Source: Bacteroidota bacterium
GTDB lineage: Bacteria; Bacteroidota; Ignavibacteria; UBA10030; UBA8401
Direction of reading: 5' to 3'
Assembly (NCBI GenBank): GCA_035506275.1
Contig: DATJPT010000019.1
Span: 310,001 to 374,000, forward strand
DNA length: 64,000 bases
Shown: positions 1 to 64,000 of the stretch, in pieces
Numbering within the stretch: the first letter of the stretch is position 1
Layout of the letters: every line of letters begins with the position of its first letter
Program-made: the position numbers and the translations under genes
Notes under the pieces: model-generated
What the model was told of the DNA's origin: nothing
The model's database searches: none
What the model saw: the letters and a program-made list of their open reading frames with translations, nothing else

Positions 1-886
1 CTTTGATCTTGAAAGTGTTTTTAAGGGTGATCCCTTTCTCGGGCGGGCAGTCGTACAGTTCGATCGGCTTCCCCCGCTTGGCGATCTGGCCGAATCCGAT
101 CTTCTTCCAGGCGATCGCTCCGGTCGGTTTTATTTCCTTCGTGATCGGCGCATCGGGGGTGCGCCCCATCAAAAAGAGAAGAAGCGTGTGAGCCCCCGCC
201 ACGGCGGATTTGCTCAACAAGACTCTGGAAGGTTTTTCTTCGCTGTGGGTGTACGGAATGTTCAGCCCCATGCCGCCAGTGCCGCTTGTTCCGATCTTGA
301 CATAAACCTTCGTTTGCGCTTCGTTCATCGATTTGTAGAAGATCTGGACATGGCGTATAAGCTGGGGCACGTAGAGAGTGCAGAGGAGCTTTTCGATCGA
401 TTCATGCAAGGCGTGATTTCCCCCAGGTGATGCCCCCCTCAGATGAGTCAAGACCTCTCGTGCGCTCTGAAAAAGGTCCTGGTACGCGATCGCCGTCGCT
501 GAATTGATGCAATCGACCACGACGTCGGGTTTGTAGCGGGAGAGAAGCTGATACAGCGCGGACCGATGAAGGACGGGCTCGGTCAGTTCGTCTACAATGT
601 CGTCGATGTACATCCGCCTGAGCTTCGGCTCGCTGAGAATATCCTCACGGTTGACATCCTTGAGTTCCTGCCGCGTAAAGATATTACCCCACCACGGAAG
701 GAAGAAATCCTTTCCCGCTTTGGGATATTCCTTTTTCATCTGTTCGACTGCGTCCTTTGCCTCCGATTCCTTCAATGAGGTGATGATGATTTTCTTCGGG
801 TGCTCTTCCATCAACGAACGGCAGACGGCGGAACCGACAAGCCCCCATCCTCCCAGGACTAAGACAATTTTGTTCTCGATGTCCAT
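1..886 (-). CDS. NAD(P)-binding Rossmann-fold oxidoreductase, C-terminal part missing
   Basis: The reading frame is open from an ATG at 886 to the window edge, giving 295 residues without a stop. The N-terminus has a beta strand followed by GGWGLVGSAVC, a GxxGxxG dinucleotide-binding turn, as in epimerase/short-chain dehydrogenase folds. Further motifs are DCINSATAIAYQ (about residue 135) and KIGTSGTGGMGLNIPYTHS (about 205). I recall similar proteins annotated as short-chain dehydrogenases in Bacteroidota and Ignavibacteria, but I do not know the substrate. A purine-rich AGAGAAG lies just upstream of the start. It is the last gene of a minus-strand run; the C-terminus lies outside the window. 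Confidence 0.8.
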   Translation of the reverse strand, partial: MDIENKIVLVLGGWGLVGSAVCRSLMEEHPKKIIITSLKESEAKDAVEQMKKEYPKAGKDFFLPWWGNIFTRQELKDVNREDILSEPKLRRMYIDDIVDELTEPVLHRSALYQLLSRYKPDVVVDCINSATAIAYQDLFQSAREVLTHLRGASPGGNHALHESIEKLLCTLYVPQLIRHVQIFYKSMNEAQTKVYVKIGTSGTGGMGLNIPYTHSEEKPSRVLLSKSAVAGAHTLLLFLMGRTPDAPITKEIKPTGAIAWKKIGFGQIAKRGKPIELYDCPPEKGITLKNTFKIK

Positions 887-956
887 ACACTTCTCTGTGA
901 TAAAGTTTGATACATGCGGAAACAGGGTTGGACGGTTTCCTTTGGATAATTTATCC

Positions 957-1286
957 TCACACTTTTTGCACGACGCATGCGGTTCCGTACGCCAGCACTT
1001 CGGTGACTCCGTTCATGATTTCGGTGGCGTCGTAACGGAATCCAATGACCGCGTTCCCGCCGACCTGCTCTGCATGCTGAATCATCACCTCGTAAGCGTC
1101 GCGCCGCGTCTGCTCGCATAAGCTGGTGTAGAGCGTGATGTTGCCTCCGAAGAGGATTTGGAAACCGGCGCCGATATTGCCGAACAACGAGCGCGACCGG
1201 ACGATGATGCCGCGGACAACGCCGATGTTCTTGACGATTTTATAGCCGTCGAGCTGGAAGTTTGTCGTAACGAGTGAATGATCCAT
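957..1286 (-). CDS. YbjQ/UPF0145 family protein
   Basis: 109 residues, full length for the UPF0145 (YbjQ) family, which forms small pentameric cytoplasmic proteins of unknown function, sometimes labelled heavy-metal-binding. Family-typical stretches are GVVRGIIVRSRSLFGN near residue 22, a central region rich in R/E/A (CEQTRRDAYEVMIQHAEQVG), GNAVIGFRYDATE and the C-terminal AYGTACVV. A strong GGAGG stands a few bases before the ATG at 1286. It follows the aldehyde dehydrogenase on the same strand with an 83-base gap, so co-transcription is possible but not shown. Function is unknown. Confidence 0.88.
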   Translation of the reverse strand: MDHSLVTTNFQLDGYKIVKNIGVVRGIIVRSRSLFGNIGAGFQILFGGNITLYTSLCEQTRRDAYEVMIQHAEQVGGNAVIGFRYDATEIMNGVTEVLAYGTACVVQKV

Positions 1287-1369
1287 GAAGCCTCCGGGGA
1301 GCAGTGATGAATTGAGAATGAAGAATTATTTGTTAGGTATTAAAAAATCAAAAGACCAAAAAATGAGCG

Positions 1370-2872
1370 TCATCCTTTGGGAACAACCGTATCGTACCAG
1401 AATTTCTTCTCGCGGGAGCCGACTTCATCGATATGCATATGCTTGGTCTCGGTGTATTCGAGCAAGCCGTCCTTGCCAAACTCGCGACCGATGCCGCTCT
1501 GCTTGTATCCGCCGAACGGCGCTCGTTCGGAGAGCAAATGCCATTCGTTGATCCACACCGTTCCGGCGCGCAATTCACGGGCAGCGCGCAAGGCGCTTTC
1601 TTTATCCGCCGTCCAGACGCCTCCGGCAAGGCCGTACGACGAATCGTTCGCGAGACGGATGGCATCATCCACCGTTTTATATTTGATGACCGAGAGAACC
1701 GGACCGAAAATCTCTTCCTGAGCGATCGCTGAATGGTTGTCGACATTCGTGAAAATCGTCGGCTCCACGAAGAAACCAGTTTTGAGATCGGAGGTGCCGG
1801 GCGTAGTTCCGCCGCATGCAAGCTTCGCGCCGGAGGATTTCCCTTGTGAGATGTATCCAAGGATCCGTTCCTGCTGCTTTTTGGAGATCACTGGGCCCAT
1901 ATCGGTTGCTTCGGATCTCGGATCTCCGAGTTTTATTTTTTTTGTTTTCTCGACGAGCCGTTCAAGAAATTCGTCATGAAGTTTCTCCGAGAGGAGAAGC
2001 CTGCTCCCCGCTTCGCAGCATTGTCCAGCGTGGTAAAAGATGGCGTACAATGCCCCATCGACTGCAAGGGGCAGATCGGCATCATCAAGCACAATGTTCG
2101 CAGATTTTCCCCCGCATTCAAGAGTGCATTTTTTCAATGATGCGGAGGCAATGGACATGATACGCCTCCCGACCCCCGTCGAGCCGGTAAATGAAATTTT
2201 ATCAACCAACGGGTTCTTCACAAGCTCTTCACCCGCATCCTCCCCGAATCCGGGGATGATATTGACGACGCCTTTCGGTATCCCAACGTCATTGAGGATC
2301 TTTGCCAGTTCCATGGCGGTGCTTGGTGTCAGCTCGGAGGGCTTGAGCACGATCGTGTTCCCCGCGGCCAAAGCCGGACCGAGTTTCCAAACCGCCATTT
2401 TCAGAGGAAAATTCCACGGAATGATCGCCGCCACGACGCCGACCGGTTCGCGGATAAGAAGGTTTTGCGAGACCCCCGGCTTGGTCAGACCTTCTATAGT
2501 TTCCGTCAGATCGTTGGCGGCAACTTTCGAATAATAATTCATGCATCGCGCGCTCAGGTAGATATCTTCTTTCGCTTTGCGGATGGTCGAACCCGAATCG
2601 TCGACCTCAAGCGCAACGAGCTCTTTGGATCGCTCGTTGATTTTATCGGAAACGGCTTTGAGAAGTGCGCTTCGCTCGGTTCGGGGCATCAGCCGCCACG
2701 GTCCGTTGTCAAAAGCATTCCGCGCAGCTAGGACCGCCCGTTGTGCGTCCGCAACGCCCGCCCGCGCAACTTTCGCGACGATCTCACCGCTAAAGGGGTT
2801 GATCGAATCGAACGTCTGTTTCGATCCAGCCTCGACAAATGCTCCGTCAATGAAAAGCCGATACTCGCGCAT
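1370..2872 (-). CDS. NAD(P)-dependent aldehyde dehydrogenase
   Basis: 500 residues, the normal size for the aldehyde dehydrogenase superfamily, which oxidises aldehydes to carboxylic acids with NAD(P)+. Visible motifs are PWNFPLKMAVWKLGPAL (cofactor-binding domain), FTGSTGVGRRI, the general-base motif LECGGKSANIV, the nucleophile motif AGQCCEAGSR, and EEIFGPVLSV. The ATG at 2872 is preferred over a longer frame starting at 2935: AGGAAG precedes it, and the longer version would run into the upstream thiolase. It follows that gene by 11 bases, so the two are almost certainly co-transcribed. The C-terminal MHIDEVGSREKKFWY resembles betaine/phenylacetaldehyde-type enzymes, but the substrate cannot be fixed. 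Confidence 0.93.
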   Translation of the reverse strand: MREYRLFIDGAFVEAGSKQTFDSINPFSGEIVAKVARAGVADAQRAVLAARNAFDNGPWRLMPRTERSALLKAVSDKINERSKELVALEVDDSGSTIRKAKEDIYLSARCMNYYSKVAANDLTETIEGLTKPGVSQNLLIREPVGVVAAIIPWNFPLKMAVWKLGPALAAGNTIVLKPSELTPSTAMELAKILNDVGIPKGVVNIIPGFGEDAGEELVKNPLVDKISFTGSTGVGRRIMSIASASLKKCTLECGGKSANIVLDDADLPLAVDGALYAIFYHAGQCCEAGSRLLLSEKLHDEFLERLVEKTKKIKLGDPRSEATDMGPVISKKQQERILGYISQGKSSGAKLACGGTTPGTSDLKTGFFVEPTIFTNVDNHSAIAQEEIFGPVLSVIKYKTVDDAIRLANDSSYGLAGGVWTADKESALRAARELRAGTVWINEWHLLSERAPFGGYKQSGIGREFGKDGLLEYTETKHMHIDEVGSREKKFWYDTVVPKG

Positions 2873-2883
2873 CAGATTGCTTC

Positions 2884-4089
2884 CTATGTTGTTCTCTCTA
2901 TGATCATTGAAATTCCCTGCCCGACTCCGATGCACATTGTGGCAAGACCGAACCTGACATCGCGCCTTTGCATCTCATGAACGAGCGTTGTCAGAATCCG
3001 CGCGCCGCTGCATCCTAACGGATGTCCCAAGGCGATCGCTCCGCCATTCACGTTGGTTCTCTCTTGGTCAAGCCTCAGGTTTCTGATCACGGCGAGCGAT
3101 TGTGCCGCAAACGCTTCGTTCAGCTCAACCAATCCGATGTCATTGATCGTCATGTTCGCTTTCCGCAGCGCCATTTCAGTCGCGGGTACCGGCCCCATCC
3201 CCATGTACCTCGGATCGACCCCCGCTACTCCGGTCGACACGATTTTTGCCAGCGGCCTCAAGCCAAGCGATGCTGCTTTCTCTTCAGACATCAATAGCGC
3301 TCCTGCTGCGCCGTCGTTCAATGAAGATGAATTCCCTGCAGTGACGGTACCGTTCTCTCTGAAGGCAGGTTTCAGTTTTAAAAGTTTTTCCATCGACGTG
3401 TCTTCTCGAGGTCCTTCATCGACGGAGACGACATGGCGCTCCTTCTTGGTTTCCACTTCGACCGGAAGGATCTCGGTCGAGAACCTCGTTCTGGCAGCCG
3501 TTGCTCTCGTGTGGCTCTGAAGGGCAAATCGGTCCTGGTCGTCTCTGCTGACGGAGTATTTTTCCGCGACGTTTTCGGCGGTCTCGCCCATGGTTTCCAG
3601 CGGAAACATTTTTTCCATTTTGGGGTTGGGAAATCGCCAGCCGAGAGCCGTATCGTATGCCGTCAAATTTCCATACATCGGACCGTTCGAGACATTCTTC
3701 GGAACGGCATAGGGGGCCCGGGTCATGCTTTCGGCCCCTCCTGCAAGTACAATTTCATTCTCACCGGACCAAATCGCCCGCGCCCCCTGGATGATTGCTT
3801 CGAGCGATGAACCGCAGAGTCGGTTGATCGTCGTCCCCGGAACCGATCGGGGGAGTCCGGCAAGCAGCAACGCCATCCGAGCGAGGTTTCTATTATCTTC
3901 TCCCGCCTGGTTTGCACATCCCCAAAAAACGTCCTCGATGGAAAGAGGGTCAAAGCGGGACCGGTCGACAAGGGCCCGGAGGATCATGGCGCTCAGATCA
4001 TCGACGCGAATGTCCTTGAGTACGCCCCCATATTTTCCGATAGGAGTGCGAACCGCGTCGACGATCACTGCTTGATGCGCACGATTCAT
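2884..4089 (-). CDS. Thiolase (acetyl-CoA acyltransferase, PcaF/PaaJ-like)
   Basis: 401 residues, typical for degradative thiolases, which cleave 3-oxoacyl-CoA with CoA to acetyl-CoA. The acylated cysteine is Cys92 in [10 protein letters not shown], the catalytic His lies in [17 protein letters not shown], and the second Cys is in CIGVGQG, where most family members have [19 protein letters not shown] (residues 57-68) and [10 protein letters not shown] resemble 3-oxoadipyl-CoA thiolases (PcaF/PaaJ). General fatty-acid or ketone-body thiolase function is equally possible because no other ring-cleavage genes are nearby. It is tightly coupled to the aldehyde dehydrogenase. No strong ribosome site is seen before the ATG at 4089. 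Confidence 0.92.
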
Positions 4090-4146
4090 GCAGATCTATT
4101 GGGGAAAAAATGCACTGGTTCTTGAGTAAAGATCATCATGTTCCTT

Positions 4147-5307
4147 TTAAGGTATGACATGACCCTCAGGACTGAGCAGAACGCCGACGCCATATGCGAT
4201 CGCGGCGGTCATCAGACCGACCAACGTCATTTCCAACCCGCTTCGCCACCAGCTTCGTCCCGTGACAATTGTTTTGAGCACTCCCACCGTAAAGTGTGCC
4301 AATGTGCTGATAAGAAGGCTGAGAATAATGGCGGGCGTTCCGAACAAGAAGATGAAGGGGACGACGGGAATGATTCCGCCGGCTGCCGTTGCCGCCGTCG
4401 CCGAGATCGCTTCCTTCAGGGGATTGGGAAAGCTTGACGCAGAAAGTCCAAGCTCTTCATGAGCCAGCGTTTTTAAGAACTGTTCCGGATTTTGAGTGAG
4501 CCGGTCCGCCATCATCTTTGCTTCTTCCGGCGTGAACCCTTTCAGCTGATAAAATAATTCCAGCTCCTGCTTTTCTTCTTCGGGGTTCAGTTCGATCTCT
4601 TTTCGTTCGCGATCCAGTTCGGCTTCGTAGACCTCGCGCTCCGACTTCCGAGCAAGATAGGCCCCCGATCCCATCGACAAAGCGCTTGCAAGCGTTCCCG
4701 CAACCCCCGCTACCCAGACGACATGGCTTCCGCCGGTATAACCCGCCATCCCGGTGACAATGCCGAAGACGGCGCCGAGTCCGTCATTGGCGCCGTAGAC
4801 CGCCTGTCCGATCCACCCGCCTGAATGTCCGGCGTGCCATTTTTCTTTTTTGAAAATGGCTTCGAGTTTTGCCTGCGGCTGATCTTCCTCCGCCATCGAA
4901 TGAAGAATTTTTGAGTGGACTTTCTCTTCCTTCTTGATCTCGCCCATCGCCGTGCGGTCCGCCGGACTGTTCGCGATCGCCGCCTCTGCTTCATAACGTT
5001 CCGTGTCGCGGTCCTCCTGCTCTTCAAGCCGCTGGACGGCGTTTGCCGTGCCGCTCCGTACCAGAAGCCAGCGGCGTATTTTTTCAAACGCCGAATCAAC
5101 TTGTTCGGGAACGGCTCCGCCGAGTTCCTTCAACCGGGCCTCCCATTTTTTTGCGTGCGCATCCTCGGCGTCGGCGAGCTTGAGAAGGATGTTTTTCTGC
5201 TTCTCATCCGGTTCTCTTGCTGCAAGCTCTCGGTACGTTTCCGCACCGGACTTTTCTTTCTTCCAGCTTGTTTGCAGTGATCGAATGAGTTGTTCATTCT
5301 CAGGCAT
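4147..5307 (-). CDS. Ferritin-like domain fused to VIT1/CCC1 iron transporter (Er-VIT1, MbfA-like)
   Basis: 386 residues with two modules. Residues 1-150 are a ferritin-like (erythrin) helical bundle with acidic metal-ligand motifs (EKSGAETYRELAARE, ADAEDAHAKKWEARL). Residues 165-386 match the vacuolar iron transporter/CCC1 family: GANDGLGAVFGIVTGMAG starts the first membrane helix, a charged EVYEAELDRERKEIELNPEEE stretch forms the cytoplasmic metal-binding segment, and about five hydrophobic helices follow. Known members (MbfA in alpha-proteobacteria) export iron or manganese and limit oxidative stress. It is the most upstream gene of the minus run and diverges from thyA. No Fur box was recognised. 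Confidence 0.9.
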   Translation of the reverse strand: MPENEQLIRSLQTSWKKEKSGAETYRELAAREPDEKQKNILLKLADAEDAHAKKWEARLKELGGAVPEQVDSAFEKIRRWLLVRSGTANAVQRLEEQEDRDTERYEAEAAIANSPADRTAMGEIKKEEKVHSKILHSMAEEDQPQAKLEAIFKKEKWHAGHSGGWIGQAVYGANDGLGAVFGIVTGMAGYTGGSHVVWVAGVAGTLASALSMGSGAYLARKSEREVYEAELDRERKEIELNPEEEKQELELFYQLKGFTPEEAKMMADRLTQNPEQFLKTLAHEELGLSASSFPNPLKEAISATAATAAGGIIPVVPFIFLFGTPAIILSLLISTLAHFTVGVLKTIVTGRSWWRSGLEMTLVGLMTAAIAYGVGVLLSPEGHVIP

Positions 5308-5480
5308 GGAGACAACGCTCTTTCAGAAGGATAGATCTTTCAACACGTCAGATCCCATGTTTCGGGATCTTATGCTTGGGGAGAGACAGGATTTTCTGTC
5401 AATGAAAAAGATAGTGGAAAAAGGTCGAAAGGGCAAATGGAGGAAGGGGAGGGTCGTGAACCCGTTTTGGTGCGCCTCGC

Positions 5481-5509
5481 TTGATTTTCAGCGTGAAAGT
5501 ATTTATGAT
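5481..5509 (+). promoter_or_regulatory. Sigma-70-type promoter of thyA
   Basis: TTGATT (5481-5486), a 17-base spacer and TATGAT (5504-5509) sit about 40 bases before the thyA start, in the gap between divergent genes. The predicted transcript start is near 5516. The match is by eye only. Confidence 0.55.
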
Positions 5510-5547
5510 TGTGCATTACCAGCCTGAAGTTCCACCATGGAGAATCG

Positions 5548-6360
5548 ATGAGAGAATACCTGGACCTTGTTGACCGCGTTTTGGCAAAAGGCGTCTTGAA
5601 AAAGAATCGAACGGGCGTCGATACGCTTTCGTGTTTTGCAGAGCATTACACGATCGATCTGAGCGAAGGGTATCCGCTGCTCACGACGAAGCGAATGCAG
5701 ACGAAGTCCCTTTTTTACGAGGTCCTCTGGTATCTCTCGGGCGAAGATCACATCCGGAACCTGCGTAAGCAGACGAAGATCTGGGATGCATGGGCGGATG
5801 AGAACGGCAATCTCGAAACGGCATACGGCCGTTACTGGAGGCGGTTCCCGAGCGCACAGATCGACCCTGCCACGGGCAAATACGAAGTGAAAGAGATCGA
5901 CCAGATCGCCGAAGTGATCCATTTGCTGAAGACGAACCCGACATCGCGGAGAATGGTGATCAGTGCGTGGGAGCCTGGCAATGCTCTTCACAGCAAATTG
6001 CCGCCGTGCCACTATTCATTCGTCTTCAACGTACAGGAGAACAAACTGAACTGCCACCTTACTCAGCGTTCCGGCGACATTGCACTCGGCATTCCGTTCA
6101 ACATCGCCGCGTATTCTCTGTTGACGCAGGCGATCGCGCAGGAGGTGGGGCTTGACGCCGGGTATTTCAGCCACACCATCGTCGATGCCCATATCTATGT
6201 CAATCACATCGACGGGCTGAAAGAACAGTTGAAACGGACGCCGAAGCCGCGCCCTAAACTCGTCATCGCAAAAAAGCCGCTCGACCAATTGCAGTATGAA
6301 GACTTCGCGCTCATTGGGTACGAATGCGATGAACCGATCAAGTTCGAAGTAGCGGTCTAA
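5548..6360 (+). CDS. thyA: Thymidylate synthase
   Basis: 270 residues; converts dUMP and methylene-tetrahydrofolate to dTMP and dihydrofolate. The nucleophile is Cys154 in LPPCHYSF. It is followed by QRSGDIALGIPFN (phosphate and dUMP binding) and SHTIVDAHIYVNH, all highly conserved in ThyA. The N-terminal RTGVDTLS loop and DAWADENGNLETAYGRYWRRFP are also canonical. The ATG at 5548 follows GGAG at 5539-5542 and places MREYLDLVDRVL at the usual N-terminus; an in-frame ATG 39 bases upstream is less likely. folA follows, so the oxidised folate product is recycled by the next gene. Confidence 0.98.
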   Translation: MREYLDLVDRVLAKGVLKKNRTGVDTLSCFAEHYTIDLSEGYPLLTTKRMQTKSLFYEVLWYLSGEDHIRNLRKQTKIWDAWADENGNLETAYGRYWRRFPSAQIDPATGKYEVKEIDQIAEVIHLLKTNPTSRRMVISAWEPGNALHSKLPPCHYSFVFNVQENKLNCHLTQRSGDIALGIPFNIAAYSLLTQAIAQEVGLDAGYFSHTIVDAHIYVNHIDGLKEQLKRTPKPRPKLVIAKKPLDQLQYEDFALIGYECDEPIKFEVAV

Positions 6361-6477
6361 CAGGTTGCTGAAAAACACTTTTTGATTTTTTGGTGACGTC
6401 GTGTCTTCGTGGCAAGCTGTTTGGACTATTTCATCATCCTGCTCGCAGCAGAAAAAGCCTTCATTGACTCCTCTCCG

Positions 6478-6939
6478 ATGAACCTCATCATCATTGCCGC
6501 CCTCAATCGAAAACGTGTCATCGGCAAGGATGGCAAACTTCCCTGGCATATCTCCGAAGATCTAAAGCGCTTCAAGAGGCTCACCGTCGGACATACGGTT
6601 CTGATGGGAAGAAAAACATATAAGTCGCTGGGGAAGCCGCTCCCCGACCGGCGCAATGTGGTGCTGGCTTCGAAGAGCATTCCCGGCGTCGAAACGTATT
6701 CCTCGCTGGAAACGGCGCTCGCCGCACTTCGCGATCAGGAAAAAGTGTTCGTCATCGGCGGAGGAAAAATTTTCGACCAGCTTCTCGGCCGGGCAAACGG
6801 GCTCTGTTTAACGTTTGTTGACAACGACATCGACGGCGACACGTTTTTTCCCCCCTACGAACATCTCGTTGGAACTCGCTTCACACTTGTCAATGAAGAG
6901 AAGCATGACGGTTTTGTGTTCCTTGATTATGTTTCTTAA
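6478..6939 (+). CDS. folA: Dihydrofolate reductase
   Basis: 153 residues; reduces dihydrofolate to tetrahydrofolate with NADPH. Family motifs are GKDGKLPWHISEDLKRFKRLT (substrate pocket with the conserved Trp and acidic residue), LMGRKTYKSLGKPLPDRRNVV (NADPH binding) and VIGGGKIFDQLL. The ATG at 6478 gives the usual start MNLIIIAALNRKRVIG; the GTG at 6409 would add 23 unrelated residues. No clear ribosome site is visible. The gap to thyA is 117 bases. The pairing of thyA with folA is a common dTMP-synthesis unit. Confidence 0.96.
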   Translation: MNLIIIAALNRKRVIGKDGKLPWHISEDLKRFKRLTVGHTVLMGRKTYKSLGKPLPDRRNVVLASKSIPGVETYSSLETALAALRDQEKVFVIGGGKIFDQLLGRANGLCLTFVDNDIDGDTFFPPYEHLVGTRFTLVNEEKHDGFVFLDYVS

Positions 6940-6969
6940 TAAATCCCCCCAAAAAAATACCGTGAAAAA

Positions 6970-8325
6970 ATGAACGATGTACTTCGTTCCGCAGCCGAGC
7001 GGGCAATCAAATATCTCGAAGGTCTGGAAAGAAGGGGAGTGAGGCCCGATCCTGACGCTGTTCGGCGGCTGCAGGAATTGGATATACCATTCCCTGAAAC
7101 GCCGGCTCAACCGGATGCAATTCTGCGCATGCTCGATGAGTACGTCTCGCCCGCAACGATGGGGATGGCCGGACGGAGATTTTTCGGTTTTGTGATCGGC
7201 GGGGCGCTTCCGGCTCCGCTCGCCGCGACGTGGATGGCAGCCGCGTGGAACCAAAACAGCGCTCTCTATCAAGTGACGCCGGCAACGGCCCATCTTGAGC
7301 GGGTTGCCCTTCAATGGCTTGTCGCTCTTTTCGGATTGCCTTCGTCGTGCGGAGGGGCCTTTGTCACAGGAGGGACGCTTGCGAACTTTACGGCGCTCGC
7401 TGCGGCGCGTCATGCGGTCCTTGAACGCGCAGGCTGGAATGTCGAGGCCGACGGCTTGAACGGCTCTCCGCCCATGACCATTGTCGTCGGCGATGAAGTC
7501 CATCCGTCGCTGATAAAATCATTGGGACTATTAGGACTCGGGCGCGCGCGGGTTCACCGAGTGCCGGCGGACCCTCAAGGAAGAATGCTGGCGAAGGCGA
7601 TGCCGCGCCTCAAGGGACCTGCGATCGTTTGCGCTCAGGCGGGGAACGTCAACACCGGGTCATTCGATCCGTTCGATGAGATTTGCGCCCGCGGTCACGA
7701 TGCGGGTGCCTGGGTTCATGTCGATGGGGCATTTGGATTGTGGGCCGCCGCGGCGCCTGGACGCAAATACTTAACGGAGGGAATGACGAATGCAGATTCG
7801 TGGGCGACCGACGCTCATAAATGGCTGAACGTTCCGCTGGATTCCGGTCTTGCATTTGTCCGAGACCGGGAAGCGCTCCGCGCGGCGATGGCGATCACCG
7901 CAGAGTATCTGCCGACGGAATCTGAGTTTCGAAACCCATCCGATTATGTCCCGGAATTGTCACGGCGTGCCAGGGGAGTGGAAGTCTGGTCTTCGTTGAT
8001 TTCACTCGGACGGACGGGGCTCGTGGAGTTGATCGAACGGACATGCCGTCACGCCGAACGGTTTGCGGAAGGGTTGACTGCCGCAGGTTTTCAGGTCTTG
8101 AATGATGTCGTTATCAATCAGGTTCTTGTATCATTCGGCGACGCGGTAGCGACGCAGAAAGTGATTGCGGAAATTCAAGCGGACGGAACGTGCTGGTGCG
8201 GCGGAACTGTCTGGCAGGGGCATACGGCGATGAGAATCAGCGTGTCGTCGTGGGCAACGACCGAGGAAGATGTCGAACAATGTCTTGCGGCGATGATACG
8301 ATGCGCCAAGCGGCATGTCAGGTAA
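6970..8325 (+). CDS. Pyridoxal-dependent decarboxylase (group II amino-acid decarboxylase family)
   Basis: 451 residues of fold-type I PLP enzyme, related to aromatic amino acid, glutamate and tyrosine decarboxylases. The PLP lysine is Lys284 in TDAHKWLNVP. HVDGAFGLWA carries the Asp that pairs with the pyridine nitrogen, and GGTLANFTALAAAR is the phosphate-binding segment. The N-terminal YVSPATMGMAGRRFFGFVIGG and WNQNSALYQVTPATAHLE are typical of this family. The substrate cannot be read from the sequence; candidates include aromatic amino acids, glutamate or aspartate. It starts 30 bases after folA without an obvious ribosome site. Its 3' end overlaps the converging flavoprotein gene by 8 bases. 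Confidence 0.9.
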   Translation: MNDVLRSAAERAIKYLEGLERRGVRPDPDAVRRLQELDIPFPETPAQPDAILRMLDEYVSPATMGMAGRRFFGFVIGGALPAPLAATWMAAAWNQNSALYQVTPATAHLERVALQWLVALFGLPSSCGGAFVTGGTLANFTALAAARHAVLERAGWNVEADGLNGSPPMTIVVGDEVHPSLIKSLGLLGLGRARVHRVPADPQGRMLAKAMPRLKGPAIVCAQAGNVNTGSFDPFDEICARGHDAGAWVHVDGAFGLWAAAAPGRKYLTEGMTNADSWATDAHKWLNVPLDSGLAFVRDREALRAAMAITAEYLPTESEFRNPSDYVPELSRRARGVEVWSSLISLGRTGLVELIERTCRHAERFAEGLTAAGFQVLNDVVINQVLVSFGDAVATQKVIAEIQADGTCWCGGTVWQGHTAMRISVSSWATTEEDVEQCLAAMIRCAKRHVR

Positions 8326-9625
8326 CCGGGGAGCTACCGGTACTTTCTCCGGAAGAGGCGTTCATTCGCCAATCTTCGGCGGCCGTTTCTCCGGCGACAT
8401 AGCCGGTTGAGAACGCTGCCTGCAAATTGTATCCGCCGATCGGTCCCGCCACGTCAAGTGCTTCACCGCAAATATACAGTCCCTTGAGTATTCGCGACCT
8501 CATTGTTTTCGAGTCGACTTCGTGAAGAGCAACTCCTCCGGCGGTCACTTCCCCCCGTTCGATCGGGATTTCCTTCACCCTGCCGATGTGCCAGCTTTTC
8601 AACGCCCGAACGACCGACGCCCGCTCCTCCTTTTTCAATTGATGACATTTTTTCCCCGGATCAACTCCGATGGAAATTACAATGAAAGGGGCCAGCCGTT
8701 GAGGGACAAATAATTCAACGAGCGTTTCCACGCTTCTTGCTCCGTTGGCCGTAATCTCGGAAAGGACTGTATTTTCAAGCTCGCCTTCGTCCTTATCCGG
8801 AGCTGCATCCACAAAAACGTCCGCTATGGTGCCCCCCTTCGACGCCCCAAAAACCTCGCGGCTGATCTCCAATGCCGTCGGACCTGAGATTCCCTCATGA
8901 GTAAAAAGAAGATCGCCACGCGCTGATGCGACGGGTTTGCCGGATATTTTTGCCTTAAGGATCGAATCCCGCATCGATACGCCTTGCCACGCCGCCGGCG
9001 GCTTTGGATCGAGGAGGATCGGAGCAAGCGCCGGGCTGAGCGGAACGATCGTGTGGCCGAGATCTTTCAGCCAGCGAAAGCCTTCGCCGGTGGTCCCTGT
9101 TTTCGGGTAGGAGGCGCCGCCCGTAGCGAGCACCACCTGGCGTGCCTGATGGAAGCCGGCGGCGGTCTTAATGCCGGAAATGCCGACGCTGTCGCAAAGA
9201 ATTTCTTCCACCGGATGAGAAAGTTGAATTTCAACCCCCTCTTTTTCCATCATTCGTCGCAATGCATGAACGACATCCCCTGCTTTGCCGCTCGTCGGAA
9301 ATACCCGGCCATTTTCCCGCTCGTACGTTTCGACGCCAAACTGTCTTAATCGTGAGAGAATATCATGATTGGTAAATCGGTGCATCGAATGTTTCAAAAA
9401 TATCGATTCATTTCTTCTGAATTGACCGCACACGCTTTCGATCTCCCCGCCATGGGTGATGTTGCATTTTCCCCCTCCCGAGATGAGAAGTTTAATACCG
9501 AGCCGTGAATTTTTTTCCAGGAGAGTCACTGCCGCACCGAGTGCGCCGGCCCGCCATGCCGCGATCATTCCTGCAGCCCCGCCGCCGATCACGACGACGG
9601 GAGAGTACTTATGCGATTTTAACAC
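8318..9625 (-). CDS. HI0933/YhiN-type FAD-dependent oxidoreductase
   Basis: 435 residues. The N-terminal VVVIGGGAAGMIAA is the FAD dinucleotide-binding turn. LLISGGGKCNITH is diagnostic of the HI0933 (YhiN) flavoprotein family, as are GGASYPKTGTTGEGFRW, LLFTHEGISGPTALEISR and the C-terminal GEALDVAGPIGGYNLQAAFSTG. The biochemical role of the family is not well defined. The gene stands alone on the minus strand, converging on the decarboxylase and diverging from uppS. Confidence 0.92.
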   Translation of the reverse strand: MLKSHKYSPVVVIGGGAAGMIAAWRAGALGAAVTLLEKNSRLGIKLLISGGGKCNITHGGEIESVCGQFRRNESIFLKHSMHRFTNHDILSRLRQFGVETYERENGRVFPTSGKAGDVVHALRRMMEKEGVEIQLSHPVEEILCDSVGISGIKTAAGFHQARQVVLATGGASYPKTGTTGEGFRWLKDLGHTIVPLSPALAPILLDPKPPAAWQGVSMRDSILKAKISGKPVASARGDLLFTHEGISGPTALEISREVFGASKGGTIADVFVDAAPDKDEGELENTVLSEITANGARSVETLVELFVPQRLAPFIVISIGVDPGKKCHQLKKEERASVVRALKSWHIGRVKEIPIERGEVTAGGVALHEVDSKTMRSRILKGLYICGEALDVAGPIGGYNLQAAFSTGYVAGETAAEDWRMNASSGESTGSSPVT

Positions 9626-9788
9626 AATAATGGAATTGCTTGATGCTGAGGCGTTAACGAATGGAGGTTATTTCCAACGTTGCTTTATGAATAAAGATAA
9701 GGAGTTTTTAAGAGAAATCAATTTTGCCTTCGGGCGGAAATTTATTCGGAATAAGCTATTGTCGGCCGCGAATCCCCCCCTTTTCTGA

Positions 9789-9817
9789 TTGACTTTTTTT
9801 CGATAAAAGGTTACCTT
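9789..9817 (+). promoter_or_regulatory. Possible promoter of the uppS-bamA-lpx cluster
   Basis: TTGACT (9789-9794), 17 bases, then TACCTT (9812-9817), about 48 bases before the uppS start in the 240-base divergent gap 9626-9865. The -10 match is imperfect. Nothing else was recognised in this gap. Confidence 0.35.
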
Positions 9818-9865
9818 ATTCTCTAGTGTTGCCACGATTTTCCGCTAAAATTTGAGGAGTTGAGG

Positions 9866-10708
9866 GTGAATAAAGGCCCGGTTCATGCGACTGGTCAGGA
9901 TAAAAAATTGCAGGAACAATTGCGCCATAGCGGAGAAGTTCCGCAGCACGTTGCTATCATTATGGATGGGAACGGCCGATGGGCCCAGAAAAGGTCACTT
10001 CCACGGGTTGCGGGGCATCATGAAGGGGTGAATTCCGTCCGGGATATCGTCGAAGTCTGCGGCCAATTAGGTGTAAAATACCTGACGCTTTACGCTTTTT
10101 CGACCGAGAACTGGAAGCGCCCGAAAGACGAAGTCTCGATGCTGATGCGGCTTTTGCTGAAAGCGCTGCGGGACGAGCGCGACCGGCTTCACAACAACAA
10201 CGTCCACCTCAAAAGCATCGGCGATATCTCCGCCCTGCCCCATGACGTCCAGGACGAACTGCTCGATGCCATGGAACTTATGAAGCACAATACGGGTCTA
10301 ACGTTAGTGCTTGCATTGAGCTACAGCGGACGCTGGGATATCACCAATGCCGTCAAGAAAATTGCCGATGCCGCCTCCCACGGCAAGATAAAGCCCGACC
10401 ACGTCAACGACGCACTCATTTCGCAATTTCTATCAACAAAGGACATCCCCGACCCCGATCTGCTGATCCGCACCAGCGGCGAGCTCCGCATCAGCAATTT
10501 TCTCCTGTGGCAGCTTGCGTATTCGGAGATGTACATCACCGACCTGTGCTGGCCGGAATTCAGGCGGCGTTCGCTCTACGAAGCCATCGCATCATTCCAG
10601 GGTCGGGAACGCCGTTACGGCATGGTGAGTGAACAGCTGAAATCCAAACGAAAAGATGCGGCGGCGACATATGTTGAAAAGTTTCTTAAAAGCGTTACAG
10701 GTAATTAA
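9866..10708 (+). CDS. uppS: Undecaprenyl diphosphate synthase
   Basis: 280 residues; cis-prenyltransferase that extends farnesyl diphosphate to the C55 lipid carrier for peptidoglycan and O-antigen. HVAIIMDGNGRWA has the catalytic Asp, followed by YAFSTENWKRP and the C-terminal PDLLIRTSGELRISNFLLWQLAYSE that binds isopentenyl diphosphate. The GTG at 9866 is chosen because GAGGAG (9854-9859) sits six bases before it; a TTG at 9860 would touch the ribosome site. It is the first gene of the envelope cluster, and its stop is one base before the bamA start. Confidence 0.95.
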   Translation: MNKGPVHATGQDKKLQEQLRHSGEVPQHVAIIMDGNGRWAQKRSLPRVAGHHEGVNSVRDIVEVCGQLGVKYLTLYAFSTENWKRPKDEVSMLMRLLLKALRDERDRLHNNNVHLKSIGDISALPHDVQDELLDAMELMKHNTGLTLVLALSYSGRWDITNAVKKIADAASHGKIKPDHVNDALISQFLSTKDIPDPDLLIRTSGELRISNFLLWQLAYSEMYITDLCWPEFRRRSLYEAIASFQGRERRYGMVSEQLKSKRKDAAATYVEKFLKSVTGN

Positions 10709-10709
10709 T

Positions 10710-13106
10710 GTGAAGAGCGTTGCGCTCACCAGATGTTTTGTTTTGTTGACTCTCACGCTGTTTGAATGCTCACTTCTGATCTCGCAATCGGCACGGCCGC
10801 AAATTCAACAATACAAAATCCTCGGAATCTCTGTTGAAGGAAATAAATCGGCGGAGACGTCGGCTATTATTGCCAATTCCGGATTGAAGCTTGGAGACGA
10901 GATCACGGTTCCGGGCGAACAGACCCGTACGGCGATTACGCGGCTGTGGGCGCTGAGGATCTTTTCCGATGTCGAAATCGATATCGAGAACACGATCGGC
11001 ACGGGCGTGTATCTTCTGATCAAAGTGAAAGAGCACCCGCGGCTTGACAAGGTCGTTGTCTCTGGAGAAGACGATCTGAGCGAGGACGACATTCTCAAAA
11101 AGGTCAACCTGCTCAAAGGACAAATCCTGACACCGGAAGAGATCAGCCGCATCGTTAAGACGATCAAAAAAGCTTATGAAGACGACGGGTACCTGCAGGC
11201 GACGATCAAAACAGAGACGGTCGAAAGCACGGACAGTACCGCGCGCGGCAAGGTGATCCTGAAGCTGACCATCGACGAGGGGTCCGAGGTTCATATCAAG
11301 GAGATTCAGTTCTACGGCAACAAGGCATTCGACGCGGATGACCTGAGGGGGGAAATGGACGACACCCATGAACAGATCTGGTGGAAGTTCTGGCGCGGTT
11401 CCAAATTCGACAAGAAGAAGTACGCGGACGATAAGAAAAAGATCATTGATTTCTACCATAAGAACGGATACCGCGATGCCGAGATCCTTGCCGATTCCAT
11501 TTCGTACACCGGAAAGAAAGACCACATGATCATCCGCTTGTTCATGTCGGAGGGACCCCAGTACAAGATCCGCAAGATCACGTGGGAAGGAAATACAGTT
11601 TTCAAAACGGATATTCTGAACGAGCGGCTCGGCATCAAGAGCGGCGATGTCTATAACATGGAGAAATTCGACCGCAACCTCAAGCAAAATGAGGAACAGA
11701 CGGACGTAGCCTCGCTGTATCTCGACAACGGTTACTTGACGATGTCGATCGACCCGGAAGAAGTGAAGGTGGCTCCGGACAGCATGGATATTATCATACA
11801 CATCCGCGAGCGGAATCAATTTCGTGTCGGGACTGTCGAGATCCATGGGAACACAAAAACAAAAGAGAAGGTGATCCGGCGCGAATTATATTCCAGGCCG
11901 GGCGACTTCTTCAGCCGTGCAGCGATCATGCGGAGCGTGCGTCAGCTTTCGGTGCTCAATTATTTCAACCCCGACAAGATCAAGCCTGATACGCGCATCG
12001 TTGACGACAAAACGGTGGACGTCATTTACGACGTCGAAGAGAAGTCGAGCGATACATTTAACATGTCCGTCGGATACAGCGGAGCATTCGGCTTTACGGG
12101 GGCGCTCGGGCTGACGTTCAATAATTTCGAATTGTCGGAGCCTTTTTCGGGGGGCGGAGGACAGATCCTGAGCTTCGACTGGCAATTCGGCGAGGGGACG
12201 ACCTACAGAACATTTTCGATTTCGTTCCGCGAACCGTGGCTTTTCGGCAGCCGGACGTCGTTCGGTTTCAGCTTGTTCGACACACGTCAGAATTACATTT
12301 ACTCCGTCGACCAGCGGGGCGGCACGGTCTCTCTCGGACGCCAATTCCGATGGCCCGACGATTACACAAGAGGGGATTGGATCTTCAGAGTGCAGCGGAT
12401 CGACAACCTCAGCCAAAGCGACTACTACGGTCCCCCGGGAGTCATCGACCAATACAGCATCACTCAGATTCTCACGAGGAACAGCATCGACAACCCGCTG
12501 TTCCCGTCCCACGGGAGCAACGTTTCGCTGTCGACCGAGCTCTCCGGACCCCCCTTCCTTCCGGGAACCGCCCGCTATACAAAGCATATTCTGAGCGTGG
12601 ATTGGTACACCCCCATCATGAATAATTCTCGCCTCGCGTTGTATCTCGGCAATCTCTACGGAGAGATTCTCACGCTCCAAAGGACCGTTGCGGCGAACGA
12701 TATTCCCTATATCGAATACTTTTCGATGGGTGGAACCGGACTGGGCCAGATCAACGTCACTCCGTTGCGAGGGTACGGCGACCGGGGCATCGGACCGTTG
12801 AATTCGCTGAACCAGGTGTTGAGCGGCCTGGTGATGGAAAAGCACACGGCGGAGCTGCGCTTCAACGTCTCGCTGAACCCGATCCCGATCTATCTCCTCT
12901 CCTTTGCGGAAGCGGGAAACGTCTGGAGCGATGTGAAATCGACAGAGCTGTTCAACCTCAACCGTTCTGCGGGTGTCGGTGCCCGCATCATGATCAATCC
13001 GATCGGGTTGCTCGGATTCGACTATGGCTACGGTTTTGATGATCCGACGAAAACGGGAAGCCCGTCCGGGTGGCATTTCCATTTTCAATTCGGGAAAGGA
13101 TTTTAA
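10710..13106 (+). CDS. bamA: Outer-membrane protein assembly factor BamA (Omp85)
   Basis: 798 residues. It inserts beta-barrel proteins into the outer membrane. A signal peptide (hydrophobic FVLLTLTLFECSLLI, about residues 9-23) is followed by several POTRA domains to about residue 430 (repeated patterns such as ISVEGNKSAETSAI, IQFYGNKAFDADDLRGEM, ITWEGNTVFKTDIL, VEIHGNTKTKEKVIRREL). A C-terminal 16-strand barrel ends in Phe (FQFGKGF). The GTG at 10710 directly after the uppS stop gives a proper signal peptide; an in-frame ATG at 10656 inside uppS is unlikely. The lpx genes downstream make this an outer-membrane biogenesis operon. Confidence 0.95.
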   Translation: MKSVALTRCFVLLTLTLFECSLLISQSARPQIQQYKILGISVEGNKSAETSAIIANSGLKLGDEITVPGEQTRTAITRLWALRIFSDVEIDIENTIGTGVYLLIKVKEHPRLDKVVVSGEDDLSEDDILKKVNLLKGQILTPEEISRIVKTIKKAYEDDGYLQATIKTETVESTDSTARGKVILKLTIDEGSEVHIKEIQFYGNKAFDADDLRGEMDDTHEQIWWKFWRGSKFDKKKYADDKKKIIDFYHKNGYRDAEILADSISYTGKKDHMIIRLFMSEGPQYKIRKITWEGNTVFKTDILNERLGIKSGDVYNMEKFDRNLKQNEEQTDVASLYLDNGYLTMSIDPEEVKVAPDSMDIIIHIRERNQFRVGTVEIHGNTKTKEKVIRRELYSRPGDFFSRAAIMRSVRQLSVLNYFNPDKIKPDTRIVDDKTVDVIYDVEEKSSDTFNMSVGYSGAFGFTGALGLTFNNFELSEPFSGGGGQILSFDWQFGEGTTYRTFSISFREPWLFGSRTSFGFSLFDTRQNYIYSVDQRGGTVSLGRQFRWPDDYTRGDWIFRVQRIDNLSQSDYYGPPGVIDQYSITQILTRNSIDNPLFPSHGSNVSLSTELSGPPFLPGTARYTKHILSVDWYTPIMNNSRLALYLGNLYGEILTLQRTVAANDIPYIEYFSMGGTGLGQINVTPLRGYGDRGIGPLNSLNQVLSGLVMEKHTAELRFNVSLNPIPIYLLSFAEAGNVWSDVKSTELFNLNRSAGVGARIMINPIGLLGFDYGYGFDDPTKTGSPSGWHFHFQFGKGF

Positions 13107-13192
13107 TTCACACGCAGTATCATCCACTCTCCGGCGGACAAATGGCGGCCGGCGCAGTGAAATTTTTTCATGAAAACTATAACGAGGGTACA

Positions 13193-13738
13193 GTGAAAGC
13201 TTCTACAACGAACACGGGAAGGGCCCTGGCGGCTCTTGTTCTTTTCCTCATGCTTGCCGTCTCCGTCGGCGGCGCCCAGCAAAAAATCGGCTATGTGAAC
13301 TCACAAAAAATCCTGGATGAGCTTCCTTCCGCCAAGGAGGCGAAAGATTCGCTCGCCGGCATCGTGAAGATCTGGCAGGGGGAATTGGACAGGATGTCGA
13401 AAGATCTCCAGGAAAAATACGAGGATTATCAGAGGAAGCAGGGGCTTTACAACGATCAGACGAAGCAGGCAGAGCAGAAGAAGCTGATCGACGAAGAACA
13501 GAAGATGAATGATTACAAGGCCCAGAAGTTCGGGCAGCAGGGAGAGCTGGCCATCCAGCAGGAACGCTTAATGGCGCCGATCAAAGAAAGGATCTTTGCG
13601 GCCATCAAACAGATTGCCACCGAGAACAAGCTGGCGTTCGTTTTTGACAAAGCCGGCGATGTCGTGCTGCTGTACGGAGAGCCCAACGCCGATTACACGT
13701 ACAAAGTGATCGACCGCCTTAAACGAGGCGACAAGTAA
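13193..13738 (+). CDS. skp: Periplasmic chaperone, OmpH/Skp family (first copy)
   Basis: 181 residues. The signal peptide (LAALVLFLMLAVSVGGA) ends near residue 28. The mature protein starts QQKIGYVNSQKILDELP, the typical OmpH/Skp opening. A long charged alpha-helical hairpin follows (about residues 60-135, rich in Lys, Glu and Gln) and the protein closes with AFVFDKAGDVVLLYGEP. Skp trimers hold unfolded outer-membrane proteins on their way to BamA. The GTG at 13193, preceded by GAGGG, is chosen; a longer in-frame ATG at 13070 lies inside bamA. It shares a fold with the next gene and probably arose by tandem duplication. Confidence 0.9.
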   Translation: MKASTTNTGRALAALVLFLMLAVSVGGAQQKIGYVNSQKILDELPSAKEAKDSLAGIVKIWQGELDRMSKDLQEKYEDYQRKQGLYNDQTKQAEQKKLIDEEQKMNDYKAQKFGQQGELAIQQERLMAPIKERIFAAIKQIATENKLAFVFDKAGDVVLLYGEPNADYTYKVIDRLKRGDK

Positions 13739-13766
13739 CACCGAACTTCCAAGGAAGAGGTGAGCC

Positions 13767-14282
13767 ATGAAGAAATTTTTTAGCGCCGCATTTTTCGTAT
13801 GTGTGTTCGCGGCCCCGACGTATTCCCAGATGAAGATCGGGTATATCAATTCGGAAGCGATCATGCAGCAGTTGACGGAGGCGCAGGACGCTCAGAAACA
13901 ATTGGACGCGATCTCGACCGATTGGCAGGCCGAGCTGACGAGAATGCAGACAGACCTTCAGCACAGGTTTGAAGATTATGACAAGAAGAAACTGATCATG
14001 TCCGACAAGAGACGGGCAGAGGTCGAGAAGGAACTCCAGGACCTCGAAAAGAAGATGGTCGATTTTCGCACGGCCAAATTCGGGGCGAACGGCGAATTGT
14101 TCACCAAGCAGAACGAGCTGATGAAGCCCGTGCAGGATAAACTCTTCAAGGCCGTCAAAGACGTAGCCGACGAAGGGGGATACGACTACGTGTTCGATAA
14201 AAGCAGCACGACGCTTCTGATGTACTCCAACGAAAAGAACGATCTGACGGCAAAAGTACTCGCCAAGCTGCAGCAGAAATAA
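13767..14282 (+). CDS. skp: Periplasmic chaperone, OmpH/Skp family (second copy)
   Basis: 171 residues with signal peptide MKKFFSAAFFVCVFAAPTYS and mature start QMKIGYINSEAIMQQ. The central helical hairpin (QAELTRMQTDLQHRFEDYDKK onward) and the closing YDYVFDKSSTTLLMYS match the first copy in layout. GAGGTG precedes the ATG. Two adjacent skp-like genes between bamA and lpxD are common in Bacteroidota and relatives. Whether the two form a mixed trimer cannot be told from sequence. Confidence 0.9.
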   Translation: MKKFFSAAFFVCVFAAPTYSQMKIGYINSEAIMQQLTEAQDAQKQLDAISTDWQAELTRMQTDLQHRFEDYDKKKLIMSDKRRAEVEKELQDLEKKMVDFRTAKFGANGELFTKQNELMKPVQDKLFKAVKDVADEGGYDYVFDKSSTTLLMYSNEKNDLTAKVLAKLQQK

Positions 14283-14310
14283 CCGTGCCTAAACAACCGA
14301 ACGCATCAAC

Positions 14311-15375
14311 ATGACAGTTCGCGAGATCGCCTCATTTCTTGATGGAGATGTTGTCGGCGATGCGTCGCTCGAGATCGCTGGTATCGCGAAAATCGAGGAG
14401 GCCAAGGCCGGCGACCTGACCTTCCTGTCAAACCCAAAATACGAAAAATTCCTCGGACTGACGTCCGCCTCCGCGGTCATTGTCAACCGTACGCTTGATC
14501 TTTCTGCCAGCAAGAAGCTTCCGCCTTCGGTTATTCAAGTCAATGATGCGTACGCCTCCTTCGTTGTCGCAATTCAGAGATTCTCTCCGCCTCCTGCCCT
14601 CATTCCGCCGGGGATCCATCCGACTGCCGTAATCGATCCTTCGGCGAACATCGGGTCCAACTGTTCGATCGGCGCCCACGTCGTCATCGGACGGCGCTGC
14701 AAGGTGGGGAACAATTCGACAATTCTTCCGGGAACTGTCCTGGGAGATGACGTCCGCACCGGCGATGACTGCCTGTTCTATTCCAACGTCTCGGTGCGCG
14801 AATCGTGCGTCATCGGCAATCGCGTCATTCTCCAGCCCGGCGTCGTTATCGGCGGGGACGGGTTCGGGTTCGCTCCCAGGAAGGACGGAACGTATCAGAA
14901 GATCCCTCAGCTGGGCATCGTCGTCCTTGAAGACGATGTGGAGATTGGCGCCAACACTTGCGTTGACCGGGCGACCATGGGCGAAACGAGGATCAAAAGG
15001 GGGACGAAGCTGGATAATCTTGTCCAGATCGCCCACAACGTCACGGTGGGAGAAAATACGGTGATCGCGGCGAACGCAGGGGTCGCCGGGAGCACCAAGA
15101 TCGGCAACAACGTCATGATCGGGGGAAACGCGGCGGTCACAGGACACATTACGGTCGCAGACAAAGTAAGCATCGCCGGACACGCCGGTGTTTCAAAATC
15201 GGTCACAAAGGAGGGAGAATCATTGTTCGGGTATCCCGCAAAGGAAGTTGGGAGGGCGCGGCGGATTGAAGGGGCGCTCCGTCAATTGCCTGAATTACTG
15301 TTCACGATTCGAGAGATGGAAAATCGGATCAAGGTCCTTGAAGAGCAATTGAAGATACTTGCGGGGCAAAAGTAA
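14311..15375 (+). CDS. lpxD: UDP-3-O-acylglucosamine N-acyltransferase
   Basis: 354 residues; third step of lipid A synthesis, N-acylation of UDP-3-O-acylglucosamine from acyl-ACP. An N-terminal uridine-binding domain (about 1-100, including AGDLTFLSNPKYEKFL) is followed by a left-handed beta helix of hexapeptide repeats. The catalytic His lies in NLVQIAHNVTVGENT. A C-terminal helix (ELLFTIREMENRIKVLEEQLK) has coiled-coil character. The ATG lies 28 bases after the second skp gene and the cluster continues with lpxC-fabZ. Confidence 0.96.
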   Translation: MTVREIASFLDGDVVGDASLEIAGIAKIEEAKAGDLTFLSNPKYEKFLGLTSASAVIVNRTLDLSASKKLPPSVIQVNDAYASFVVAIQRFSPPPALIPPGIHPTAVIDPSANIGSNCSIGAHVVIGRRCKVGNNSTILPGTVLGDDVRTGDDCLFYSNVSVRESCVIGNRVILQPGVVIGGDGFGFAPRKDGTYQKIPQLGIVVLEDDVEIGANTCVDRATMGETRIKRGTKLDNLVQIAHNVTVGENTVIAANAGVAGSTKIGNNVMIGGNAAVTGHITVADKVSIAGHAGVSKSVTKEGESLFGYPAKEVGRARRIEGALRQLPELLFTIREMENRIKVLEEQLKILAGQK

Positions 15376-15422
15376 GCACCCCGCAGCATCTGCGGGCAAG
15401 GTTGTACTAATTTGGAGGATGG

Positions 15423-16829
15423 ATGTTAGTTCAGCAGCGAACGATCAAGAAACCGGTCACGATGTCGGGGGTCGGTCTGCACACAGGCACGGAGTGTACG
15501 ATGACGTTCAAACCGGCGCCGGAGAATTTCGGCATTCGTTTCAGGCGGGCCGATCTTGGGGGAAAGCCCGAGGTCCCGGCGGATGTCGACCATGTCATCG
15601 ACGTCTCACGCGGAACGACGATCGGTATCGGCGAAGCCAAAGTGCATACGGTCGAACATGTTCTCGCGGCCATTGCCGGCCTCCAGATCGACAACATTGT
15701 GATCGACCTGGAAGGCATCGAGCCCCCGATCGGCGACGGGAGCGCCAAGCCGTATGTCGACGCGCTGCTCGATGCAGGATTTGAATCGCAGGAAGCCCCG
15801 AAGGATTATCTCGTCATCGATCAAACCATCAGCTATAAGAATGAGAACAAGGGGGTCGAGATCGTCGCCCTGCCGACCGATGATTTTCGCGTGACCGTGC
15901 TTGTCGACTACAACAATCCCGCACTCGGCAGCCAGCACACCGGCTTATTCGACCTTGAGAAGGAGTTTATCCCCGAGTTTTCTATGTGCCGGACGTTTTG
16001 TTTTCTCCACGAAGTCGAACAGCTGCGCGATGCCGGTCTGATTAAAGGGGGAAATCTCGACAACGCGATCGTCATCGTCGACCGCGAGCTCTCCACGAAA
16101 GAGTTGAAGGAACTGGCCGCAAAGCTCGGGGTCAAGGATTCCGTCATTCTTGGAAGTACCGGCGCGGTGAACAACAAAAAACTTCATTTCAAAAACGAGC
16201 CGGCCCGGCATAAGCTCCTTGATCTGATCGGCGACCTCGCCCTGATCGGAGCCCCGCTCAAGGCGCAAATCCTTGCCGCCCGACCGGGTCATGCGAGCAA
16301 CGTCGAATTTGCAAAGAAGGTCAGGAAGCTCTACCAGCAGAAGAAGATCATCAAGAAATATCAGTACGTGAAGACAGAGGGAGTGTTGTTCGACGTCAAT
16401 GCGTTGCAAAGGATCCTTCCCCATCGGTATCCGTTTCTGCTTGTCGATAAGATCATCGATTTCCAGCTCAACGAAAAAATTGTCGGGGTGAAAAATGTGA
16501 CGTTCGGCGAGCATTTTTTCCAGGGACATTTTCCCGGAGCGCCGGTGATGCCCGGTGTGCTGATTCTCGAGGGGCTGGCCCAGACCGGAGGCATTCTGCT
16601 GCTTGACGGCTCCGACCGCCAGGAGGGGAAGCTGGTCATGTTCATGGCGATCAACAACGCCAAATTCCGCAAGCCCGTCGTTCCCGGAGACCAATTGATC
16701 TACGAAGTAACCATGATGTACCGCAAGCCGAGAGTCTGCCAGGTCATGGGGAAGGCCTATGTCGATGGTACGCTCGTCGCAGAAGCGGAGATGATGGCTT
16801 CGATCGTGGACCGTCCCGGCGCAATGTAA
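15423..16829 (+). CDS. lpxC/fabZ: Bifunctional UDP-3-O-acyl-GlcNAc deacetylase / 3-hydroxyacyl-ACP dehydratase
   Basis: 468 residues in two enzymes. Residues 1 to about 310 are LpxC, the zinc deacetylase that commits lipid A synthesis: zinc ligands are in HTVEHVLAAIAGLQ, RHKLLDLIGDLALIG (HxxxD) and the GHASN motif follows. From about 320 is FabZ, the dehydratase of fatty-acid elongation, with catalytic His in LPHRYPFLLVD and Glu in PGVLILEGLAQTGG. This fusion is known in Bacteroidota and related groups and links lipid A and fatty-acid flux through the shared 3-hydroxyacyl-ACP pool. GGAGGATGG lies at the start. Confidence 0.97.
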   Translation: MLVQQRTIKKPVTMSGVGLHTGTECTMTFKPAPENFGIRFRRADLGGKPEVPADVDHVIDVSRGTTIGIGEAKVHTVEHVLAAIAGLQIDNIVIDLEGIEPPIGDGSAKPYVDALLDAGFESQEAPKDYLVIDQTISYKNENKGVEIVALPTDDFRVTVLVDYNNPALGSQHTGLFDLEKEFIPEFSMCRTFCFLHEVEQLRDAGLIKGGNLDNAIVIVDRELSTKELKELAAKLGVKDSVILGSTGAVNNKKLHFKNEPARHKLLDLIGDLALIGAPLKAQILAARPGHASNVEFAKKVRKLYQQKKIIKKYQYVKTEGVLFDVNALQRILPHRYPFLLVDKIIDFQLNEKIVGVKNVTFGEHFFQGHFPGAPVMPGVLILEGLAQTGGILLLDGSDRQEGKLVMFMAINNAKFRKPVVPGDQLIYEVTMMYRKPRVCQVMGKAYVDGTLVAEAEMMASIVDRPGAM

Positions 16830-16854
16830 TCCAATCTTTGAAATAGATTTATCT

Positions 16855-17646
16855 ATGAGCACCGAAATTCATCCTACCGCGGTTATTCACCCGAAGGCCC
16901 AGCTCGGTGAAAATGTCTCCGTCGGTCCATACACTGTTATCGATGCTGACGTTATTATTGGCGCCGGAACGCAGATCGGTCCGCATGTGTATTGTGCGGA
17001 TGGAACACGCATCGGGAACAACTGCAGAATACACAAAGGGGCTGTCGTTGCCACACTTCCGCAGGATCTGAAATTCAAGGACGAGAAAACAACATTTGAA
17101 ATTGGCGATTCGACGACCGTCCGCGAGTTTTGCACACTCAACCGCGGAACCGCGGAGCACATGAAGTCGACGGTGGGCAGCAATTGTCTGCTGATGGCGT
17201 ACGTTCACGTTGCCCATGATTGCAGGATCGGCAGTAATGTCATCCTCGCCAATTCTGTGCAGATGGGGGGGCATGTCACAATAGAAGATTGGGCGATAGT
17301 GGGGGGGCTGACCGCAGTTCATCAATTCACGTCGATCGGACGGCATGCCATGGTGGGAGGCCACTACCGCGTGCCGAAGGATGTGCCGCCGTACATTCTC
17401 GCAGGCGGTTCGCCGTTGACGTACGAAGGATTGAACATCGTGGGGCTCCGCCGGCGCGGTTTTTCTCGTGAAGCACTCGACGCGCTCCAGAAGGCCTACC
17501 ATATCCTTTACTTTTCCAACCTTAATGTGACGCAGGGCGTTCAGAGAATCCGGCAGGAGCTTTCAATAACCGCGGAGATCCAGCATCTGCTGTCGTTCAT
17601 CGAACAGAGCAAACGGGGCATCATCATCCGTTCGAGACATGAATAA
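16855..17646 (+). CDS. lpxA: UDP-N-acetylglucosamine O-acyltransferase
   Basis: 263 residues; first acylation of lipid A synthesis. Left-handed beta helix of hexapeptide repeats from IHPTAVIHPKAQLG to about residue 190, with catalytic His in MAYVHVAHDCRIGSN. A helical C-terminal domain follows (GLRRRGFSREALDALQKAY, typical of LpxA). It ends the lpx block and overlaps the start of the lipM-like gene by 8 bases, indicating translational coupling. Confidence 0.96.
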   Translation: MSTEIHPTAVIHPKAQLGENVSVGPYTVIDADVIIGAGTQIGPHVYCADGTRIGNNCRIHKGAVVATLPQDLKFKDEKTTFEIGDSTTVREFCTLNRGTAEHMKSTVGSNCLLMAYVHVAHDCRIGSNVILANSVQMGGHVTIEDWAIVGGLTAVHQFTSIGRHAMVGGHYRVPKDVPPYILAGGSPLTYEGLNIVGLRRRGFSREALDALQKAYHILYFSNLNVTQGVQRIRQELSITAEIQHLLSFIEQSKRGIIIRSRHE

Positions 17647-18466
17647 TACATCCGGCGATGGCATGGCAGATGGCCTTTGGCGATTTCTGAATTCGGGATT
17701 TCACTCCGGCGTATACAACATGCGATTGGACGAAACGCTCGCTCAGCGCCTGGTTGCCCGAGAAGGATTTCCAACACTGAGAGTCTACGGATGGATGCCG
17801 CATGCCATCTCGCTCGGGTACAATCAGCGGTGCTCCGATTTCGATGAAGCGCTGTGCGCTTCACGCGGAATCGATGTTGTCCGTCGGCCGACCGGCGGAC
17901 GGGCGATCTTTCACGCCGAAGAGTTGACGTACAGCATCACCATGTCTGCGCGCGGCAAGAATATCAACGAATCATACTGCGAGATCAGCCGGGCGCTCCT
18001 GTGCGGCCTTCGCCTGCTCGGTGCGGACGTCGAATATGCGCACGCAAGACCGGACCTGAACCGATTATACAAAAGCCAGGGGTCGATTCCCTGCTTTGCG
18101 AGTTCAACGCAATACGAGATCCAACACCATGGCAGGAAACTTGTCGGCAGCGCTCAGAGACGGTATTCAACTCTGGAAGGAGAGGAAGTCATTCTGCAGC
18201 ATGGTTCCGTTTTGCTTGGACCCATGCATAAACGCCTTCCTGAATTTATGCGTCTTGAAGACGAAAAGAATCGGACTGCGCTTCGTGAAGAGTTGGAAAG
18301 AAAGACGACGGACCTGGGAGCAGCGCTCGGGAGAGCCGTTTCGTTCGATGAAGCCGCAGCCGCGCTGAAAGAGGGGTTCGAGCGTGAATGGAACGTGACA
18401 TTTACCGAAAACGAGTTCGACGACCTGATGGCCTCACACGCAACAGCATTGTTGCCATCCAACTAA
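17639..18466 (+). CDS. Lipoyl/octanoyl transferase of the biotin/lipoate A/B ligase family (LipM-like)
   Basis: 275 residues. Moves octanoate from ACP to lipoyl domains, or attaches free lipoate, for 2-oxoacid dehydrogenases and the glycine cleavage system. Family motifs are [21 protein letters not shown] (RRxTGGGAVxH-like), [14 protein letters not shown] with a Cys in the position of the LipM nucleophile, [11 protein letters not shown] with the conserved Lys, and ILQHGSVL. LipM is favoured over LplA because of the Cys and the absence of the C-terminal LplA domain. Its link to the lpx genes is probably only shared demand for acyl-ACP (inference). Confidence 0.85.
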
Positions 18467-18489
18467 TACTTCGTGAAAAGGATACTGCG

Positions 18490-19308
18490 ATGAGTTCTCA
18501 TCCGAGTGAATACAAGCGCATCACGACAAAAGTGATTCTCAGCATGAAAAAGACGGGTGAGAAGGTCGCGATGCTGACCGCGTACGATTACACGACGGCG
18601 AAGCTTCTGGATGAGGCTGGCGTCGATATCATTCTCGTCGGGGATTCTGTGGGAAACGTCTTTCAGGGTTTGGAAACGACGCTCCCGGTCACGCTCGAGG
18701 AGATCATTTATCACACGAAGGTCGTTCGCAGAGGAGTGAAGCGCGCGATGCTCGTCGCAGACATGCCGTTCATGTCGTTCCAGGTTGACACTGAAGAAGC
18801 GGTGCGCAACTGCGGGCGTCTTTTGAAGGAATCGGGGGCCGAGGCCGTGAAGATGGAAGGGGGAAAAAGAATCGAGCCGCTCGTGAAACAACTGGTCGAC
18901 ATCGGAATCCCCGTCATGGGACACCTTGGATTGACCCCGCAATCGATCTATAAATTCGGGACCTATGAGGTTCGTGCGAAGGAGACGAAAGAGGCGAGAG
19001 AACTTGTGGAAGATGCGAAAGTGCTCGACCGTGTCGGAGTCTTTGGTATTGTCCTGGAAAAGATCCCCACGCCGCTCGCTGCGAAAGTCACGAAGAGCGT
19101 ATCGTGCGCAACGATCGGCATCGGAGCGGGGGCGCAGTGCGACGGACAGGTTCTTGTGACGAACGACATGCTCGGAATGAATGAACAGTTTCATCCCCGC
19201 TTTGTCCGCACATATGCCAAACTTACGGAGACGATGCGAGGGGCTTTTCAAAATTACATCAAAGACGTGAAGGGGATGAAGTTTCCATCAAAAGAAGAGA
19301 GTTACTAG
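18490..19308 (+). CDS. panB: 3-methyl-2-oxobutanoate hydroxymethyltransferase
   Basis: 272 residues; makes ketopantoate for pantothenate and CoA from 2-oxoisovalerate and methylene-tetrahydrofolate. Conserved segments are [58 protein letters not shown] and [16 protein letters not shown]. The ATG at 18490 gives a standard N-terminus; an upstream in-frame ATG at 18388 would overlap the lipM-like gene. It starts 23 bases after that gene. A 260-base gap follows that contains the tetR control region. Confidence 0.97.
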
Positions 19309-19398
19309 TCCCCTTAACCTGAAATATTCGGCAGCATTTCAAGGGAAAACCCCTCCTGTTCGCTTCGTTCGCCTCCCCAAGAATTCTGGAAATGGAAC

Positions 19399-19427
19399 TT
19401 GACATATTCTTCCATTTTTATTATCTT
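19399..19427 (+). promoter_or_regulatory. Promoter of the tetR-efflux operon
   Basis: TTGACA (19399-19404), a 17-base spacer and TATCTT (19422-19427). The predicted start is near 19434, leaving a leader of about 135 bases before tetR. The -10 hexamer ends one base before a perfect palindrome, so a bound repressor would block initiation. Confidence 0.6.
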
Positions 19428-19428
19428 G

Positions 19429-19454
19429 GAAACTATAGAAACGATAATAGTTTC
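19429..19454 (+). promoter_or_regulatory. Palindromic operator candidate (TetR site)
   Basis: GAAACTAT (19429-19436) and its exact reverse complement ATAGTTTC (19447-19454) are separated by 10 bases. It covers the predicted transcription start of tetR. TetR-family repressors commonly bind such inverted repeats at their own promoter, so autoregulation is inferred. Confidence 0.55.
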
Positions 19455-19519
19455 TTCAGTATTTTTGCAATAAAATTTGCTACAATCCGTCATTAATGAT
19501 GGATTATTTTTTGGAACTC

Positions 19520-19549
19520 CGGAAACCAATAAAACGTTAAAAGTTTCCG
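19520..19549 (+). promoter_or_regulatory. Second inverted repeat with GAAAC/GTTTC half-sites
   Basis: CGGAAAC (19520-19526) and GTTTCCG (19543-19549), 16 bases apart, lie 20 bases before the tetR start. The GAAAC core is the same as in the first operator candidate. It may be a second TetR site or a leader hairpin. Confidence 0.35.
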
Positions 19550-19568
19550 TAGTGCTCATGGAGGCCGA

Positions 19569-20195
19569 ATGAACACAGAGACTGAAATACGCGACCGAAT
19601 CATCTCTTACGCTCGGGAGCATTTCTTGCATGAGGGGTTCAGCAAAGTAACCCTCGATGAAATCGCCGCCGAGCTCGGGATGAGCAAGAAGACCCTCTAT
19701 AAATATTTTGAAGATAAAGAGGATCTGCTCCGGGCTGGTGTTGAAGAGAACCTGCGAAAGATCTCCCGCGAGATTGAAACTATCACTGCATCAAACGATC
19801 CGTTTGCGGAGAAATTGGCGCGGGTGATGATGATTATCGGAAAGCAAATGTCACGTTTGAGCAGGGGGGCTATGCTCGACATGCAGAAATTCACGCCGGA
19901 GCTCTGGAACCAGATCGAAACATTCCGCAAGGACCAGATCTTTAATAAGATCGGGAAAATGATGGCCCATGCCCGGGAAGAAAACGTCTTCCGGCCGTAT
20001 ATCAATGAGCAGATCCTTACGCTCATGATCATCAACTGTGTTCAGGGAATTCTCAATCCAGAAGTTCTTTCGCAAAATTCCTTCTCTGCGGAAGACGCGT
20101 TCAAAAGTATTTTCAGGACCATCTTTGAAGGGGCCCTGACGGACGATGCGAGAAAAGATTTCCATGTCTTTGATACACCTCTTACCAACTTATAA
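19569..20195 (+). CDS. TetR/AcrR family transcriptional regulator
   Basis: 208 residues. The N-terminal helix-turn-helix (GFSKVTLDEIAAELGMSKKTLYKYFEDKEDLL, about residues 22-53) is canonical TetR. The C-terminal ligand domain has no recognisable specificity. It stands first in a run with HlyD, two ATPases, TolC and two permeases, so it probably represses that efflux operon until the exported compound binds. In E. coli the TetR protein CecR controls the similar ybhGFSR genes. GGAGG lies about four bases before the ATG. Confidence 0.93.
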   Translation: MNTETEIRDRIISYAREHFLHEGFSKVTLDEIAAELGMSKKTLYKYFEDKEDLLRAGVEENLRKISREIETITASNDPFAEKLARVMMIIGKQMSRLSRGAMLDMQKFTPELWNQIETFRKDQIFNKIGKMMAHAREENVFRPYINEQILTLMIINCVQGILNPEVLSQNSFSAEDAFKSIFRTIFEGALTDDARKDFHVFDTPLTNL

Positions 20196-20211
20196 TTTTC
20201 AAAAGGTTATT

Positions 20212-21174
20212 ATGAAACGATTCGTTCTTTTTGGAATTGCCGCCGCGGCCTTCCTGACGCTTGCCGGATGCAGCGATAAGCATGCCGGGGCCATTGAAGC
20301 AAGCGGGACACTAGAAGCTGTCGAAGTGAATGTGAGCGCAAAAGTAGCCGGACAGGTGCAGTCGCTTTTCGTCGATGAAGGGAGCATCGTCAAAGCCGGA
20401 GATACTCTTGCGATTCTTGATCATGCAACGAACGACATTGCGCTGCAGCAGGCAAAAGCCGGAGTCGATCTGGCAGACGCCGAATATCGGCTTCTTGTGA
20501 ACGGAGCGCGATCGGAGGACCTGCGTCAGGCCGAGCAGGCGCTTCGCCAGACAGCGTCATCCTACAAGACCGCCAAGGATGATTACGAGCGGATTAAAGC
20601 GCTCTATGCGACAAAGAGCGTCACTCAGAAAGAGAGGGATGATGCCGAATCCCGGTATACGATCGCCCAGGCCGCAAATGCCTCGGCGGAGCAGTACCTT
20701 CAGAAGTTGAAACACTTCGCTCGCCCCGAGGACCTCGCTGCCGCCAAGGCGCGCCTCAACCAGGCAATCTCTGCGGCGGACCTTTTGCGCAAAGAGATCT
20801 CCGACGCGCACATCATCGCTCCGGTGTCGGGAACGGTGACGCATAAACCGGTTGAAGTAGGAGAACTGGTGAGCGTGGGAACCACCATCGTAACGATCTC
20901 GCGCCTGGAAACGCTCAATCTGATGATCTATGTCGGCGATACCGAACTCGGCAGAGTGAAATTGGGCGGCTCGGCAGACCTTGTGATCGATACCTATCCG
21001 GATAGAAATTTTCCGGCGAAAGTGATCTATATCTCTCCCATAGCGGAATTCACGCCGAAGAATGTTCAAACGAAAGAAGACCGGACGAAGCTGGTGTTTG
21101 GCGTGAAGCTTGAGGTCGACAACAAAGACGGGATCCTCAAAGGCGGTATGCCGGTCGATGCGTACTTGAAATAA
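20212..21174 (+). CDS. HlyD-family periplasmic adaptor lipoprotein (YbhG-like)
   Basis: 320 residues. Lipobox TLAGC with lipidated Cys20, then the biotinyl-lipoyl-like segment (ASGTLEAVEVNVSAKVAGQV), a long helical hairpin (about residues 80-195, with AEYRLLVNGARSEDL and KARLNQAISAADLLRKEI), and the second lipoyl half DAHIIAPVSGTVTHKPVEVGELV. A beta-barrel domain closes the protein. It should bridge the inner-membrane ABC permeases to the TolC protein encoded two genes later. The ATG at 20212 is chosen for the signal sequence, with AAAGG upstream; a longer frame overlaps tetR. Confidence 0.93.
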   Translation: MKRFVLFGIAAAAFLTLAGCSDKHAGAIEASGTLEAVEVNVSAKVAGQVQSLFVDEGSIVKAGDTLAILDHATNDIALQQAKAGVDLADAEYRLLVNGARSEDLRQAEQALRQTASSYKTAKDDYERIKALYATKSVTQKERDDAESRYTIAQAANASAEQYLQKLKHFARPEDLAAAKARLNQAISAADLLRKEISDAHIIAPVSGTVTHKPVEVGELVSVGTTIVTISRLETLNLMIYVGDTELGRVKLGGSADLVIDTYPDRNFPAKVIYISPIAEFTPKNVQTKEDRTKLVFGVKLEVDNKDGILKGGMPVDAYLK

Positions 21175-21191
21175 CCGGTCATCGAACAATC

Positions 21192-22166
21192 ATGAATTCA
21201 ACCAACGAAAAGACTGCGTCAGCCAATGCGATTGAATTGCATTCCGTCTCGAAGAAATTCGGGGACCTGAAAGCGGTCGATGCTCTGACGCTCGAGGTCC
21301 GCAAGGGAGAAATGTTCGCCCTCGTCGGCCCGGATGGCGCGGGAAAAACGACAACGATACGGATGCTGTGCGGCATCATCGTTCCGACGGAAGGGGAATT
21401 ATCGGTTCTCGGGTATGATGTAAAAAAGCAGCCCGACGAAGTGCGGAAACGCATCGGTTACCTTTCCCAGAAATTCAGCCTCTACGGCGACCTCACCGTC
21501 GATGAGAATATCGAATTCTTTGCGGAGATCCATGGCGTCAGGGACTACAAGCCGCGCCGCGACGAACTCCTCGAGTTCACGAGGCTGACCCCTTTCAGGT
21601 CGCGCCTTGCCGATAAGCTCTCAGGCGGAATGAAACAAAAACTGGCGCTCGCTTGCACGCTCGTTCACACTCCCGAGGTCATTTTCCTCGATGAGCCGAC
21701 GACGGGTGTCGACCCGGTCTCTCGCCGAGATTTCTGGAAAGTGCTCTCGAATCTATTGAAATCCGGCATCACGATCGTGATGACGACACCGTATCTCGAC
21801 GAGGCAGAACGGTGCACTCACGTTGCATTGATGAGCGAGGGGAAAATTCTGGTGGCCGATACGCCTCCGAATGTCAAAAAAGTTATGAAAGGAACGATCG
21901 TGGAGATCGTGTGCAGCGAGATCCGGGCTTCCTTCAAATTATTAAGGGCATATGCCTCCGTGAAAGAAGTCCAGGCGTTCGGCGACAGATTGAACATCGT
22001 CGTCGACAATGCCGATCGAGATGTCCCTTTCGTGGTTGCGCATTTGAAGGAACACGGCATCGTTGTAACCGACACAAGAACGATTCCTCCATCCCTTGAG
22101 AACGTATTTATTTCGCTGCTATCCGATAATTCGCCAAAAAAAGAAAGCGAGGTTGCTGCATCGTGA
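21192..22166 (+). CDS. ABC transporter ATP-binding protein (matches N-terminal half of YbhF)
   Basis: 324 residues. Walker A GPDGAGKTT (about residue 45), Q-loop region LSQKFSLYGDL, signature LSGGMKQK, Walker B VIFLDEPTTGVDP, and a switch region where the usual His is replaced (MTTPYLDEAE rather than TTHYLDEAE). E. coli YbhF joins two ATPase domains in one protein; here the halves are separate genes with tolC between. The stop overlaps the GTG start of the TolC gene by four bases, so translation is coupled. Confidence 0.93.
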   Translation: MNSTNEKTASANAIELHSVSKKFGDLKAVDALTLEVRKGEMFALVGPDGAGKTTTIRMLCGIIVPTEGELSVLGYDVKKQPDEVRKRIGYLSQKFSLYGDLTVDENIEFFAEIHGVRDYKPRRDELLEFTRLTPFRSRLADKLSGGMKQKLALACTLVHTPEVIFLDEPTTGVDPVSRRDFWKVLSNLLKSGITIVMTTPYLDEAERCTHVALMSEGKILVADTPPNVKKVMKGTIVEIVCSEIRASFKLLRAYASVKEVQAFGDRLNIVVDNADRDVPFVVAHLKEHGIVVTDTRTIPPSLENVFISLLSDNSPKKESEVAAS

Positions 22167-23485
22167 CGAACGCACGGTCAATGGTCATATCTTGTATCTG
22201 CCTTATGGCGCCGGCTCTGGTCGCTCAGGAGCGCGTGCTCACAATCGAAGAAAGCATCGCCATCGGGCTCGAGAACAGCAAAGAGCTGCATTCATCGCAG
22301 ATGAAGCAGGAGTATGCGGACGCGAAGGCGAGCGAAACTGCTGCCGGGCTGTACCCCTCCCTGAAAGCGCAGGCCTCGTATCAGAAATTGAGCGATATTC
22401 CGGAGTTCAAAATTGCGATCCCTGGCGTGCTTCCCGCACCGATAGGCTTTCCTGTCATCCTGAACAATTATTCGACCAAGGCAACGCTTCAGCAGCCGCT
22501 TTTTACCGGATGGAAACTGCAGAGCGGCGTCGACAACGCTGAGTACAGCGCCGAAGCTTCGCGAAAGGATGTCGAAAGCGACAAAGCGACTCTTGTCTAT
22601 AATATCAAATCGGCATATTGGAATTTGTATCGGGCGAAGGATATCAAGCGTGTCAGCGATGAGAATGTCGCCCAAATTGAATCGCATCTCAACGACATTG
22701 AGAGCATGTACCAGCAGGGGATGTCGACAACGAACGATGTCCTGAAAGTGAAAGTGCAGTATGGGAACGCCAAGCTCCTTCAAAGCGAAGCGGCGAACAA
22801 TGTTGAGATCGCCATGATCAGCTTCAATTCGACGCTCGGCATTTCGCTTTCGACAAAGGTCGCGATCGGTTCAACGCTGACGCCGACGACAAGGGAATTC
22901 CCGGACGTGCAGAAACTGCTCGAGGAGGCATTTACGGACAGACCGGACCTTCAGGGATTGGATTGGAGGCTTCGGGCGGCTGAGAGCGGCGTCACAGGGG
23001 CGCAGGCAGGCTGGTCGCCGCAGATTTTTTTGACCGGAGATTACTATTATGCGCGCCCAAACCAGAGAATTTTTCCGGCGGTGGATGCGTTTAAGGATTC
23101 ATGGGATGTCGGCGTCACGCTCCAGTTTGATATTTGGAACAACCTGACAACCGTGTATCAGACGGCCGAGGCGCAAGCGCAATACCGGCAGGCAAAGGAC
23201 GCCATCGCGATTTTGAAAGACGGGGTAACGCTCGAAGTCACCCAGAGCTATCTTTCATTCAAACAGGCGAAGGAGAATATTCAGCTTTCGCAGCTCACGG
23301 TCGACCAGGCGAACGAGAACTTGCGGGTGACACAGCAGAAATTCAAAGCGGGATTGACAACGAACTCGGAACTTCTGGATGCCGAAGTCGCGCTGCTCCA
23401 GGCAAAGCTTCAATTGACGCAGGCACTGGTCGACTACGAGCTCGCGCAGGCCAAACTTGAGAAAGCGATCGGCCAGGAAAAATAA
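22163..23485 (+). CDS. TolC-family outer-membrane efflux protein
   Basis: 440 residues starting at a GTG that overlaps the preceding stop (GTGA). Signal peptide MVISCICLMAPALVAQ, then two outer-membrane-efflux repeats, beginning LTIEESIAIGLENSKELHSS (about residue 25) and FPDVQKLLEEAFTDRPDLQGL (about 250). Each has long coiled helices with TolC-type patterns (NIKSAYWNLYRAKD, TLEVTQSYLSFKQAKENI). It forms the trimeric outer-membrane channel of the efflux system. A 74-base gap separates it from the second ATPase. Confidence 0.94.
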   Translation: MTNARSMVISCICLMAPALVAQERVLTIEESIAIGLENSKELHSSQMKQEYADAKASETAAGLYPSLKAQASYQKLSDIPEFKIAIPGVLPAPIGFPVILNNYSTKATLQQPLFTGWKLQSGVDNAEYSAEASRKDVESDKATLVYNIKSAYWNLYRAKDIKRVSDENVAQIESHLNDIESMYQQGMSTTNDVLKVKVQYGNAKLLQSEAANNVEIAMISFNSTLGISLSTKVAIGSTLTPTTREFPDVQKLLEEAFTDRPDLQGLDWRLRAAESGVTGAQAGWSPQIFLTGDYYYARPNQRIFPAVDAFKDSWDVGVTLQFDIWNNLTTVYQTAEAQAQYRQAKDAIAILKDGVTLEVTQSYLSFKQAKENIQLSQLTVDQANENLRVTQQKFKAGLTTNSELLDAEVALLQAKLQLTQALVDYELAQAKLEKAIGQEK

Positions 23486-23559
23486 TCCGTTGGGATGATC
23501 AGAGACGCTCAAAGGCGGCGCTCAATTCGTTCCAACACGGTCTAAAAAATGAGCAGACA

Positions 23560-24498
23560 ATGATCAATGCAATCGAGGTCGAAAACCTCACGAAGCGATT
23601 CGGAAACTTTTACGCGGTCGACCACATCAACTTTGAAGTGAAGAAGGGAGAGATCTTCGGTTTTCTCGGCGCGAACGGCGCCGGAAAGTCCACGACGATC
23701 AGAATGCTGTGTGCGCTCCTTCAATCGACCGAAGGGACCGCGCGGGTAGGCGGGTTCGATATTAACAGAGAACCGGAACGGGTGAAAGAGAATATCGGAT
23801 ACATGTCGCAGAAGTTTTCGTTGTATGACGATCTGACGGTCGACGAAAATATCAGTTTTTTTGGGCGCGTCTACGGCCTGAAGAACAGCGACCTCCAGCA
23901 CCGCCGCCAATGGGTGCTCGAAATGGCGAACCTGGTCGGGAGGGAAAAAAGCATCACCCGGACCCTCCCCGGCGGCTGGAAACAGCGGCTTGCCCTGGGA
24001 TGCGCGGTGCTGCACCGTCCCAAAACGGTTTTTCTCGATGAACCGACCAGCGGCGTTGATCCGGTCATGCGCCGGAAATTCTGGGAATTGATCAACGACC
24101 TGTCGGCCGAAGGTATCACCGTCCTCGTGACGACGCATTTTCTCGAAGAGGCGGAATATTGCAACGATATCATCTTTATCAACGCGGGAAAAATTATCGC
24201 GGGGGGAAGCCCGAAAGAATTGAAACACAATTATATCAAGTCGCCGCTCCTTGAAGTGCAATGCGAGAACGTTGTGGAAGCGATGACGATCATCGCCAAG
24301 GAGCCCTGGGCGGAAGAAACGTCCGTGTTCGGCACATTTCTCCATGTGAGCGTGTCCGACGAACAGTTCGCCCGGCAGCAGATTCAGGAGATCCTGAAGG
24401 CGCAAAACATCGGCTGGACCAAAATAGACAGAATCACACCGTCCCTCGAGGATGTGTTTATCTATCTGCTTGACCAGGAAGCGAAGAAAGCGGCCTAA
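23560..24498 (+). CDS. ABC transporter ATP-binding protein (matches C-terminal half of YbhF)
   Basis: 312 residues. Walker A GANGAGKSTT, Q-loop MSQKFSLYDDL, Walker B TVFLDEPTSGVDP and switch VTTHFLEEAE are intact. The signature is LPGGWKQR instead of LSGG; as I recall the second YbhF domain has a similar LPxG form, so the pair with the 21192 gene probably makes a heterodimeric ATPase. A C-terminal regulatory region (about 220-312) has the pattern shared with the first ATPase (ITPSLEDVFIYLL). Confidence 0.93.
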   Translation: MINAIEVENLTKRFGNFYAVDHINFEVKKGEIFGFLGANGAGKSTTIRMLCALLQSTEGTARVGGFDINREPERVKENIGYMSQKFSLYDDLTVDENISFFGRVYGLKNSDLQHRRQWVLEMANLVGREKSITRTLPGGWKQRLALGCAVLHRPKTVFLDEPTSGVDPVMRRKFWELINDLSAEGITVLVTTHFLEEAEYCNDIIFINAGKIIAGGSPKELKHNYIKSPLLEVQCENVVEAMTIIAKEPWAEETSVFGTFLHVSVSDEQFARQQIQEILKAQNIGWTKIDRITPSLEDVFIYLLDQEAKKAA

Positions 24499-24507
24499 AG
24501 GACCACC

Positions 24508-25635
24508 ATGATACGTCGTCTCATTCCAATTATCAAAAAAGAATTCCGTCAGATCAGGCGCGACAAGCGTGTCCTTGCCATCCTGACGCTTGTGCCTGCG
24601 CTGCTCCTTTTGCTCAACGGCTATGCGCTGAACTTCGACGTCTCGCACATCAGAATGGCCGTGATCGATCAGGAGAACAGCAAGACGAGCCGCGATTTCC
24701 TGAACGCATTCGTAACATCGGGATATTTCGACTATGTGCAGTATCTGAACTCGACGGACGAAGCGATGCGGATGATCGACGACGCGAAGATCCGGGCGGC
24801 GATCGTTGTGCCAACGGATTTTTCCCATAAGCTCCTGTCCAACGAAACGACCGACATCCAGGTGCTGGTTGATGGAATGGATTCGAATGCGGCGTCGACC
24901 ATCCTTGCCTATGTGCAGGCGGTCACGCTGCAATATTCCCAGAAGATCGTGCTCACCAATCTGTCCAAGATGGGGCGGGGAAGTTACGTGCCGATTCAGT
25001 ACGATGCCCGCGTCTGGTATAATCCCGAGTTGAAAAGCGCCAAATTTCTGGTTCCGGGGCTCATCGGATTCATCCTTGCAATCACCGCGGTCATCGCGAC
25101 GTCCCTTTCGATCGTGAAGGAAAAAGAGCGCAATACTATCGAGCAGATCGACGTTTCACCGATCACGTCGTTCGAGCTTGTTGTGGGGAAGATGATCCCC
25201 TACGCGATCATTTCGCTTGTCGCAGCAACGCTGGTCATTGTCGCAGCGTATTTTCTTTTTGATGTCGTGGTCAAGGGGAGCTATCTCTATCTGTTCGGCG
25301 CGACGCTCCTCTTCATCATTGCCGCGTTGAGCATCGGATTGTATGTCTCGACGATCGCAGACAGCCAGCAAGTTGCATTTCAGCTCGCATCGCTCTTTTC
25401 TATGCTGCCGACGATGATCCTTTCCGGATTTATGTTTCCGATCCGCAGCATGCCGTGGTGGCTGCAATTGCTGACCAACATCACGCCGGCAAAATTCTAC
25501 TTGGTGATCCTGCGTTCGATCATACTGAAAGGCGTCGGCATCGCCGCATTCTGGGATCAGGTCGTCTATCTCATGCTCTTCACGTCTTTTATGCTGTTTG
25601 TCAGCGTCAGACGTTTCAGAAAAACATTAGGATGA
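24508..25635 (+). CDS. ABC-2 type permease (YbhS/YbhR-like)
   Basis: 375 residues. One N-terminal membrane helix (VLAILTLVPALLLLLNGYAL), a large periplasmic domain (about 45-180), and five C-terminal helices from LVPGLIGFILAITAVIATS. The cytoplasmic loop VKEKERNTIEQIDVSPITSFELVVGKMIPY is typical of ABC-2 drug exporters. It starts 9 bases after the second ATPase and stops 4 bases before its paralogue, with which it should form a heterodimeric channel. Confidence 0.92.
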   Translation: MIRRLIPIIKKEFRQIRRDKRVLAILTLVPALLLLLNGYALNFDVSHIRMAVIDQENSKTSRDFLNAFVTSGYFDYVQYLNSTDEAMRMIDDAKIRAAIVVPTDFSHKLLSNETTDIQVLVDGMDSNAASTILAYVQAVTLQYSQKIVLTNLSKMGRGSYVPIQYDARVWYNPELKSAKFLVPGLIGFILAITAVIATSLSIVKEKERNTIEQIDVSPITSFELVVGKMIPYAIISLVAATLVIVAAYFLFDVVVKGSYLYLFGATLLFIIAALSIGLYVSTIADSQQVAFQLASLFSMLPTMILSGFMFPIRSMPWWLQLLTNITPAKFYLVILRSIILKGVGIAAFWDQVVYLMLFTSFMLFVSVRRFRKTLG

Positions 25636-25639
25636 ACGC

Positions 25640-26761
25640 ATGAACAAGCAACGGGTTGTCGCGTTACTGAAAAAAGAATTCGGCCAGCTCTTTAAGGACA
25701 AAAAGCTGCTCCCTCTCGTCTTTGTGGCGCCGGTGCTGCAGCTCGTGTTCATGGGTTTTGCGGCGTCGCTGGACGTGAAGAACATCTCCGTCACTCTCTG
25801 TGACCTGGATAAAACTCAGGCAAGCAGGGATCTGATCGAGAAATTCACGAATTCCGGCTATTTTACGATCGAATATTCGACCGAGGATTACAGCACCGTC
25901 CAGAACTATCTTGACGACAACAAGACGACGATGGCGCTGATCATCCCGCGGAAATTCGGCGATGCCATCCTTCAGCATCAACCGGCGAAAGTTCAGGTCT
26001 TGCTCGACGGCAGCGAAGGGAACAGCACCGCCATCGCGCTGGGGTACGTCAATCAGATTCTGGTCCAGTATTCGAACGGCGTCCTGGCGGAAGTTTCGGG
26101 GGCTGAACGCATCGGCGGCATCAATGCGCAGACGCGGGCATGGTTCAACCCCTCGCTCAAAAGCCGCAACTACATGGTCCCCGGCGTCCTCGTCATGATC
26201 CTGCTGATCACGACCATGAACCTGACCTCGATGGCCGTCGTGAAGGAAAAGGAGATCGGTACGCTCGAGCAGATCATGGTCACGCCGATCACGCCGACGG
26301 AATTGATTTTAGGAAAGCTGATACCCTTCACGATCATCGGCCTTGTCAATTGGTGCATCGTACTCCTGGCGATGGTGGTCGGGTTCGGGATCTCGGTGAA
26401 AGGGAACGTTCCTTTGCTTTTCGGCCTCTCGATTTTCTTTCTGTTGACGTCGCTGGGACTCGGGTTGTTCGTGTCCACGGTGTCGAACACGCAGCAGCAG
26501 GCGATGATGACATCCCAGTTCTTTTTGCTCCAGCCGATGATGTACATTTCCGGGTTCACGTTCCCGATCGAGAATATGCCGAGGTTTTTGCAGCTCCTTT
26601 CGTTCGGTGTGCCGATGAGGTACTATCTCGTCGTTGTCCGTTCGATCATTTTGAAGGGGGTCGGTTTTTCAAACCTATGGTTTGAAGCAGGTGCGCTGCT
26701 GTTCATGGGGGTCACTATTCTCGTCGCGAGTGTGTTCAGGTTCAGGACGAAGCTCGACTGA
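25640..26761 (+). CDS. ABC-2 type permease (second subunit)
   Basis: 373 residues, with the same layout as the previous gene: N-terminal helix LLPLVFVAPVLQLVFMGFAA, periplasmic domain, then five helices from VPGVLVMILLITTMNLTSM. The loop VKEKEIGTLEQIMVTPITPTELILGKLIPF parallels its partner. Last gene of the efflux run; the exported substrate is unknown. The following SDR gene starts 34 bases later and may be transcribed with it. Confidence 0.92.
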   Translation: MNKQRVVALLKKEFGQLFKDKKLLPLVFVAPVLQLVFMGFAASLDVKNISVTLCDLDKTQASRDLIEKFTNSGYFTIEYSTEDYSTVQNYLDDNKTTMALIIPRKFGDAILQHQPAKVQVLLDGSEGNSTAIALGYVNQILVQYSNGVLAEVSGAERIGGINAQTRAWFNPSLKSRNYMVPGVLVMILLITTMNLTSMAVVKEKEIGTLEQIMVTPITPTELILGKLIPFTIIGLVNWCIVLLAMVVGFGISVKGNVPLLFGLSIFFLLTSLGLGLFVSTVSNTQQQAMMTSQFFLLQPMMYISGFTFPIENMPRFLQLLSFGVPMRYYLVVVRSIILKGVGFSNLWFEAGALLFMGVTILVASVFRFRTKLD

Positions 26762-26795
26762 CGTTTTCCGAGAAACCGCCGAAAGGGAGAGTACT

Positions 26796-27587
26796 ATGGA
26801 TCTAGGACTAAAGAACAAAATTGCTTTGGTTGCCGCATCGAGTCAGGGGCTCGGAAGAGCGGTTGCAGAATCCCTCTCCGAGGAGGGAGCCACCGTGGTT
26901 CTCTGCGCACGGGATAAAAAAAATCTCACAGCAGCGGCAAAAGAAATTTCGGCAAAGACGGGGGGCGAACTCTTTGCAATCCCGTGCGATGTAAGCAGCG
27001 CTAAGGAAATCGACAAGCTTGTGAGAACGGTCGCCAAGAAGTTCGGTTCGGTCCACATCCTTGTAAACAACGCCGGCGGACCTCCAGTTGAGTCGTTCGA
27101 CCGCTTGTCGGACGACCACTGGTCGAAAGGCGTACAGCTGACGATGATGAGCGCGATCCGGTTGACGCGGGCAGTCATCCCGTTCATGCAAAGGCAGCAT
27201 TGGGGAAGGATCATCACGATCAACTCGATAGCAGGAAAGCAGCCGATCCAGGAATTAGTGATCTCTTCCACGCTTCGCCCCGGATTGATCGGTCTGCATA
27301 AAGTGCTTGCGACCCAGTATGCGAAGGACGGCATCCTCATCAACACGGTCTGTCCGGGGTTTGTGATGACCAAACGGCAGGAAGAAATTTCGAAGGTCCG
27401 TTCCGCCAAGGCGAACATCACCGTTGAGGAATACATGAGGCAGCAGGCGAAGGAGATTCCGCTCGGGAGATACGGGACACCCCGGGAGATCGCCGATGTC
27501 GTTGCATTCCTTGCGTCGTTGCGGGCCGGATTTCTGACGGGGGCGACGATCAGTGTGGACGGGGGAATGATGAGAGGACTGCTGTAA
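26796..27587 (+). CDS. Short-chain dehydrogenase/reductase lacking the catalytic Tyr-Lys pair
   Basis: 263 residues. The cofactor turn ASSQGLGRA and the NNAGGPP segment are normal for classical SDRs, and the closing FLTGATISVDGGMMRGL is FabG-like. In the active site, Ser of NSIAGKQP is present, but the positions 13 and 17 residues later, expected to be Tyr and Lys, read Ser and Arg (QELVISSTLRPG). I recall a SDR subgroup with SNTxR at this site, so this is probably a family trait and not damage. The ATG at 26796 has GGGAGAG upstream. Reaction unknown. Confidence 0.88.
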   Translation: MDLGLKNKIALVAASSQGLGRAVAESLSEEGATVVLCARDKKNLTAAAKEISAKTGGELFAIPCDVSSAKEIDKLVRTVAKKFGSVHILVNNAGGPPVESFDRLSDDHWSKGVQLTMMSAIRLTRAVIPFMQRQHWGRIITINSIAGKQPIQELVISSTLRPGLIGLHKVLATQYAKDGILINTVCPGFVMTKRQEEISKVRSAKANITVEEYMRQQAKEIPLGRYGTPREIADVVAFLASLRAGFLTGATISVDGGMMRGLL

Positions 27588-27620
27588 ACTTGTCGTGATT
27601 CCGGCGTGAAGCCCGTGCTC

Positions 27621-30404
27621 CTACAGCAGAGGGTATCCGAACGAAAAATATGCAATGACCGGACCGAGGCTCAGCGGCTGCGCCAATAAATCCCTTCGAA
27701 CAAAGAAACTTCTTCCGACCGAAAAGCTCACCTTGCCTGCCGGTGTATCGATGGCAATTCCTGTTCCGACTCCGTGGTGAAGATCGCGGAGGCTGATGCT
27801 CTGCTGCTCCGGCCATATCGAGCCGAAGTCATACCGCAGCGTGAAGTACGTATCCCAGAAAAACTTTATCGGAAGCAGCGCGCGGTATTCCACGTTGATG
27901 ACGAAAATCTGTCTCCCGCGTGAATCATCTTCGTTGAGTCCGTAAAAAGAATCTTCTCCCCCCAGCGTGAACTGCTGAGAGAGCGGAAGTGTCTGGTCGC
28001 CGAAGCCGAACACGATTTTCGGATGGAGCGTCTGTCCCGCAAGATACGTCGAGAACCATTCATACGAGAGAAAGATCTTCGAGTAACCGATCTCTCCCGC
28101 GCCGATCGACGACGCGGTTTCCCAGCTGATGTTCATCAATGAGCCGGAGCGGGCAAACGGGAATTGATCCTGGGTGTCGATCGTTGAAGAGAGCTTGATG
28201 GTCTGGAGCGTGAACTTATCCGTCGAATACCCCGTTCCCGAAAGGAAATTGATCCGGTTCAACCCGAGGCGGTATTCGGCGGTCACCGTGCCGAGCCGTT
28301 CGACCTGCGTTCCCAGCGAAAAGGACCCGCCGTCTTCGATTTGCCGGTATTCTCCTATCCGTACCCTGTTGAATGAGGTCGGGGTTTGAACTGCCGGATC
28401 GTTGCCGTACACGTAGATATCTTTGAGATCGTAGAACGAATTCAAGTCGAATGTGTAATACGAATTAAATATCCTGTTCGCTTTGAATTCGAATAGATAT
28501 TTTCGGTTTCGGAGTCCGCCCCCGAAATAGCCGCCCAGCTCGGTCGCGGCTCCGAGAAAGTTCTCGTCCCTGAGTTCGGCCGACGGCTGCAACCCCCGTT
28601 CACTGTCGATACGAAGGCCGACGCCCCCCAGCTCGGATTTCTTTTCCGTTGTCTTGATCACGATCTCTGCCTTATCCTCCGAGTAGCGGACATCGATCAG
28701 AACCTGCTCGAAAAGGTTCGTTGCCATGATATTTGCAATGGCTTGTTGGGCATTCGAAACGGTGAAGATATCGCCGACGCTAAAGGGGAGCTCGCGCCAG
28801 ATCACCCAGTCGCGCGATTTCGTCGTTCCTTCTATGCTCATGTGTGAGATGATGCCCTCGTCGATGGCGACATGAAGGATGCCCTGGAGAGAATCGAGAC
28901 GGACCGATTGGATTCTTGCGAGAGAATAGCCCCGGTCGCGGTAGAGGCCGAGGATGTCGTTCAGCGCAGCCCGGGTGCTGTCCGGATTTGCCGCCTTATT
29001 GAGCAACCGTCCCATGAACGGCAGCAGTTCCTCCTTTGTGATCAAAGAATCGCCTCTGATATCGACGGCCAGGATCTTTGTATTGGGAATGTTGACGAAT
29101 TTCACCGCTGCGGTTGAATCGTGAACCATGACTTCGGCATACGAATCTTTGTAGTCCCCACGGAGGTAGAGCGAAGACACTTTTTCTTTAAGAACATCGA
29201 TCGGAACCCGGTCGCGCGAGGTCAACGCGGATAATTCGGCCGTGATGTCCGGCGGAAGTTGGGGACCCTGGAAACTGACCGAGGAGATCTTAAATGAAAG
29301 CTTATCAACGGCGGGGTTTGAAGAATAGTCAACAGTTTGTTTTTTTTGAATGCTGTCCAAGAGCGCCGGCATCACCGCATCGGCGGCCTTCTCCCCTTTG
29401 ACAATCAGCGAGTCGAGGCCGGTGAGGTCCCCTGCCATGTGGCCTTCAATGTCCGGTTTGATGACAATGGTCGCTTTTTGGAGAGATTGCTTGTTCGGCA
29501 GCTGGGCCATGATGTTGATGATCTGGTCCGCGATTTCCCACGGCGCATTAAGCTGCTGCGAAGTGCGCAGCGGACTCGAGACGTCGACCGCGATGATAAT
29601 ATCCATCTTCAAATCACTGGCGACTTCGACAGGAATATTGGACAACAGGCCGCCGTCGGTTAATTCCATAGAGTCACGCCGTACGGAACTGTACAATAAG
29701 GGGACGGAGATACTCGCCCTTAACGCCTCGGCAAGGTTCCCTGAACCAAGAACAGTTCTTCGTCCCGAAATCATGTCTGTGGTGACGGCGCGGAACGGGA
29801 TCTTCAGATCGTCAAATGAATGGTTGGGATGATAGATGCCTTGAAGGATCAACTGGTTAATGAACGTCGTGAAACGCTGCCCGTTGGACAATGCCGACGG
29901 GATGACGGGGGTGAGTCCATCGAACCGAATGGTAAGAAGATTTCTATCCGCCGCCTGCTTCTGTCCGACAAAAAGATCGGTGCGGTTTGCCTCGTCCGTG
30001 AAGGAAAGAACCTGAGCCCAATTGGTTGTATCAACGAGCGTACGAAGCTGGTCCGCCGTGTATCCTGATGCATACAGTCCGCCGACTAAACTTCCGATGC
30101 TTGTTCCCACAATAAGGTCGATCGGGATATGATTTTTTTCGAGCGCTTTGAGGACGCCGACATGGGTAATGCCGCGCACCCCCCCGCCACTTAAGACAAG
30201 CCCAATTTTAGGCCTTTTAATTTCTTTAAACGGAACGACATCTTCTTCTTTGGCGGAGTACTCGACAAATTGAGGATGAACGATTATCACGTGTTGGGCC
30301 CAAAGAGGCGTAACGGAGAGAGCGAGAAAGGAAAAACAGCACTTGACAAATACACCGAGGCCCTGATAAAAAGAACTTCGCAGAGGGGCGAATATTTTAC
30401 TCAT
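27621..30404 (-). CDS. Patatin-like phospholipase with POTRA and outer-membrane barrel
   Basis: 927 residues. Signal peptide (CCFSFLALSVTPLWAQ, ending near 37), then a patatin domain with oxyanion loop SGGGVRGI, nucleophile Ser102 in GTSIGS and Asp250 in DGGLLSN. Two POTRA-like regions follow (about 380-600, for example VNIPNTKILAVDIRGDSLITKEELLPF). A surface-antigen (Omp85-like) barrel closes the protein (about 620-927). The architecture recalls type Vd autotransporters such as PlpD, though here the enzyme may stay attached. It converges with the SDR gene. The ATG at 30404 lacks an obvious ribosome site. Confidence 0.92.
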   Translation of the reverse strand: MSKIFAPLRSSFYQGLGVFVKCCFSFLALSVTPLWAQHVIIVHPQFVEYSAKEEDVVPFKEIKRPKIGLVLSGGGVRGITHVGVLKALEKNHIPIDLIVGTSIGSLVGGLYASGYTADQLRTLVDTTNWAQVLSFTDEANRTDLFVGQKQAADRNLLTIRFDGLTPVIPSALSNGQRFTTFINQLILQGIYHPNHSFDDLKIPFRAVTTDMISGRRTVLGSGNLAEALRASISVPLLYSSVRRDSMELTDGGLLSNIPVEVASDLKMDIIIAVDVSSPLRTSQQLNAPWEIADQIINIMAQLPNKQSLQKATIVIKPDIEGHMAGDLTGLDSLIVKGEKAADAVMPALLDSIQKKQTVDYSSNPAVDKLSFKISSVSFQGPQLPPDITAELSALTSRDRVPIDVLKEKVSSLYLRGDYKDSYAEVMVHDSTAAVKFVNIPNTKILAVDIRGDSLITKEELLPFMGRLLNKAANPDSTRAALNDILGLYRDRGYSLARIQSVRLDSLQGILHVAIDEGIISHMSIEGTTKSRDWVIWRELPFSVGDIFTVSNAQQAIANIMATNLFEQVLIDVRYSEDKAEIVIKTTEKKSELGGVGLRIDSERGLQPSAELRDENFLGAATELGGYFGGGLRNRKYLFEFKANRIFNSYYTFDLNSFYDLKDIYVYGNDPAVQTPTSFNRVRIGEYRQIEDGGSFSLGTQVERLGTVTAEYRLGLNRINFLSGTGYSTDKFTLQTIKLSSTIDTQDQFPFARSGSLMNISWETASSIGAGEIGYSKIFLSYEWFSTYLAGQTLHPKIVFGFGDQTLPLSQQFTLGGEDSFYGLNEDDSRGRQIFVINVEYRALLPIKFFWDTYFTLRYDFGSIWPEQQSISLRDLHHGVGTGIAIDTPAGKVSFSVGRSFFVRRDLLAQPLSLGPVIAYFSFGYPLL

Positions 30405-30676
30405 ACAACAAATTAAGAAAATTGGCGCCGAAAGGCAATCTCATGCACGCGCTTTATCATTCATTAACTGCATGTCGGATAAGCGATTGCAACGAAGGCA
30501 GCATGAGAAGATATTCTTTGGAAAAATTATCGCAAAAATTTACGAACCAATCCGCCGCTGAGGCAATTCAAAAATCCCCCGGAAGGATGACTGCAATCAC
30601 AACACGCTCGGCAGCCTCTTCATAGTATGTAAACAATTACTTGTAGGAAATTCTTCAACAGCCGGGAGGATTAACA
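30405..30676. other. Divergent intergenic region, nothing recognised
   Basis: 272 bases between the patatin gene (minus) and the small zinc-ribbon gene (plus). An open frame at 30422-30625 has no ribosome site or family resemblance and is not called. No clear promoter or hairpin was found by eye. Confidence 0.5.
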
Positions 30677-30925
30677 ATGAGTTGTCCAAAATGCGGTACC
30701 TTGGTGCATCGGAAAAGTTTTGTCTCCTTGTTTGCCCTGGCGTCGCTTGCAGTCGTTGCATTTGGTGTCTCCCTCTTGGTCCTGCCCTTCGAACTGTTTT
30801 TTGTTTTTTCGTTCATCCTTCTGTTCGGTCTGCGTTATATTGAAAAGCAGTTTCACAGCATCGACAGGAAGGAAGTACGATGTTCGATGTGTGGGCATGT
30901 GCTGAAGGTGGCCCACAGTCATTGA
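30677..30925 (+). CDS. Small membrane protein with split zinc ribbon
   Basis: 82 residues. CPKC at residues 3-6 and CSMC near residue 70 frame two hydrophobic helices (about 14-37 and 40-54). Both Cys pairs would lie on the same, probably cytoplasmic, side and could form one zinc ribbon across the hairpin. The C-terminus VAHSH adds His residues. GGGAGG seven bases before the ATG supports expression. I do not recognise a named family; a strong terminator follows. Function unknown. Confidence 0.75.
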   Translation: MSCPKCGTLVHRKSFVSLFALASLAVVAFGVSLLVLPFELFFVFSFILLFGLRYIEKQFHSIDRKEVRCSMCGHVLKVAHSH

Positions 30926-30950
30926 GCGTCTCCAGAGCTCGCAGCGGTGA

Positions 30951-30975
30951 AGAAGCCAGAGTTTCTCTGGCTTCT
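30951..30975 (+). terminator. Intrinsic terminator
   Basis: AGAAGCCAGAG (30951-30961), loop TTT, exact reverse complement CTCTGGCTTCT (30965-30975), then TCATTT. Ends the small zinc-ribbon transcript. Confidence 0.8.
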
Positions 30976-31048
30976 TCATTTATAGCAGCACGGCATTCTG
31001 CGTTGGCTTCCTTGCAATTCCACCTCAATTTTTCTATTTTGTTTCACC

Positions 31049-32179
31049 ATGCCGGAATCCACGCAAGAGAAGTATTCCATCCTGATCATTGACGACGAGG
31101 CCTCCAACGTCAATACGCTGGGGGCAGTCCTTGAACACGAAGGATACGCTGTTTTCCGTGCGACGTCCGGTGAAGAAGGCTTGCGCGTTCTGGATGGAGA
31201 ACGGGTCGATCTTGTCCTTCTTGATATTCTTATGCCCGGGTTGGACGGCTTCGAAACGCTTGCCCGCATTCGCGTTCATAAAAAGACCAAAGAACTCCCC
31301 GTCATTTTTCTCACCGGCTTTATGCGCGATTCCGTATCAATGGAGCGCGGCTTTAACCTTGGAGTCAACGAGTATCTTTTAAAACCGATCGACACGAACG
31401 AACTGCTCGTGCGCGTCAAATCCATTCTGAGGATGACCGCAGCAGAGAAGAAGGTGATGCGACTCCAGTCGGATTTCTTCTCTATGCTGGTGCATGACCT
31501 CCGCGGCCCGCTGACGGCCATTCGTGCCTTTACGAGCTTGATGATCGAGGAAAGGAACCTCAGTCAGCAGGACAAAGACGAAATGGTCCAGACGATCGAG
31601 AAGGCGAGCGAGCAAATGCTCGACCTGATCGACGACATCCTCGACCTTTCGAAGCTTGAATCGGAATATGTCACACTCAACAAGCATTCGATAGACTTGA
31701 TCGGCATGATCGACCATGCGATGATGCAGATGAAGCCTCTTGCCTTAAAGAAGTCGATCTCCTTCACAAAAAATTACCGACTTCGGGAAGTTATGATTGT
31801 GGCCGACGAGGCGAAAATGGAGCAGGTTATGAATAACCTCCTGATGAACAGCATGAAGTTTACGGGAGAACACGGAGAAATTGCAGTTTCCGTGGAACAC
31901 CTTCAGCCGAATGATCCGCTTGCGAGGGCGAAAGGGATTTTAGTGCCCTCCGTCGTGGTCTGCGTGAAAGATAACGGCATCGGCATACCTGCCGGGGAGA
32001 TTCCTTTTATTTTTGACAAATACCGCCAGATTATAGCATCTGCCGTCATCGCGGAAAAAGGGACGGGGCTCGGCCTTGCGATCTGCAAGAACATTGTTGA
32101 AGCTCACAGGGGGAAAATCTGGGCAGAAAGCAAAGAGCATGCTGGGAGTTCTTTTTACTTTAGTTTACCGATAGAATGA
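31049..32179 (+). CDS. Soluble response regulator-histidine kinase hybrid
   Basis: 376 residues. A receiver domain at 9-125 (acidic pocket IIDDE, phosphoacceptor Asp59 in LLDILMPG, Lys in LLKPID) precedes a HisKA dimerisation domain with His149 in MLVHDLRGPLTA. The HATPase domain (about 255-376) has N-box EQVMNNLLMNSMKFT, G1 VKDNGIGIP and G2 GTGLGLAI. No membrane helix is present, so input should come through phosphorylation of the receiver or a partner protein. No cognate output regulator is adjacent. Such REC-first kinases often relay signals within phosphorelays. Confidence 0.94.
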   Translation: MPESTQEKYSILIIDDEASNVNTLGAVLEHEGYAVFRATSGEEGLRVLDGERVDLVLLDILMPGLDGFETLARIRVHKKTKELPVIFLTGFMRDSVSMERGFNLGVNEYLLKPIDTNELLVRVKSILRMTAAEKKVMRLQSDFFSMLVHDLRGPLTAIRAFTSLMIEERNLSQQDKDEMVQTIEKASEQMLDLIDDILDLSKLESEYVTLNKHSIDLIGMIDHAMMQMKPLALKKSISFTKNYRLREVMIVADEAKMEQVMNNLLMNSMKFTGEHGEIAVSVEHLQPNDPLARAKGILVPSVVVCVKDNGIGIPAGEIPFIFDKYRQIIASAVIAEKGTGLGLAICKNIVEAHRGKIWAESKEHAGSSFYFSLPIE

Positions 32180-32183
32180 GCGC

Positions 32184-33092
32184 ATGATATCTTTTATTGT
32201 CCACGGCGGCGCGTGGGATATACCCGACGATTCGGTCGAAGCGCATCGCAACGGCGTTCGACAAGCGTTGTCCATTGGATGGAACATTCTTGTCAACGGC
32301 GGAAGCGCCGCGGAGGCCGTCGAAAAGTCGATCAACTACATGGAGGACGACCCAACGTTCGATGCCGGGCGAGGCTCGTTCGTGAATTCCATCGGCGACA
32401 TCGAGCTCGATGCAAGCATTATGGACGGAACAACATTTCGTGCGGGGGCAATTGCAGCAGTTCAAAACATCCGCTATCCGATCTCCTTGGCGCGCATTAT
32501 TATGGACAAGAGTGAACATATATTGCTCGCTGGAAACGGCGCCGTAAAGTTCGCGGCCGAACATGGCATTTCCCAATGCTCGAAGCAGGACCTCCTTGTC
32601 GGACGGGAACTGGAACGATGGAAGGAAATCCGTTCGAGCAAGAAGACCATATCGACAAAAGATGCATTCCGCAAAAAAACGCCCGGAGACACCGTCGGCG
32701 CAGTTGCCCTGGACAGCAGGGGCGTGATCGCCTCCGGTACTTCAACCGGTGGAACGCCCAATAAGTATCCGGGAAGGGTTGGAGATTCGCCTCTCATCGG
32801 ATGCGGGACGTATGCCGACAGTTCGATCGGCGGGGCGTCGTGTACAGGCTGGGGGGAAGCCATTATAAAGGTCGTCCTGGCAAAAACGGTCATCGACTTG
32901 ATGGACTATAACGGAGGCGACCCCGTTGCTGCCGCGCAAACGTCGATCCAGCAGCTGGGGAAAAAGGCTGACGGTTTCGGGGGAGTGATCGTATTGCACA
33001 AGAGCGGTCTGCCCGCTGTTGCCTTTAATACTCCGCGCATGGCGCGGGCATATCGAACTTCAGAAATGAACTCTGACGTTGTTGAAGTATAA
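32184..33092 (+). CDS. Isoaspartyl peptidase / type 2 L-asparaginase
   Basis: 302 residues of Ntn-hydrolase fold. The precursor is expected to cleave itself before Thr170 in GDTVGAVALD, which becomes the nucleophile of the beta subunit; GTSTGGTPNKYPGRVGDSPLIGCGTYAD follows as in the family. The N-terminal IVHGGAWDIP and the DAGRGSFVN segment are conserved. It removes isoaspartyl dipeptides or hydrolyses asparagine. The beta subunit is slightly short. The gene begins 4 bases after the kinase stop and ends 3 bases before the methyltransferase. Confidence 0.93.
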   Translation: MISFIVHGGAWDIPDDSVEAHRNGVRQALSIGWNILVNGGSAAEAVEKSINYMEDDPTFDAGRGSFVNSIGDIELDASIMDGTTFRAGAIAAVQNIRYPISLARIIMDKSEHILLAGNGAVKFAAEHGISQCSKQDLLVGRELERWKEIRSSKKTISTKDAFRKKTPGDTVGAVALDSRGVIASGTSTGGTPNKYPGRVGDSPLIGCGTYADSSIGGASCTGWGEAIIKVVLAKTVIDLMDYNGGDPVAAAQTSIQQLGKKADGFGGVIVLHKSGLPAVAFNTPRMARAYRTSEMNSDVVEV

Positions 33093-33095
33093 TCC

Positions 33096-34430
33096 TTGAG
33101 ACACTCTTCGCTCATCGGCCATACCGTGGAAGCGTACGGCCTCGTCGTTGGAAGTCAGCATCCGGCCGACAGCACGATCGACACTTTTTTTCGTTCGCGT
33201 AAATATCTCGGCTCCCATGACCGAAAGTTCATCGCGGAAACGGTCTATGGGATGCTCCGGTTCAAAAAACGGATAGAATGGTTGTGCGAATCGTCCCAGC
33301 AGCAGCACCATGGGGCCCCGGGCGGGTCGCCCGTGTATTTGCAGTGCTTGATATTCCGGAGTGTGTTCGCCGATGAAGTGATGGAAACGCTCGTCGGCGA
33401 ACTCGATGCCGAGCAAGAAGAGAAGAGATCTCTTATCCTCTTTCTTAATGAAGCGAAAAAGCGCAACAGGAACGTCGATGACAAGGATCCATTTCTGGAA
33501 GACGCCACAAAAGATCTCTCCCTTCGTTTCTCGTTTCCGGAGTGGATGATCGAAGAATGGCGGAACCAGTTCGGCGACGATGGGACTCGTCAGCTCTGCT
33601 CGGCGTTGAATACGCCCGCCCCGTTGACGATCCGCGTGAATACGATAAGAACAAGCGTCGATGAGTGCAAGGAACGTTTGGCAAAAGAGCGGATCGAGAC
33701 CGAACGGACAAAGCTCTCTCCTTTCGGTCTGACCCTGCGAAAAAGGACCAACGTCTTTCAGCTTGATGTATTCCGTCAGGGATTTTTTGAAGTGCAGGAT
33801 GAGGGGAGCCAGCTTTTGTCGATGCTCGTCGACCCGAAACCGACATCAAAGGTTGTCGATGCCTGCGCCGGCGGGGGGGGGAAATCTCTTGCTCTTGCTG
33901 CGCTCATGAAAAATCGGGGGACGATTTTTGCCCTGGATACGAATTCGTTTCGGCTGGAAGGTTTGCGGAAACGGATCCGCAGGAGCGGTGTCGACACGAT
34001 CCGCGTGCGCAAGATAGAAGCCGGGGAAGTTCCTTCGGATCTTGCCGGTTCGGCGGACAATGTCCTTGTTGATGCCCCGTGCAGCGGCCTCGGTACGATC
34101 CGTCGCAACCCCGGCATGAAATGGACGGTGACACCCGCGTCGGTTGCAGAACTGCATGACAAGCAATCGGAGATTCTGGATCACTACGCACGCTTCGTCA
34201 AGGTCAACGGAAGATTGGCGTACTCAACGTGCACAATGATGCGTTCGGAGAATGAGGGGGTCGTTGAGAACTTTTTGACGGACCACCGGGAGTTCGAGCT
34301 CATGGAGCCGGCGTCGATCCTCCGCCGCTACGGTCTGGAGGCGCTGTCGCCGGAGAAGTATTTTCGATTGAAGCCGCACGTCCACGGGACCGACGGTTTT
34401 TTCGCAGCAGTGATGCGCAGAATTCAGTAA
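33096..34430 (+). CDS. rsmB: 16S rRNA (cytosine-5) methyltransferase, RsmB type
   Basis: 444 residues. An N-terminal NusB-like RNA-binding domain (about 1-140, HTVEAYGLVVGSQHPADSTIDTFF...) precedes the SAM-dependent domain. SAM-binding VDACAGGGGKSLALAALM, the DAPCSGLGTIRRNPGMKW motif and catalytic AYSTCTMMRSENEGVV are visible. The start is uncertain: TTG at 33096 gives the full N-terminal domain, while a GTG at 33126 is possible. The other candidate among this family is RsmF, but the NusB-like N-terminus favours RsmB. Confidence 0.88.
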   Translation: MRHSSLIGHTVEAYGLVVGSQHPADSTIDTFFRSRKYLGSHDRKFIAETVYGMLRFKKRIEWLCESSQQQHHGAPGGSPVYLQCLIFRSVFADEVMETLVGELDAEQEEKRSLILFLNEAKKRNRNVDDKDPFLEDATKDLSLRFSFPEWMIEEWRNQFGDDGTRQLCSALNTPAPLTIRVNTIRTSVDECKERLAKERIETERTKLSPFGLTLRKRTNVFQLDVFRQGFFEVQDEGSQLLSMLVDPKPTSKVVDACAGGGGKSLALAALMKNRGTIFALDTNSFRLEGLRKRIRRSGVDTIRVRKIEAGEVPSDLAGSADNVLVDAPCSGLGTIRRNPGMKWTVTPASVAELHDKQSEILDHYARFVKVNGRLAYSTCTMMRSENEGVVENFLTDHREFELMEPASILRRYGLEALSPEKYFRLKPHVHGTDGFFAAVMRRIQ

Positions 34431-34466
34431 TCAATATTGTCTCTCTCTACTGACCAAGGAAAGATC

Positions 34467-34979
34467 ATGAAAGTTAATCTCATCGTTATTCCAATCATCG
34501 CCGTACTCTTCGCCGGCTGTGCGAAAATGACGGAGGATGAGCTTTGGCAAAAGGCCGAGCAGGCGAAAGCTGCCCATAATGCCGATTCGGCCATTGTGCT
34601 TTGTCAAACGCTCCTCAGCAATTACCCTGAGGGAAAAAACGCGCCGGCAGCGCTGTTCTTGATCGCAGAATCATACAATGCAAAGAGCGATTTCCACACT
34701 GCGGTGAACTACTACGCAGCATTCGCGAAGAAATATCCGGACCTGAATGCGACCCCCCTCGCGATGTTTTTTGTCGGGTTCATCTATAACAACAACCTTC
34801 AAATGCCCGACAGCGCAAAAATTGCCTATCAAAATTTTATCGCAAAGTTTCCCACCCATGACCTTGCAAAATCGGCTCAATTTGAGCTTGACAATCTCGG
34901 CAGAACGCCCGACGAGATCATCGGCGCAAAGAAAGATGTTGCGGCAAAGCCGAAGAAGGTTTCCAAGAAACAACAATGA
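34467..34979 (+). CDS. TPR lipoprotein (BamD/YbgF-like)
   Basis: 170 residues. Lipobox VLFAGC with Cys18, then tetratricopeptide-type helices (LWQKAEQAKAAHNADSAIVLCQTLLSNYPEGKNAPAALFLIAE and two further repeats). The C-terminal tail is Lys-rich (AKPKKVSKKQQ). The repeat spacing resembles BamD and Tol-Pal YbgF proteins, but the protein is shorter than BamD, so the role is open. AAGGA precedes the ATG at 34467. The stop overlaps the DUF58 start (ATGA). Confidence 0.82.
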   Translation: MKVNLIVIPIIAVLFAGCAKMTEDELWQKAEQAKAAHNADSAIVLCQTLLSNYPEGKNAPAALFLIAESYNAKSDFHTAVNYYAAFAKKYPDLNATPLAMFFVGFIYNNNLQMPDSAKIAYQNFIAKFPTHDLAKSAQFELDNLGRTPDEIIGAKKDVAAKPKKVSKKQQ

Positions 34980-35905
34980 GCGGTCGGATGGAACAGGCGC
35001 TGACATATCTTCAACCCGACGTCGTTTCGAAGCTGGCGAACATGGAACTTCGCGCGCGCATGGTGGTGGAGGGGTTCATTACCGGCATGCACAAAAGCCC
35101 CTATCACGGTTTCAGCGTCGAATTTGCCGAACACCGTCAGTATATGCCCGGGGACGAAATCCGCCGCGTCGATTGGAAGGTCTACGGCAAGACGGACCGT
35201 TACTATATTAAACAGTACGAGGAAGAAACGAACCTCAAATCGTACGTCATTCTTGATGCCAGCGCGTCGATGGCATTCGCCTCCGAACAAGCGCGGGGGG
35301 GAGACGGAAAAAGGATCTCAAAATTGGAATATGCATCGTATCTCGTGGCCGCACTCTCGTATTTGATGGTTCAGCAGAGGGACGCTGTGGGGCTGACGGT
35401 GTTTGATGAAAATATCCGGCTTGCACTGCCGCCGCATGCAACCAAAGCGTATCTTCGGAGGATCCTCATCGAGCTTGAGCATCTCTCGGCGGGAAAGGCA
35501 ACCGGAACATCCCGATCGCTCAATCAGATGGCAGAGCGCATCACCCGCCGTGGACTGATCATCGTTGTGAGCGACCTGTTTGATGATCCGAGTGCGGTGA
35601 TAGCGGCATTAAAGCATTTTCGGCACAATCACCACGATGTGCTGGTGATGCACGTTCTCGACCCGTTCGAGCGTTCGTTCGCATTCGGAAGCGATGCCGT
35701 ATTCAAAGACCTGGAAACTGCGGAAGAAATAACGACGCAGCCCTACCATATCCAGCGCGCATACCAGCGAGAATTCCGATCGTTTCTTGAGCGATATAAA
35801 AGAGAATGCAGGGAAAACAATATCGACTACGTTCTGCTCGACACCGAGACTCCCTTTGATGTGGCTCTGTTCCAGTATTTGAACAAGCGAAAAAAGATAG
35901 GATGA
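34976..35905 (+). CDS. DUF58 domain protein
   Basis: 309 residues. DUF58 signature YHGFSVEFAEHRQYMPGDEIRRVDWKVYGKTDRYYIKQYEEE at about residues 40-83, followed by a von Willebrand A-like fold (VILDASASMAFAS, a MIDAS-like DxSxS motif). DUF58 proteins usually accompany MoxR ATPases and membrane-bound VWA proteins; neither is adjacent here. Overlaps with both neighbours by four bases point to one operon. Function unknown. Confidence 0.9.
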   Translation: MSGRMEQALTYLQPDVVSKLANMELRARMVVEGFITGMHKSPYHGFSVEFAEHRQYMPGDEIRRVDWKVYGKTDRYYIKQYEEETNLKSYVILDASASMAFASEQARGGDGKRISKLEYASYLVAALSYLMVQQRDAVGLTVFDENIRLALPPHATKAYLRRILIELEHLSAGKATGTSRSLNQMAERITRRGLIIVVSDLFDDPSAVIAALKHFRHNHHDVLVMHVLDPFERSFAFGSDAVFKDLETAEEITTQPYHIQRAYQREFRSFLERYKRECRENNIDYVLLDTETPFDVALFQYLNKRKKIG

Positions 35906-36528
35906 AACGACGACCGACAGAGAACTCCAAAAGGAAGAAACCGAACGGTAGAACAATCGTGCGCGCTGACAAGGCGGTGCCGACCGCTGCTCCGGCATAT
36001 ACCGTTCTCGACGTCGGCTGCGGACCCCGAAAGCGTCCCGGTGCCGTCGGCATCGATATCAACCCGCGATCCGACGCCGACATCATCCACGACCTCGACC
36101 GGTTCCCGTATCCGTTCCCCGATGATCATTTTGATGAAGTGATCTGCGACAATGTCCTCGAACATCTCGCCGATCTTGTCAAAGTGATGGAAGAGGTCCA
36201 TCGCATAGCAAAGCCATCGGCGCTTGTCACGATCATCGTGCCGTTCTATCCGCATCGCCACGCTAATACCGACCCGACGCACAAGCATTTTTTCGGGGTT
36301 CATTCGTTTGACTATTTTATCGAAGGAACGGCGAACGCGGGGTTCCGATATTCATACGCCCGGTTTGCGCTGAAGTCAGTTGAGTTCGAGAAAGGGCTGG
36401 CGCAGCTGCATTGGATCGACAAGAAAATCGTTGCATTTGCGAACTCGTATAAGGACCTGTACGAGAATCGCCTGGCGAACGTTTTTCCGTTGAGGAACCT
36501 CACGTTCGAACTGCGCGTTGTCAAGTGA
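35902..36528 (+). CDS. Class I SAM-dependent methyltransferase
   Basis: 208 residues. After a basic N-terminus (MKRRPTENSKRKKPNGR) comes the SAM-binding motif VLDVGCGPRKRPGAVGIDINPRSDADIIHDLD, and FDEVICDNVLEHLADLVKVMEEVHRI corresponds to motifs of methyltransferase family 11. Substrate unknown. The start overlaps the DUF58 stop (ATGA). Confidence 0.85.
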   Translation: MKRRPTENSKRKKPNGRTIVRADKAVPTAAPAYTVLDVGCGPRKRPGAVGIDINPRSDADIIHDLDRFPYPFPDDHFDEVICDNVLEHLADLVKVMEEVHRIAKPSALVTIIVPFYPHRHANTDPTHKHFFGVHSFDYFIEGTANAGFRYSYARFALKSVEFEKGLAQLHWIDKKIVAFANSYKDLYENRLANVFPLRNLTFELRVVK

Positions 36529-36715
36529 TTGCTCAGATAGCGCAGATTTATCGCTGATTGCAGATTACGCAGAGGTAAGAAGTCGTACCATCGCAAGACT
36601 AAAAGTTGGCTGAGATTTGTTTTGCTTTTCCCCGCCTCATTGAATATCTTTCATTTCTGAACTCAAAAAATTTTCAATTGAACGGGCAAAACCGCCTGTC
36701 CGATCTAACCTCATT

Positions 36716-39589
36716 ATGCCGGATCAAAACCTTCTGATCGTCAAAGGAGCGCGCGAGCACAACCTCAAGAACATTGACGTTGAAATTCCGCGCGATAAGC
36801 TTGTTGTCATTACCGGGCTTTCCGGTTCCGGCAAATCCAGCCTTGCCTTCGACACGATTTACGCGGAAGGACAACGCCGGTATGTTGAGAGTCTCTCCGC
36901 TTATGCACGGCAGTTCCTCGGCTTGATGGAAAGGCCTGACGTCGATTACATCGAAGGGTTGAGTCCGGCGATTTCCATCGAGCAGAAGACCGTCAGCCAT
37001 AACCCGCGATCGACCGTCGGCACGGTGACGGAGATCTACGATTTTCTGCGGTTGTTGTTTGCTCGCGTCGGCATCCAGTTTTGCGTCAACTGCGGGACGA
37101 AGGTCCAGAAGCAGAGTGTTGACCAGATCATCGATGCGATAGTAAAACTGCCGGGGGGGACGAAGATCCTGATTCTCGCGCCTGTGGTCAAAGGGCGAAA
37201 GGGGCATTACCGGGAGCTGTTCGAACAGATTGTCAGAGACGGATTTCTCCGTGTCCGGGTTGACGGACAGGTCAAAGAAATTTCAAAGGAGATGAAAGTA
37301 GACCGCTATAAAGTCCACGATATCGAGATCGTCGTCGACCGGATCGCGGTGAAGAAAGAGAGCAGGAGCCGCATTGCCGATTCGGTTGAAGTTGCGCTCG
37401 GGTTCGGCGCCGGCGTCCTCATTGTAAATGACGGCTCCTCGGACCATCTTTTTAGCAAGCACTATTCCTGCCCGAATTGCGGGGCCAGTTACGAGGAGCC
37501 AGCGCCGAACTCATTTTCCTTCAACACGCCGTACGGGTCGTGCCCCTCATGCGAGGGTCTGGGAGAAAAGAAAGAATTCGATCTGTCGCTCATCATTCCC
37601 GACGACAAGCTATCAATCAATCAGGAAGGCATTGCCGCTCTCGGGAAGCCGCGTCAGACATGGTTCTTCAGCCAGGTGCGCGCGGTGCTCAAACGGCACG
37701 GATTTGATTTTGACAGCCCGCTGAAATCGCTCTCAAAAATTGCCCGCGAAGAATTGTTGTACGGCACGGGCAAGGAAAAGATTGAGATCGAATATGCTCA
37801 CGGCGGCGGGAAGCCGATCATTTACAGGCACCGGTTCAGCGGAGTTGTCGGCATGATGAAAAATTATTATGCCGAAACGGCGTCGCCGAAAATACGGGAA
37901 TGGGTGGAGGGGTTCATGAGCACGACGCGCTGCACGGTCTGCGGCGGCGGGAGGCTGAAAAAAGAAAGTCTTGCGATTAAGCTTGAAGATGCGGTGTCAG
38001 GGAAAAGGGTCAGCATCGCCGACGTTGTCGCGCTGCCGTTGGGCGATGCGCGGGAATTCATAAGAACCTTGCGGCTTACCCCGAGACAGACCGAGATCGC
38101 GAAGCAAATCATGAAAGAGATCAGCCAGCGGATCGAATTCATGGTGAATGTCGGCCTCGGCTATCTCACGCTCGACAGGGGGGCGCGAACGCTTTCAGGA
38201 GGGGAAGCACAGCGCATCCGGCTCGCGACGCAAATCGGGTCGCAGCTCGTCGGGGTGCTGTACATTCTCGACGAGCCGAGCATTGGACTTCATCAACGCG
38301 ATAACGTGAAGCTGATCGACTCCCTGAAAGAGCTTCGCGACCTTGGCAACACCGTGCTGGTCGTCGAGCATGATAAGGAGATGATCGAACAGTCCGATTT
38401 CGTCGTCGACCTCGGCCCGGGAGCAGGCGAGCACGGGGGAAAAGTTGTGGCAGCAGGTGAGCCGGAAAAATTGAAAAGGAAAAATGAAAAAGGAAAAATG
38501 AAGCACGGGGAGAACGGCGTATCGGCAACGATCGAGTATCTGCAGGGGAAAAAAAAGATTGAAGTGCCGGCGGTTCGGCGCGGAGGGAACGGAAAATTTT
38601 TGGTGATCAAAGGGGCTTCCGGGAATAATCTCAAGAATATCACGGCGAAAATTCCGCTCGGGTTGTTCGTGTGCGTGACGGGGGTCAGCGGCTCGGGAAA
38701 ATCTTCGCTCATCAACGAGACGCTCTTTCCCGTCCTTTCCAAAAAATTCTATAAGACAAAGATCAGTACGCTCCCGCATGCAGGCCTCCAGGGCATCGGC
38801 GAGATCGATAAGATCATCGACATCGATCAGTCGCCGATCGGAAGGACGCCCCGCTCAAATCCGGCCACCTACACCGGCATGTTCACGATGATCAGAGATT
38901 TGTTTACGCAGCTTCCCGAAGCAAAGATCCGCGGATACAAAGCCGGGCGCTTCAGCTTTAACGTCAAAGGCGGGCGGTGCGAAAGCTGCGAAGGGGACGG
39001 CGTCCGAAAGATCGAAATGAATTTTCTGCCGGATGTCTACGTCGTTTGCGACGTATGCAAAGGGAAGCGCTACAATCGGGAGACGCTCGAGGTGCACTAC
39101 AAAGGGAGATCTATCGCCGACGTTCTCGAGATGACGGTCGAAGAGGCGCTCGGATTCTTCAGCGAAATGCCCCGCGTCGGGCGCAAATTGCAGACCTTGT
39201 TCGATGTCGGCATGGGATATATCCGGCTCGGACAACAGGCGACCACGCTTTCGGGGGGCGAAGCTCAACGCGTGAAACTGTCAACGGAGCTGTCGCGGGT
39301 CGGAACGGGAAAAACGCTTTACATCCTCGACGAGCCGACCACCGGGCTTCACTTTGAGGACGTCAAGATGCTGCTCTCCGTGCTGAACAAGCTCGTGGAC
39401 AAAGGGAATACGGTCATTGTCATCGAACATAATCTTGACGTGATCAAAACTGCTGATTGGATCATTGACCTTGGACCGGAAGGGGGAAACGAGGGGGGCT
39501 ATATCGTCGGAGAAGGGCCCCCCGAAGAAATAAGCAGGAATGCGAAGTCTTTCACCGGAGAATTTCTTGCAAAAGAGCTCGCACGCTAA
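36716..39589 (+). CDS. uvrA: Excinuclease ABC subunit A
   Basis: 957 residues, normal for UvrA, the damage sensor of nucleotide excision repair. Two ATPase halves: Walker [15 protein letters not shown] (residue about 35) and [13 protein letters not shown] (about 660); signatures [12 protein letters not shown] and [12 protein letters not shown]; Walker [11 protein letters not shown] and [10 protein letters not shown]. Zinc module [11 protein letters not shown]...CPSC lies near 252-282 and CESCEGDG...CDVCKG near 757-786. Between the halves is a short low-complexity insert (residues about 583-598). No LexA box was identified in the 187-base upstream gap. Confidence 0.98.
38474..38502 (+). repeat. 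Tandem 14-base repeat inside uvrA
   Basis: AAAAGGAAAAATGAA occurs at 38474-38488 and 38488-38502, a period of 14. Because 14 is not a multiple of 3, the copies encode different Lys-rich peptides. The insert keeps the reading frame and lies in the linker between the two ATPase halves. Confidence 0.6.
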
Positions 39590-39627
39590 ACTGCAAAAAG
39601 ATGAGCATCTCTTGGAGTGTTGAGGAC

Positions 39628-40257
39628 ATGCGACGGCGTCTCTCTTTTTTGTTAATGCTTGTGCTCTCATCGTCATTGTGCGCACACGGGCAGGATTCCA
39701 CGTCCACCGAGTTTCAAAGTACAGAAACAACGTCCTACGACAACGCAATGGAAATTCTGTCGACCGTCGTTCTGGTCCCTCTTGCCATCGGTTCCACAGC
39801 CATCAGCATTGTTCCCCCCAGCGGCGGAATTATTGTCGAAAACGGCAAAGGACACGGTATCCTGGCGTTCGAAACGGGGGTCGGGTTCGGCGAGAAGATC
39901 GATCTGAAAAGGTTTTCGGATATGCGGTTCACGGTTGGATATACGCATATTTTCAGCGAGGAGCAGAAAGATTTTGTCCGCTGTGAAGCCACGGGAGATA
40001 TTCATCTGACGTTTGTCGATAGACGGGAAATTTTCCTCCTCGGCGTCAGTCCTTCTGCGGGGATCATAACGAATTTTCCGTCCACCGGCTATTCGCTTGG
40101 CGCGTCATCGTGGGTAATGACGCCGTGGCTTTCGTATTTCGGTTTCATTCCTCAACACACGTTCGCCATCACGTACCGTTACAACAAATTTTTTGGAGGG
40201 AAAGGCTTTGGAGAAATTTCCGCCGGGATGTCGGCGGCATTTACATGGGGATGGTAA
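39628..40257 (+). CDS. Secreted or outer-membrane protein of unknown function
   Basis: 209 residues. Signal peptide MRRRLSFLLMLVLSSSLCAHG, then mainly amphipathic beta segments (GILAFETGVGFGEKIDLKR, RFTVGYTHIFSEEQKDFV, HTFAITYRYNKFFGGKGFG), ending AAFTWGW. This suggests a small outer-membrane barrel. The start is uncertain: ATG at 39601 gives nine more residues before the signal peptide, while ATG 39628 has GGAG ten bases upstream. It follows uvrA by about 40 bases. I do not recognise a family. Confidence 0.7.
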   Translation: MRRRLSFLLMLVLSSSLCAHGQDSTSTEFQSTETTSYDNAMEILSTVVLVPLAIGSTAISIVPPSGGIIVENGKGHGILAFETGVGFGEKIDLKRFSDMRFTVGYTHIFSEEQKDFVRCEATGDIHLTFVDRREIFLLGVSPSAGIITNFPSTGYSLGASSWVMTPWLSYFGFIPQHTFAITYRYNKFFGGKGFGEISAGMSAAFTWGW

Positions 40258-40282
40258 GGATGGCAGACGCCCCGGTGGCCAC

Positions 40283-40310
40283 TTGACAATGAACCAAACA
40301 TCATTATATT
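40283..40310 (+). promoter_or_regulatory. Promoter of the cysteine-rich leader operon
   Basis: TTGACA (40283-40288), 16-base spacer, TATATT (40305-40310): among the best sigma-70 matches in the window. Counting 7-9 bases from the -10 puts the start at 40317-40319, at or just before the ATG (40319) of the leader ORF. The mRNA would then be leaderless, which fits the lack of a ribosome site. Confidence 0.7.
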
Positions 40311-40318
40311 AAGACGTA

Positions 40319-40447
40319 ATGAAGTCGATCAATTTCAATAGCCGTTCAACAAGCATCCGCTTAAACATCTGTTGTAATGCGGCGTGTTGTTGCTGTACTC
40401 CGAGCAATGCTGTTGATGGAATTGGAAGGATGGCCGTGCGGCTGTAA
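40319..40447 (+). CDS. Cysteine-rich leader peptide (42 codons)
   Basis: A short ORF of 42 codons with Cys at 18, 19, 23, 24, 25 and 26 (CCNAACCCC), so six of nine consecutive codons are Cys. There is no Shine-Dalgarno sequence, and the promoter at 40283-40310 places the transcript start at the ATG. After the stop (40445-40447) come 26 bases and then a perfect intrinsic terminator, followed by DUF4395 and sulfurtransferase genes. The peptide is most likely a ribosome-stalling sensor of cysteinyl-tRNA, not a working protein (inference). Similar polycysteine leaderless ORFs are reported in mycobacteria upstream of cysteine-related genes. Confidence 0.78.
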   Translation: MKSINFNSRSTSIRLNICCNAACCCCTPSNAVDGIGRMAVRL

Positions 40448-40503
40448 AAGGCGCAAATAAGTTTCAAGGAACGAACCCTCTTCTATCAACATAGAAGAGG
40501 GTT
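40346..40503 (+). promoter_or_regulatory. Transcription attenuator with alternative RNA helices
   Basis: Four segments can pair in exclusive ways. Segment 1 (40346-40356) pairs with 2 (40407-40416): TCAACA with TGTTGA and GCAT with ATGC, with one bulged A at 40352. Segment 2 (40411-40421, TGTTGATGGAA) pairs with 3 (40481-40491, TTCTATCAACA), 11 pairs with one G-U. Segment 3 (40474-40486) pairs with 4 (40491-40503) as the terminator. The Cys codons (40370-40375, 40385-40396) lie between 1 and 2, so a ribosome stalled there would hinder 1:2, free segment 2 for 2:3 and prevent termination. Helices were found by eye; energies were not computed. Confidence 0.7.
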
Positions 40504-40508
40504 TTTTA
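40474..40508 (+). terminator. Intrinsic terminator within the leader (attenuator)
   Basis: AACCCTCTTCTAT (40474-40486), loop CAAC, exact reverse complement ATAGAAGAGGGTT (40491-40503), and a T-run at 40502-40507. It lies between the leader ORF and the DUF4395 gene, so it must be read through for downstream expression. Confidence 0.92.
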
Positions 40509-40540
40509 TTTATTACCAATTATCGAAAGGAATCACAGAT

Positions 40541-41005
40541 ATGCCAAACGGAATTACTCGCGTGGACCGGACGGCGCTCAAATTCAATCAGGCATCGATC
40601 ATCACGATCGTCGCTGCCGCTTTTGTGTCCCAGCTCCCCTGGCTCCTCGCGGCACTGGCACTGGTGTTGCTCGTTGGCACTGCCGTGCCGTCTGCGGGAG
40701 CGTTCAAGCTCTTCTACGCCAAAATTCTTCGTCCGCTCGGAATCTTGCGCCCGGATGTTGTCGAAGAGGACAATGTCCAGCACCTCTTCGCTCAGGGCCT
40801 CGGCGGGATTTTTCTGATCGCCGCATTTGCCTTGCTGATCGAAAGCAATTATCCGGTGCTCGGATGGGGGATTGCATTTCTTGTCGCGGCACTTGCTCTC
40901 GTCAATCTTACCGTTAATTTCTGCCTCGGATGTGTCCTCTACCTCCGCCTGCGGCGTTGGTCGTACTTTACGAAGATATTCTTGAAACGCGTTACCAACT
41001 ATTAA
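40541..41005 (+). CDS. DUF4395 membrane protein
   Basis: 154 residues with about three or four membrane helices (ASIITIVAAAFVSQLPWLLAALALVLLVG, GIFLIAAFALLIE, GIAFLVAALALVNLTVN). The CLGC pair (Cys128, Cys131) in NFCLGCVLYL is typical of DUF4395. An N-terminal VDRTALKFNQ is conserved in the family. DUF4395 members occur beside thioredoxins and sulfurtransferases, so the Cys pair may carry thiol or sulfur redox chemistry (inference). AAGGA nine bases before the ATG. It is the first gene after the attenuator. Confidence 0.88.
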   Translation: MPNGITRVDRTALKFNQASIITIVAAAFVSQLPWLLAALALVLLVGTAVPSAGAFKLFYAKILRPLGILRPDVVEEDNVQHLFAQGLGGIFLIAAFALLIESNYPVLGWGIAFLVAALALVNLTVNFCLGCVLYLRLRRWSYFTKIFLKRVTNY

Positions 41006-41027
41006 TCATTATCATTGAGGAGGAGGT

Positions 41028-41879
41028 ATGGCTTCAAACAACGGATATGCGAATCCCGGAGTGCTTGTCAGCACCGATTGGGCGCTGGAGCATTTAAAGG
41101 ACGGGAATTTGCGGTTCGTCGAAGTGGATGTCGACACCACCGAGTACGACAAAGGACACATCGAAGGGGCGATCGGCTGGAATTGGAAGACGCAGCTTCA
41201 GGACCAGACGCGGCGCGACATACTCAGCAAGGAACAGATCGAGCGGTTTCTCGGTGAGTCGGGAGTCGGACCGGAAACGGGATTGATCTTGTACGGGGAC
41301 AATAACAATTGGTTTGCCGCGTACGCATTTTGGCTGTTGAAGTATTACGGGCATGCCGATGTTCGGCTGATCAACGGCGGTAGGAAAAAATGGGCGGCCG
41401 AAGGGAAGCCGTTAACGACGAATGTTCCGCGCTATGCCGCAAGGACATATAAAGTCTCCAAGATTGAGACGGATCTTCGCGCGCTCAGAGAATCCGTGTC
41501 CAATCGTCTCACCGATTCGACGCACGGGCTTGTGGATGTCCGTTCGAACGACGAGTTCACCGGAAAAATTCTGGCGCCTCCCGGCTTGCAGGAGCTGTCG
41601 CTTCGCGGCGGGCACATTCCGGGAGCAAAAAATATTCCCTGGTCGCAAGCGGTGAATGAAGATGGAACATTCAAATCAGCCGCAGACCTGAAAGCGCTGT
41701 ATGAAGGAAAAGGAATTGTACCGGGATTGAAAGAGGTGACAACCTATTGCCGCATCGGCGAACGTTCGTCGCATTCCTGGTTCGTCCTAAAGTACCTTCT
41801 TGGCTACCCGAAAGTGCGCAACTACGACGGATCGTGGACCGAATGGGGCAACCTCATTAATGCGCCGATAGAGAAATAG
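41028..41879 (+). CDS. sseA: Thiosulfate/3-mercaptopyruvate sulfurtransferase (two-domain rhodanese, CysA type)
   Basis: 283 residues, two rhodanese domains. The catalytic Cys241 is in TYCRIGERSSHSW; this CRIGERS loop matches actinobacterial CysA sulfurtransferases as I recall them. The N-terminal domain has Asp at the corresponding position (LYGDNNNWFA) and is structural. The enzyme transfers sulfane sulfur from thiosulfate or mercaptopyruvate to cyanide or thiol acceptors. A strong GGAGGAGG precedes the ATG. With DUF4395 it forms the operon under the polycysteine attenuator, which fits a role in sulfur or cysteine supply. Confidence 0.94.
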   Translation: MASNNGYANPGVLVSTDWALEHLKDGNLRFVEVDVDTTEYDKGHIEGAIGWNWKTQLQDQTRRDILSKEQIERFLGESGVGPETGLILYGDNNNWFAAYAFWLLKYYGHADVRLINGGRKKWAAEGKPLTTNVPRYAARTYKVSKIETDLRALRESVSNRLTDSTHGLVDVRSNDEFTGKILAPPGLQELSLRGGHIPGAKNIPWSQAVNEDGTFKSAADLKALYEGKGIVPGLKEVTTYCRIGERSSHSWFVLKYLLGYPKVRNYDGSWTEWGNLINAPIEK

Positions 41880-41905
41880 GACTAGAATTAAGTACAGCAG
41901 AACAT

Positions 41906-41933
41906 CGGGCGGCAAAAGCTGCCCGTTTTTTTT
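41906..41933 (+). terminator. Intrinsic terminator after the sulfurtransferase operon
   Basis: CGGGCGGC (41906-41913), loop AAAA, GCTGCCCG (41918-41925) with one G-T pair, then eight T (41926-41933). It ends the DUF4395-rhodanese transcript before the converging epimerase gene. Confidence 0.88.
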
Positions 41934-41942
41934 GCGGCAGAG

Positions 41943-42971
41943 CTATCCGTGAGCTTGCCGAAACCATTCCATCATCCCCGGAATCCCGTCGCGGATTGAA
42001 GGATATTTAAGCTCCCCGATAATTTTTCTCATCTTCTCGTTTGAGTAACCGCACCCCCGGCTTAAAACCAGGGCCCATTGATAAACGCCGTAGTGGCGAT
42101 TAACAAGCGATGTTATCCCATCAATGGTCTTAGCGGCAGGATAAAGGACTGCTTCCGGGATTTTAGCCAGGCGTGGCTTACGGCCGAAAACGCTGCAAAT
42201 GGATTCAAACCAGTCAACATACGTTGTCCCGCCGTTATCCACAGCATGAATGATCTGATTTTCCGCATGGTTGCTGGATGCTGCTGACGCAATCGTTGAC
42301 GCCGCGTCGTCGACATGAACTGTTCCCAATTGAGCTTTTCCCCCGTTCGCGAGGGGGACGAAAAATGATCCCATTCTTTTGATCAGGCTCAGCATTGGAA
42401 CGAGCCACTCGGCATTCGGGCCATAAACCAGGGCAGGGCGAACGATCGCATAGGAAAAACGGGATTTGGTGGCCGATCTTATCAACAGCCGCTCAGCCAT
42501 CCTCTTCCATTGATAATACGGGTCAGGAAACTCTATTCCCGTCATTTCTTCTGTCAGCATTTTAGGAAGCGGCCGGGGAAGTCCGCCGGCCATAAACGCT
42601 GACACGAAAACGAATCGCTCTAATTTAGGCGTCTCCGTTGCGGCTTCAAGAAGCAAACCCAATGACTTTATGTTTTTTACGTCAAAATCTTTCTCATTTT
42701 TCTTAGCTTCAGCAAGGTGAACGACAGCATGGACATCAGTAAGCCATTCCGCAAAGAACTTTCTTCGATCAGCTGGCGATCCGGCGAATAGATCCCCTTT
42801 AACAAGTTCAATGTTTCCGGATGTTCCCCCCCATGCGCTTAACATTCTTTGGGCTTTTTCGGGATCGCGAACCACTCCCCTGATTTTCCACCCGTCCGTA
42901 ATCAAGCGATGGGCAACCTTTGAGCCAATGAATCCCGTCGAACCTGTCAGAAATACGATCTTATTCGTCAT
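41943..42971 (-). CDS. NAD-dependent epimerase/dehydratase family protein
   Basis: 342 residues of extended SDR. Cofactor turn TGSTGFIGSKVAHRLI at the N-terminus, RGVVRDPEKA for cofactor phosphate or adenine contacts, and the catalytic YxxxK as YYQWK (about residue 150). Its substrate cannot be told; candidates include nucleotide sugars, 3-beta-hydroxysteroid-like lipids and dihydroflavonol-type ketones. The gene stands alone on the minus strand, and its 3' end faces the sulfurtransferase terminator. Confidence 0.9.
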   Translation of the reverse strand: MTNKIVFLTGSTGFIGSKVAHRLITDGWKIRGVVRDPEKAQRMLSAWGGTSGNIELVKGDLFAGSPADRRKFFAEWLTDVHAVVHLAEAKKNEKDFDVKNIKSLGLLLEAATETPKLERFVFVSAFMAGGLPRPLPKMLTEEMTGIEFPDPYYQWKRMAERLLIRSATKSRFSYAIVRPALVYGPNAEWLVPMLSLIKRMGSFFVPLANGGKAQLGTVHVDDAASTIASAASSNHAENQIIHAVDNGGTTYVDWFESICSVFGRKPRLAKIPEAVLYPAAKTIDGITSLVNRHYGVYQWALVLSRGCGYSNEKMRKIIGELKYPSIRDGIPGMMEWFRQAHG

Positions 42972-43089
42972 CGCGGCAAAATGTAGATTTGTCGTGAATT
43001 ATCGGTTGAATATTACGAATTTCGCTTATGAAGTCAATTCTCACTCGATAATATTGGGTGATTCTCGACAAGCCACAGCACTCATCGCC

Positions 43090-43118
43090 TTGACATCCTA
43101 TCGATTTTTCACAATATT
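43090..43118 (+). promoter_or_regulatory. Possible promoter of the CsgG-fold cluster
   Basis: TTGACA (43090-43095), 17 bases, AATATT (43113-43118), about 60 bases before the ATG at 43181, in the 209-base divergent gap. The -35 is exact and the -10 is weak. Confidence 0.4.
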
Positions 43119-43180
43119 CACACACACATCTCATCGCAAACTCAAGGTTACTCTACTAGCGCAGCATCGATCTCCCGATA

Positions 43181-44518
43181 ATGACCATCAGACGGTTTTG
43201 TATTTCACATTTTGGTGAAGTTCCGGTTATTATTTTTGCCCTAGCGCTATCGTCGTGCGCTCCAACGGCGTATGAAGTAACGTCCGGCTTGCTTGACCAG
43301 GGGAAGAACGATGACGCGATCGCGAATGCCCGGGCGAACCTCGCGCGAAATCCCAATGACCCCCTTTTTTTGAAGTATCTCGGCATCGGCCTCTACAATA
43401 AGAAATACTATGGCGATGCGACAGCGTATTTTGAACGGTCTCTTTCCGCCGATCCTGAAGACGACCAGGCCGTGTACTATCTCGCATCGAGTTACGAGGC
43501 GAGCGTCGAATACGAAAAGGCGATACAATATTACAGGCGTTATCGAGAAATGACCGTTTTCGGAGAATATCGGGATATTGTGGATGCCCGGGTCAAGATT
43601 CTTTACCGCCAGGAAATGCAGATTGAGGCCAAGAAAGCGCTGCTTGAGGAATCGCATCTCGACGTAGCAAGCGTGCCGCCTAACACTCTCGCCGTCCTCT
43701 ATTTTGAGAATAAAGGGAACATGCGCAATCTTGACCCGCTCCAAAAGGGGATTGCCGACATGATGATCACGGATTTGTCAAAGATCCATTCCGTGAAGGT
43801 TGTTGAACGAGTCCGGCTTCAAAAATTGGTGGAGGAACTGAACTTCGGCGAGTCGGGGCTGGTGGATGAACGAACCGCGCCGCGGGTGGGGAAATTACTT
43901 GGCGCATACCGGCTTGTCAAAGGAACCTTTTTTGACCTGACTTCCGACAAATTAAGGATCGACGCTCTTGTCGCCCAGACCCGCAGCGGGCAAGTCGACG
44001 GCACGACGGATATTTCGGGGGACATGAAGCAGTTCTTCCGGCTCGAGAAAGAACTGGTGTTCAAGATACTCGACGAGCTCAAAATTCCGATAACGAATCA
44101 GGAACGTGTATCGATTCTCGAGGTTCCGACGGAGAATTTTTTTGCATTCTTGCAATACTCTCAGGGGATCGATTACGAAGATAAAGGATTGTACGATCAG
44201 GCAGTGCAATCGTACACCTCCGCAGTTCAATCCGATCCAAATTTTTCGCAGGCCAGATCAAGTTTGAGCACGGCTAAAAAAACGGGAGAAATGATGAAAG
44301 GCGGTGCGTCCACGTCGGGGAGCAATGCCGTGCCGACGCAATCTGTTCCCCCGCCGCCGAGCAGTTCGTTGGCGAAAGAAAGCATCGGCGGAATGTCCGA
44401 ACGGGCGTCGTCGACGTCGACAAATGTCAATTCCGGCTTTGTGCCGGGTCCTAGTTCCTCGCCTCAGCCGACTTCGGTCGTCACTCCGCTACCGGAACCG
44501 CCGAAGCCGCCCAAGTAA
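43181..44518 (+). CDS. TPR lipoprotein with CsgG-like domain
   Basis: 445 residues. Lipobox ALSSC with Cys26, then TPR repeats (about 30-130: YLGIGLYNKKYYGDATAYFERSLSADPED, YLASSYEASVEYEKAIQYYRRYREM). A CsgG-like domain follows (about 168-310: LAVLYFENKG, MMITDLSKIHSVKVVERVRLQKLVEEL, KLLGAYRLVKGTF). CsgG forms the outer-membrane channel for curli; related folds occur in many envelope lipoproteins. The C-terminal 80 residues are low-complexity Ser/Pro. Its CsgG segment closely resembles that of the gene at 50168. First gene of the cluster. No ribosome site is evident. Confidence 0.85.
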   Translation: MTIRRFCISHFGEVPVIIFALALSSCAPTAYEVTSGLLDQGKNDDAIANARANLARNPNDPLFLKYLGIGLYNKKYYGDATAYFERSLSADPEDDQAVYYLASSYEASVEYEKAIQYYRRYREMTVFGEYRDIVDARVKILYRQEMQIEAKKALLEESHLDVASVPPNTLAVLYFENKGNMRNLDPLQKGIADMMITDLSKIHSVKVVERVRLQKLVEELNFGESGLVDERTAPRVGKLLGAYRLVKGTFFDLTSDKLRIDALVAQTRSGQVDGTTDISGDMKQFFRLEKELVFKILDELKIPITNQERVSILEVPTENFFAFLQYSQGIDYEDKGLYDQAVQSYTSAVQSDPNFSQARSSLSTAKKTGEMMKGGASTSGSNAVPTQSVPPPPSSSLAKESIGGMSERASSTSTNVNSGFVPGPSSSPQPTSVVTPLPEPPKPPK

Positions 44519-44530
44519 TCTCCGAAGCGA

Positions 44531-47500
44531 ATGAGACATTCGTTACTACGAACAATCATTGCACTCTTTCTGTTTTCCGTTGCGGCCCAACGGCTTTACC
44601 CGCAGGTGAATCCGATCGGACCGGGGGGCGGCATTGTCAACGTGGTCCGGGGAGACGCAAACGACAGCGTTGTTCTCGCCGGGACAAAAAATGACGGCAT
44701 CTATCGTTCACTCGACGGCGGGGCGACGTGGACCCAAGCGTTGAGTGTTTTTCCCGTCAACGATATTGTTTTCCATCCTACAACGCCCCTCACGGCGTAT
44801 GCAGCGACGCAGGCGGGCTTGTACGTCAGCTACGACGCGGGCGCCTCCTGGAGTCTGACGCCTCTTACAACACCGGTCTCGACGATCGCGATCGATGTTG
44901 CGCTCCCGCTACTGATGTTTGCCGGCGACGCACGTCCGACGCTGCAAGGGGCTGCTGGAGTGTTCAAATCGACCGACGGCGGTTTAACGTGGGCAGCGTC
45001 GTCGACCGGTCTTACGGTCAGCAGGACGATAACAGCGCTGATCATCGATCCCGCTGGATCTCTATCAGGGATGACTGTCTATGCAGGAACTGATGCCGCG
45101 GGCGTGTACTCGACGAGCGATGGGGGGTCGACGTGGAGCGCGTTGGCGACAAATGCAGGACTTGCAGGATCGGGACTTCGCATTCATTCGCTTTCGCTCA
45201 TTCAGGGCTTAGGGCTGAGGGCGGGAACGTCATCGGGAGAGTATTTTTGTCCGGGAGGAGTTCAGTGGATTCCGTTCACAGGGACCTCGATTGCCGACTC
45301 TGTCGTGCAATGTTCGCTGACGGTCGGCGACAGCGCAGCGACAGACACGTTCTACGTCGGAACGAAAGGGAACGAAGAATTTTTCCCGACGAGGCCCGAC
45401 AACGGAGGAGTATACCGCAGGTCAAACCTGGGGTTGGGATGGACGCTGATCTTCAAGGCGACGATCGACATCAATTCAATTTTCATCCCCGCTTCTCATC
45501 CTAAAAAAATATATCTCGGAACATCCGACGGGGTCTACGAAAGCAGCGACGACGGTTCGAGCTGGGCGCGCCAGAATTCGGGGATGATGAATTCCATTGC
45601 GCGCACGGTTGCTGTCCAGAATTCCGCTTCGGGGTATTTGTTCGCCGGCGTTTATGGGGGCGGAATTCTTAAATCAACCAACGGCGGCGGCACATGGATA
45701 CCGTCGAACAATGGAATTGACAACCCGTACGTTCGCGGCGTCATCGCTGATCCAAAAAACAGCGCTGTTCTCTATGCGGGCAACGTGTACGGACTTTACA
45801 AGAGCGTCGATACCGGGAGTACATGGCAAAAGATTCAGACCCAGAATATCCCCCACGATTCTCTCTCCCCCTTTAACAACAATCTTGAGGACGGGACGCT
45901 GAGAATTTCTCCCGTCAATTCGCAGAATCTTTTCATCTCTGCACTTACCGGCGAGTTCATGGTCAGCACGGATGGGGGAGGGACGTGGTATGCCGTTGCT
46001 CCTCCCCAACAGATACCGACGTCGGTCGTCGGAAACATCGAGTTCGATCCCGTCAGTGCCTCGACGATGTATTTCTCTGCCAACGGCGTTTGGAGGTCGA
46101 CCGATTTGGGGAAAACTTGGAATTCGATCTCAGGCAATCTGCCGTTGAATGCAACCGTCAATGGGACGACAGCGCCCCTCATCGGTTTTCATCCAAGGAT
46201 TGATCCGGTGAACACAAGCGAGATCTTCCTTTCCACACTAACAGGCGGCGCAATCTATAATGAATATAGAACAACGAATGGGGGAGCAAACTGGACTCAG
46301 CTTAACGCCGCGGGAATCGATGTCGCTTTTGATCCGGTTCATCCTTCCACTCTTTACTGTACTGCAGTGAACGGGGTCTTACGAAGTCCGGACGACGGCC
46401 TCACATGGACGAAAATCGGCGGCGGCCCTTCCACGCAATATTATTCCATAGGTCAGTCGACGGCGAACGACACGACGATGTTTGTCGGCAGCAACAGGGG
46501 AATCACGGCTGTCGATACAAGAAATGCACTCGGCATTTCCCAGGTCAGCTTTGATTTCGGGACCGTTCCGATCGGAAGCGTTTCGGGGCAAAATATTACC
46601 TTCAGCGACAACGGGTCTCAAAGTGTGACGATCACGGTTGCTTCTTTGACAGTACCGTTGGCAGGCCCGTCGGCCTATATCGTACCGCCCGGCGCCACAC
46701 CCCTTGTCGTGAAACCGGGATCCTCTGGGACGTTGACGATCCAATTCATTCCGAAATTGACCGGTCCATCCCAGGCCACGCTGACCTTTGCCACGACCGA
46801 TCCAGGGTATCCGACTGTGGGAGTCACCTTGAAAGGAACCGGTGTTCCGGTCACTGCGGTCAACCGTTCGGTCTTGCTCGATACGACGCACGGTGTGTCG
46901 TCAAGTCTTGCAACGGGTTCGATCACGCAGTTTCTCTCCGAGTTCATTCAGGCACTTCAAAGAAGCGGCATCACGGTGAGCAGCCAGACAGCGTTCGACC
47001 CGCTGGCCTCCTCGTTTGATGCCGTCATGATCGCAGCGCCGAAAACGACGTTCTCGCTGGTGGAGATCAATAAGCTGCATCAGTATGTTTCGAACGGCGG
47101 CTTTGTCGTGATGCTCGGCGACTCGGGCAATTCCGACGCCAACAATTGTCTGAACGGCATCCTCTCGAATTTTCAGTGGGTGCAGGACGCTCCGAATACT
47201 CCAACAGGACTTGCGATGAACAGCGATGCGGTGACCGATGGCGTAAGGAACTATTCGAACAATCCCGCCGCGCCGCTTCTTTCCAATTTCACCGACACGA
47301 CCCATCCGTTCGTGAAGGGCGTTCACACGATCATTCCTTTTGGATGCGCGAGCATCGCACTTTCGGCACAGGCATCGCCGTTTTTGCGCGGGAACCTCAC
47401 CACGGTGGCCACGACCAGCGACAGTCTGCAAAAGAAAACAGCACAGCCCGTCGTGATGGCCATGAGCCAGGTTGGAAAGGGGACGATCCTTTTGATCGGA

Positions 47501-48934
47501 GATGTCGATATCTGGTCTAATGTCCGGGGAAAGGACACCCTGTCGCCACTCCCGACAGGCATTCTTGCAGGAGACAATCTCCAGTTTGCATTGAACGTCT
47601 TCGGCTTTACGGGAAGCTATTCCGTAAAAATTCCGAGTCCGACGTTGAGCGACCAGTACCAGATCATCAGCATTCCGTTCGACCTGTTGGATTTCAACAT
47701 CAGCGACGTCCTCAAGGACCTCGGAGCTGCCGATAAAACAAAATGGCGGCTCTACGGCAGATGGGACGGCTCGGAGTATCAAGAGTATCCGAGTCCGGAT
47801 TTCCTTACGTTCAAGCGGGGGGAAGGATATTGGCTTATCACGAAGGGATCGCAATCGTTGTCGCTTGGATCGGCGAACGTCTCGACGGCGCAGGGCTTCT
47901 TCCCGATTCAGCTCGACTCGGGATATAATTTGATCGGAAATCCTTTTCCCTACCCCGTCAGTTGGGCGAACTCGCTCCATTCAACTCCGGATTCCGTCGA
48001 ATCGTGGCTGTGGGGCTTTGACGGCGCTGGATTTCAGCAGGTCACCGACATCATGCAGCCATTTGCCGGATATTTTCTGAAGAGCCTTCGCAACGGAGTT
48101 ACCGTTTACATCAATCCCGATGAAGTGTCGTCGGCATCTCTCGCGAAGAAGGCCGAAGTGCAGCGGCAGTTTGCGCAAGGGGAATGGCAGGTGCAGATCA
48201 GCGCGGCGAACGGCACGGGGGCGGATAACGATAATGTTGCGGGCGTACTACGCTCGGCGAGCGACGAATGGGATGCCGAAGATTTTTCAGAGCCTCCTCC
48301 GGCGCCGACCGACTATGTCACCCTCTCCTTCAATCATCCAAATTGGAAAACGAATCCCGGGAGATACGCAGGGGACTACCGTCCAATTCATCCCGAAGGA
48401 AACTATTGGGACTTCGATATCGCATCGTCGAATTCCAAAGCGTCAGTTTCGGTTCAATTCGTCAAGAGCGGAAATATGCCGGCTCAATTTGAAATGTATC
48501 TCGTCGATATGACGACAGAGAGGGCATACGACATCAGCTCAGCTTTATCGTACAACTTTGCGTACGAGAAGAATGAAAGCGACCGCTTGTTCCGGTTGAT
48601 CGTCGGAACAAAAGAGTACATCGGGAGCAATACGAACGGGATCCCTTTGGTTCCGGTCGGATATTCACTCGATCAGAATTATCCGAACCCGTTCAATCCA
48701 ACCACGACGATCGGATACTCGCTTGCTCACAGCGGGTATGTCACCCTGGAGATCTTCAACGTTCTCGGGCAGAAGGTCAAAACACTCTTCACCGGGGATC
48801 AAAAGATCGGCAATTATTCTGTTGTGTGGGACGGTACGGGGGACAACGGGGCAGGGGCGGCGAGCGGGATCTATTTTTACAGAATCAAAACAGAGGCATT
48901 CAGCTTCACCAAAAAGATGGTGTTTTTGAAATAA
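44531..48934 (+). CDS. Giant secreted BNR-repeat protein with type IX sorting domain
   Basis: 1467 residues. Signal peptide to about residue 24. At least eleven BNR-like sites of the form SxDGGxTW (for example RSLDGGATW, KSTDGGLTW, STSDGGSTW, VSTDGGGTW) spread over about 60-650, indicating sortilin-like propellers. A Hydin-type immunoglobulin domain is near 670-770 (FDFGTVPIGSVSG) and a Rossmann-like region follows (about 780-1010). The C-terminal 90 residues (SLDQNYPNPFNPTTTIGYSL, then GQKVKTL...KMVFLK) match type IX sorting/FlgD-like domains. It should cross the outer membrane. Ligand unknown. Confidence 0.92.
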   Translation: MRHSLLRTIIALFLFSVAAQRLYPQVNPIGPGGGIVNVVRGDANDSVVLAGTKNDGIYRSLDGGATWTQALSVFPVNDIVFHPTTPLTAYAATQAGLYVSYDAGASWSLTPLTTPVSTIAIDVALPLLMFAGDARPTLQGAAGVFKSTDGGLTWAASSTGLTVSRTITALIIDPAGSLSGMTVYAGTDAAGVYSTSDGGSTWSALATNAGLAGSGLRIHSLSLIQGLGLRAGTSSGEYFCPGGVQWIPFTGTSIADSVVQCSLTVGDSAATDTFYVGTKGNEEFFPTRPDNGGVYRRSNLGLGWTLIFKATIDINSIFIPASHPKKIYLGTSDGVYESSDDGSSWARQNSGMMNSIARTVAVQNSASGYLFAGVYGGGILKSTNGGGTWIPSNNGIDNPYVRGVIADPKNSAVLYAGNVYGLYKSVDTGSTWQKIQTQNIPHDSLSPFNNNLEDGTLRISPVNSQNLFISALTGEFMVSTDGGGTWYAVAPPQQIPTSVVGNIEFDPVSASTMYFSANGVWRSTDLGKTWNSISGNLPLNATVNGTTAPLIGFHPRIDPVNTSEIFLSTLTGGAIYNEYRTTNGGANWTQLNAAGIDVAFDPVHPSTLYCTAVNGVLRSPDDGLTWTKIGGGPSTQYYSIGQSTANDTTMFVGSNRGITAVDTRNALGISQVSFDFGTVPIGSVSGQNITFSDNGSQSVTITVASLTVPLAGPSAYIVPPGATPLVVKPGSSGTLTIQFIPKLTGPSQATLTFATTDPGYPTVGVTLKGTGVPVTAVNRSVLLDTTHGVSSSLATGSITQFLSEFIQALQRSGITVSSQTAFDPLASSFDAVMIAAPKTTFSLVEINKLHQYVSNGGFVVMLGDSGNSDANNCLNGILSNFQWVQDAPNTPTGLAMNSDAVTDGVRNYSNNPAAPLLSNFTDTTHPFVKGVHTIIPFGCASIALSAQASPFLRGNLTTVATTSDSLQKKTAQPVVMAMSQVGKGTILLIGDVDIWSNVRGKDTLSPLPTGILAGDNLQFALNVFGFTGSYSVKIPSPTLSDQYQIISIPFDLLDFNISDVLKDLGAADKTKWRLYGRWDGSEYQEYPSPDFLTFKRGEGYWLITKGSQSLSLGSANVSTAQGFFPIQLDSGYNLIGNPFPYPVSWANSLHSTPDSVESWLWGFDGAGFQQVTDIMQPFAGYFLKSLRNGVTVYINPDEVSSASLAKKAEVQRQFAQGEWQVQISAANGTGADNDNVAGVLRSASDEWDAEDFSEPPPAPTDYVTLSFNHPNWKTNPGRYAGDYRPIHPEGNYWDFDIASSNSKASVSVQFVKSGNMPAQFEMYLVDMTTERAYDISSALSYNFAYEKNESDRLFRLIVGTKEYIGSNTNGIPLVPVGYSLDQNYPNPFNPTTTIGYSLAHSGYVTLEIFNVLGQKVKTLFTGDQKIGNYSVVWDGTGDNGAGAASGIYFYRIKTEAFSFTKKMVFLK

Positions 48935-48956
48935 TATTTGGCTTTTTCACTCTGAG

Positions 48957-50120
48957 TTGAAATCGAATCTCACATACAGAAGAGCACTCTTTTTAACCGT
49001 GGCGCTACCGCTGGGGGTGCGTCTCCTTTTGGCGCAGAGCACAGCTCCATCATACGATGAGCGGCTTCTTTTCCAGGGAATGACGGGCGTTACCGTCGGG
49101 GCTTCTCAGCAAGCATGGAATCTGAAGGAAGAGGGGAACGTCGTCGAACAATCTGCTCCCGCGATGATCTCCATTCCACTTTCCAATCGTATTCTGATCT
49201 CTGTGGCGAATTCCCCGGCAATTTCCAAGCTGGACACGCTCACGCTTCAAGGCGTTGCCGATACGCGGGTCGGTTTTTCGTATGTCCTTCCTGGAGACGC
49301 TTGGTGGATCAACGGCGGCGTCAGTCTGCCGACGGGTATCACAAAACTGACTGATGATCAGCTAACGATCGCCACGTTGATCTCCGAATCTTCGCTCGAC
49401 TACAATGTACCGGTCTTTGGTCAGGGAACGAATGCCAACCTCGGCTTTGCGTATGCCTACCCGGTTCAACGGAGGCTGATCGTTGGGTGCGGTGCCTCGT
49501 ATGTCTATAAAGGAGAGTACCAGCCTGTCTCGGTCGAGGGGTTTAACCAGATGTATAAGCCGGGCGATGAAATTTCCGCCAACATCGGTCTCGATTACAC
49601 GTCGTTCTCGAAATTGTCGCGCCTCTCGGCCGACATCACGGTCACAAATTATTTTCCCGACAAACTCGGTGGAGAAAATTTCATCCAGTCGGGGCTCCGG
49701 TTTATGGTGCTCGGCGTTTATTCGGTGAAGACGGGACCGGTCACGCACCGTCTGCTCCTGAGGACGCGTCTCAGAACACAGAGCGAAATTTTTAATTCTG
49801 GAACGGGGCAAATGTTCAAGAGCTCGCAGCACTACGAGGGTCAGTATACCGCAACATGGTCTCCGGTCGAGTGGTTCTCTCTTGCCGGGCTTGCAGAAGG
49901 GAAGCTCCATACCGGCGACCAGATTCCGTTCGGTGTCGGAATTTTCGAGACTGGCAAAGCCCAGCTCGCATCCGCCGGCGTTGAGACCGGATTCTCGCCT
50001 GCATCGTGGTTCAGCATTGCGTTCAACGCCAAGTACGGCACCGGGAGCGTTGTGATCAATAACGTGACGCAAGACGCCACGGGGACTGAATTCGGGGCCC
50101 GCGGACGCATCCAATTTTGA
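48957..50120 (+). CDS. Outer-membrane beta-barrel protein
   Basis: 387 residues. Start TTG at 48957 gives signal peptide LFLTVALPLGVRLLLAQ. The mature part alternates hydrophobic residues in many predicted strands (ANLGFAYAYPVQRRLIVGCGASYVY, NIGLDYTSFSKLSRLSADITV) and ends with Phe (RGRIQF), the BamA recognition residue. It may be a porin or channel of the cluster. The ribosome site is weak. I do not recognise a narrower family. Confidence 0.8.
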   Translation: MKSNLTYRRALFLTVALPLGVRLLLAQSTAPSYDERLLFQGMTGVTVGASQQAWNLKEEGNVVEQSAPAMISIPLSNRILISVANSPAISKLDTLTLQGVADTRVGFSYVLPGDAWWINGGVSLPTGITKLTDDQLTIATLISESSLDYNVPVFGQGTNANLGFAYAYPVQRRLIVGCGASYVYKGEYQPVSVEGFNQMYKPGDEISANIGLDYTSFSKLSRLSADITVTNYFPDKLGGENFIQSGLRFMVLGVYSVKTGPVTHRLLLRTRLRTQSEIFNSGTGQMFKSSQHYEGQYTATWSPVEWFSLAGLAEGKLHTGDQIPFGVGIFETGKAQLASAGVETGFSPASWFSIAFNAKYGTGSVVINNVTQDATGTEFGARGRIQF

Positions 50121-50167
50121 AGTGAAAAAGATCTTGATTATTTCATCATAAAAGGAAGGACACCGTC

Positions 50168-50950
50168 ATGAATAAACGTCTACATCGCGGCCGCGTATCG
50201 TGGCTGATAGCCATTGCCTTGCTGTGGTCCCTGGCCGTTCCGTTCGCCCGCGCACAGGAGGCAGCACCGCAGACGATTGCGATCCTTTATTTTGAGAACA
50301 ACAGCGTTGTCGATAGAGATAAACTCGATCCGTTGAAAAAAGGGCTCGCTGATATGCTTATCACGGAGATGTCGAAGATCAAGGGGCTCAAGGTCGTCGA
50401 GCGGCAGCGGATTCAATCGGTCGTCGAAGAATTGAACCTCGGCGAATCGGACCTGGTCGACAAGGGGACCTCACAGAAGATGGGAAAGTTGCTCGGGGCC
50501 AAAGTGCTCCTGTTCGGCGGGTTTTCGAACTTGTTCGGCGACAAGCTTCGCATCGATGCGCGCATCGTCGCGACGGAAACCGGTTTGACGCTCAAGGCCG
50601 AGGAAGAAACGGGCGACCTCGATCAGTTCCTGACGATGTTGAACTCGCTCGTGAAGAAAATCTCTGACGACCTTGAAGTAAAGCTCAGTTCGGCAGAAGA
50701 AGACCAGCTTGGTTCCGCGAAGGACGGAAAATTCAACGGCTATGTGACATACGCACAAGCGCTCAATCTGGAAGACAACGGCCATAAACTGGAAAAAGAA
50801 GGAAAAATCGCCGAGGCTGCCGCGATGTATGAGAACGCTAAATCGATGTACCAGAAAGCATGGGATGAATCGAGCGGATATGAACCGGCCAGGCAGAAGG
50901 TCGAAGAGATGACCGCGCTTGTCGGAAAATTAAAGAAAGAAACTAAATGA
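50168..50950 (+). CDS. CsgG-like secreted protein
   Basis: 260 residues. Signal peptide (LIAIALLWSLAVPFARAQ) followed by a CsgG-like domain (about 35-170: IAILYFENNS, LDPLKKGLADMLITEMSKIKGLKVVERQ, GKLLGAKVLLFGGFS). It lines up with the 43181 protein over its whole CsgG region, so the two are paralogues. The C-terminal part (195-260) is a TPR-like helical pair (AEAAAMYENAKSMYQKAWDESS). GGAAGGA precedes the ATG. Confidence 0.85.
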   Translation: MNKRLHRGRVSWLIAIALLWSLAVPFARAQEAAPQTIAILYFENNSVVDRDKLDPLKKGLADMLITEMSKIKGLKVVERQRIQSVVEELNLGESDLVDKGTSQKMGKLLGAKVLLFGGFSNLFGDKLRIDARIVATETGLTLKAEEETGDLDQFLTMLNSLVKKISDDLEVKLSSAEEDQLGSAKDGKFNGYVTYAQALNLEDNGHKLEKEGKIAEAAAMYENAKSMYQKAWDESSGYEPARQKVEEMTALVGKLKKETK

Positions 50951-51018
50951 GAAACGTCGTGAAGAATGTTAACGGAAATCGCATTCACGAACTGTTCACG
51001 ATTCGAGGAGAACTACGT

Positions 51019-53523
51019 ATGAAACGAGTAACGATAATGTTGTGGACTGCTCTTGCGGCGGTAATGACGGCGGCGGTCCGCGTTTGTGCGCAAGATTCGG
51101 AAATGCCCCGGATCATGGTTGTTGTCGACGAAAAAATTGACGACAAGGATGCTACGGCGCAAAAAGTGACCGGAAAGATTGAGAGCGCATTCCTTGCCAA
51201 AGGCTACCGGCTTGTCGACAAATCTCAGTTTGAGACCGTCCGCGCGCGCGACCTTTCGCTCGGCGATCTGAATCCGACAAAGGCCAAAGAGCTCGGCCGC
51301 CGTTTTGGCGCAGAATTGATCATTGCCGGAGGCGCACAGGCCGTGTTCGGTGAGGAACGGGAGACGTACGGCATCAAAACGGTCGAGTATACTGCCGACG
51401 GAGAAGTCAAAGTCATTATCACCGACACCGGAGACATCATTGCTGTGTCGAGCGCGACATCCAAGAAAGCGTCGCAGGGAAGGTCCCAGGCAGCGTCGAA
51501 AGCCCTCGATGAACTCGGGGATTCGCTGGCGTCGGACCTCCTGGCAAAAGTGCAGATGAAACTGAAGGACATGAAAGAGCGGCCGGTCGCCGTTCAGCTT
51601 GCTCTCTTGGGGGTGACCGATGCTTCGCTCATGAAGATCGAGCAGGAACTTCCGGGCAAGATTCCGATGATTCAAAAAATGAAGCTGCGGTACATGGAAG
51701 GCGACGCGGCAGTGGAAGATGTCTGGATCCGCGGCTCGATCGACGATTTGCGGAAACAATTCTCTTCGATGTCCGACTATAAGGTCGAATCGTTCACCGG
51801 GAACCGCCTTGATGTCAATACGAAGGTGACAGGGACGAAAACGAGGGTCAGCTACACGCTTCCCGGAGCGCTGGAGATCTCCGAGTTCAACGTCGACAAT
51901 ATATTCCCTGCTGCATACAACTATTACGCCTATAATCCGATCGGGCAAATTACGATTCACAATACGGGAAAGACGGACGTTGGCAACGTCAAAGCGAGTT
52001 TCTTTATTCCAACATACATGCAATTACCATCCGAACAGATGATCCCTCTCCTCAAAGCCGGTGCGACAGAGTCGTTCCCTGTCTCGGTGACGCTGGATTC
52101 AAAGCAGCTCCTCATGGTCAGCGAGAATACGGTGGCCCAGATCAAGGCGGAGCTGTCGTACACCGCGGGGGGAGAGGCGAAGTCACGCAGCCTTGTCAAG
52201 CCGGTCACGGTCTACAGCCGAACTTCGATCACCTGGTCGCGGCCGAATTCGGTGGGCGCTTTTATTACGTCGAACGACGATGCAGTGAAGAATTTTTCCA
52301 GGTATGTTCTAGGCTCGGTAAAATACGACCAATCGATCCTCGAAGGGGCGCCGCGCAATCTGCTGAATGCAATGACCGTCTGGGAAGGCATTCGCGCCCT
52401 CTCGATCAACTATGTCAGCGCGCCGTGGAGAGTCGCGGAAGCCGACCTTCTTGACGACGTTCAGTTCCCGCGAGAGACGCTGGCAAATCACACGGCGAAC
52501 TGCAGCGGCAGTTCCGTGCTCCTCGCCGCCTGCCTCGAGAATATCGGGATTCGGACGGCGCTGGTCGGCACGTCGGACCATGTCTTCATCATTTTTGATT
52601 CGGGCGTGAACAAAAAGAATGCATCACGGATCAGCCTCGACGAAAAAGATTACATCGTCAGGGACAACACGGTCTGGATCCCGCTGGAGACGACCATCAT
52701 CAATCATCCGTTCGCCGAAGCGTGGAAGCTTGCCGCCGACGAGTACTACAAGATCGCCGACTCGAAGGGGCGGCTGGACATTATCGACGTGCGTGCTGCA
52801 TGGGAACAATTCCCGCCGGCGAACCTCGCCGTCAACGTGAAAGCCGCCGAACCGCCTGCGGCGGATAAAGTTTCTTCCCTGATGAACGACGACATGAAGA
52901 ATGTGTCGCAGATCTCCGCCCAGATGTTGAACCGGAAAGTAGCGGAACTGAAGAACCAGGGGGATGAACAATCGTGCAATCGGGCCTCGATGTATCTTGC
53001 CAACGCGGGACGGTACGCCGAAGCGGCTGCCATGATCAAAACGTTCACATCCCCGATGGCAAAAAATAATCTCGGCAATATTTATCTGATGCAGGGAGAT
53101 TCCGCCAATGCGTGCAAGAACTATTCGGCGGCGCTCGACGCCGATAAAAGCGACGGCGGCATCGACCTCAACATAGGGCTGCTCCAATATCTTGGCGGCG
53201 ACCAGGAGGGGACGGTGAGTTCCTTCGCCAGTGCGATTGCAAAATTCCCCTCTCAGGAAAAAGCGTTCTCCGAACTGGGGATCGACCATATTGTCGCCGA
53301 GATGAATAAAACGCGCGGCGCCGAAAAAGGGGCGACAGTAGACCGGAACGAACTGCAAAGCCTTCTGTTCGCGGCCCTGCAGGATGTCGCAGCCAAAAGC
53401 GCTTCGCGGCCGAATACTGCCCGGATCAGAAAAGGAGAAAATAAGTTCGTGTTTGGAGGGCGCCGCGGGATCGACCCGACGCAGCTTTCGAACATCAAAG
53501 ATTTTCTCTATTGGAAAATATAA
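51019..53523 (+). CDS. Large periplasmic protein: CsgG-like, transglutaminase-like and TPR domains
   Basis: 834 residues. Signal peptide (IMLWTALAAVMTAAVRVCAQ), a CsgG/FlgT-like N-terminal domain (about 30-230; PRIMVVVDEK, KGYRLVDKSQFETVRARDL, FGAELIIAGGAQAVFG), a central region of unknown fold, and a transglutaminase-like domain. That domain has Cys495 (ANCSGSS) and His521 (SDHVFI); the third residue is Glu557 in WIPLETT instead of the usual Asp. The C-terminal third has TPRs. The ATG at 51019 follows GAGGAG by eight bases; a longer frame overlaps the previous gene. A protease, structural or cross-linking role is possible. Confidence 0.82.
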   Translation: MKRVTIMLWTALAAVMTAAVRVCAQDSEMPRIMVVVDEKIDDKDATAQKVTGKIESAFLAKGYRLVDKSQFETVRARDLSLGDLNPTKAKELGRRFGAELIIAGGAQAVFGEERETYGIKTVEYTADGEVKVIITDTGDIIAVSSATSKKASQGRSQAASKALDELGDSLASDLLAKVQMKLKDMKERPVAVQLALLGVTDASLMKIEQELPGKIPMIQKMKLRYMEGDAAVEDVWIRGSIDDLRKQFSSMSDYKVESFTGNRLDVNTKVTGTKTRVSYTLPGALEISEFNVDNIFPAAYNYYAYNPIGQITIHNTGKTDVGNVKASFFIPTYMQLPSEQMIPLLKAGATESFPVSVTLDSKQLLMVSENTVAQIKAELSYTAGGEAKSRSLVKPVTVYSRTSITWSRPNSVGAFITSNDDAVKNFSRYVLGSVKYDQSILEGAPRNLLNAMTVWEGIRALSINYVSAPWRVAEADLLDDVQFPRETLANHTANCSGSSVLLAACLENIGIRTALVGTSDHVFIIFDSGVNKKNASRISLDEKDYIVRDNTVWIPLETTIINHPFAEAWKLAADEYYKIADSKGRLDIIDVRAAWEQFPPANLAVNVKAAEPPAADKVSSLMNDDMKNVSQISAQMLNRKVAELKNQGDEQSCNRASMYLANAGRYAEAAAMIKTFTSPMAKNNLGNIYLMQGDSANACKNYSAALDADKSDGGIDLNIGLLQYLGGDQEGTVSSFASAIAKFPSQEKAFSELGIDHIVAEMNKTRGAEKGATVDRNELQSLLFAALQDVAAKSASRPNTARIRKGENKFVFGGRRGIDPTQLSNIKDFLYWKI

Positions 53524-53542
53524 TCCGAAATTCAGTATATTG

Positions 53543-53583
53543 GGGCTGTCCGACATCGAATGGTGTCTGGCAGCCCTTTTTCT
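53543..53583 (+). terminator. Intrinsic terminator
   Basis: GGGCTG (53543-53548) pairs with CAGCCC (53571-53576). Inner pairing CCGACA with TGTCTGG is imperfect. A run of T follows (53577-53581). It separates the transglutaminase-like gene from the cyclase gene. Confidence 0.6.
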
Positions 53584-53642
53584 TGCATCGGGCTCGCTGA
53601 ATTGTTGCCGAACCACTCCTCTACCACAAAGGGTCACGCCGA

Positions 53643-55826
53643 ATGAAAAGAACATTGATGAAGCTGGCGGTTGGGATTCTTGTTGCGGCCGCGTCGATGG
53701 CATTTTCTCTTTACCTCTTTCACACCAACTCGATAGAAAATACGTTCGGGTCCAATTTCTTTCCGGCGCTGGAGCGCAAATCGTATGACGCACTCATCCG
53801 TGCCCGGGGTGAACGGCCTCATACCTCCAACGTTGTCATTGTGAAGATCGATGAGAATACGTTGAAGGAACTCGACTATCCCGTTCCTCGCGATAAGTTC
53901 GGCTCGCTGCTCGGCATTATTTCCGCGAGCGGCGCGAAAGCGATCGGCGTCGACTATTTTTTCCCCACCGTCAAGCAGGACAGCGCCTCGCAGTTTCAGA
54001 ACAGCTTGTTTCTGCGGCTTGCGGCGTTGTCGAACCACGTGATCCATGCCGTCGGTCCTTTTGTTCCCAGTGAAGACATCGGGGAACTCAAGGCGAAGGA
54101 CGTTGACAGAGAGGCGTACGCCGTTCTTCACCCGTTCGCTATCCCGACCAGAGGGGCACGATTGAATTTTCCGCGCGCTACGTATATCGACGAACGTCCG
54201 TTCGATTCGCTCGCTTCGCTCGGAAGCGGTGTAGGGCATGTGCTGCTCAATCCCGACTCCGTCGACGGCATTATCCGTAAAATGCCGTTCCTTGTAGAGT
54301 ACGCCGGCGACTATTATCCGGCATTCGGCGCGGCCCTTGCATTCCATGCGTTGAATATAGACCTCAAGTCCGTGACAGTCACACCCTCCGAGGAAGGCAT
54401 GATGGTTCATGCCGGACAGCTGGAAATTCCGGTGACCCAGCACGGCGAAATCCTCGTCGATTACGCAGGCAAGAACAGCATCTACAAGGAGATCTCTTTT
54501 TATGATGTTCTCGACGCCTTCACCCGCGGCGATGCGCAGGTGCTTTCCATGTTCAAGGGGGCCGTCGTCATCATCGGACCGACTGCGCGCTCCATCGCGG
54601 ACATCGGCGCGACCCCGGTGTCAGAAAAGTCTCCGAACTGTTATGTGCATGCGAATGTCTACGACCAGATCATGACGGATCACTTTATCAGCACGGCGTC
54701 GTTCGGTGCGCAGCTGATCCTGCTCATCATCCTCACGCTCGCCGTCGCCGTTTCGTCCATGCTGTTGAAACTGCGATGGAGTCTTCCTATAGGAATATTC
54801 CTGCTGGGAGGATACCTGTGGTTTGCGTACTCGGCGTTCGCAAACACGGGGACGATGTACAGCCTTACGGAACCGATCTTTGCGATCTTCTTCAGTTATG
54901 CGGGAGCGATGAGCTACATTTCAGCGACCGAAGGGAAGCAGAAGACGCAGATCAAAGCAATGTTCCAGAAATACGTCGATGCATCGGTCGTTGAGCAGCT
55001 GATCGACAATCCTTCCCTGCTGAAGCTCGGCGGCGAGGAGCGCGAGATCACGACATTGTTTGCGGACATTGAAGGGTTTACAAGAATGGCTGAGAAGCTC
55101 GGTCCGCAGAACACCGTCGGCCTTCTGAATACCTATTTGAGCGAGATGACGAATATCATCATCGAGGACCGGGGGACGCTGGACAAATATATCGGCGATG
55201 CGATCATGGCATTCTGGGGAGCGCCGCTTGACGATCCTGACCATGCTGTGCACGCCTGCGCTGCCGCACTGCGGATGCAGAAAAGGTTGGAGGGACTTCA
55301 CACGAAATGGATTCATTTCGGGCGGCCTGTCGTGAATCAACGGATCGGATTGAATACAGGCAAGGCGGTCGTCGGCAACATGGGAGCCGAGACAAAATTC
55401 AACTACACCGCGGTCGGCGACGCAGTGAATCTTGCGTCCCGTCTCGAGGGAGTCAATAAGGAATACGGCACGCGGCTGCTGATGAGCGAGTTCACCTACC
55501 GGCGCGTTTCCCAATCGGTGCTCGCACGCGAAATGGACCTTGTGGTTGTTGTGGGGAAAACCGAGCCCGTCCGTATTTATGAATTAATAGGGATGGCTGA
55601 CGAAGTGCAAAACGACTCAACGAAAAAATTTCTCGATTATTATCATGCTGGCCTCGAGGCGTACAAAAAGCGGGCATGGAAAAGCGCCATCGATCAGTTC
55701 CAGCAGGCGCTCCAGATCCGCCGAGATGATATCGTGTCTAACCTGTACATCCAGCGGTCGACGATGTTCATCGATGCTCCGCCCCCTGAAAACTGGAATG
55801 GCGTTTTTGTTATGACAAAGAAATAG
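53643..55826 (+). CDS. CHASE2 sensor adenylate/guanylate cyclase
   Basis: 727 residues. N-terminal membrane helix, an extracytoplasmic CHASE2 domain (about 30-340; VVIVKIDENTLKELDYPVPR, GAKAIGVDYFFP, VVIIGPTARSIADIGATPV), three membrane helices (about 345-430), then a class III cyclase domain (about 455-640). The metal Asp residues are in LFADIEGFT and GDAIMAFWG, and substrate and transition-state residues lie in LDKYIGD and AVNLASRLE. A TPR-like pair closes the protein. It makes cAMP or cGMP in response to an envelope signal. The upstream terminator suggests its own promoter. Confidence 0.94.
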   Translation: MKRTLMKLAVGILVAAASMAFSLYLFHTNSIENTFGSNFFPALERKSYDALIRARGERPHTSNVVIVKIDENTLKELDYPVPRDKFGSLLGIISASGAKAIGVDYFFPTVKQDSASQFQNSLFLRLAALSNHVIHAVGPFVPSEDIGELKAKDVDREAYAVLHPFAIPTRGARLNFPRATYIDERPFDSLASLGSGVGHVLLNPDSVDGIIRKMPFLVEYAGDYYPAFGAALAFHALNIDLKSVTVTPSEEGMMVHAGQLEIPVTQHGEILVDYAGKNSIYKEISFYDVLDAFTRGDAQVLSMFKGAVVIIGPTARSIADIGATPVSEKSPNCYVHANVYDQIMTDHFISTASFGAQLILLIILTLAVAVSSMLLKLRWSLPIGIFLLGGYLWFAYSAFANTGTMYSLTEPIFAIFFSYAGAMSYISATEGKQKTQIKAMFQKYVDASVVEQLIDNPSLLKLGGEEREITTLFADIEGFTRMAEKLGPQNTVGLLNTYLSEMTNIIIEDRGTLDKYIGDAIMAFWGAPLDDPDHAVHACAAALRMQKRLEGLHTKWIHFGRPVVNQRIGLNTGKAVVGNMGAETKFNYTAVGDAVNLASRLEGVNKEYGTRLLMSEFTYRRVSQSVLAREMDLVVVVGKTEPVRIYELIGMADEVQNDSTKKFLDYYHAGLEAYKKRAWKSAIDQFQQALQIRRDDIVSNLYIQRSTMFIDAPPPENWNGVFVMTKK

Positions 55827-55855
55827 TAGGCGGGTTAATGCACGTCAGTACAAAA

Positions 55856-55887
55856 CAAAGCCCCGACGTTCATCGGGGCTTTGCGGT
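55856..55887. terminator. Bidirectional terminator between cyclase and pilin-like genes
   Basis: CAAAGCCCCGA (55856-55866), loop CGTTCA, exact reverse complement TCGGGGCTTTG (55873-55883), then CGGTTTT. With A-rich sequence on the other side it can work on both strands of these converging genes. Confidence 0.85.
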
Positions 55888-55938
55888 TTTACCTCACCCG
55901 CCTTCCAGGCAGGGGATGATGCCGAAAGATGCTTAATG

Positions 55939-56352
55939 CTAGTTAAGCTTGGTCGGGGTCTGTGTCTGGTTCGTCACTGTCATGTCGTATGACGGGAACG
56001 TTCCATCGCTCAACGCGGTCTTGCCAACGCCGTGCAACACTACCGTCGTCGCGGTTCCTGCCGTCTTCACCGTGTAGGTTCCGTTCGCGTTATTTGTGAA
56101 TGCCGTCGACGCGAGAATGCCGAGACCCGTTGCATCTGCCGTCAAGCCGACGAACGAATTTCCGCCTCCGCCGAGGGTTGTCGGCTTGGCATAATATTGC
56201 TGCGCTTTGGCAGCCAAGGTTGTTAAGTCCGCGATCACCGCGCTGCGGTTTTGATCGACGGCGTTATCCTGGAACATCGTGATACCGACTGCCACGGCGA
56301 TACCGACAATGATGACGCCCAAGATGATCAGAAGCAACTGTTGCTGGCCCAT
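55939..56352 (-). CDS. Type IV pilin-like protein with minimal leader
   Basis: 137 residues. A hydrophobic N-terminal helix (LLLIILGVIIVGIAVAVGI) follows MGQQQ. The helix continues as amphipathic AVIADLTTLAAKAQQYYAKP, then GGGGNSF and a beta-rich tail, the layout of pilins and pseudopilins. There is no classical GFTLIE motif; cleavage after Gly2 would leave a mature helix without Glu5. I recall near-identical N-termini in many FCB-group proteins. AGGAG lies seven bases before the ATG. A sigma-54 type promoter stands upstream. The role could be a type IV pilus or type II secretion subunit. Confidence 0.75.
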   Translation of the reverse strand: MGQQQLLLIILGVIIVGIAVAVGITMFQDNAVDQNRSAVIADLTTLAAKAQQYYAKPTTLGGGGNSFVGLTADATGLGILASTAFTNNANGTYTVKTAGTATTVVLHGVGKTALSDGTFPSYDMTVTNQTQTPTKLN

Positions 56353-56428
56353 GGTAAACTCCTATTGTTATTGTTTGATGGTTGAGTGATGTTGGTTTTC
56401 TATTGTCTAAGTGTAATGGTCAATATAC

Positions 56429-56445
56429 TTGCATTACTCGTGCCA
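56429..56445 (-). promoter_or_regulatory. Sigma-54 (RpoN) promoter candidate of the pilin-like gene
   Basis: On the minus strand this reads TGGCACGAGTAATGCAA, against the consensus TGGCACG-N4-TTGCA, with one mismatch and exact GG/GC spacing. It lies about 77-93 bases upstream of the pilin-like start. RpoN promoters often drive pilin genes in other bacteria. Confidence 0.6.
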
Positions 56446-56468
56446 AAAATTTTACCTTGATTTTTGGC
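56442..56468. repeat. Perfect inverted repeat beside the sigma-54 site
   Basis: GCCAAAAAT (56442-56450), nine bases, ATTTTTGGC (56460-56468). It overlaps the -24 element of the sigma-54 candidate and is followed by no T-run, so it looks more like a protein-binding site than a terminator. Confidence 0.5.
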
Positions 56469-56639
56469 CCGTAATCTGATCGATTTCTTTAGGAATAGAG
56501 ATTTTTTACCACCACCAGGTCATTTTTACCGACCAATGTTTCTTTGAAATAATGATCGGAGTTTGCTATGGGCAGGCTTTGTTAAGCCTTGTATACATTA
56601 AAAAGCCTCAATTTGAGAGATTGTGATAGCGAGTATCCT

Positions 56640-56831
56640 ATGGAGTACGTGAAAACCGTGGAAACAGAATGTCCTTACTGTTGGGAAAGGATTGAGCTGG
56701 TCATTGACTGTTCTGTGATACCTCAAGAGTACATCGAGGATTGTGAGGTATGCTGCCGGCCGATCTCTGTCTCGGTGGCTCAGGCGGAGGACGGCTCTCC
56801 TCAGGTTGAGGTTCGGCGGGAAAACGAGTAA
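56640..56831 (+). CDS. CPXCG-motif cysteine-rich small protein
   Basis: 63 residues. CPYCWERIELVIDCS and CEVCCRPI give two CxxC pairs in the layout of the Cys-rich CPXCG family, small zinc-binding proteins of unknown role. The first motif has Trp where most members have Gly. ATG at 56640 is preferred to a TTG at 56589 that would add unrelated residues. No ribosome site is obvious. The region upstream (56353-56639) holds the sigma-54 site and inverted repeat. Confidence 0.8.
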   Translation: MEYVKTVETECPYCWERIELVIDCSVIPQEYIEDCEVCCRPISVSVAQAEDGSPQVEVRRENE

Positions 56832-56846
56832 ACCTCAAAAAATAAG

Positions 56847-56876
56847 AAAGCCGGCTGCGACGGCAGTCCGGCTTTT
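56847..56876 (+). terminator. Intrinsic terminator after the CPXCG gene
   Basis: AAAGCCGGCTG pairs with CAGTCCGGCTTT (one bulged T), loop CGACGG, followed by TTCTC. It ends the plus-strand transcript before the converging sdhB. Confidence 0.7.
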
Positions 56877-56920
56877 CTCACGATTGAATGAAATCGACGT
56901 CCTTACCGTCGGTCTCTAGT

Positions 56921-57628
56921 CTACAATTCCCTGCTGACCAATGCCTTCTTCAGCTGAGAGATGTGCCAGGTAATGTTGATCTCTTTTGGGCAGGCTTCAA
57001 TGCAATTGAAAATCGTATGGCACCGCCAGACCCCATCCTGAGTGTCAACGATGTCGAGGCGTTCGTCTCCGGCTTCGTCCCTCGTATCGAACGTGAACCG
57101 GTACGCCTTCAGCAGAGCCGCTGGGCCGAGATAATTTTCGTTCGTCCACAGCGAAGGGCACGACGTCGAACAGCATGCGCATAAAATGCATTTCGCCGAC
57201 TCGAAGAGCTTTTCGGCATCCTCGTTGCTTTGGAGGCGCTCCGTTTCCGGGGGGTTCGTTTTGGAGATAAGGTACGGCTTTACCAGTTCGTACTTCTTGT
57301 AAAAATCTGTCAGGTCGACCACGAGGTCTTTGATGACCGGCATCGAAGGGAGCGGTTCGAGCGTGATCACTTTTGTGCAATCGAGCACCCCGAGCAGGAT
57401 CGAGCAGGCAAGCCGGTTCCGTCCGTTGATGCGCATCCCGTCCGAGCCGCAGACGCCGTGCGCGCACGAGCGCCGGTACGTGAGTGATCCATCCATCGAA
57501 CCCTTGATCTTTTCGAGCACGTCCAGGACACGCCAGGTTTCATCGACACCGTCGACAACGTACTCTTTGTAATAAGGAGTCGTATCGGTCTCTGGGTTAT
57601 ACTTTTGAACGCGAAATGTTACCTGCAT
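56921..57628 (-). CDS. sdhB: Succinate dehydrogenase/fumarate reductase iron-sulfur subunit
   Basis: 235 residues. [2Fe-2S] ligands in SCAHGVCGSDGM and NRLAC, then CILCACCSTSCPS and CHTIFNCIEACPKEI for the [4Fe-4S] and [3Fe-4S] clusters, in the usual order. It carries electrons from SdhA to the membrane quinone site in the TCA cycle and respiration. GAGGATGG precedes the ATG at 57628. Last gene of sdhCDAB. Confidence 0.97.
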   Translation of the reverse strand: MQVTFRVQKYNPETDTTPYYKEYVVDGVDETWRVLDVLEKIKGSMDGSLTYRRSCAHGVCGSDGMRINGRNRLACSILLGVLDCTKVITLEPLPSMPVIKDLVVDLTDFYKKYELVKPYLISKTNPPETERLQSNEDAEKLFESAKCILCACCSTSCPSLWTNENYLGPAALLKAYRFTFDTRDEAGDERLDIVDTQDGVWRCHTIFNCIEACPKEINITWHISQLKKALVSREL

Positions 57629-57679
57629 TGGACCATCCTCAATTAGGTGAAAAAGAGTGCAGAACGTCCCTCGATGAGG

Positions 57680-59437
57680 TTAGTAAACACGTTCTTTCGG
57701 CTGGAACTTTGTGATGACCACCGGTTTGTAGGTGATCTTCGGCTTTCCGCCGTTGTTGTAATCGATGAACGTATGCTTCAACCATTTCTTATCGTCGCGC
57801 TTTGGAAAATCTTCCCTGGCATGCGCGCCGCGGCTTTCCTGCCGGTTGAGCGCAGAGACGACAATGGTTTCGGCCGTGCCAAGGAGATGCCGTAGTTCGA
57901 TCGCCTCCATGAGTTCCGTGTTGAATTTCTTCCCGTGGTCTGCGATGGAGATATGTTTGTAGCGGCTCTTCAGATCGTGGATCTCGCCGGCCAATTCTTT
58001 CATCATCTTTGCTTCGCGGTATACCGAGCACTTGTCCATCATCTTTTCCTGCATCTCCATCCGGATCGCCGCTGCATTCTCGCTCCCTTTGCTCGAAAGG
58101 ATTCCGTCGATCATTTCACGCGTTTTCCCGTCCGGGTTTTTCGGAAGGGGGGTGAGGTCCGCGTCGTCCAAATATTCTGCGATCGCTCTGCCGCCACGCC
58201 TGCCAAAGACGATGATATCGAGGAGCGAGTTCGTCCCCAGCCTGTTTGCGCCGTGAACCGAAACGCAGGCGCATTCTCCGGCGGCATAAAAACCCGGCAG
58301 GACCTTTCCTTTCGCGTCAAGGAAGACACGCGCATCGTTATCCGTCGGGATCCCTCCCATCGCATAGTGCGCCGTTGGTTGGATTGGTATCGGCTCTTTC
58401 AACGGCTCGACGCCAAGGTACGTTCTGGCAAACCCCGTGATCTCCGGAATCTTGTCATGAATGACCTGTGCGCCGAGATGCGTGAGGTCGAGATTGACGT
58501 AGTATGTTCCGTCGCTCCCCTTGATGCCGCGTCCCTGTTTGATCTCCGTGTAGATCGCGCGGGAGACCATATCCCGCGGCGCAAGGTCTTTCACCGTCGG
58601 GGCGTACCGCTCCATGAACCGTTCGCCCGCGCTGTTGCGCAGAATCCCTCCTTCGCCGCGTGCGGCCTCTGAGATAAGGATCCCCAGCTTCCACAATCCG
58701 GTCGGGTGGAACTGAAAGAATTCCATGTCCTCCATCGGGATTCCGTTCTCGTAGGCAATGTTGCACCCGTCGCCGGTTCCTATCAGTGCATTCGACGTTA
58801 TGCGGAAGGCCCGTCCGTATCCCCCCGTTGCAAACATCACTGCCTTGGCGTGGAAGATATGGATCTCGCCCGTGGCAATTTCCATCGCAACGACGCCGCA
58901 GCAAACGCCCTTGTTCATGATAAGGTCGGTGACAAAAAATTCGCTGTAGAAATGGACTCCCTGTTTGATGCAGCTCTCGAAAAGCGTGTGAAGCATGACG
59001 TGCCCGGTCCTGTCCGCAGAATAACAGGCGCGGCGGACGGCGACTCGCTTCGAATTCGGGTCGGCGGGATTTTCGGGACGCGTATGCCCTCCGAACTTCC
59101 GCTGGGCGATTTTCCCGTCAGGCGTACGCGAAAAGGGGAGCCCCATATGCTCGAGTTCAATGATCGCCCGGATGGCGTCGCGGCACATGATCTCGATCGA
59201 ATCCTGGTCGCCGAGATAATCGCTCCCTTTGACCGTGTCGAACATGTGCCATTCCCATGAATCTTCTTCTTCATTCGCAAGCGCTGCGCAAACGCCCCCC
59301 TGCGCCGTCCCCGTATGCGAGCGCGACGGATAGACCTTCGACAAGACTGCGCAGGTGCGTCCCTGCGGAATTTCCAGCGCGGCACGAAGCCCCGCTCCGC
59401 CTGCCCCGACGATAACGACATCAAACGTATGAACCAT
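57680..59437 (-). CDS. sdhA: Succinate dehydrogenase/fumarate reductase flavoprotein subunit
   Basis: 585 residues. FAD-binding [12 protein letters not shown], the flavinylation segment [16 protein letters not shown] with the covalent His, active-site [13 protein letters not shown], and [12 protein letters not shown]. Oxidises succinate to fumarate or the reverse. The ATG at 59437 follows GGAG by six bases. The previous gene is sdhD (gap 76 bases) and sdhB follows at 51 bases. Confidence 0.97.
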
Positions 59438-59513
59438 TGACAACTCCGATAAAGAGCTCAGGTGCTGAAATAAGCCTTCGTAGATTTGTGCGCTTCCGAA
59501 GGCGCCGAGTGAA

Positions 59514-59867
59514 TTAGAATGAAAGGATCGTTGCGATGCCTAAACTGCCGAACGTGATTCCCGCGAGATAGAGAAGTCCGAGAAGAGTCCAGCTCAGCCA
59601 CGCCGGCATTTTAAAATCGCGAAAAATATTCCATGTGCCCGAAAGCCCGTGGTATAGTCCAAGCACAACGAAGGAAATCTGCAGCGCCTTATACAGCGGA
59701 TTTTGCATCCGTGCAAGTACGGCGTCGTACGTATGACCGGAATCGAGATGGTAATGCATGAGAATATAGTGCCCGATAGCGACCACAAACAACGCTACGC
59801 CCGAGACCCGCTGCAGGTACCATGCCGGCGCTCCCGAACCCCGCGATCCATAATATTTAGAAGACAT
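59514..59867 (-). CDS. sdhD: Succinate dehydrogenase membrane anchor subunit
   Basis: 117 residues with three membrane helices. HYILMHYH (about residue 33) and [13 protein letters not shown] (about 75) contain His residues suited to heme b and quinone binding, as in cytochrome b556 anchors. N-terminal [16 protein letters not shown] with Arg is shared by Sdh anchors. Which of the two anchor genes is called C or D is by position only. Confidence 0.9.
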
Positions 59868-59896
59868 AGTGTCGATCCCTTTTGGGAAAAATGATG

Positions 59897-60310
59897 TTAC
59901 TTCACCGCAGCCACGGAGTGGATCGCGTCCTGCGAGAACATGATATACCCCATGCCGAAGAAGAGGATGAGTCCGACGATGACCGCGGCATAGTACAATT
60001 TCTTATGGTAACGGGCCCCTTCTGCCAGGTCCACCAGCACGATGCGGATGCCGTTGAGCGCGTGAAAGAGGAGGAACGCAAACAGGAACCACTCAAGGAA
60101 AAGAAACAGCGGAGTCCTGAACATCAGCATCTCGGTGTCGAAGGCTTCTTTCCCTTTTTGAAGGGACATCAACGCGAAAATATGCAGCATGATGTAGCCG
60201 GTTAAGACGAGCCCCGTAATGCGGTGAAGAGCCCACGCCCAACTTCCGGAGAACTTATGGTATGCTAGGAGGACCTTGGCCCAGCCGCTGGCAGGATAAT
60301 TGCTTGACAT
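59897..60310 (-). CDS. sdhC: Succinate dehydrogenase cytochrome b subunit
   Basis: 137 residues, three membrane helices. SWAWALHRITGLVLTGYIMLHI carries the Ser/Arg/His pattern of the SdhC quinone site, and FHALNGIRIVLVD has a heme-ligand-type His. The ATG at 60310 has GGAG upstream; a longer frame starting at 60376 is less likely. First gene of the sdhCDAB unit, 29 bases before sdhD. Confidence 0.93.
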   Translation of the reverse strand: MSSNYPASGWAKVLLAYHKFSGSWAWALHRITGLVLTGYIMLHIFALMSLQKGKEAFDTEMLMFRTPLFLFLEWFLFAFLLFHALNGIRIVLVDLAEGARYHKKLYYAAVIVGLILFFGMGYIMFSQDAIHSVAAVK

Positions 60311-60452
60311 GCGAATTACGCTCCTATGTATTGCTGCAAAATGATGGTGATGATAACGGCATCCGTTCATCGCCACAGGTGTTTCTCAGTGGGATTAGAA
60401 CCGTACCAATGTAAAAAACAATAGTGAAAATCACAACTCGAACCGCGGCCGT

Positions 60453-61337
60453 TCAGTTCGTGACCGCAACGCTCTCGCTGATGAACTTCCGCACAGAAAT
60501 CACGCTTCCGATGAGTCCGAGAAGCGTTCCCGCCGTAAGGATGATGAGATAGAAGGCCGGCTCGACGAACACGATCGCCGCCAAATCTCCGCCGAAGATC
60601 CTCGAAGCGTATGCAACGACGAGATAAATGACCCCCGAAGAAAAGAGCCCTCCCAACAGGCCTTGAATGATCCCTTCGACGACAAAAGGGAGGCGAATAA
60701 ATGTTCGTGTCGCTCCGACAAGCTTCATCGTCGCGATGATCTTTCTTTTGGCGTAGATGGCGAGCCGGATGGTGTTGGAAACAAGGAAGATCGCAGTGAT
60801 CAGAAGCGCGATGCCGGCGGCGAAGCTGGCGACCGCGAAGATCTGCGCGCGGCGGTCGAGCAATTCGAGCAGCGTCTTTCGGTAGATCACATCGTCGACG
60901 CCGGGGACTTGTTTCAGCTTAGCGTACACGACTTTCGCACTGTCGGTATTCTTGTATTCCTTCTCGAGGTATATTTTGAACGACGGGGGAAGGGGGTTGA
61001 AATCGAGGATGTTGTGGATGTCTTCACCGTACTGCTCTTTGAAGATCTTCGCCGCCTGTTCTTTGGAAATGTATTTCACCTGCTGGATTCCTGCGATCGC
61101 AAGGATCTTTTTTTCGATGACGGGGGAAGACTCCTCCGTGACCGGTTCCTCGAGGAATGCCTCCATCTCGACGCGGTCTCGCAGGGATTCGACGATCTGA
61201 TTCGTGTTGCGGAAAACGATGGTGAAGAGTCCGAGGAGAATGAGCGAGATCGTGATCGTAAAGATCGAGATGATCATCGACAGACGGGCACGCTTGAAGC
61301 CCGAAATCCCTTCTTTGAGGATGTAAAAAATGTTCAT
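60453..61337 (-). CDS. ftsX: Cell division protein FtsX
   Basis: 294 residues. N-terminal helix (ARLSMIISIFTITISLILLGLF), a periplasmic domain (about 50-170, MEAFLEEPVTEESSPVIEKKI, VKYISKEQAAKIFKEQYGEDI) and three C-terminal helices, the FtsX layout. With FtsE it couples ATP hydrolysis to septal peptidoglycan hydrolase activation. No ftsE gene is adjacent in this window. It follows pheA by 21 bases on the same strand. Confidence 0.94.
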   Translation of the reverse strand: MNIFYILKEGISGFKRARLSMIISIFTITISLILLGLFTIVFRNTNQIVESLRDRVEMEAFLEEPVTEESSPVIEKKILAIAGIQQVKYISKEQAAKIFKEQYGEDIHNILDFNPLPPSFKIYLEKEYKNTDSAKVVYAKLKQVPGVDDVIYRKTLLELLDRRAQIFAVASFAAGIALLITAIFLVSNTIRLAIYAKRKIIATMKLVGATRTFIRLPFVVEGIIQGLLGGLFSSGVIYLVVAYASRIFGGDLAAIVFVEPAFYLIILTAGTLLGLIGSVISVRKFISESVAVTN

Positions 61338-61358
61338 GCGGCGGCTCTTATCGGTCGA

Positions 61359-62201
61359 TCATTGAGGGTTGACGATAGTTCCGGTTTCATACGAACCAAG
61401 GCTTTTGAAATAGGACGTGAGCTCCTGCAAATGGTTGAACGCATTGGCGCATTCCTTTTCTCGCGCATCCCCTTCAATGTCCAGATAAAACAGATACTCC
61501 CATGGCGCGCCGATGATCGGCCGCGATTCGATTTTGAGAAGATTGATGTTCCTGAGCGCGAACACGGAGAGGCATTTGAAGAGCGCCCCCGGGATATTCT
61601 TGGTCGTGAAGATCAGGGACGTTTTTGCGTTTCTTTTCGGCCGTATTTGCTTTGTTCCGATGATCACGAAGCGGGTAAAATTTCTGTGGTCGCTTTCAAT
61701 TCCAGCACGGAGAACGCTCAGTCCATAATCTTCAGCCGCCTGGAGACTGGCGATCGCAGCGGCATCGCGGCGGCGCTCGGCTGCGATCATTTTGGCCGCT
61801 CCCGCGGTGTCGTAAAACGGGTTGACTGTGATCCGCTTCATCGACCGAAGATATTTTTCACACTGACCGAGGGCCTGCGGATGCGAAAAAACGGCGCGAA
61901 CGTCTTTGATCTTCACTCCGGGAAGAGCAAGCAGGTTCATTTTGATCCGGAGCTTGATCTCGCCGGTGATAACAACGGGAAATTTCCACAAAAGGTCGAA
62001 ATTCTGATGGACGCTGCCGTGAAGCGAGTTTTCTATCGGGACGACGGCGAACGCAGATGTGTTCCGGACCACGTCCTCAAAAATTTCGTGGAATGTTTCG
62101 CGCGCGATGGTCCGGCAGGCATTCCCGAAAAACGCCTTTGCCGCCTGCTCGCTGAATGCGCCGGGCTCCCCTTGGTACGATATTTTTAGCTGTGAAGGCA
62201 T
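61359..62201 (-). CDS. pheA: Prephenate dehydratase with ACT domain
   Basis: 280 residues; converts prephenate to phenylpyruvate for phenylalanine. Catalytic TRF motif in NFTRFVIIG (about 180), VPIENSLHGSVHQNFDLL, and HPQALGQC. The C-terminal ACT domain (about 195-280) has PGALFKCLSVF and ESRP, the phenylalanine feedback site. ATG at 62201 gives the usual start near KISYQGEPGAFSE; ATG at 62228 is an alternative that overlaps the lipoprotein gene by 17 bases. No attenuator was seen upstream. Confidence 0.95.
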   Translation of the reverse strand: MPSQLKISYQGEPGAFSEQAAKAFFGNACRTIARETFHEIFEDVVRNTSAFAVVPIENSLHGSVHQNFDLLWKFPVVITGEIKLRIKMNLLALPGVKIKDVRAVFSHPQALGQCEKYLRSMKRITVNPFYDTAGAAKMIAAERRRDAAAIASLQAAEDYGLSVLRAGIESDHRNFTRFVIIGTKQIRPKRNAKTSLIFTTKNIPGALFKCLSVFALRNINLLKIESRPIIGAPWEYLFYLDIEGDAREKECANAFNHLQELTSYFKSLGSYETGTIVNPQ

Positions 62202-62211
62202 TCGGTCATCG

Positions 62212-62724
62212 TTAGAAGTTCGATTCATCGTTCCAGCGCGAGATCTTCCACTCGCTGTTCACGCTCGGCCGCTCGAGCGTCAGGCTTGCATAACCGTCGA
62301 TGTTGACGATATCCGTCGGGCTGAACGTGACGGTGAGGTTGAAATTTCTTGTCACGTTCACGGAGAGGTCAACCGTGTCCCCCTCAACGGGGACGGAACC
62401 GTTCCAGACAAGGTCGAGGCTCTGTGCGTTCTGAAACAATCCGTTCGTGGTGCGCATGTCGTCGTCGCGCCCCCAGGAAACATCGGCGCCGATGTCGTAA
62501 TCGAGGTAGACGAAAATAAAATCCTGCGCGAGCAATTGTCCGTACACGGTCGTGTCCTTGAAGAGATACGCCTGCTTGAAATTTTGAAAGACGCCGTCGA
62601 TGGTCTTCTGGTCTCCCAGCACCGAGTTGTTCAGTTGGTTCGATGTATCCAGTGCCGGGGCGAACGGATTGAGACAGCCGCACAGAGACAACGAGCATGC
62701 GAGAATCACAGCTGCCGCTTTCAT
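62212..62724 (-). CDS. Small lipoprotein (SnoaL-like fold suspected)
   Basis: 170 residues. Lipobox SLCGC with Cys17. A helical segment (VFQNFKQAYLFKDTTVYGQLLAQDFIFV) followed by beta strands ending WKISRWNDES suggests an NTF2/SnoaL-like cone fold. Its start overlaps the stop of the next lipoprotein gene (ATGA), and both share the DRWED/SRWND ending, so they look like tandem paralogues. Function unknown. Confidence 0.75.
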   Translation of the reverse strand: MKAAAVILACSLSLCGCLNPFAPALDTSNQLNNSVLGDQKTIDGVFQNFKQAYLFKDTTVYGQLLAQDFIFVYLDYDIGADVSWGRDDDMRTTNGLFQNAQSLDLVWNGSVPVEGDTVDLSVNVTRNFNLTVTFSPTDIVNIDGYASLTLERPSVNSEWKISRWNDESNF

Positions 62725-63305
62725 TGGCTGAATTGCCCTTTCAAATCGCTCCAGGTCAACGCCGCGCTGTTCGACGACTGCAAATCTTCCCAGCGGTCAA
62801 GGACCCACGTTCCGGTGTTCTTGTTAAGCAACGTTGAAAAACGGACGTGGCCGGAATACGTCGTCGGCGTAATGAACACCGAATAATCGGCTTCATAGAG
62901 AGCAGAATCCGACAGGAATGTTGTCGTGACGCTGTTGGTGAACGAGACGGTCGGGGTAAATCCGGAACTGACACTCGCCATGACCTTCCTGAAATAATTC
63001 AGTTCGGCTTCGGTCGTCCACCGAGAAAAAATGGCGGAGTAGCTTGCAGACGCTTCTTGCGTCGGAACGAAGACGTACGTTCTGCCATCGGTGGAAAGGT
63101 CGGCGAATATTTTTTCGTAATCGCTGAAGTTCTTGTTTGCAAAGCACGCCTGCAAGTTCGCGATGAGGATCTGGGGGCTGGCAGCCGGCGGGTTGGCGGT
63201 ATTTCCCTGGCTCGGCGGCTGCGGGTCGCGCGTTTTTAACAGATCGCACGATCCTGTCGCAAAGACGAGGAGAAAACAAGCCGGAAGAAGGTACTTAAAG
63301 CGCAA
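62721..63305 (-). CDS. Small lipoprotein (paralogue of the following gene)
   Basis: 194 residues from a TTG at 63305. That start has GGAGGG five bases upstream and gives a signal peptide ([16 protein letters not shown], Cys20); an ATG at 63347 would add basic residues and overlap recR by 53 bases. The body ([19 protein letters not shown], then [21 protein letters not shown]) has the same helix-then-strands plan as the next gene and ends [10 protein letters not shown]. The 5' end overlaps recR by 11 bases. Function unknown. Confidence 0.75.
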
Positions 63306-63891
63306 TGCGTCCCTCCAATGCGCGCGACAGCGTCGCCTCATCCGCAAACTCCAGCTCTCCCCCGATCGGGAGGCCGCGGGCGATGCGCGTCACGTTCACA
63401 TTCAGCGGCTTGAGCAATCGGGAGAGGTACACGGTGGTTGTTTCACCTTCAATGTTCGGGTTCATTGCAAGGATGATCTCTTCGATGTCGTCCGTAATGC
63501 GTGCGAGCAGTTCTTTGACCTTCAAATCCTCCGGACCGATATTATCCAGGGGCGACAGCGCCCCGCCGAGCACATGGTACAATCCGTGGAACTCGTTCGT
63601 CTTTTCCAGCGCCATCACGTCGTTTGGTTCTTCGACCACGCAAATGACCCGACGGTTTCGTTTTTCGCTCGAACAGATGTTGCACGGGTCGCTCTCGGTA
63701 ATGTTGCTGCACACGGAGCAATACCGCACCTTGTCCTTCATGTTCAGCAGGGCGCGGGCAAAGTTTGCGACTTTTTCACGCGGCATTTTCAGGACGAACA
63801 ACGCCAGCCGGAGAGCCGTTTTCTTTCCGATTCCCGGCAGCTGGGCAAATTCTTCGACGAGCTGTTCGACCGATTCGGACGTATAGCGCAT
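63295..63891 (-). CDS. recR: Recombination protein RecR
   Basis: 198 residues. N-terminal helix-hairpin-helix ([17 protein letters not shown]), C4 zinc finger ([16 protein letters not shown]), and Toprim domain ([36 protein letters not shown]). RecR with RecO/RecF loads RecA at gaps. It overlaps the ybaB stop by one base (TAATG), the common ybaB-recR arrangement. Confidence 0.97.
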
Positions 63892-64000
63892 TACATTCCC
63901 GGAAGATTAAGCCCCGGAATATTCGGCAGCATTCCGTTCGTCACTTTTGCCATCTCCGATTGCGCCAGCTTGTTCGATTCCTCCAGCGCTTTGTTCACCG
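63891..64000 (-). CDS. ybaB: YbaB/EbfC nucleoid-associated protein, C-terminal part
   Basis: The frame is open from the window edge to TAA at 63893-63891. The visible tail ([16 protein letters not shown], ending [14 protein letters not shown]) matches the YbaB/EbfC family and its usual position before recR. The N-terminus lies outside the window. Confidence 0.9.

Follow-up and report, generated by a model that had tools for sequence, protein, structure and literature searches.

In the window, by which we mean the whole stretch of 64,000 nucleotides that was analysed, a short open reading frame (ORF) rich in cysteine codons lies directly ahead of the genes for a DUF4395 membrane protein and a CysA-type sulfurtransferase (Table 1). 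Its Cys codons are codons 18, 19 and 23-26, which places six of them within nine codons in the middle of the ORF, and the run ends 16 codons ahead of the stop codon. The leader peptide gave no match when searched against Pfam and NCBIfam, and no Shine-Dalgarno sequence was found ahead of its ATG. The sulfurtransferase is 59-67% identical to the cysA products of many phyla and has, in addition, a mercaptopyruvate sulfurtransferase-like match (E 3e-30) that stays below the cut-off. Upstream of the leader lies a gene (39601-40257, + strand) for a 218-residue protein that probably carries a signal peptide and for which Pfam gave nothing above the cut-off. The same genome contains another DUF4395 gene, which is of a longer type (G000:C20:14474-14878, L010), and no Cys leader was found there. 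The relative from the same genus (G001) is without DUF4395, so that a near neighbour for codon-level comparison is lacking. The ORF, the promoter, the terminator and the sulfur-related targets are read directly from the DNA. A preliminary description of the locus had claimed a 42-codon ORF with six Cys codons within nine (CC, then CCCC), its position before the DUF4395 and CysA-type genes, and the lack of a ribosome site. These claims held: Pfam supports both domains directly downstream, and the missing ribosome site does not weaken the case, being what one would expect if the start is leaderless. The promoter, the intrinsic terminator and the antiterminator pairing were absent from that description.

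Table 1. Features of the leader region and the genes that follow it, in window coordinates.
Feature	Position	Strand	Basis or remark
Promoter: -35 TTGACA (40283-40288), 16-nt spacer, -10 TATATT (40305-40310)	40283-40310	+	11/12 consensus
Predicted transcription start, 5' UTR of 0-2 nt	40317-40319	+	inferred from the -10 position, no transcript data
Polycysteine leader ORF	40319-40447	+	42 codons, translation MKSINFNSRSTSIRLNICCNAACCCCTPSNAVDGIGRMAVRL, then stop
Segment 1, can pair with segment 2 (protector hairpin 1:2)	40333-40351	+	MFE fold
Control codons TGT TGT (40370-40375) and TGT TGT TGC TGT (40385-40396)	40370-40396	+	
Segment 2, antiterminator strand	40411-40427	+	complementary to the terminator 5' arm
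Intrinsic terminator (segments 3 and 4): 14-bp stem, 4-nt loop, then TTTATTTATT	40473-40504	+	-19.4 kcal/mol
Shine-Dalgarno-like AAAGGAA before DUF4395	40526-40532	+	read from sequence
DUF4395 membrane protein, first gene after the leader	40541-41005	+	PF14340, E 2.3e-27
CysA-type sulfurtransferase, two rhodanese domains	41028-41879	+	PF00581, E 8e-33

Runs of Cys codons are not rare by themselves, as CCCC sites numbered 33 genome-wide against 40 for a reversed-pattern control, and the weight is thus carried by their combination with promoter, terminator and target genes. The leader's density of six Cys in nine codons was reached by no short ORF across 100 dinucleotide shuffles of the whole window. 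Four Cys in nine together with a terminator within 70 nt arose at 0.017 per shuffled window; the real window has one such ORF, namely the leader. Pattern scans of the same genome (CCNNNCCCC and CCCC) returned chance-level counts only and no second leader, and a leader-profile search gave the window leader as the only good-scoring match. When Rfam was searched over the leader, no family reached its gathering score; weak matches to the PyrG leader and similar families at 40430-40513, far under the gathering scores, reflect the hairpin with its T tract and were rejected. One could suppose that the hairpin is merely the terminator of the upstream gene and that the ORF is a chance frame, since the 218-residue gene ends at 40257 and no other terminator was seen before 40473. 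We consider this very improbable, because a near-consensus promoter sits between that gene and the ORF, and because the combination is absent from shuffles and recurs with differing upstream genes.

Read as an attenuator instead, the locus meets the criteria of an amino-acid-rich short ORF before sulfur genes and of an intrinsic terminator between the ORF and the first gene. It also meets our membership criterion, a mutually exclusive antiterminator that uses the 5' arm of the terminator. The terminator begins 25 nt past the leader stop, between the leader and DUF4395, and ten base pairs can form between 40412-40421 (GTTGATGGAA) and 40481-40490 (TTCTATCAAC), giving a duplex of -15.2 kcal/mol (p=0.026 against shuffles). 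This complementarity is shown, and the corresponding pairing reached p<0.05 against dinucleotide shuffles in 29 of 32 loci, which are related to each other, so that a combined p-value overstates their independence. Two-sided compensatory changes in relatives, described below, support the antiterminator. The pairing of segments 1 and 2 is stronger than in shuffles at the majority of 17 loci (Fisher 1e-13), with p=0.11 for the window alone. As the part before the Cys run can pair with the antiterminator strand, the arrangement is the classical 1-2-3-4 one.

Folding with a simulated ribosome produced the antiterminator when the A site was at codons 18, 19 or 26, and a stem closed around the ribosome at codons 23-25. 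With the ribosome at the stop codon the antiterminator was not excluded, and the full-length transcript always favoured the terminator. This test is only partly in line with the proposed switch because the software lets the stem close around the ribosome and ignores kinetics; since the antiterminator was not excluded at the stop codon, the switch logic depends on kinetics outside the folding model.

The module recurs in relatives: a Cys-rich leader is followed, 18-37 nt past its stop, by a terminator with whose arm it can pair. Within the window's class, other families carry this module before sulfite reductase, cysA or DUF4395-MetY genes. The leader at L190 (genome G025; MSANHVHIARVLSAACCCCHPPVRGRWRTSVR, terminator at +26) is followed by genes for DUF4395, a thioredoxin-like protein and a Cys/Met-metabolism PLP enzyme (Cys_Met_Meta_PP), and that at L192 (G031; MNMKPGMKKNSVVLTCACPCQKVCCREGASP, +29) by cysA and genes for a PALP/CysM-like enzyme and a JAB protease. 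At L196 (G103; leader with CAACACCCCTC, +26), the leader precedes sulfite reductase, cysA, cysH, an acetyltransferase (cysE) and a PALP enzyme (cysK). L196 also has a SAM riboswitch (RF00162, 80 bits; 8261-8378, - strand), placed just 5' of a metB/Y-like gene that comes before the Cys leader; by sequence, two sulfur amino acid sensors thus stand in tandem. A profile built from these three leaders and that of the window recovered four further leaders in family f12 (L222-L225), each of which lies ahead of sulfite reductase and has its terminator at +24 to +30; L223 is distinguished from L224 by exactly one Cys codon. Weak class-level matches to the profile (E above about 1e-4) came without a terminator and were set aside.

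More widely, 13 of 110 cysA loci combined a Cys ORF with a terminator, a combination found in none of the shuffles, and all 13 belong to the window's phylum. That phylum includes G324, whose cysA locus matches that of Salinibacter altiplanensis (L052), which identifies the phylum as Bacteroidota as defined by GTDB. Family f38 has leaders rich in Cys plus Met, such as MNFHNQIHNFLVMPVAMCCMCMCCCMHMPGGSGTDMRK, and a profile search matched 20 of 92 genomes; the leader is present at all 19 f38 cysA genes sampled on the tree, and the gene after it encodes sulfite reductase. The Cys and Met codons of these leaders (L116-L131, L198-L216) are interleaved. The pairing core is GGTAGTGG with CCACTACC at most loci, GGCAGTGG with CC(A/G)CTGCC at three, and GATAGCGGG or GATAGTGGG with CCCGCTATC or CCCACTATC at two. 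These are two-sided changes that keep the pair, from G-C to A-T at position 2 and from T-A to C-G at position 3. The interleaving raises the possibility, inferred from sequence, of a joint sensor of both sulfur amino acids, and in our best reading, equally inferred, Met would be sensed alongside Cys in this family. The Streptomyces metNIQ leader (RCMCRRMC) resembles the f38 leaders (PMC8079986). The cysA loci of f29 and f48 (Salinibacter) were checked and have no Cys leader module.

Beyond the phylum, a scan of 80 named cysA loci found a Cys leader with a terminator just 5' of cysA in three Acidobacteriota (L032, L035 and L036), and the order of L035 has the module at 25 of 29 readable cysA loci. 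The antiterminator core of these bacteria pairs TCTGGC with GCCAGA, and in the wider core T-A (10) alternates with C-G (7) at position 2, and C-G with T-A (2) at position 4. The p-value of a single locus depends on where the Cys run is cut (0.036 or 0.18 for L035), so that covariation outweighs single energies. The profile A2 search missed all of the Acidobacteriota leaders, so that failure to match a profile is weak evidence of absence. In Chloroflexota, a CFX5 locus (L043) has a Cys leader and terminator just 5' of cysA with non-significant pairing. At an Anaerolinea CH2 locus (L031), a hairpin with a T tract lies 55 nt past the leader and about 800 nt before cysA, and pairing is absent. Membership of Chloroflexota is tentative on these grounds. 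The L031 leader, which ends at 612, has its Cys run abutting the stop in the manner of mycobacteria. An actinobacterial leader in Nocardia harenae (L097, MLTRRRTVDLCRLGGCCCLCR) lies about 610 nt before cysA without a terminator, in contrast to the window type.

The -10 element of the window promoter ends 8 nt ahead of the leader ATG, and from this location we predict that the leader starts leaderless, albeit without start-site data. Of 12 distinct non-f38 leaders, 8 have a TANNNT motif 8-10 nt 5' of the ATG, compared with 2.8% of background ATGs (p 2e-10), and the f12 leaders show TTGACA-17-TA(T/A)CTT-9-ATG. The f38 leaders have no TANNNT signal at leaderless spacing and presumably possess a 5' UTR.

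We regard the window element as very likely a ribosome-mediated transcription attenuator that senses charged tRNA-Cys, with the cysteine response being inferred; it is also probable, again by inference, that the genes are switched on when cysteine runs short. The preliminary proposal of a cysteinyl-tRNA sensor based on ribosome stalling at Cys codons is supported to this extent, as the best reading. RNA polymerase would initiate at or next to the leader ATG, and a 70S ribosome would load on the leaderless 5' end and trail the polymerase. With plentiful Cys-tRNA, the ribosome would pass the Cys codons and depart, segment 2 would be held by segment 1, whose exact fate and role are inferred, and the terminator would form and end transcription ahead of DUF4395. 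If charged tRNA-Cys ran short, the ribosome would stall at codons 18-26, leaving segment 2 free to capture the 5' arm of the terminator, and the blocked terminator would let DUF4395-cysA be transcribed. Translation and stalling of the leader are likewise inferred, as there are no expression or ribosome data.

Two rival mechanisms deserve mention. In translation attenuation of the mycobacterial style, a stalled ribosome would free the DUF4395 start, with the hairpin hiding or spacing its ribosome site; mycobacteria share the leader type and the targets (cysA2 and nirA), and there the control is described as translation attenuation. This is very unlikely here, because the 14-bp stem and T tract make an intrinsic terminator, the Shine-Dalgarno-like sequence sits outside the hairpin, and T-tract terminators recur before many targets. 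Alternatively, the Cys/Met-rich peptide could act as a metal- or redox-sensing nascent chain, responding for example to copper or zinc. Copper-binding motifs look similar to some f38 leaders, for instance MPMCMCCMCCMC, and redox status has also been suggested (Shell et al., 2015; PMC4633059). We give this idea very little credence, since the identified targets are all sulfur assimilation genes and include no metal transport, and since the peptides have only their richness in Cys and Met in common, whereas RNA pairing explains the remainder of the ORF. Transcription attenuation by charged tRNA-Cys remains the preferred reading.

When the leader label was placed on a tree of 117 cysA proteins, 115 of them different, seven changes were required, and well-supported branches force at least six of these; one row (L132) is an unlabelled duplicate of L196, which could reduce the number only marginally. 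The repeated changes imply repeated gains or losses, or a leader that travelled with its genes. A bolder reading, which we hold to be likely as a whole, is that of a widespread and undescribed family of terminator-based Cys attenuators, often leaderless, that controls sulfite reductase and cysA, extends over several FCB-group families, Acidobacteriota and part of the Chloroflexota, and in one family senses total sulfur amino acids by reading Cys and Met codons together. If true, these phyla, in which cysteine regulation is little studied, would have a cysteine sensor for sulfur assimilation that works without a protein. Attenuation requires a ribosome close behind RNA polymerase, so that with this module the coupling of transcription to translation can be put to the test in the FCB group and Acidobacteriota.

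The comparison with related genomes proposed in the preliminary description was positive, as in many relatives sulfur genes are preceded by a Cys-rich leader, an intrinsic terminator and an antiterminator that covaries; this recurrence and covariation are shown. Its framing within the FCB group needed correction, because Acidobacteriota also carry the leader and Chloroflexota probably do so. Its claim of an undescribed system failed as to kind, since Cys-leader attenuation is known in mycobacteria and predicted before cysS in Rhodobacterales. The Bacteroidota literature that we found treats leader attenuation in general terms only (PMC9723704, PMC7366714), and a terminator-based leaderless Cys leader in these phyla was not found in the literature searched, which covered few subscription papers. 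What is known is Cys-leader attenuation; what is new is its terminator-based version, predicted to be leaderless in the window, which is widespread in phyla where no description was found.

Leaders with Cys runs before cys operons of Actinobacteria were predicted in 2005, without terminators (Seliverstov, 2005; PMC1262725). A 2015 study of mycobacteria reported uORFs ahead of cysA2 and nirA that are leaderless and rich in Cys (Shell, 2015; PMC4633059). The latter have been called cysteine-responsive attenuators (Canestrari, 2020, cited in PMC9094748 and PMC13236596) and described as translation attenuation (PMC13236596). The analogy drawn to them at the outset held in part. The window leader shares with the mycobacterial polycysteine ORFs the short frame, the Cys run and the type of target, which in mycobacteria comprises cysA2 and the nirA/sulfite reductase operons; the mycobacterial ORFs start leaderless, as is predicted from the -10 position for the window leader. 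However, the mycobacterial Cys run is C-terminal near the stop, whereas that of the window lies mid-ORF and is followed by 16 further codons that carry the antiterminator, and the mycobacterial leaders have no conserved terminator, unlike the strong intrinsic one of the window, whose anatomy is that of transcription attenuation. The uORFC-8-2 motif before cysS of Rhodobacterales (PMC8632094) likewise combines a predicted Cys-codon leader with an intrinsic terminator, for which ribosome-mediated attenuation is predicted. It differs in having two Cys codons only, cysteinyl-tRNA synthetase as its target and a distribution confined to alphaproteobacteria, and leaderless geometry is not reported in the relevant passages. 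With the classical trp/his-type attenuators, the window element has in common the control codons, segments 1-2-3-4 and a terminator before the first gene, but it uses another amino acid, has its control codons between segments 1 and 2 and is predicted to start leaderless. Actinobacteria and the phyla considered here apply the same leader idea to the same genes with differing output steps, and the shared idea bears on the question of whether these leaders travelled together with cysA or evolved several times.
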